Source of the DNA: a virus
Virus record (IMG/VR): IMGVR_UViG_3300042946_000201
Span: 1-25,174 of that record
Length of the DNA: 25,174 nucleotides
Strand: one strand, 5' to 3'
The number at the start of each line of letters is the position of its first letter. Position 1 is the stretch's first letter. Made by a program: the position numbers and the translations under genes. Below the pieces are notes generated by a model that was given only the letters and a program-made list of their open reading frames with translations, had not been told where the DNA came from and did not search any database. This document shows positions 1 to 25,174 of the stretch, one piece after another.

Positions 1-79
1 CCAAAAAGTCCCATTGTATTTCAACGGGTAATTGGATTGATAAATTCGTTATTGGTAATTTAAAATAAAAGTTATTCAC
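1..79 (-). CDS. Start of a further unknown gene, cut by the left window edge
   Basis: A frame opens with GTG at 79-77 and stays open to the window edge, reading MNNFYFKLPITNLSIQL and then PVEIQWDFL. It overlaps the last 8 bases of the upstream 584-residue gene (GTGAATAA), matching the tight packing elsewhere in this operon. The peptide looks like real protein sequence, but only about 26 residues are visible, so no function can be given. From its place after gp25, gp6 and two large tail proteins it is probably another virion protein. There is no Shine-Dalgarno sequence, as for the other genes here. An alternative ATG at 14-12 lies in another frame and leaves too little sequence to judge. Confidence 0.55.
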   Translation of the reverse strand, partial: MNNFYFKLPITNLSIQLPVEIQWDFL

Positions 80-1826
80 AAGGGTCTATTGTTGGTTGTT
101 CAATTACGTTTAATTCTTGATATTCCATACCTTCAGGTATTACCCTAAAAATATAATTAGTATATGGATAATGCGTTCCGTTTAAAAATGGATAATTCAC
201 ACCTAATCCAGTACCATCTACATATCCATAACTATATATATCTCTCCATTTAAACGCATTATCTAATGTAGAAAAATATGCGTAATTTGGTACAGCATCT
301 GCCTCTTGAGGGTTAGCTTCCTCGATATAGTTTGAAAATACTCTAATCTTTAAACTATAATGGGGTTGATAATAATAACCTCTTGGGTTAGTTAAAACAT
401 CACTATCATTAATATTAAATACTGTGGGATTATAAGTTATTTTGTGGTATAAATTTGATATCACACGTTCTCTTTGCTCGTAATCATTCCATTCACATAA
501 TGCCCCATCTAATAAATCACCTTCTTTTAATGGATTAATATTTTTGAATGTATATGTTACACTATTATCAGTTCTCGTATATGTATTATATGTAAAATTA
601 GTATTGGATTTTGATTTTGATGTAGTCCACCAATTTGTTGGTGTTCCACTACTTGGTAGATTGAATAAATAACCTTGTTTTAATTGTCTCCCAGGTCCTA
701 ATGTCCACCCAAAATACCCTCTCCATATTGTGGTGAAAAATAATTCAGTTATTGGTCTTTTTTGATTATCTAATAAAGGACTAATCGTGATGTCAGTATT
801 GAATGATAATGTATATGATTGTGCTCCTTCTAATATTGATACTCTAGCCACTTGATTAGGGGTTAACCCTGAACTTTCGTATTTCTTTTTTGTACCAAAA
901 ACATTTTGTTCAAATCCCGCTTTTACCATTATGGCATCATCAGGATTTGTTAAAATTTTATGTCTTCGTACATAATATTTTGATATAGTATCACCAGTTT
1001 TCGTATTAAATATAATTCTTTTTATTGTCCCTGTAACACCATTGTTAAATGTTGTTCCTGTGAATCCAGTGTCAACAATATTAAATGTATATTGATTTGT
1101 GTCATACCCTTCATTCCCTAAAGAATACACTTGGAATGTATCATTCCCATTATAACTGAAATCCATTTTGAAAAATTCTCCAATTCTTAACCCATGTTTG
1201 ATTGGACAATTAAACGATATTAATGGTCTTCCAGCATAAGTTCGTTTTTGAATTACAAATGGAATACCAGTTGATGCTGACCAAGAAAATGGAGTGTTTG
1301 TTGAATTAATAGCTTCTAGTTCTCTATCAACATTATCAAATGGATAACTTAAATAAAACCCCCAATTATATGAACTAGCACTCTTAGCAATGAAATCAAT
1401 ATGTGGTGATGTTGAACCAGATGGTATTGTATATCCTAGTATATTGTAATCATTTCTGACAAAATCAAATTCATAATATTGGGGATATCCTGACCAGGCA
1501 ACATTGGGTGATTGTTGAACACATTGAGCTGCCGCAGATATTTCAGGATTAATATAATAAAGATTGTTTTCAAATGGGGTATAATTTGTTGAACCACTTA
1601 AAGTATTTTTAAATAGTAATGAAAACTTACAAGATGGTCTGAATATATCAGATAATTGTCTTTCTTCATTGAATACTTGTTCTAGTCCAACGTTAACACT
1701 TCTGTCAAACTCGTCCATTTCTTTCTGAGTTTGTAAAAGTGGTATTTGAAAAAGTAGGTTTGTATTAGGTGCAGATTTGTACCTAAGTGAACCTAAAACT
1801 ACTCTTAAATTATCTATATTTCCCAT
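72..1826 (-). CDS. Putative baseplate/tail structural protein, 584 aa
   Basis: I do not recognise a named family. The protein is 584 residues, rich in Tyr, Asn, Thr, Ser and Phe, with beta-like patterns throughout and no signal peptide or membrane segment, as is usual for phage tail-fibre or baseplate proteins. Near the N terminus it has SVNVGLEQVF (residues 43-52), nearly the same as SINVHLEQDF (residues 16-25) of the gene just upstream. The C-terminal 60 residues are aromatic-rich. Its ATG overlaps the TAA of the 1770-residue gene (TAATG), so translation is probably coupled and the two products are likely made in related amounts. In T4 the wedge genes run 6, 7, 8, and this gene holds the position of gene 8, although I see no convincing similarity to T4 gp8 (334 residues). 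The virion role is inferred from context. Confidence 0.75.
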   Translation of the reverse strand: MGNIDNLRVVLGSLRYKSAPNTNLLFQIPLLQTQKEMDEFDRSVNVGLEQVFNEERQLSDIFRPSCKFSLLFKNTLSGSTNYTPFENNLYYINPEISAAAQCVQQSPNVAWSGYPQYYEFDFVRNDYNILGYTIPSGSTSPHIDFIAKSASSYNWGFYLSYPFDNVDRELEAINSTNTPFSWSASTGIPFVIQKRTYAGRPLISFNCPIKHGLRIGEFFKMDFSYNGNDTFQVYSLGNEGYDTNQYTFNIVDTGFTGTTFNNGVTGTIKRIIFNTKTGDTISKYYVRRHKILTNPDDAIMVKAGFEQNVFGTKKKYESSGLTPNQVARVSILEGAQSYTLSFNTDITISPLLDNQKRPITELFFTTIWRGYFGWTLGPGRQLKQGYLFNLPSSGTPTNWWTTSKSKSNTNFTYNTYTRTDNSVTYTFKNINPLKEGDLLDGALCEWNDYEQRERVISNLYHKITYNPTVFNINDSDVLTNPRGYYYQPHYSLKIRVFSNYIEEANPQEADAVPNYAYFSTLDNAFKWRDIYSYGYVDGTGLGVNYPFLNGTHYPYTNYIFRVIPEGMEYQELNVIEQPTIDPCE

Positions 1827-4800
1827 TATTGTATTCTTTCAAAATTTATCCATTTTTTAGCGAATCTATCCCAAGCACTTGCACCTTTCTTTAAACCAAA
1901 ATAAAAATAAAATGGTGCTCCAACTGTTATTGTGTCAAAATTAGGATTATTTTTATCCCAAGAACTACTCAAAGGATTCAAAGAAGGTTGGGTATAAAAT
2001 GGCGAAGTCGGTGGTGTAGGTGCTGTAGGATTATCAATTGAATATATGTAACCCTTGTAATCATTAGCAAATTGACTCGTATTTGTTCTAAAATATCTTG
2101 AATCTCTATTTGCTCTATCCAAAGATTGGTACTTATGTCTATGGAAATACGCCTGATTTATTGGTTTTCTATACCAATCATTTTTTTGAGACCCAAAAAT
2201 ACTATTATTAGGTGAAGTATCATTGTTAGGGGTTATTTCCCATTGATAAAATGGTACTTCTTGTGAATAACAATAAAAATTGTTAAAAGTACAATTGCTA
2301 TTCAATATTCCTTGACTATTAATAATAGTTCTTTTAGGTGTAATATAATCTCTTAATTGTGTATCAGAAGAATAAAAAATACCAAATATAACATCATCAT
2401 TTGAACCAGTATTAAAATAAACAGGGTCAATTACGAATTGATTAGCTAATAATGGTGGTACTATAGAATTTGTATCAATACTAGGATAATTTTCAGCTTC
2501 AAATGGGACAACACCAAGTTCAGAATTAATTGATATCATTTGAGCATAATCAGCATCAACTGTTAATCTATCTCTACTAAAATAATTAAAAATATTACCA
2601 CCAACATTAGGATTTCTAAATCTTCTACGATAACTCGTATTTAATAATCTAGTTATTATTAATATATTTAAAATCTCTGATACATCTTGATATGATGTGC
2701 TATTAATTCGATTAACCACATATCCATCATATTCATCAGAAAATACTAATTCTTGTATATAATCGGAACGAGGTCCCAAATCCATTATTGTTGTTGGAAA
2801 CAATAAATTTTTATTACTAGTACTATTAGGCGCTGGTATACCTATAAATCCATTATTTGTTAACCCAGTTCTAAATGGACTACTTCTATAATAAAAATTA
2901 TTAGTATCTTCTTCATAATAGATAGTATTTCTACAAAAATTTGGTTCTACATTATTATTACTATCAAAGAATTTATTGTTTTTAAAAGCAAAGGCATATA
3001 AAGTACCATTAACCCAATTTTGCGTGAACAAATGTGAAAAAACATTTCTACAAGCCCCAAAAGTGATATTGGTTCTTGATACCCATTCAATTATTAATCT
3101 TATGTCTTCGGGTAATGATATTAAAACTTTAGTAACTAATTTATAACAACCATTATCAAATATTTTTTTATTTTTAAATTTTTGACAATCACCTTCATTT
3201 ATAATATATCTTCCACCACCAGGTAATTGACTATTTCGTATTGGTCCATTAGCCTCAAAATCATAACAAGCCAAATTTCGACTATCACTACATTTATTAG
3301 TTGATTGTAATAAATCAAATGTGAAATTAGGAATCTCTTCATTGTTATTATCACCATCTTGCACAATACCTGATGAACCACCAGTATTGGCTGGGACTTC
3401 AAATGTACCTTCATCAGGTATAATATATATTGCAAAATTTTGATTTTGTTGTAAACTATACGATATACCACAAGTTTCTAATAATCTATCCGATGTTGGT
3501 AATCTATCAGAACGCATTACATATCTCCTATTTGGAGAAGATATGAATTGAGTTGTTATTCCAGAAAAATACATTGGTCCAATGTATATTTTATATTCGT
3601 ATGTACCTGGGTCACTAAATGCTGTGTCTTGTAAAAAATAAAAACCACTACCCCCAAGTGTAGTTAGTGAAGCCATTATTGACATCATTGACCCGCCTTC
3701 AACAATTTCACCTTGATAATAACCTCTTGTTTTGTCAGATGGTGTTAATGGTGGTGTTGGTGGTGTTGTTGGTATATTTGGGTCGTTAGGATCTAGTCTG
3801 AATAATCCACTACCAATATAATCATAGTCGTATATAAATTCGTTTTGACTAGGATAAAATCCAATAGAATTAATGTTTACTGTTATTACATCAGGTGTTG
3901 GGGTTCTTCTAAATAAAGGATTGTTAATCCATTGAACATCAGTTTGACATGGGGCTGGTGATTGTGTAAGACTTCCATTATTATTAGGAGCTGAGTTTAA
4001 AGTATATGAAGAATCAAATGAAGAATAATAATGAGTTAAATTTGAACTATAAGCACTAAAGCCAAGTGGGTTATAATCAAATGTAGGGTAAAATAAATAA
4101 CTTAATGAATAAGTATCTTGTGTTGTTTGTGTATTTATGGCACTATGTCTAACATTTTTAAATCCACCTTGTACTGGTATATTTAATTTATAAGAACCTT
4201 GAACACTAACAAAAGTTGGATTTTGTCTGCCAAATATTCTACCTAAATCATATTTTATATTTACTCTAGTTGAATATGGGTCAACACCTCTATTTAATAT
4301 AACAATAATTTGTTTGTCATAATCCTCTAATGATGTTAATGGATTTATTAATACCGATATTCCTCTAGGGTCGTTATTAATAGTATAAAATTTAACATTC
4401 ATTTCCATTGGGGGACCTAATACTCTTAACCAAAATGAATTATCTAAAAATAGTGCCGATGATGGAGCTCCGGCTATTTGTGCGAAGTTACTATATGTCA
4501 TCGCAGTAATTACTTGGAAATATTCAATATCTGTTGGAAATTTGTGATAGTTTGTATTTCCTGAATTTGGTTTTGGAATTGTATATTGTGTAGTTCTTGG
4601 TGACCCATTAGGTAAGATATGGTCAACATTAATAGTTACCGTTGGTGTTGTTGTTGACGCATAAATACTTTCCCCACTAATTGAATTAGTACCATATATG
4701 TTTAATGAAGCACCACTATAATTAGTATCTTTAGTAGAATTTGGATTCACAAAACTCAAAATAGTTCCACCTGAAAGTAATGGTAAACTTTCTGGTGTCA

Positions 4801-7138
4801 TCATCATAACTATTACATTATCCGTATGATAATTTGGAGTTGTATTAGTTAACAAATATGGTTGTGCACCATTACCATTATATGCATAACCCCCACCATT
4901 TAAAATAGGTTCAACAGATACATATACTTGATTAACCCCTCCACCTGGATTTGTAATAGGATTTCCATCAAAATATTTTGATTTTACATTAAATAAATTA
5001 AATCTTTCAGCTAAAGTAATACTTCTAGTAAAAAATTGTGCTTTACCATATTGTGGATTTCCATCATCATCAATATATTCGTATTGTGCGTTAACACTAG
5101 CTGGAACTTTACTATATGACCTAACTCTATTAGTCCCAAATTGGACAAAATATCCTGTAATTAATTGATTATATACAGCATAATTTATATCAGTATCAAA
5201 CTGATCAAGATTATATGCACCACCTTCGAAGTTAGTGATTTGAATCCCTGATGCGTTTTGTTGTGGTGGAAAACTTTGTAAAAATTCTGAATTATTACCA
5301 CCTTCAACATTTCCTTCCGATTCATCACCATCATCACATTTACAAAATTCACATTGGTCATATAACAATAGTGGTAAATTTATTCCTTTAAATTTTATTT
5401 TAAAAAATAAAATATTCAAAGTTGTTAGTGCGGCAAATACTGAAACATAAACAATTAAGTCTTGAATATATATGGCCATTAAATAGTTAATAATTGGATT
5501 AGCAGCAATAAATAAAATAAATTGCAAGACACTTATTATTATATAACCCACATAACCTATAAGTATTGGTAATAACACTATTCTAATTAACCCTACTAAA
5601 AAATAAAAAAAATGAAGTAAACTTACTAATACCACTAATATTGGTTTAAAAACATAACTTGCGAAGGTGTATAACAAGTATATAAAATCCCATCTAAATG
5701 AAGCATCGTTTGTTGGGAACTTATTATTTGTACTTTCACAAGTATTATCTAATATATTTTTAATTGATATTATTCTATTTGCTAAAGTTCCTTTTCTATA
5801 TTGGTCAATTAATTGTGACACAGTATAAACTTTATTATATGAAAATTGATAAAAAGTATCTTCACAATCAATCGCGGATTGTGGGTCAACATAATCATCC
5901 CAACTTAAACTAAAAGCATAAGATTTTTTTTGTAATATTGGGTCAATAAATGCTCCCGACCCCACATATTCTCTAATATTTGGAACTAAAAAGTAAGCTC
6001 TTTTTACATTCTCATCCAAACTTGGTGATTGATTCCACTTAATTTTAAATCTATATTTCCCTCTTGTTGGGATACCAATAGTAGGGTTGTTTGATAACAC
6101 TCTTTCACCGAATTCATTTGTTGTGACATAATCCAAATTCATTGGTAAATCCACTAACCAAGTACCATTATCGTCAATAACTTGTCCACCACTTTCAAGT
6201 TCGTACTGTTCCAAAACTGGTTTACCAGTATCATCGTTAAATATTGTTTGTCTTATTGCTAATATTTCACCAGGACCTGCAACTAAACTACATAATTCAC
6301 CTTGTGCAAATTTTGGTTTACAACCACTTTTTAGTGCCAAGTTATCAACATCGGAAAACATTGACCCCATAAAAATTGCTGCAGGTTGAATCACTACATT
6401 AGTCTCAGCCGATAAGTCAAAATCAGTTCTATTAATTCCAATATTACAAACATCTGGTTGACCCCATAATGGTTCAACTGTTATTATTCTATTGATAGAT
6501 ATTATTTGAGGTAATTCATTGAGATTACTTGAAGATTTGAATTTTGTACCTGAAACTTGAGTCTCAGTTGCCAAACCAGTTCTGATTAAATCTTGTGGTG
6601 CTAGTGAAAATTCACCAATATCTGATAAATCAATATCAACATGGATTGTTTGAGTTCCAAGTGGAACACCAAATATCATAAAGTCACCACTTTCATTTGT
6701 CACTGCGGTATATCTATAATACTTGTCAAATACCTCAATGTAACTTTGATTCAATAATACATCCTCTTTGTCAAAAAAAGAACCTGTTGGAACGTGGTTT
6801 GAGTATGACCTTACATAAGGTAAAAGGTTATATCTATAACCAAGGTCATTTAAATCTGATACTGAACTATAAGGATATAAATCAGATATAATTGGATTAT
6901 TTGCATCAATACTTGATAATGGAACAAAGATAGAAACCTTACAATTTGGTACACCGAATCCATTATTAATACTAATCCTACCGATTACAACACCGTAATC
7001 TGAACATTGTCTTGTGTAAATATCACTCTCCAAAATCTTAATGGAAAGTATTTCCAAAAACTCAAAATCTTGTTCTAAATGTACATTAATTGACTTATCT
7101 ACCCCAACTTGGGTTCTTATTCTATATGAATTTGACAT
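1826..7138 (-). CDS. Giant baseplate-operon protein with a polytopic hydrophobic core, 1770 aa
   Basis: Unrecognised as a whole. Residues about 45-175 look like a carboxypeptidase-regulatory/transthyretin-like beta domain: a stretch resembling G.I..NNGFGVPNCKVSIFVP, then YTAVTNESGDFMIFGVP. Residues about 486-580 are almost uninterruptedly hydrophobic, enough for three or four membrane helices, with sparse charges (K498, R519, D560). A Cys cluster follows (C596, C599, C601) and then an acidic stretch. The remaining 1150 residues are Asn/Tyr/Ser/Thr-rich, with a Pro linker (PTTPPTPPLTP) near residue 1125 and several more Cys around 1215-1290. It follows gene 6 and precedes a TAATG-coupled 584-residue gene, the position of T4 gene 7 (1032 residues), so a wedge or peripheral tail role is likely. 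A membrane-like core is unusual for a wedge protein. The alternative is a tail-carried protein that enters the host envelope. Confidence 0.8.
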   Translation of the reverse strand: MSNSYRIRTQVGVDKSINVHLEQDFEFLEILSIKILESDIYTRQCSDYGVVIGRISINNGFGVPNCKVSIFVPLSSIDANNPIISDLYPYSSVSDLNDLGYRYNLLPYVRSYSNHVPTGSFFDKEDVLLNQSYIEVFDKYYRYTAVTNESGDFMIFGVPLGTQTIHVDIDLSDIGEFSLAPQDLIRTGLATETQVSGTKFKSSSNLNELPQIISINRIITVEPLWGQPDVCNIGINRTDFDLSAETNVVIQPAAIFMGSMFSDVDNLALKSGCKPKFAQGELCSLVAGPGEILAIRQTIFNDDTGKPVLEQYELESGGQVIDDNGTWLVDLPMNLDYVTTNEFGERVLSNNPTIGIPTRGKYRFKIKWNQSPSLDENVKRAYFLVPNIREYVGSGAFIDPILQKKSYAFSLSWDDYVDPQSAIDCEDTFYQFSYNKVYTVSQLIDQYRKGTLANRIISIKNILDNTCESTNNKFPTNDASFRWDFIYLLYTFASYVFKPILVVLVSLLHFFYFLVGLIRIVLLPILIGYVGYIIISVLQFILFIAANPIINYLMAIYIQDLIVYVSVFAALTTLNILFFKIKFKGINLPLLLYDQCEFCKCDDGDESEGNVEGGNNSEFLQSFPPQQNASGIQITNFEGGAYNLDQFDTDINYAVYNQLITGYFVQFGTNRVRSYSKVPASVNAQYEYIDDDGNPQYGKAQFFTRSITLAERFNLFNVKSKYFDGNPITNPGGGVNQVYVSVEPILNGGGYAYNGNGAQPYLLTNTTPNYHTDNVIVMMMTPESLPLLSGGTILSFVNPNSTKDTNYSGASLNIYGTNSISGESIYASTTTPTVTINVDHILPNGSPRTTQYTIPKPNSGNTNYHKFPTDIEYFQVITAMTYSNFAQIAGAPSSALFLDNSFWLRVLGPPMEMNVKFYTINNDPRGISVLINPLTSLEDYDKQIIVILNRGVDPYSTRVNIKYDLGRIFGRQNPTFVSVQGSYKLNIPVQGGFKNVRHSAINTQTTQDTYSLSYLFYPTFDYNPLGFSAYSSNLTHYYSSFDSSYTLNSAPNNNGSLTQSPAPCQTDVQWINNPLFRRTPTPDVITVNINSIGFYPSQNEFIYDYDYIGSGLFRLDPNDPNIPTTPPTPPLTPSDKTRGYYQGEIVEGGSMMSIMASLTTLGGSGFYFLQDTAFSDPGTYEYKIYIGPMYFSGITTQFISSPNRRYVMRSDRLPTSDRLLETCGISYSLQQNQNFAIYIIPDEGTFEVPANTGGSSGIVQDGDNNNEEIPNFTFDLLQSTNKCSDSRNLACYDFEANGPIRNSQLPGGGRYIINEGDCQKFKNKKIFDNGCYKLVTKVLISLPEDIRLIIEWVSRTNITFGACRNVFSHLFTQNWVNGTLYAFAFKNNKFFDSNNNVEPNFCRNTIYYEEDTNNFYYRSSPFRTGLTNNGFIGIPAPNSTSNKNLLFPTTIMDLGPRSDYIQELVFSDEYDGYVVNRINSTSYQDVSEILNILIITRLLNTSYRRRFRNPNVGGNIFNYFSRDRLTVDADYAQMISINSELGVVPFEAENYPSIDTNSIVPPLLANQFVIDPVYFNTGSNDDVIFGIFYSSDTQLRDYITPKRTIINSQGILNSNCTFNNFYCYSQEVPFYQWEITPNNDTSPNNSIFGSQKNDWYRKPINQAYFHRHKYQSLDRANRDSRYFRTNTSQFANDYKGYIYSIDNPTAPTPPTSPFYTQPSLNPLSSSWDKNNPNFDTITVGAPFYFYFGLKKGASAWDRFAKKWINFERIQ

Positions 7139-7214
7139 TAATTATCTTTTTTAGATAAATAGTTTATTTGCTATTTTCAATAAAAGATAAACAAGAATTG
7201 GGATAAATAAATTA
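7139..7214 (-). other. Intergenic leader of the 1770-residue gene with a small hairpin
   Basis: These 76 bases separate gene 6 from the 1770-residue gene. They are very AT-rich. On the minus strand they hold two copies of TATTTATC (plus-strand positions 7202-7209 and 7154-7161). They also hold a short inverted repeat, TTATCT / AGATAA with a five-base loop (7142-7158), directly before the start codon. No Shine-Dalgarno sequence and no U-tract terminator are present. The repeat could affect translation initiation, or simply reflect AT-rich composition. Confidence 0.3.
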
Positions 7215-9053
7215 TCAAGTGAAATTAACGGTCTTAAGATTCTTGACTCTCACATTAATATCCTTATTAGGAAAACGAATTTGATATGTTTGACTTGGTT
7301 CGGCAAATATTGTATCATCAATTAATTCAATTTGTTTGGTCTCCGCATCCAAATATCTTTGTGATGTTTGTGACGATGAATATTGGCCTCCAACCTTATT
7401 GAATACTTGAATGTCAGATACAGTTAATATACCATTTTGAGATTGGATTAATCTTCTTATTTCGGATATATTAACATTTTGACCCATTTGTCTATTACCT
7501 GGATCCATATAAGTTGATACAATATCAATCACTTGAGTTACAAATGCACCTTGATTCTGAGTATTATCTAACACAACATCAATATTAAATCCCAAATCAA
7601 TTACATTTGCGGTTTCAATTGAAATGTAGTCATTTATCATTCTGTAATTTGACAGATAGTTTGCAATATTACTTTTTAATGTATTTGATATAATTTCAGT
7701 TAATCTCCCACTATCATCATATGACAACATTTTAATCTTTAATTTGTTATTTTCTTCAGTTATAGATACTTTGGCAGGAGCACCAAATTGTGATGGCATA
7801 GTTCTAATAGTTGATTCGTAATCATTAATTGTTACCGCTCTATTTTGTGCCGCAAAGTTAAATGACACCAAGTTTCTGATTTCTTCATTTGTGGGAGCTC
7901 CAGCCCCACCAATTGCCGCAGTTACATTGTTACAAGACAATGAATTAATAACACTCGTATTTACACTTGTTGATGGTCCATTTACAGCGAATGAAACTGT
8001 ACCAATATTATTAATAACATTAACACCTAAATTACTTCCAGTTCCACCACCCACTCTATATTGAATAAACATAGTAGTATTAGCCTTTAATGTACTACCT
8101 AAAGCCAAGTTATTAGAGTACTTATATAAATTCAATTTAAATCCATTTCTTGCAAATTCGGCCAATTGTTCATCGGCTGATTGTGTTCCACCACCAAATG
8201 TCATTTTTAAAAATCCTTGTGGAGTATATTCAGTAATGAATTTTGTGTTAGTTTGCAAGTATCTTCCTACTTTTATGCCTGGATTATCAGATACCTTGGT
8301 TGGGTCTTCAATAAAAACTCTATCCTCAATTAATGCTTTAACCTCATACCATCTACCCTCCAATCCTTGGAATTCTTGTTCAGATGGGATACTTGCATAT
8401 TGTGTTCCATCTTTTAATAGTACACTAGTCACACCCAATACATTTCGTTCAGGTAAAAATAATTCAAAGAATGGTTTAACATCGTTTGGTGTTACAACAC
8501 GTTTGAATACCTTTGTTATACCATTTACAACCGTTTCCCTCTTGGTAATGGTATAATTTAATAATCGGTTATTTGAATCAAAATTGGGTATTTTTAAACG
8601 ATTTGGAAAACCATCACCTCCAACTGGGGAAGAAAAATCAATATCATATACAGTTTCAAAAATTTGGCCAGCACCATTTATTTGAGCACCTCTCCTTAAT
8701 ATTCCACAATATCTTAAATCTTCTTTGTCACCAAAAGCTGGAACTGTTATTGAAAAATCAACCAAGGCAACTGATGGTCTTTGTCCTGGTATTTTTAACC
8801 CATATGTTCTAGCTATATTAAATATTGATGACCTTTGTTGAGCATATTGGAGGATTGTTTCTTGAATACTTCTGTCAATGTTAAATTGTAAGTTGTCTGA
8901 AATAGCCGCATTTAAATCCAATAACGCAGAAAATATAGATGCGTCATTGAAATTATCAATTAAGTCTGGGTAATATGTTCTTGTAAAGTTAATTAACTCA
9001 GTTCGGATTTGTTGAAAATCCCTAGTTGTATATGATATTTTTTTGTTTGCCAT
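7215..9053 (-). CDS. 6: Baseplate wedge protein, gp6/baseplate J family
   Basis: This 612-residue protein resembles T4 gp6 (about 660 residues), the wedge subunit that forms the continuous ring around the baseplate hub. The N terminus (SYTTRDFQQIRTELINFTR, then a PDLIDNFNDASIFSALLDL-type stretch within residues 6-50) is the typical start of phage gp6/J-like proteins. It is followed by a helical region with NLQFNIDRSIQE and later by a Gly-rich beta region (FGGGTQSADEQLAEF, RVGGGTGSNLGVNVI). The C-terminal third (NDYESTIRTMPSQFGAPAK and onward) is the conserved J-like part. The stop of gp25 lies only 2 bases before the ATG, so gp25 and gp6 are one transcriptional unit and their products are wedge partners in T4. 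The start is supported by this spacing and the MANKKISYTTRDF opening. The stop is TGA. Confidence 0.93.
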   Translation of the reverse strand: MANKKISYTTRDFQQIRTELINFTRTYYPDLIDNFNDASIFSALLDLNAAISDNLQFNIDRSIQETILQYAQQRSSIFNIARTYGLKIPGQRPSVALVDFSITVPAFGDKEDLRYCGILRRGAQINGAGQIFETVYDIDFSSPVGGDGFPNRLKIPNFDSNNRLLNYTITKRETVVNGITKVFKRVVTPNDVKPFFELFLPERNVLGVTSVLLKDGTQYASIPSEQEFQGLEGRWYEVKALIEDRVFIEDPTKVSDNPGIKVGRYLQTNTKFITEYTPQGFLKMTFGGGTQSADEQLAEFARNGFKLNLYKYSNNLALGSTLKANTTMFIQYRVGGGTGSNLGVNVINNIGTVSFAVNGPSTSVNTSVINSLSCNNVTAAIGGAGAPTNEEIRNLVSFNFAAQNRAVTINDYESTIRTMPSQFGAPAKVSITEENNKLKIKMLSYDDSGRLTEIISNTLKSNIANYLSNYRMINDYISIETANVIDLGFNIDVVLDNTQNQGAFVTQVIDIVSTYMDPGNRQMGQNVNISEIRRLIQSQNGILTVSDIQVFNKVGGQYSSSQTSQRYLDAETKQIELIDDTIFAEPSQTYQIRFPNKDINVRVKNLKTVNFT

Positions 9054-9055
9054 AA

Positions 9056-9514
9056 TTAAATATTGATAATTATAAAATCACTTGAATTAAATGCTGAATC
9101 AGTTATTGTGTAATCTATTCTGATTTTTGCGGTATGTTCTAATTGTCCTATATTTGTAACACTAAATTCTTTTTCTCCCTCACTATTAACATAAAAACCT
9201 TTATCTTCCTCACCTTGTGATGCTGGGGTAATTGAGATGTTTGTCAATGTTAATCCTGGTAAATATTCTTCAACTGAAGACCTAATCTCAGACTCAATAT
9301 CTGAAAATGTTGGCCCATCTAAAGGTTCGAATAAATATTCATATAATCGTGTCCCAAAATCAGGTAAATAATATCTTGTACCTTTTCTAGTTAATATTAG
9401 ATGAATTAGATTACTCCTAATTTCATCATCACTTGTTTGTGATAAAGATAAATAATTACCCTCGTATGAATCTCTAAAAGGGAAATTTATTCCGTATGTT
9501 ATTCCATCTGCCAT
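9056..9514 (-). CDS. 25: Baseplate wedge subunit, gp25/GPW family
   Basis: A 152-residue protein of the gp25-like (GPW_gp25) family, about the length of T4 gp25 (132 residues). The diagnostic stretch is IRSNLIHLILTRKGTRYY, then LPDFGTRLYEYLFEPLDG (within residues about 32-70), followed by the family's helix (FSDIESEIRSSVEEYLPG) and a C-terminal beta strand pair. In T4 this small protein has a lysozyme-like fold without proven catalysis and joins wedge to sheath. It is the first gene of the baseplate operon, lying just after the strong terminator that closes the ribonucleotide reductase gene, so its transcript must start in the 81 bases between them or come from readthrough. The leader has no Shine-Dalgarno sequence. 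Confidence 0.93.
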   Translation of the reverse strand: MADGITYGINFPFRDSYEGNYLSLSQTSDDEIRSNLIHLILTRKGTRYYLPDFGTRLYEYLFEPLDGPTFSDIESEIRSSVEEYLPGLTLTNISITPASQGEEDKGFYVNSEGEKEFSVTNIGQLEHTAKIRIDYTITDSAFNSSDFIIINI

Positions 9515-9543
9515 ATTGATAAATATAATGTTTGAATTATTTC

Positions 9544-9551
9544 TATAAATA
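9544..9551 (-). promoter_or_regulatory. Candidate promoter element before the baseplate operon
   Basis: The minus strand reads TATTTATA here, 29 bases before the gp25 ATG and just after the terminator that ends the nrdA transcript. A second copy, TATTTATC, sits at 9518-9525, three bases from the ATG. A promoter is expected in this gap because the terminator precedes an operon of structural genes. I see no clear TTTG and TAnnTTTG pair. The same 7-mer recurs before some other genes, but also inside coding regions, so this call is weak. Confidence 0.25.
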
Positions 9552-9560
9552 CCTCAAAAC

Positions 9561-9587
9561 AAAAAATCACGACATTATGTCGTGATT
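9561..9587 (-). terminator. Intrinsic terminator after nrdA
   Basis: A perfect 10-bp inverted repeat (AATCACGACA / TGTCGTGATT) with a three-base loop spans 9565-9587. Read on the minus strand it is followed by a run of six T (9566-9561, the first two shared with the stem). It begins 9 bases past the nrdA stop codon. It is the strongest hairpin in the window and marks the end of the replication/nucleotide transcript before the baseplate genes. Confidence 0.9.
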
Positions 9588-9595
9588 CTTAATTT

Positions 9596-12010
9596 TTAAG
9601 ATGAACAACCGAAACAATCGAATGGTGAATCAATTGGTTTACTAATCACATCAACGTGTGGTAATGTTGGAGTTACTTTTGGTTTATCTATTTTTGATAT
9701 ATCTACAGCCAAATGTTTTGCACCAGTTGATATTGCCTTAGTTCTTACATAATAACACAATGTTTTCAATCCTTTTTGCCAAGCGTGGAAATGTGATGAT
9801 GTTATCTTTGATAAAGTTGGGTTACCCATATAGATATTCATTGATTGTGATTGGTCAATAAAAGGGCCTCTATCAGCCGCCATATCAATCAATTCTCTCT
9901 GTGATATTTCCCATATTGTTTTATACTTCTTCATCAAATGTTCAATTCTTTTAACTTTGAAGTTGTATTTCTTATCTTCTGTATCTAAGTAATTGTTGAA
10001 GTTTATATTTTGAATTGAACCCTCATTTAGAATAATTTCGTTTTTCAAATCTTCACCCCAAATTCCAAGTTTCTCAAAGTCAGCAATTAGATATTTGTTT
10101 ACAATCATAATCTCACCACCCACTACTCTTCTATTAAAGATTGCTGAATGTGCTGGTTCAGTCATTTCATAAGAACCTGTTATCTTAGCAGAACTCGCAA
10201 CTGGCATCTGTGCTGTAAATAATGAATTACATATACCATACTTCATAACATTTTCTTTCAAACCTTTCCAATCCCATCTTCCTGATAAATCAGATTCAGT
10301 TAATCCCCACATATCATATTGGAAAACACCTTGCGACATTGGTGAACCTTTGAAATATTCATACCTTTGGTATTCTTCATCGTGAGCCAATTTATTGCTC
10401 TCAGTAATTGCTGCAAAGTATATTGTTTCAAATATTTCTTTATTTAACTTTTTAGCCTCATCTGATGTAAACTCATAATCCATTAGATAGAATACATCAG
10501 CTAAACCTTGAGTTCCAATAGCAATTGCTCTTTGTTCTCTACCACCCTTTTCACCCTTACTTGTTGAATAATTGTTGATATCAACAACTTTGTTCAACGC
10601 TCTTACTACTTTTTTGGTTTCGTTATAAAGTTCCTCAAAATCAAATTGCGCATCGTGTACGAAGTTCTTTAATACCATTGAAGAAAGGGTGCAGATTGCT
10701 GTAGTTTTTTCATCAGTATATTGATAAATTTCATTACAAAGATTTGATTGTTTAATCACCCCAATGTTTTGATGATTTGTCTTTTTATTAGCACTATCTT
10801 TTGAACATAGATATGGAACACCAGTCTCAATTTGAGATTCAATAACTTTTGTCCACACGTCTTGAGCTTTAATTTTTTTACCCAATCCCATACGTATAGC
10901 CTCATTATAAACATTCTCATATTCATCACCATAAACATCTTGTAATGCGGGTAATCCAGCCTTTTTGATGTCATTAGGACAGAATAAATACCAATCACCA
11001 TTTTCTCTTACGGCTCTCATAAAGTTATCAGGTATCCATAATGCCGTAAATAAATCTCTTGCTCTTAGTTCTTCAGCACCTGTGTTCTTTTTGATTTCCA
11101 ATAAATCAATGATGTCTTTATGCCAAGGTTCAAGATAAATTGCTGCAGAGCCAGGTCTTCTACCTTGTTGATTAAAGAATCTTAATGACTCGTTAACAAT
11201 CTTTAAATATTTTAACAATCCACCAGCAAAACCACCTGATGTAGATAATCTACTCTCCTTACTTCTAATATTAGACATACAAAGTCCAATACCTGCGGCA
11301 TCAGCTGAATAAGTAGAAATATCAGTCATTGTGTTAAGTAATCCTTCTCTTGAATCCGCATCATTATAATGTAATACACAAGATGCCAATTGAGGTATCT
11401 TTGTACCAGAATTAATCATAATTGGTGTTGCTGGAGAAATAAGTTGGTTTGATAATGACTTGTAGTATTCTATAGCTTCTTCAAATGATTTTGTAACCCA
11501 TAAAGCTACCCTCATATACATATGTTGGGGTCTTTCAATAGTTACACCTTTTGGTGTTTTAAGTAGATACATTTCATATAATGACCTCCAAGCAAAATAA
11601 TCAAAGTTATAATCATTCTCGTGATTGATTATGTTATCAATATTAGACGCCCCATAACTTTCAATGGTTTTCATTAATGTCTCATTAACAATACCATCAA
11701 CGTGTAAAGTGTGCATTGTATTTGAGAAACTTGGGTCAGTTTCTTTATGATATGATGATATAGCAACAGAGGAAGCCAATCTCGAATAATCGTGATGACT
11801 TCCAGTATATGATGCCGCAATTTCATAAATCAACTTATCAAGTTGTTTGGTTGAAATAATACCTTCAGTTGGTACTGAGGTGATAACTTTAATGAATATT
11901 TGGTCAGAATTAACGTTTAGGTTTTTACTTGCTCGTTTAATTCTTGTTTGTATTTTTGTGGGGTTGAATGATACAACCTCACCATTTCTTTTTTGAATTC
12001 TTAATGACAT
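9596..12010 (-). CDS. nrdA: Ribonucleoside-diphosphate reductase large subunit, class Ia
   Basis: Reduces NDPs to dNDPs together with NrdB, supplying dNTPs for phage DNA synthesis. The protein is 804 residues. Residues 1-90 are an ATP-cone (MSLRIQKRNGEVVSFNPTKI), the usual allosteric activity site. Catalytic residues can be matched to E. coli: C211 (in LASCVL, pairs with C440 in AICTLSS), N423, C425 (thiyl radical) and E427 in SNLCNEI, and the radical-transfer pair Y753-Y754 in LCYYVRTKA. PGSAAIYLEPWH (286-297) is the family signature. The tail ends in C799-x2-C802 (DCFGCSS), the redox pair that reloads the active site. This C-x2-C spacing is like the eukaryotic large subunit (CLMC) rather than the wider E. 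coli spacing. It follows nrdB by 9 bases and is closed by the terminator. All key residues are intact, so it should be active. Confidence 0.97.
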   Translation of the reverse strand: MSLRIQKRNGEVVSFNPTKIQTRIKRASKNLNVNSDQIFIKVITSVPTEGIISTKQLDKLIYEIAASYTGSHHDYSRLASSVAISSYHKETDPSFSNTMHTLHVDGIVNETLMKTIESYGASNIDNIINHENDYNFDYFAWRSLYEMYLLKTPKGVTIERPQHMYMRVALWVTKSFEEAIEYYKSLSNQLISPATPIMINSGTKIPQLASCVLHYNDADSREGLLNTMTDISTYSADAAGIGLCMSNIRSKESRLSTSGGFAGGLLKYLKIVNESLRFFNQQGRRPGSAAIYLEPWHKDIIDLLEIKKNTGAEELRARDLFTALWIPDNFMRAVRENGDWYLFCPNDIKKAGLPALQDVYGDEYENVYNEAIRMGLGKKIKAQDVWTKVIESQIETGVPYLCSKDSANKKTNHQNIGVIKQSNLCNEIYQYTDEKTTAICTLSSMVLKNFVHDAQFDFEELYNETKKVVRALNKVVDINNYSTSKGEKGGREQRAIAIGTQGLADVFYLMDYEFTSDEAKKLNKEIFETIYFAAITESNKLAHDEEYQRYEYFKGSPMSQGVFQYDMWGLTESDLSGRWDWKGLKENVMKYGICNSLFTAQMPVASSAKITGSYEMTEPAHSAIFNRRVVGGEIMIVNKYLIADFEKLGIWGEDLKNEIILNEGSIQNINFNNYLDTEDKKYNFKVKRIEHLMKKYKTIWEISQRELIDMAADRGPFIDQSQSMNIYMGNPTLSKITSSHFHAWQKGLKTLCYYVRTKAISTGAKHLAVDISKIDKPKVTPTLPHVDVISKPIDSPFDCFGCSS

Positions 12011-12020
12011 AGTTATAATT

Positions 12021-12971
12021 TTAAAAATCGTCTGTAAATGAAATCGTTTCGTTCAATTTAGCTTTTTGGTATTCCATTGTTCTTGATTCAAAGAAATTAC
12101 CCTTTGTTTCAACCGCAATTTGTTCCATAAACTTGAATGGTTGTTCGACATTGAAATGTTTACTACATCCCATCTTTATTAGTAAACCATCGACTACAAA
12201 CTCTAAATATTGCTTCATTAGATTTGAGTTCATTCCGATTAGAGAAACTGGTAAAGATTCTGTAATAAATTCCTTTTCAATTTCCAAAGCTGACAATAGA
12301 ATTTCTTTAATTCTTTTTTCACTTGGTTTATTTTCAACGTGATTATTCAATAAGTGAATTGCGAAATCACAATGTAAGTTTTCATCTTTAAAAATCAATG
12401 AATTAGCATTACAAAGTCCTTGCATCACACCTCTTGATTTCAACCAAAAAATTGAACAAAAAGAACCTGAGAAAAATATACCTTCTACAGCCGCAAAAGC
12501 AACCAATCTTTCTTGAAAAGATGCTTTTTCAATCCAATCCAACGCCCATTTGGCTTTCTTTTGAACTGCGGGTAATCTATCAATAGCATTGAAACATTCG
12601 TCTTTTTCCTTTGGATTTGATATGTAAGTATCAATCAATAAAGAATACATTAAAGAATGGATATTTTCCATCATTAATTGAAATCCGTAAAAGAATTTTG
12701 CTTCAGGGTATTGTACTTCCCTATAAAAGTTCTCAGCCAAGTTCTCATTTACAATTCCATCAGATGCTGCAAAGAATGACAATATGTTCTTGATGAAATA
12801 TTGTTCGTTCTCTGACAAGTTCTGCCACTCTCTGATATCACCAGTCAAGTCAACCTCTTCCGCTGTCCAAAATGCTGCTTGATGTTGTTTGTAGAATTCC
12901 CATATATCATTGTATTGAATGGGGAAAATCACAAAACGATTTGGATTCTCTGTTAATATTTTTTCTGTCAT
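12021..12971 (-). CDS. nrdB: Ribonucleoside-diphosphate reductase small subunit, class Ia
   Basis: Holds the di-iron centre and tyrosyl radical for NrdA. The 316 residues include all expected ligands at E. coli-like spacing: D71, E102, H105, E163, E197 and H200, with radical Tyr Y109 four residues after H105. The segments [30 protein letters not shown] and DENLHCDFA are much closer to eukaryotic R2 (as I remember the mouse sequence) than to E. coli NrdB, and the C terminus FTDDF resembles the eukaryotic R2 tail that docks on the large subunit. It is shorter than mouse R2 (390) because it lacks the long N-terminal extension. Its ATG overlaps the helicase stop (TAATG), and nrdA follows after 9 bases, so the three are likely translated from one message. 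Confidence 0.97.
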
Positions 12972-14350
12972 TAGTTATTTTGTTCTCTTTGTTTTCTTTT
13001 TTCTAATAAATCTTTAATTCTTTGTCTATTGTTTTCTTCTTTTTGTTCTTCGTGACCCAAGAATGTTACTGAAGATTCCGTATCAATTTCCAACATACTA
13101 TTATCAAACTTACAATTTTCAAAGATGATACCATCATCCCCAATCCTTGATTTAGTAATAGCCATTGTAGCCAACTTCATTTCTTTTTGTTGAAGTGATT
13201 TAGCGATTGATATGATAACGTGACCAACTTGTGCTTTCTTAATTGACCCACCCATTTGGTCTGTTGTTACAACCTCAGATGATATTGAACTTCTATTACC
13301 TTGTGTTGCAGTCCATCCAACCAAGTTAAGTTCGTGACACATTGCTTCAAATCCTCTCATTACTGAACCCTCTGATTTCCACTCATCACCCAAGTTTTTC
13401 TCAGGGACAACACAATCAATATAATCCAATAAAACCATATCCACTTTGATACCATCAGCAATCTTTTTTCTAATTAGATTTTTGATTTGAGTCATTGTCA
13501 TAGTATCAGAAGGAAGCTTCTCCAAGACAAGTTGATTTGTCATTTTATTTTCAATTTCTCTTACCTTGGATATTACTTCATCCTTTTTATTAGACATATC
13601 ATCAGGATGTATTTTTGTCCACAATGTAAAATGTTTTCTTTGAATAACCTTGGGATTATCCTCAAAAAATATTTGAAGCACATTATATCCCAAATTAAAA
13701 GCATGGTTGGCAATCTTGGTTAAGATAGTTGATTTACCTACACCAGTTGGGGCTAATATAACCCCAATTTCACCTTTTGCCAAACCACCTTTTAGAAGTC
13801 TATCAATTCCTGGTATTCCCATTGGAATTGGATGTCTATAGTCTTCATTTAATACATCATCCAAATTGGAAAATACATTCAATATTCCGCTTTCAACAAT
13901 TCCGACTTGAAGGGCTTCACGTATCATTTCTTCAAGAGTATCATAACTCTCAAACTCACCACCATCAATTACTTTTTGTGCTTTAGTAATCGCTTTTTGT
14001 AGTTCTTGTTGTTTGCAAAACTTTAATGCTTTTTCTTGAACAAACTCTCCACCAGATATTGGGGCTTCTTTTATTTTTCTAATTGTGTCAATAACAACTT
14101 TGGCAATATTTTCTTGTTGGAACTCTGATTTTGTTATCTGTTCTAATGTTTCAAAAGAAGGTACACCATCCCATTTTTGACTATACTCTTTAATCATTTG
14201 GATAATGATTTTAAAGTACTTGTTATCAAAATAAGTTGGTTCTATTACATCAACAATAGACCTCGAAAATTCTTTATCTAGTACAATTTGATTAATAAGT
14301 TGTATTTGAAATGAGCTTCCTAAATAATCGAAATTTTTGTTAGATGACAT
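12971..14350 (-). CDS. 41: Replicative DNA helicase, DnaB/T4 gp41 type
   Basis: A 459-residue hexameric 5'-3' helicase, near T4 gp41 in length (475). The N-terminal 100 residues are a helical DnaB-N-like region. The RecA-like motor starts around residue 170: [20 protein letters not shown], Walker [10 protein letters not shown] at 200-208, and Walker [11 protein letters not shown]. Further on are conserved TQGNRSS (motif with sensor Gln) and the ITKSRIG stretch where DnaB-family proteins carry the arginine finger. It should unwind the lagging-strand template at the phage fork, working with a primase not seen in this window. The upstream neighbour is a 151-residue unknown; downstream nrdB overlaps the stop by one base. 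The leader has TATTTATT 19 bases before the ATG and no Shine-Dalgarno sequence. Confidence 0.93.
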
Positions 14351-14377
14351 ATGTTTGAATTGTTGTATGAATAAATA

Positions 14378-14833
14378 TTAGACTAGTGTGCTATATCCCA
14401 AATAATTAAATGTTAAATCTTTTTCGGATAAAATATCCGTTAAATCATATAAAACACCCTTGATTTGTTGACGAATATCCACTGTATATCTGATTTTTGG
14501 GGGATATATCTTAGCATCAATTCTTCTATGGGAAATTATTTTATCATTTTGTTTTATGAAAATGTTAAAATATTCAGGACCCTCTACGAAAGAAGTATTA
14601 AGAATTGTTGGGTTGTGTGTGATGTCATATTGGTTTTCCAATAGATAGCTCACTGATTTCATTTTTAACGAATAATTAAGATTTTCAACCAACCCATTCA
14701 TGTATTCCAAGAATTCAATTGAATTTTTAGATTTTGGGTTGTAATCTCTTACATTGAAAAATCTTTGTACGATAATGTTATCATTTACCATCATCAAGAA
14801 TTCCAGTTTGGTTACATCATTTTGTTCTCTCAT
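14378..14833 (-). CDS. Unknown protein between RNase H and helicase, 151 aa
   Basis: I do not recognise a family. The protein is soluble, mixed alpha/beta, with no Cys and no membrane segment. It has an N-terminal helical half (EFLMMVNDNIIVQRFFNVRD, IEFLEYMNGLVENLNYSL) and a beta-rich C-terminal half ending in LTFNYLGYSTLV. It sits 6 bases after the RNase H gene and 27 bases before the helicase start, inside an all-replication operon. This suggests a helicase accessory or loader, or another replisome part. T4 gp59 (helicase loader, 217 residues) is otherwise not visible in this window, but I see no sequence similarity that would support calling this gp59. Confidence 0.8.
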   Translation of the reverse strand: MREQNDVTKLEFLMMVNDNIIVQRFFNVRDYNPKSKNSIEFLEYMNGLVENLNYSLKMKSVSYLLENQYDITHNPTILNTSFVEGPEYFNIFIKQNDKIISHRRIDAKIYPPKIRYTVDIRQQIKGVLYDLTDILSEKDLTFNYLGYSTLV

Positions 14834-14839
14834 TGTTAA

Positions 14840-15847
14840 TCATTTTTTTGTTTTAAAATTGTGTTTTTCTTTTCTTGTAAGTTTCAAAAATGGTTTTAAA
14901 AAATTTACCCAAGCGTCATCACCTTTTGGAAGAAATTTAAAAAATCCATCTTCCATCATCATCTTTATTAGATTTCTGTGTCCTCTACCATCAGGGTCTA
15001 ATGTTTCCTTATAATAAAGTTCAACCATCTCTTTTCCTTCATCGTCAATTAATGGTTCTGATAAATCTACAATCTTTTTATTGATTTCAAAGAATTCATC
15101 ACCATATATTCCTGTCTTTGTTTTTCCAGTTAAAAGGTTTTTAATGGTGTTGTTTTCTTTATCTTCTTTCAAAAGGTTTTCGGCCTTGGTTAAAATATCG
15201 TCAATTGTTACGTCTTGTTCAAGTAGTTCGGGAAAAAACTTGAATAAAGTTTTATCACCCAAATAATAAATCCCATCAATATTATCTGATTTATCACCAC
15301 ATAATACCTTGTATGTCAAAATATTATTATGTGGAATTGAATGTTCTTTTAATTTAATCTTATCCCCATTTCTATACATTTGTTTTGCGGATGGTGAATA
15401 AATTGATACATTTGGGGAAATAAGTTGTGTTAAATCCTTATCAGATGAGAATATTGTAATTGATTCATCTTTAGCAATTTGACAATAATAAGCAATTAAA
15501 TCATCAGCTTCATTATTATCTATGTTAACTTGTCTAATAAACATTTCTTCCAAATATTGTTTAACCCTTTCCTTTTGATATGAAAAGGATTCTTCTTTGA
15601 ATACATTGGAATCAACCACCCTATTTTCTTTGTATTGGGGATATATAATTTTTCTTTTACTTGAATTACCTGCACCATCCCAAAAAGCAATTACTTTATC
15701 AAAATTGTATTCCTCAATAAATCTTTTAGTTGTGTTAAGGAAATGCCAAATACCCCCAATATGATTATTATTGTGGTAATATTCTTTAACCCCATAGAAG
15801 CCAATCTTCATTAGGTTGTTCCCATCGATTAATAATGTCTTTGTCAT
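14840..15847 (-). CDS. rnh: RNase H / 5'-3' exonuclease of the FEN family (T4 Rnh type)
   Basis: Removes RNA primers and flaps from lagging-strand fragments. The 335 residues (T4 Rnh 305) show the acidic metal-binding set of the 5' nuclease family in order: D8 in LLIDGNN, D57 in AFWDGAGNSSKR, E113/D115/D116 in NNEADDLIAYY, D136/D138 in FSSDKDLTQL, and D185/D188 in CGDKSDNI, which belongs to the helix-hairpin-helix DNA-binding segment. The basic stretch around SSKRKIIYPQYKENR is the usual clamp region after the second Asp. No polymerase domain is attached. It lies between the methyltransferase and a 151-residue unknown, with gaps of 9 and 6 bases. The leader is poly-A rich (eight A) with no Shine-Dalgarno sequence. 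Confidence 0.92.
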   Translation of the reverse strand: MTKTLLIDGNNLMKIGFYGVKEYYHNNNHIGGIWHFLNTTKRFIEEYNFDKVIAFWDGAGNSSKRKIIYPQYKENRVVDSNVFKEESFSYQKERVKQYLEEMFIRQVNIDNNEADDLIAYYCQIAKDESITIFSSDKDLTQLISPNVSIYSPSAKQMYRNGDKIKLKEHSIPHNNILTYKVLCGDKSDNIDGIYYLGDKTLFKFFPELLEQDVTIDDILTKAENLLKEDKENNTIKNLLTGKTKTGIYGDEFFEINKKIVDLSEPLIDDEGKEMVELYYKETLDPDGRGHRNLIKMMMEDGFFKFLPKGDDAWVNFLKPFLKLTRKEKHNFKTKK

Positions 15848-15856
15848 TAATTTTTT

Positions 15857-16864
15857 TTAAGGGTTAACAAAATTGTTTTCTTCTTTTTTGAATTCAGATG
15901 TAATGTATTCACCCAAAAATTCTGTAAATATTGCTTCCATTACTGGAACACATATGGAGTTACCAGCTAACGCAATGTGATTGTTTGTTGTTAGACTTGT
16001 TGATAATAATTTATCAATATCTTCTTCTCTAACACCCATAAATCTATATGCTTCTCTACCAGTAATTGTTCTTATTCTACCATCCTCAGTCATAATTTGT
16101 GGTGAACCAGTTGTCGTTAAACAAGGGGAACATCCCTCAATAGAATAGATACGTCTTGCTTGGTCATACTTTACATCGTTTCTACGTCCTACAAGTCTAC
16201 ACACACTATTCTTTTTAGGTTCGTTGGGTGTTATGTCACATTGAATGAATAAGTCTTCCATAATGTCATTTTCAATGAATGGTCTCATTGGTACTCTATC
16301 TTTTCTATGTTTCTCAACTCCGTTCATTATTGATTCAACTTCTTCATTTGATATCCCATATACTGACATCATAAAGACTCTCTCCCTATTTTGGGGACAA
16401 CCATAGTCAGCACCATTTAAAACCCTCCAAGAACATCCATATCCCAATTCATTTAAGAATGATATATGTAATTTAAAGTTTTCAATATGATTGTGAGACA
16501 CCAAGTTTTTAACATTTTCCATCAATAGATACTTTGGTTGGTTCTTTGTTAAAATCCTCTCAACTTCATATAATAAACCACTCCTTGTTCCTTTTTGAAT
16601 ACCTTTTTGAACTCCTGATATTGATATATCTTGACAAGGGAATGAGTAAGTCATTAGGGCACATTGGGGGTAATTGTCCTCGTTTACCTTCGAAATGTCC
16701 CCCAAGTTACCCAATGTTGTTGTATGTAATGAATCGTAAGCAATGTTTGCGGTTTTAAGGATGTCACAATTTGCAACATTCTCAAAATCAACACCAATGT
16801 ATTTTAGCGCCAATTCTTGTGTCCCATAACCCGAAAATAGTGATATAACTTTTAATTTATTCAT
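15857..16864 (-). CDS. DNA (cytosine-5) methyltransferase
   Basis: A 335-residue C5-MTase with motifs in the normal order: I, SLFSGYGTQELAL (AdoMet binding, residues 8-20); IV, SFPCQDIS with catalytic C77; VI, ENV at 116-118; VIII, QNRERVFMM; IX-like RTITGREAYRFMGV; and X, ALAGNSICVPV near the C terminus. The target-recognition region lies between motifs VIII and IX (about residues 190-270); the target sequence cannot be read from it. No restriction endonuclease gene is next to it, so it is an orphan enzyme, probably protecting phage DNA from host restriction or marking it. It sits inside the replication operon between the 68-residue gene and rnh, spaced 12 and 9 bases, in the same AT-rich style as its neighbours. 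Confidence 0.95.
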   Translation of the reverse strand: MNKLKVISLFSGYGTQELALKYIGVDFENVANCDILKTANIAYDSLHTTTLGNLGDISKVNEDNYPQCALMTYSFPCQDISISGVQKGIQKGTRSGLLYEVERILTKNQPKYLLMENVKNLVSHNHIENFKLHISFLNELGYGCSWRVLNGADYGCPQNRERVFMMSVYGISNEEVESIMNGVEKHRKDRVPMRPFIENDIMEDLFIQCDITPNEPKKNSVCRLVGRRNDVKYDQARRIYSIEGCSPCLTTTGSPQIMTEDGRIRTITGREAYRFMGVREEDIDKLLSTSLTTNNHIALAGNSICVPVMEAIFTEFLGEYITSEFKKEENNFVNP

Positions 16865-16876
16865 ATTGTAGTAGTG

Positions 16877-17083
16877 TTAATCGTCAAAACCATTCTCATG
16901 AAGAAAGTCATTGAATATGCCATATAATGTAGTAAATGACTTCATTAGTGTTTCGTAATCACTATTACTAATATTTGTCCTTATCGCATCGATGTTAGAC
17001 CTTACAAGGTATGCTTGTTTAGCAATATCATCTCTACTAGTAGGACTAACATCGGATATTTGTGATTTTTTTAATTTATTCAT
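16877..17083 (-). CDS. Small unknown protein, 68 aa
   Basis: Unrecognised. The protein begins MNKLKKSQISDVSPTSRDD and then is largely helical (IAKQAYLVRSNIDAIRTN, YETLMKSFTTLYGIFNDFL), ending in an acidic NGFDD. It has no Cys, no membrane segment and no clear DNA-binding motif. It is translated between uvsX (6 bases upstream) and the methyltransferase (12 bases downstream). The spacing and the coherent amphipathic helices support a real gene. Its job is probably linked to recombination or replication by context only. Confidence 0.7.
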   Translation of the reverse strand: MNKLKKSQISDVSPTSRDDIAKQAYLVRSNIDAIRTNISNSDYETLMKSFTTLYGIFNDFLHENGFDD

Positions 17084-17089
17084 ATTTTT

Positions 17090-18091
17090 TTAATCTTCGT
17101 AAGAAATATCATTTATTTCAGAAATACTTTCATCCAATGTAATTTCACCCGTACCACTTAAAATCGCGTTCCAATATTGTGAATATTCTTTTTTATATTT
17201 TTCCAAGGCTTCTTTAGTATCCGAGATATATCCTTGAGGTACTGCAATTATTTTACCATCATTATAACCAAGTCCATTTACGTGATTCTTTATAATTGAT
17301 ATTTTTGTTCTAATCGCGTATCGAATAGTTCTACCACTTTTTGTTGCGGTAATGTGATTAATACCAGCCTTTTTTTGATTACCAAATAAGAAAACTAAAG
17401 ATGATGCTAACCATAACGCCTCACCACCTTTTGCTTTAATTTCTGGTTGTCCAAAAGGATTATCAGGTAAATCAACCCAAGGTTGGTTAACTACTACCAT
17501 AGTATTGTAATAAGGATAATCTTCTTTTTTTGATTTGGCAATCCTTGAGTGAATACCCATACCAATTTTATCGGCTAAAGCTGATGCGTTGTGCATTTTA
17601 CCACCTTTACCTTCAAAAGTCATTTTACAAGGAATTGAGCCCACAGAGTCCCATAGGAATAATAAATTATATGGTAGTTCTCCTTTTTCTTGAGCATCTA
17701 TTAAATCATTAACGTAATCAGTAGCTTGTTCAATATAATCAAAACTATCATTAAAAATAAAATCACCATCCCATTCACCTTCATCGTTTTGTACTGCGTT
17801 TAATCCTAATTCAACTGCGTGACTCCAACTCCATTTCTTTTCAGTGATTATAAAAACGGGTAAATGTCCTTTTTTTTGTGCATCAACTCCACTAAGAATC
17901 ATTGCAGTGGTTTTACTACTATTTGAGTGCCCCAAAAACATATTAATCCCTCCCATAATAGGGCCTGGTAACCCACAAGCTTCCATAAAAGCATCACCAC
18001 AATTGTAGTAACTTTCTGGTTTATATTTTGTTTTAGTTGAAAACTTGGATTTAATTGAATCCAAACTTATTTCTTTTTTCTTAATCGCCAT
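17090..18091 (-). CDS. uvsX: RecA-like recombinase, UvsX type
   Basis: ATP-dependent strand-exchange protein for recombination-dependent replication and repair. The 333 residues are shorter than T4 UvsX (391) and lack an obvious N-terminal domain beyond about 40 residues. Walker A is GHSNSSKT (54-61), a phage-like variant of the RecA GxxxxGKT in which Ser-59 replaces the usual Gly before Lys; T4 UvsX also departs from the consensus there. E84 in FIITEKKWS fits the catalytic Glu. Walker B is LLFLWDSVGSIP with D148. VVVNQPW and the Gly-rich KAKGGEALWLAS match the L1/L2 DNA-binding region with its sensor Gln. Its ATG overlaps the end of the 75-residue gene by 11 bases, so the two are probably coupled. 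The acidic tail (ISEINDISYED) is like other RecA family C termini. Confidence 0.9.
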   Translation of the reverse strand: MAIKKKEISLDSIKSKFSTKTKYKPESYYNCGDAFMEACGLPGPIMGGINMFLGHSNSSKTTAMILSGVDAQKKGHLPVFIITEKKWSWSHAVELGLNAVQNDEGEWDGDFIFNDSFDYIEQATDYVNDLIDAQEKGELPYNLLFLWDSVGSIPCKMTFEGKGGKMHNASALADKIGMGIHSRIAKSKKEDYPYYNTMVVVNQPWVDLPDNPFGQPEIKAKGGEALWLASSLVFLFGNQKKAGINHITATKSGRTIRYAIRTKISIIKNHVNGLGYNDGKIIAVPQGYISDTKEALEKYKKEYSQYWNAILSGTGEITLDESISEINDISYED

Positions 18092-18308
18092 TGTTTAAAT
18101 TATATTTTACGAATTCTTTTAATGTTTCCAATTTATCGTTGGCATTGGCTATTTGTTCAACAAGTTTGTCCATTTCATATAAATGTTGTGGATGTTCTCC
18201 AATAGCAACAGGATTAGAAAAATAGATTAACAAGGTCGCTTCAGCCTCTGCAATCTCACTCTCATACTTAAGAGTAAGTGCATCAATCATTTTCTTTTGA
18301 ATTTTCAT
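18081..18308 (-). CDS. Small helical unknown protein coupled to uvsX, 75 aa
   Basis: Unrecognised. Almost all of the 75 residues can form two long amphipathic helices (IDALTLKYESEIAEAEATLL; YEMDKLVEQIANANDKLETL), separated by a short Pro/Gly turn (NPVAIGEHPQH), a helical hairpin or coiled-coil design. It ends within uvsX (11-base overlap) and starts only 11 bases after the U-tract of the gene 32 terminator. Position next to UvsX and gp32 makes it a candidate mediator or accessory, but T4 UvsY is larger (137 residues) and no similarity is evident. Confidence 0.75.
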   Translation of the reverse strand: MKIQKKMIDALTLKYESEIAEAEATLLIYFSNPVAIGEHPQHLYEMDKLVEQIANANDKLETLKEFVKYNLNNGD

Positions 18309-18319
18309 TTAATTGTTTT

Positions 18320-18351
18320 AAAAAAGAACCCCACCTTCAACAATGGGGTTC
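18320..18351 (-). terminator. Intrinsic terminator after gene 32
   Basis: On the minus strand an 8-bp stem, GAACCCCA pairing with TGGGGTTC, with a ten-base loop (18326-18351), is followed by six T (18325-18320). It starts 16 bases past the gene 32 stop. The GC-rich stem stands out from the AT-rich surroundings. Only 11 bases remain before the next start codon, so downstream genes are probably reached by readthrough or from a promoter inside gene 32. Confidence 0.85.
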
Positions 18352-18367
18352 ATGTTAGATAATAATT

Positions 18368-19213
18368 TTAGAAAGGTAAATCACCATCAGCATCAAAGTC
18401 AGCCTGTGGGTCTTCATAAGATTTTTTACCACCAAAGGATACTTCACCAACCTCAGAGTTACCATAAACATAACCGCCTTTTTCACTATCCCATTTTGGT
18501 GTTTCACCTCTCGCAATAGATTCTAGATATTCAACAGGTTTTTTAGAATACACATCAGCCCAACCTAATTCATCATTCACCCAACTATCAGCAGTTGATT
18601 TGTCTGTGTGAATTGGTGCTGGGTCATCATACATAATTGTTTGTATAACTGTGTATGTAGCACCTTTTGGTGTTTTGGCTTTGGTCATTTCAAGGATAAT
18701 GTCTCTACCTTTTTCAGGGTCAGTTACATCACCTTTTGCACGGAAGATAGGAATTAGTTTGTCTAATATACCTTCGTTTTTATAGTTGTGTTTAAATCTC
18801 CAAAATTTTACACCATCTTGCTCGTTGTCACGATCAATTAATTTAACGATGTAAAATTTACGAGGTTTATATTGTTTGGCAAGTTCTTTGTCAGCATCTT
18901 TACCAGTTGCCATTAATTCTTCATACACTTCAGAAAGTGGTGAACGTTCATTGTCGTTCTTTCCTGGGTCATAAAACTTTTGCCATTTACCATCAACTTG
19001 GATTTCGTGAAACCACACTTCTTTAAAAGGGGAAGTTCCATCATTTGTTGGTAAAATTCTTAGTCTTTTTTGTCCTTGTTTTTCATTGTCTTTAAGAAGA
19101 GCTGCGAAGTATTTCTTCATTCTCTCATCTTGAGACATTTTGTTAGTGTTTGTACTTGATTTTTGTGATTGCTCGTACTGAGCCAAAATCGCATCTAAGG
19201 GATTTGTCGCCAT
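18368..19213 (-). CDS. 32: Single-stranded DNA-binding protein, T4 gp32 type
   Basis: Coats ssDNA at the fork and during recombination, working with UvsX and the helicase. It has 281 residues (T4 gp32 301). The N-terminal LAST-like basic region (MKKYFAALLKDNEKQGQKRL) is followed by the core: RILPTNDGTSPFKEVWFHEI, YKPRKFYIVKLIDRDNEQDG and VKFWRFKHNYKNEGILDKLI are typical of marine and T4-like gp32 proteins. The protein has no cysteine at all, so the zinc-binding loop of T4 gp32 (three Cys and one His) is missing; a Gly/Asn/Asp loop (YDPGKNDNERSP) stands in that place. The C terminus is acidic and ends DADGDLPF, much like the bacterial SSB tip. It has its own promoter-like leader and terminator, suiting a highly expressed gene. 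Family call firm, tip function inferred. Confidence 0.92.
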   Translation of the reverse strand: MATNPLDAILAQYEQSQKSSTNTNKMSQDERMKKYFAALLKDNEKQGQKRLRILPTNDGTSPFKEVWFHEIQVDGKWQKFYDPGKNDNERSPLSEVYEELMATGKDADKELAKQYKPRKFYIVKLIDRDNEQDGVKFWRFKHNYKNEGILDKLIPIFRAKGDVTDPEKGRDIILEMTKAKTPKGATYTVIQTIMYDDPAPIHTDKSTADSWVNDELGWADVYSKKPVEYLESIARGETPKWDSEKGGYVYGNSEVGEVSFGGKKSYEDPQADFDADGDLPF

Positions 19214-19248
19214 GTTTTAAAAATTTTTTGATTAGAAAATATTATACA

Positions 19249-19280
19249 CAATAATAAGTGTCAGCCGTGAGTTTGTCAAA
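19249..19280 (-). promoter_or_regulatory. Promoter-like sequence for gene 32, Bacteroidota type
   Basis: The minus strand holds TTTG (19280-19277), a 20-base spacer and TATTATTG (19256-19249). This differs by one base from the Bacteroidota primary-sigma consensus TTTG-N19-21-TAnnTTTG. The same bases also read TTGACA, 17 bases, TATTAT, a near-perfect sigma-70 promoter. Transcription would start near 19243, leaving about 30 bases of leader before the ATG at 19213. It falls in the 74-base gap before gene 32, where a promoter is expected. Confidence 0.7.
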
Positions 19281-19287
19281 TGATAAA

Positions 19288-19965
19288 TTAGTAAATTTTT
19301 TGGAATCCTGAGTTATTAAATCTGTCAGGGTCTTCAATGTCATCAAAATCTCTAAAACTTTTTTTGATGTCGGGTTGAGAATAGTTTTGAACATCGTCTG
19401 GTCTTATAATATATTGTTCTCTACCCATATCTTCAAATTCATCTTCTTTTTCTTGGAAAAATTGACTTAATTTTTGATTGAATGGACCTGAATCTAAACT
19501 TCTCAACTCCATTTTTTCTTCTGGAGTTTTAACTCTATATTTTTCAATTTTAGATTCAATTGAATTTAATTTATCAATAATTTGATCCATATTAGATAAT
19601 TTGCTCTCTAGGTCATCCAAGTGTTGGAAAAGGTTTTCAAAATAAGTTTCTTGTTTTTCTTCAACCGATTTTTGTCCTTTAACCAGGTCAGTGACTTTGA
19701 TTTTCTTTTCTTTAGTTTCGTCTTCTATTTTCTCAACCTCTGGGTCTTCGCCAACATTTATTGGTTCAGCTGGAGGTAATGGAGCTCCCGCACCGCCAGG
19801 AGGGGGTGGTACATCACCAGGAGGAGGTGGAGGAGCACCAGCACCAGGAGGAGGAGGTGGAACGTCACCAGGAGGAGGTGGTGGTGGTACGTCTTGTTCA
19901 TTAATATAATTATTTATATCTTTATACCTTCTGATTTCATTTAAAATTTTGACATCAATTCTCAT
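19288..19965 (-). CDS. Poly-proline/coiled-coil protein, 225 aa
   Basis: Function unknown. After a 26-residue leader (RIDVKILNEIRRYKDINNYI) comes a proline tract at residues 27-68: runs of six, five, five and four Pro separated by GDV or GAGA units. A charged acidic/basic segment follows (EKIEDETKEKKIKVTD), then a probable coiled coil at about 103-146 (LDDLESKLSNMDQIIDKL, SIESKIEKYR), and an acidic C-terminal part rich in Asp, Glu and aromatic residues. There is no membrane segment and no Cys. The design (stiff Pro spacer plus multimerising coiled coil) suits a scaffold or tether. It lies 5 bases after the 74-residue gene that follows the giant tail protein, and before the gene 32 promoter, so it probably belongs to the structural transcript. 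Confidence 0.8.
   Translation of the reverse strand: MRIDVKILNEIRRYKDINNYINEQDVPPPPPPGDVPPPPPGAGAPPPPPGDVPPPPGGAGAPLPPAEPINVGEDPEVEKIEDETKEKKIKVTDLVKGQKSVEEKQETYFENLFQHLDDLESKLSNMDQIIDKLNSIESKIEKYRVKTPEEKMELRSLDSGPFNQKLSQFFQEKEDEFEDMGREQYIIRPDDVQNYSQPDIKKSFRDFDDIEDPDRFNNSGFQKIY
19762..19887 (-). repeat. Degenerate tandem repeat coding for the proline tract
   Basis: On the plus strand this reads as repeated GGAGGAGGTGG units linked by tcaccag or agcacca; on the coding strand they are CCA/CCT/CCC runs. Four proline blocks of decreasing length alternate with GDV and GAGA. It is a GC-rich island in an otherwise AT-rich region. Because units differ in length (6, 5, 5, 4 Pro), repeat expansion or contraction between related phages is likely. 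Confidence 0.85.
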
Positions 19966-19970
19966 TTTAA

Positions 19971-20195
19971 TTATCCGTTTAATAATTGTTTTATTCCGTT
20001 AGTTGTTTCAACTTGGATTTTTTTGTTTGTCTTAATTGTGTTATCAACTCTTTCAATCAAACCATCTTTCATTCTAACGACATAACATTCGCCAGTTTGT
20101 ATGTCACAAACTTGTTTTGTACCATCTCCTAAGTCTTTCTCAGTTGTTTGGGTTTTTCTACCTAAGTAGTTTTCTAATATAGTTTTTACGCTCAT
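19971..20195 (-). CDS. Small unknown protein, 74 aa
   Basis: Unrecognised. It has a short N-terminal helix (SVKTILENYLGRKTQTTEKD), a compact centre DGTKQVCDIQTGECYVVRMK with two Cys six residues apart (C29, C36), and a Lys/Thr-rich C-terminal part ending in KQLLNG. The Cys pair could form a disulfide or bind metal. The gene lies between the giant tail protein (40 bases) and the proline-rich protein (5 bases), suggesting a small virion or assembly part. A TATTTATA motif lies 14 bases before its ATG; there is no Shine-Dalgarno sequence. Confidence 0.75.
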   Translation of the reverse strand: MSVKTILENYLGRKTQTTEKDLGDGTKQVCDIQTGECYVVRMKDGLIERVDNTIKTNKKIQVETTNGIKQLLNG

Positions 20196-20223
20196 AGTTA
20201 TATTTTTATTATAAATATCTTAT

Positions 20224-20241
20224 AGATAATAAAAATTATCT
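20224..20241 (-). other. AT-only hairpin at the end of the giant tail gene
   Basis: A 7-bp inverted repeat (AGATAAT / ATTATCT with a four-base loop) overlaps the stop codon of the tail gene. It is nearly all A/T and is not followed by a U-tract, so it is probably weak. It could slow or end some transcripts, or protect the 3' end of the message. It may also be chance in AT-rich DNA. Confidence 0.25.
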
Positions 20242-23200
20242 TAAAACAGAATTATATACATCTATTGATGTTTTTACAATATTTTCAATTTCTTTTAATC
20301 CATCAGAATAAGTTGTTGGGGGTTCTGCCCCAGCTAAAGATTTATAAAAATTTTTACCTAATTCATAATTTGATTCATTAGTGACAATAACAAATTTACT
20401 AATATCGGTTACAGTATTTTGTAATTTTAATGAATTTGGTACATCTTTCCATCTATCAAACATAAAATCTAAATGTTTGTCTAATGAATCAAAATATGCC
20501 AATGCCTCACCTTTACTATCACAAAAGAATTTTTTAGAATATTCTTTAGAACTTGCAAAACGTGCTGAACTTGGTCCCCAATCTTGACCTTCTACTAAAT
20601 TAACTGCCGAATAATTATGACCATAACCTTCAATTATTGTCTCGCCACCTGAGTAAAAATAAATTCTTGCAAACATACAATATCTTAACAATACGGAATC
20701 AGTTCTTGCAATAATTTTATTAATTACGTCTTGTAATGTTTGTAAAGTAACTATTGGTGGTTCAACTACATAAGTGTTGTATTTAGTTCCAGCACTACAA
20801 TTCTGTTGACTATTAACTGTAACTTCAAACGATGATGATTTTGCCGCAACTACATTATTTTTTTCTTTAGCCTTTTCGGCATTTTTTTCTTGTCTATTTT
20901 TTTCAATAATTGATTGTAGTAATTTTTGTTTTAAGGATAGTAAGAAATTATCTATCTTAGGTAGTGATGCAATTGGTTGTCTAATTCCTTCAAATGAGGT
21001 GGTAAATGAACCAGGTCTTATTTGATGATTAACACTTAAAATCATATAAGGTCCACTAAACATTGGTACATTTCTAAGATTAAAATACATTGTTGGTTGT
21101 ATTAAAGCATTACCCATCATTGATACACTACACGTATAACTTCTGTTTTTATATAGATTATACAATGATGTACTCTGAGTTGCACCAGCTCTATTATTAC
21201 CTTGATTTGCTAATTGATTGTTAATTTCTAATGATTCTGATGTTGCAACACCACTATCTTGTCCAACACTAAAAGTGTTAAAAATACCTTGATTTTGTGG
21301 TCCAATATCAACATTAAATCCAACAACTCTATTTGATTTATCCCAATCATTTTTACCAATTAAATTTTCAACTAATGGGTTATCACTAGCACGTCTTAAA
21401 TCAAAAGCATCACTTCTTTTCCTAAAATCCACATTTTCTTTTAAATCTAATTGACCACTAGGTTTTCCTCCATAAAAACAAACCATTTTAGATGTTGAGT
21501 CTCTATAATCAACACTTGTAAATGTTCCAAATAAAGTATTTGCAAAATCTAATGTTGATTCAATTCTTGGTTTAGGATTTTTAACAGAATCTTGCACACC
21601 ATAAAAATTAACATATGATGGTATATTCATAACCATAAAATTATTCTCCACCAAAATTGTTTGCACCATAGATAACATTGAGTTTTTTGGATTAAATGTT
21701 TTTAGAAGAGAATTTAATTTATCTATATCTACCAAAATTTTATCTCCAACATTTCTACTAGCACGATCCATTAATAAAACATCCTCAAATAGTGTTTTTG
21801 TTTTAAAATCATTACCTGCAATCCATTTATCGTTTAATGCTTTAAACATTTCCCATAGTTCTAATTTAGGTTGTGGTTCTCCTTGTATAGCACTACTAAT
21901 TTGTTCTTCGAAATTAATTTTTATATTATCTAACGAATTTCTAATATCAATCATTAATGAATTAACAATCTTATCTCTAAAACCATTTATTTTATTTAGA
22001 TAATTGGTCATAGCAATTAAGAATGGAGATGAACCAATGTTACTAATTGACGATGGTGTTGGTCTATATACAACGGGTGTGACTTGTTCAAATAGTATAA
22101 TGAATTGAGCGTCAGTTGGTGTTGTTGTTGTACTACCAAATATACCAATAATCGTATTGTTAATTAAAGACTTATAATAAATTTCCGAACCAGATGTTGT
22201 ATAAACATCATTGTTTGGTGGTAAAGAATATTCACTCTCAAACAACAAAACACCATCCTTGTTTGTAAATGTTGTTCTGAATTTTGTTTCTAATTGTTGT
22301 ACATTTATAGTGTCACCACTTCTTAAATCGGCAACCGCAACTAATGTTGGTAATATTTGATTTGTTGGGTTTGGTGGTGGAATATAATTACTTTGAAACT
22401 GATTGAGTTTTTGTGTCGCATATATTTTAATAATTGGTGCTAACAATTTTACATTTTCTGGTGTAAATTCAACATTTAAATCAATAAAAAAGTCAGTAAT
22501 ATATGAACCACTATTTTTATATTTTAATTCTGGTATTTCTGAAAATCCAACATAAGTAAATAATGCGGCCCAAGCTTCAATATAATTATTTTGAGAATTT
22601 GCTAAAGTGATAACCCCATTTAATGTGGGTAAAGCATTTGGTGTATTTGTTGTATATTTGTTCCATTCAACTTTATCAACTATTGGTAATGTTGAAAATG
22701 ATGTAAATAATCTTCTATTGTAATTTGATGGATTTCCATATTTAAATACAACATCAAATTCCAAAAATTTACCGAGAATATCTTGGACATTGATAAATTG
22801 TGCAGTTTGAGCTTTACTAACAAATTCATACCCAGTACTTCCTGTTGTATTTGATATTCTCAACATAGTCCTCATAAGACCTTGGAAGTTTCTAAAACTT
22901 TTGGTTAATGGAGTGTCAGTAAGTACAGCAGAATTTGTTATTTGTATCTCAGTATCGTCTGAAAATTCATTAGCATCATAAATTGATTTTGAGAATTTCA
23001 AAAACTCATTTTCAAATTTATCCAATACATCTTTTTCAAATACTGAAAACATTTCATCCATCTTCGCATATTCATTATTTAATCCTGTTATTGTAAATGC
23101 GTCCTGAAATGTGTCTCCAGTTTTAATCATTTTTAAGTATTCTTCTGGTAATATTTTTTTGACTCTTGAGTTGTCAAAATATCCATAATTTGGCGCTGTC

Positions 23201-25174
23201 CAAAATAATCTAACTGAACCATTATATATTGCACTATTACCTAATATTGGTTGTTTTATAGTATTGTTTTGTCCAAAACATTCATTTTTGGTTTGGTTAA
23301 ATAAAGTACCGCTTGATGGTAATAAATACATAAAATTACCATCATTAGTTGTGATAGCCAATGACCAAGGAATTACTCTGATAGTTGTTTCTGCATTTAT
23401 TATAGGTAATGTTGCGTTATAATCTATAATTGCATTATTAACATAATTCATAGTTAATCCTGAATTATCTAAAACATTTTGGATTGTTGCTGATGTATAA
23501 TTATTACTTGGAACATTAACAACCGAGAATAATCCAGTTGAACCTGTTTGGGTTGGTGATACTTGATATTTACCAATACCTCCAGGTGTTCCATCAATTT
23601 GAGAAACAATTGTTGTGTCAGATAAAAGATTAACCCCAGCTAAAATTGAACCAACTTGTAATCCATTTGAACTTATTTGTGTAACAGTTAACGTTGTTCC
23701 ACTAACATTACAAGTTCCATTGATTTGTGAAGTAATTAATTCATACCCATTAAAAAATACACTAAAATCATTGATTAACTTTGGGTAGAATCCAACATTA
23801 AGTAGTGTTGATGTTTCTAGCCCAATGATTGTATTTGTTTCTAATACAATATCATAAGGTGTATTATCAATTGTTAAATTATATGTCTTAGTTGCGGCTG
23901 ATGTTATTGGGTCATAGTTTGGTACTCTATCAAAATCTTTCCAAGATTCATCTAAAATATCCACACCACTTTCAATAAATTTCTTATATCTATGCCAAAT
24001 TGAACCATATTTTAATATCCAAGCATATGGAAGTTTGTGTATTGCCCCAAATTTTTTAATGGTTGCAAAAATATAATCTTGTAATATATTTGTTCCATTT
24101 TCATATTTAAGATATTTCTCTTTTAAAGTTGCTAAAGGTAAACTATTAATCAAATAATAAGCTGAACTAACAAAAGGATTTTTATCGTAATTTCTGAATT
24201 TTTTTAACCCATCTTGAATTGAGTTAATGAAATATGGTGTATTAAGTATTGATGTTGTTTGTTCAAAATTAACACCACCACTATAATTCAAATATCTAAT
24301 AGTACCCTCAGTTAAAATTTGGTCTTTTGGGGGTCTATTGTAGAAACTTTTCAACATATCATTCGTTGGTGCTGTTGTTTGAGAAGAACGATTAATAGGT
24401 TGTGGTTCTGTATTATTTTTTTGTGCAAAAATAGTAAAAGGTTTCCCAAATATATTAGGTGTTGTTGGTAAAAAATTAGCTATAACTTTATTGGTTGTAT
24501 TATATTTTAATATTTCAGTTACAACAAATGCTGATTCAGGAGTTTCAATAGATTCACTTTGAGCTAAATATTTTTTAACCCAATTTTTATTCGTAAAAGG
24601 GAAAGTATCTGTGAAATCAAATTTTTTATTTGTGTTTGATGTTAAAAACTTTTCAAATTCAACTTCACTTGTTAATGTTATCTGAGGTTGTGAAATTGAT
24701 TCACCTAATATATTTGAGTTTAAGAATTCAAAACTACCATTAGTGATTTGATTCCTAATATAAGGGGTATTAAATATACCTCTAACAAAATTCTGCCAAC
24801 TTTCACCAACTCCGTTATTTGAAAACTGACGTAATAAAGATTCAAAGTTACCTGAAGAAATTATATAATTTTTTAACTTATCCACAATAAAAGGACTTCC
24901 TCCATCTAAAGCGTTTTTTACATTTGTTTTTTCACTTTCAGATATAAATTTTATTATTGGGTCAATAAAAGATGGTGTATCTTCCACCCTAGATATTTTT
25001 GAAAAGTTAATTATATATATAATTCTTTCATATATTTCATAGAAGAATTTAACTTCTTCTTGATTACTAAAAACATTATTACCAATTGGAAATTCAATTG
25101 CGTTTATTGATATTCTTTTTATATCACTAACTTCATTCGAATTTTTTCTTTCTGCTGGTGGGGTGTCTCTTTCG
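20236..25174 (-). CDS. Giant multi-domain tail hub/spike protein, C-terminal part only
   Basis: The frame is open from the stop at 20236 to the right window edge. An internal GTG at 24987 is not a credible start, because the bases before it still encode protein-like sequence (FPIGNNVFSNQEEVKFFYEI). Numbering from that GTG, residues about 418-490 form a Gly/Thr/Ser beta domain (SGTTLTVTQISSNGLQVGS, then GGIGKYQV) of a kind common in phage fibres. Residues about 1225-1335 (NVDIGPQNQGIFNTFSVGQ, YMILSVNHQIRPGSFTTSFE) resemble the hub fold of gp27/gpD-like proteins, whose last strand says that the field sets up previous coordinates. A Lys/Glu helix follows. Residues about 1425-1555 (GYGHNYSAVNLVEGQDWG, then FDSLDKHLDFMFDRW) look like a glucosaminidase-type domain lacking a clear catalytic Glu. 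With at least 1640 residues it is much longer than T4 gp27 (391). A hub role is likely but inferred; the true start is outside the window. Confidence 0.75.
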   Translation of the reverse strand, partial: ERDTPPAERKNSNEVSDIKRISINAIEFPIGNNVFSNQEEVKFFYEIYERIIYIINFSKISRVEDTPSFIDPIIKFISESEKTNVKNALDGGSPFIVDKLKNYIISSGNFESLLRQFSNNGVGESWQNFVRGIFNTPYIRNQITNGSFEFLNSNILGESISQPQITLTSEVEFEKFLTSNTNKKFDFTDTFPFTNKNWVKKYLAQSESIETPESAFVVTEILKYNTTNKVIANFLPTTPNIFGKPFTIFAQKNNTEPQPINRSSQTTAPTNDMLKSFYNRPPKDQILTEGTIRYLNYSGGVNFEQTTSILNTPYFINSIQDGLKKFRNYDKNPFVSSAYYLINSLPLATLKEKYLKYENGTNILQDYIFATIKKFGAIHKLPYAWILKYGSIWHRYKKFIESGVDILDESWKDFDRVPNYDPITSAATKTYNLTIDNTPYDIVLETNTIIGLETSTLLNVGFYPKLINDFSVFFNGYELITSQINGTCNVSGTTLTVTQISSNGLQVGSILAGVNLLSDTTIVSQIDGTPGGIGKYQVSPTQTGSTGLFSVVNVPSNNYTSATIQNVLDNSGLTMNYVNNAIIDYNATLPIINAETTIRVIPWSLAITTNDGNFMYLLPSSGTLFNQTKNECFGQNNTIKQPILGNSAIYNGSVRLFWTAPNYGYFDNSRVKKILPEEYLKMIKTGDTFQDAFTITGLNNEYAKMDEMFSVFEKDVLDKFENEFLKFSKSIYDANEFSDDTEIQITNSAVLTDTPLTKSFRNFQGLMRTMLRISNTTGSTGYEFVSKAQTAQFINVQDILGKFLEFDVVFKYGNPSNYNRRLFTSFSTLPIVDKVEWNKYTTNTPNALPTLNGVITLANSQNNYIEAWAALFTYVGFSEIPELKYKNSGSYITDFFIDLNVEFTPENVKLLAPIIKIYATQKLNQFQSNYIPPPNPTNQILPTLVAVADLRSGDTINVQQLETKFRTTFTNKDGVLLFESEYSLPPNNDVYTTSGSEIYYKSLINNTIIGIFGSTTTTPTDAQFIILFEQVTPVVYRPTPSSISNIGSSPFLIAMTNYLNKINGFRDKIVNSLMIDIRNSLDNIKINFEEQISSAIQGEPQPKLELWEMFKALNDKWIAGNDFKTKTLFEDVLLMDRASRNVGDKILVDIDKLNSLLKTFNPKNSMLSMVQTILVENNFMVMNIPSYVNFYGVQDSVKNPKPRIESTLDFANTLFGTFTSVDYRDSTSKMVCFYGGKPSGQLDLKENVDFRKRSDAFDLRRASDNPLVENLIGKNDWDKSNRVVGFNVDIGPQNQGIFNTFSVGQDSGVATSESLEINNQLANQGNNRAGATQSTSLYNLYKNRSYTCSVSMMGNALIQPTMYFNLRNVPMFSGPYMILSVNHQIRPGSFTTSFEGIRQPIASLPKIDNFLLSLKQKLLQSIIEKNRQEKNAEKAKEKNNVVAAKSSSFEVTVNSQQNCSAGTKYNTYVVEPPIVTLQTLQDVINKIIARTDSVLLRYCMFARIYFYSGGETIIEGYGHNYSAVNLVEGQDWGPSSARFASSKEYSKKFFCDSKGEALAYFDSLDKHLDFMFDRWKDVPNSLKLQNTVTDISKFVIVTNESNYELGKNFYKSLAGAEPPTTYSDGLKEIENIVKTSIDVYNSVLR

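Follow-up and report, generated by a model that had tools for sequence, protein, structure and literature searches.

Encoded directly after the baseplate wedge genes gp25 and gp6 of a phage contig, a 1770-residue protein, which we call protein X, carries in its middle a conserved hydrophobic module that probably sits in the bacterial membrane, to judge from its hydropathy and from the way its sequence varies among relatives. We read X, tentatively and at slightly less than an even chance, as a large baseplate-operon protein whose modular helical domain would lie in the bacterial inner membrane and tether the baseplate to it. The gene lies in the window, the whole stretch of 25,174 nucleotides that was analysed (positions 1 to 25,174 of IMG/VR virus record IMGVR_UViG_3300042946_000201), and the protein proves to be common to hundreds of large aquatic and rumen phages while having no function in the libraries searched.

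Gene neighbourhood and relatives of protein X

Profile matches bear out an earlier note on this DNA, which had placed X directly after gp25 and gp6: a gp25-like baseplate wedge gene (9056..9514; GPW_gp25, E 2.6e-10; phrog_261) is followed by a gp6-like wedge gene (7215..9053; phrog_219, E 2.6e-21; Baseplate_J above cut-off, from the PHROG and Pfam searches) and then, 76 bases beyond the gp6 stop, by the open reading frame of X itself (1826..7138). The start/stop coupling to a further tail-like gene that had also been described is present as well, the stop of X overlapping, in the string TAATG, the start of a 584-aa gene (72..1826) that belongs to no known family. All four genes lie on the minus strand, and their order is kept in the relatives compared, as far as the contigs reach; the 584-aa gene follows X in every one of them, with a distant homologue present even in the rumen locus L105, and beyond it the order persists through genes of about 270, 390, 302 and 1005 aa. 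This gene order suggests that X is present in the virion. At one locus (L010:8001-13044) X and the helicase gene are each split by apparent frameshifts, possibly assembly errors; both are intact in L003.

Searches for known families with X returned no PHROG match by profile, no PDB sequence match, no tblastn match among 50,697 phage records and no cultured relative in INPHARED, and Pfam offered CarboxypepD_reg alone, marginal and below cut-off. IMG/VR holds at least 531 relatives, which fall into two clades, one aquatic, to which the window belongs, and a second that was found by searching with a yak-rumen homologue and includes contigs of up to 412 kb. That homologue gives the second clade its name here, the rumen clade, and the name does not describe the source of its other contigs. 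Bacterial contigs yielded one match to X, on a yak-rumen MAG that carries the label Paludibacteraceae, and the cultured phages with the closest gp6 genes are Flavobacterium phage immuto and Microcystis phage Mel-JY01, at about 25% identity; from these two observations together we infer that the hosts of X phages are Bacteroidota.

The genes that follow gp6 in immuto, Mel-JY01 and the 484-kb LR756508 show no relation to X by profile comparison, and the hydrophobic block is absent from them; T4 gp7, gp8, gp9 and gp10 were ruled out as homologues by the same means. A true relative with a predicted structure is protein A0A8S5LA66 of Myoviridae sp. ctPuP5, a 994-residue piece of an unannotated protein, which Foldseek aligns to X at E 1.7e-41 with 39% identity over 451 alignment columns. 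A fold search with the model of X residues 640-1770 gave no match, a result that does not show a new fold, and the helices of ASIC and OST that the module matched were uninformative.

The AlphaFold2 model of X, built from a 67-sequence alignment and with a mean pLDDT of 73, is beta-rich and multi-domain. At its N terminus lies a beta-sandwich domain (residues ~28-250; 6389..7057, minus strand) that may be of a transthyretin or carboxypeptidase-regulatory-like kind, for which VIA-align gives only transthyretin-like matches, with Z of about 5-6.5 over 80-105 residues and Pfam detects CarboxypepD_reg in 7 of 12 family members (best E 9e-4). This is the best-conserved part of the family, with pair identities of 0.58-0.69 over residues 1-392.

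A conserved hydrophobic module in the middle of X

The module occupies residues 484-580 (5399..5689, minus strand), as seen in hydropathy, a dG-type scan and the AlphaFold2 model. Residues 486-580 (window 5399-5683) are indeed almost purely hydrophobic, as first reported, with D, E, K or R at 4 of 95 positions and a single H. Kyte-Doolittle 19-residue maxima reach 2.70 (500-518), 2.58 (520-538) and 2.20 (561-579), where any single hydrophobic 19-mer is weak evidence, the maximum over 2000 shuffles of X reaching 3.12. The block as a whole is another matter: over its best 95 residues the mean hydropathy is 1.88, whereas 5000 shuffles of X give 0.52 +/- 0.14 and never exceed 1.20, and chance was rejected as an explanation for it.

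On a dG-type scale whose parameters are approximate, segment 513-535 scores -2.1, 561-583 scores -0.2 and 492-512 scores +0.96. AlphaFold2 draws two helices in the module (485-545 and 551-580, pLDDT about 75-89), the first of them continuous over 61 residues and so too long for one membrane span. The three to four membrane helices for which the earlier note had seen room are less certain: the scan gives two segments with dG below 0 and a third that is borderline, and the module is modelled with two helices. Segments hydrophobic enough for an integral membrane protein are present in X (Kyte-Doolittle up to 2.7, dG -2.1) and throughout the family (94/94).

Absence of the block from close homologues, which the earlier note would have taken as a refutation, was not observed: all 94 aligned aquatic relatives keep it, as do 97 of 107 members of the distant rumen clade. 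Across the aquatic relatives the Kyte-Doolittle maximum inside the block is 2.17-3.05, against a median of 1.31 outside it; the module ranges in length from 54 to 141 aa, and the dG-type scan finds at least one segment below 0 in 94/94 and two or more in 69/94. From the level seen over residues 1-392, pair identity drops to 0.29, nearly without gaps, in the first helix (residues 484-520; 5579..5689, minus strand), and to 0.15, with about half of the positions gapped, in a variable part that nonetheless stays hydrophobic (residues 521-580; 5399..5578, minus strand), before climbing back to 0.45 at the cysteine motif behind the module. The sequence drifts while the hydrophobicity stays, so what is conserved is a property and not a sequence.

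The first helix bears a polar stripe, formed by D484, S/N491, T/Q495, Q/T/K498, H509 and R/K519, in which D484 is conserved in 47 and H509 in 52 of 53 representatives; over 37 residues its periodicity is 101 degrees, a pattern reached by 1 in 2000 shuffles. The stripe stays in phase throughout 484-520, which points to one helix and disfavours a separate hairpin turn within it. The corresponding helix of rumen-clade X also has a polar stripe, its helical periodicity found separately, here with an invariant Asn. With a reduced alphabet, variability in helix 1 is greater on the polar face, a soluble-protein-like pattern that leans slightly towards burial; this lean has weak significance in each of the clades (44-45 of 2000 shuffles) and disappears when the full alphabet is used.

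Cysteines stand on both sides of the module. The cluster C596-x2-C599-x-C601 described in the earlier note is present, with the consensus LPxLxYPDCxxCxC, although at 5336..5353 (minus strand) it falls just outside the interval that had been given for it. C596 and C599 occur in 94/94 aquatic members and C601 in 90/94, and in the 4 members that lack C601 an additional cysteine stands farther upstream, near residue 589, and looks like a relocated metal ligand. Ahead of the module lies C467 (5738..5740, minus strand), invariant in 94/94 and a possible fourth ligand alongside 596, 599 and 601; the other invariant cysteines of the aquatic family are C45, C231, C283 and C425. We take the motif to be a probable metal site by which the ends of the module are pinned; C467 and 596/599/601 bracket the module, and a site shared between them would hold both ends on one side. 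The AlphaFold2 model neither supports nor contradicts such a pairing, its pLDDT being under 50 at residues 464-484 and 591-630.

Far downstream, between residues 1283 and 1402, X has a second conserved set of cysteines near an NxWxNGxLY motif: C1283, C1291, C1331 and C1363 occur in every member that reaches this part of the protein, and C1402 in 69 of 77. A motif similar to NxWxNGxLY comes after the module in rumen-clade X too.

A small predicted membrane protein linked to the module in the rumen clade

The two clades have the N-terminal domain and the first hydrophobic helix in common (hhalign 100%, columns 3-533). Nearly all rumen-clade loci (L125-L204, for example L137 and L178) have in addition a small open reading frame of ~72-100 aa between gp6 and X. 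Its product, typically ~80 aa, starts with M-(A/G)-C-(N/A)-C-K and has one very hydrophobic, single-pass segment; by the dG of that segment it is almost surely an integral membrane protein. Searches with the small M-x-C-x-C-K proteins gave no PHROG match below E 0.04. The small protein was found in the rumen clade only, with none in the window or the aquatic loci, including 240 kb of the 322-kb relative.

Searching from the one member without the X helix brought in its relatives, and 107 non-redundant rumen-clade members were compared. Where the X helix is present, in 97 of them, a membrane-type small protein accompanies it in 93 cases, with none detected in 2 and the gene cut by the contig end in another 2; the 10 members without the helix include no membrane-type small protein, 6 having a weakly hydrophobic version and 4 none detected. 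Cross-tabulated, the X block and the membrane-type small protein thus give 93/0 against 0/6, with 8 members in which the small gene was cut or not detected. The small protein has a median dG of -2.97 (90/93 below 0) when the neighbouring X is block-positive and dG values of +1.1 to +2.25 (6/6) when it is block-negative, and the X module itself has a median of -0.74 in the first set and values of +4.3 to +8.0 in the second; the rumen modules are borderline, with dG >= 0 in 27/97.

The 10 block-negative members form one clade (support 100), and each of the two traits changes once, on the same branch. Many separate losses of the block together with the hydrophobicity of the small protein were accordingly rejected, and since the co-loss is a single evolutionary event it proves nothing statistically.

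A different small hydrophobic open reading frame lies between gp6 and X in the L105 subgroup, at L105:9468-9770 and also in L127 and L133. In L105 it encodes 100 aa (MSGIPKVIYNIVRG...), with a Lys/Arg-rich stretch behind the hydrophobic segment.

Comparison with known systems

The earlier note took virion wedge proteins to be normally soluble, a premise that needs qualifying: the record of T4 gp7 states that its 'C-terminus is predicted integral membrane domain'. Like X, T4 gp7 comes directly after gp6 in a tightly packed wedge run, exceeds 1000 aa, is multi-domain and has a membrane-like segment. That segment (879-900; dG +0.1, Kyte-Doolittle 2.07) lies between domains V and VI and is single and C-terminal, whereas that of X is a block of 54-141 aa in mid-protein; X also begins with its putatively transthyretin-like beta domain, unlike gp7. 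Compared directly, the two reach an hhalign probability of 0.3%, and the Gp7 helical, V and VI domains are unmatched in X by Pfam (E 0.1 or 1). X is placed like a wedge protein and is not, by sequence, a member of the T4 gp7 family; its role probably resembles that of gp7.

The tape measure protein of TP901-1 offers another parallel, being large, encoded in the tail operon and endowed with hydrophobic regions that are proposed to enter the membrane, one of them essential for infection (PMC5099701). X differs in sitting after gp6 in the wedge run and in its beta-rich model, the tape measure protein being built of repeats. For the small protein a works-like model is T4 head assembly, in which a structure of a tailed phage is begun on the inner membrane through an anchored connector chaperone (PMC3185693); that case concerns the head and ours the tail, and the likeness is functional, with no homology claimed.

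Membrane tether, buried bundle or pore

The membrane reading draws on hydropathy, on a sequence that drifts yet is always hydrophobic and on the linkage to a neighbouring single-pass protein, and burial within the baseplate remains its serious rival. Under the tether that we favour, the helix of the rumen-clade small protein and the module of X would pair up in the producing cell's membrane, and this association would tether X, and through X the growing baseplate, to that membrane; in the aquatic clade, which has no small protein, the longer module would act in cis. That the small protein is coupled to the module suggests that the two work together in the membrane, in the cell by which both are made. 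Type VI secretion systems have a membrane-anchored baseplate, comparable in logic to the tethered phage baseplate proposed here. The overall pattern suggests contact between the tails of this group and the host membrane, or construction of the tails on it, of a kind not yet described. The more specific proposal, that in this large and apparently uncultured lineage the inner membrane of the host is where the contractile tail is built and that X and its dedicated small Cys-motif protein make up a membrane-tethered baseplate, seems to us somewhat unlikely as it stands.

It is a distinct possibility that the module is instead a helical bundle buried in the assembled baseplate, packed on gp6 or in X-X contacts, and that X is never in a membrane. 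T4 gp7, the wedge protein after gp6, has a segment with Kyte-Doolittle 2.07 and dG about 0, and the protein is nevertheless present in solved structures, deposited as baseplate wedge protein gp7; a conserved core bundle of helices is a feature of contractile wedges (PMC8894135, PMC10457771), and the variability on the polar face of helix 1 would suit such packing. The hydrophobicity of the X family, however, lies far above that of gp7, with Kyte-Doolittle values of up to 3.15 in relatives and several segments; a module of 54 to 141 aa, half gapped in its second part, also speaks against burial, as does a rumen partner gene predicted to encode a near-certain membrane helix. The wholesale loss of the module from one clade that kept the rest of X is more in keeping with an accessory module than with a core of the architecture, and it argues against a universally essential DNA pore as well.

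Such a pore was one of the two readings that the earlier note had offered, burial in an oligomer being the other, with X carried in the virion and its module inserted into the target inner membrane at infection, forming or lining a DNA-entry channel. X does adjoin gp25 and gp6 and has its hydrophobic module; the lining of a channel could be provided by the unbroken polar stripe, in which a His is nearly invariant in the aquatic clade and an Asn invariant in the rumen clade; and tape measure proteins are a precedent (PMC5099701). We nevertheless regard the pore as improbable and found no direct support for it: the place of X in the virion is deduced from gene order, the clade of 10 dispenses with the module, the producing cell is where the partner membrane protein is synthesised, and T4 gp7 is a six-copy component of the wedges, at a distance from the tube tip (PMC3004832). 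For the X block a membrane tether with a partner is likelier than a DNA pore, and X may engage the target membrane at infection, a role with less support than the tether.

With gene order as its only tie to the virion, with a membrane module, and with no structural homologue found in fold and sequence searches, X might also be a non-virion, membrane-anchored helper, either a scaffold for assembly or a factor that modifies the envelope, whose gene happens to lie in the baseplate operon. Strict synteny within the baseplate gene run in all relatives compared, and a size, a beta-rich model and a predicted multi-domain make-up that would fit a structural protein, render this very improbable.

If the module is embedded in the membrane of the producing cell, as the tether supposes, contractile tails of this lineage would take shape on that membrane; if insertion happens at infection, X would represent a new kind of tail protein, one that engages a membrane and is not the tape measure. 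Either reading is open to direct testing, given the small membrane protein linked to X and a natural clade that has lost both traits.

Other genes of the loci

Between a DnaB-like helicase gene and gp25 the window has a class I ribonucleotide reductase pair (9596-12971), in place of which some relatives have a 619-aa gene (L017:2812-4671, L032:3368-5227 and L065:3325-5184). An open frame of 1645 aa, truncated where the window ends, occupies positions 20236-25173 and has weak matches only, to PHROGs of unknown function; the 322-kb relative has a 1664-aa frame at the matching place (L117:6708-11702).
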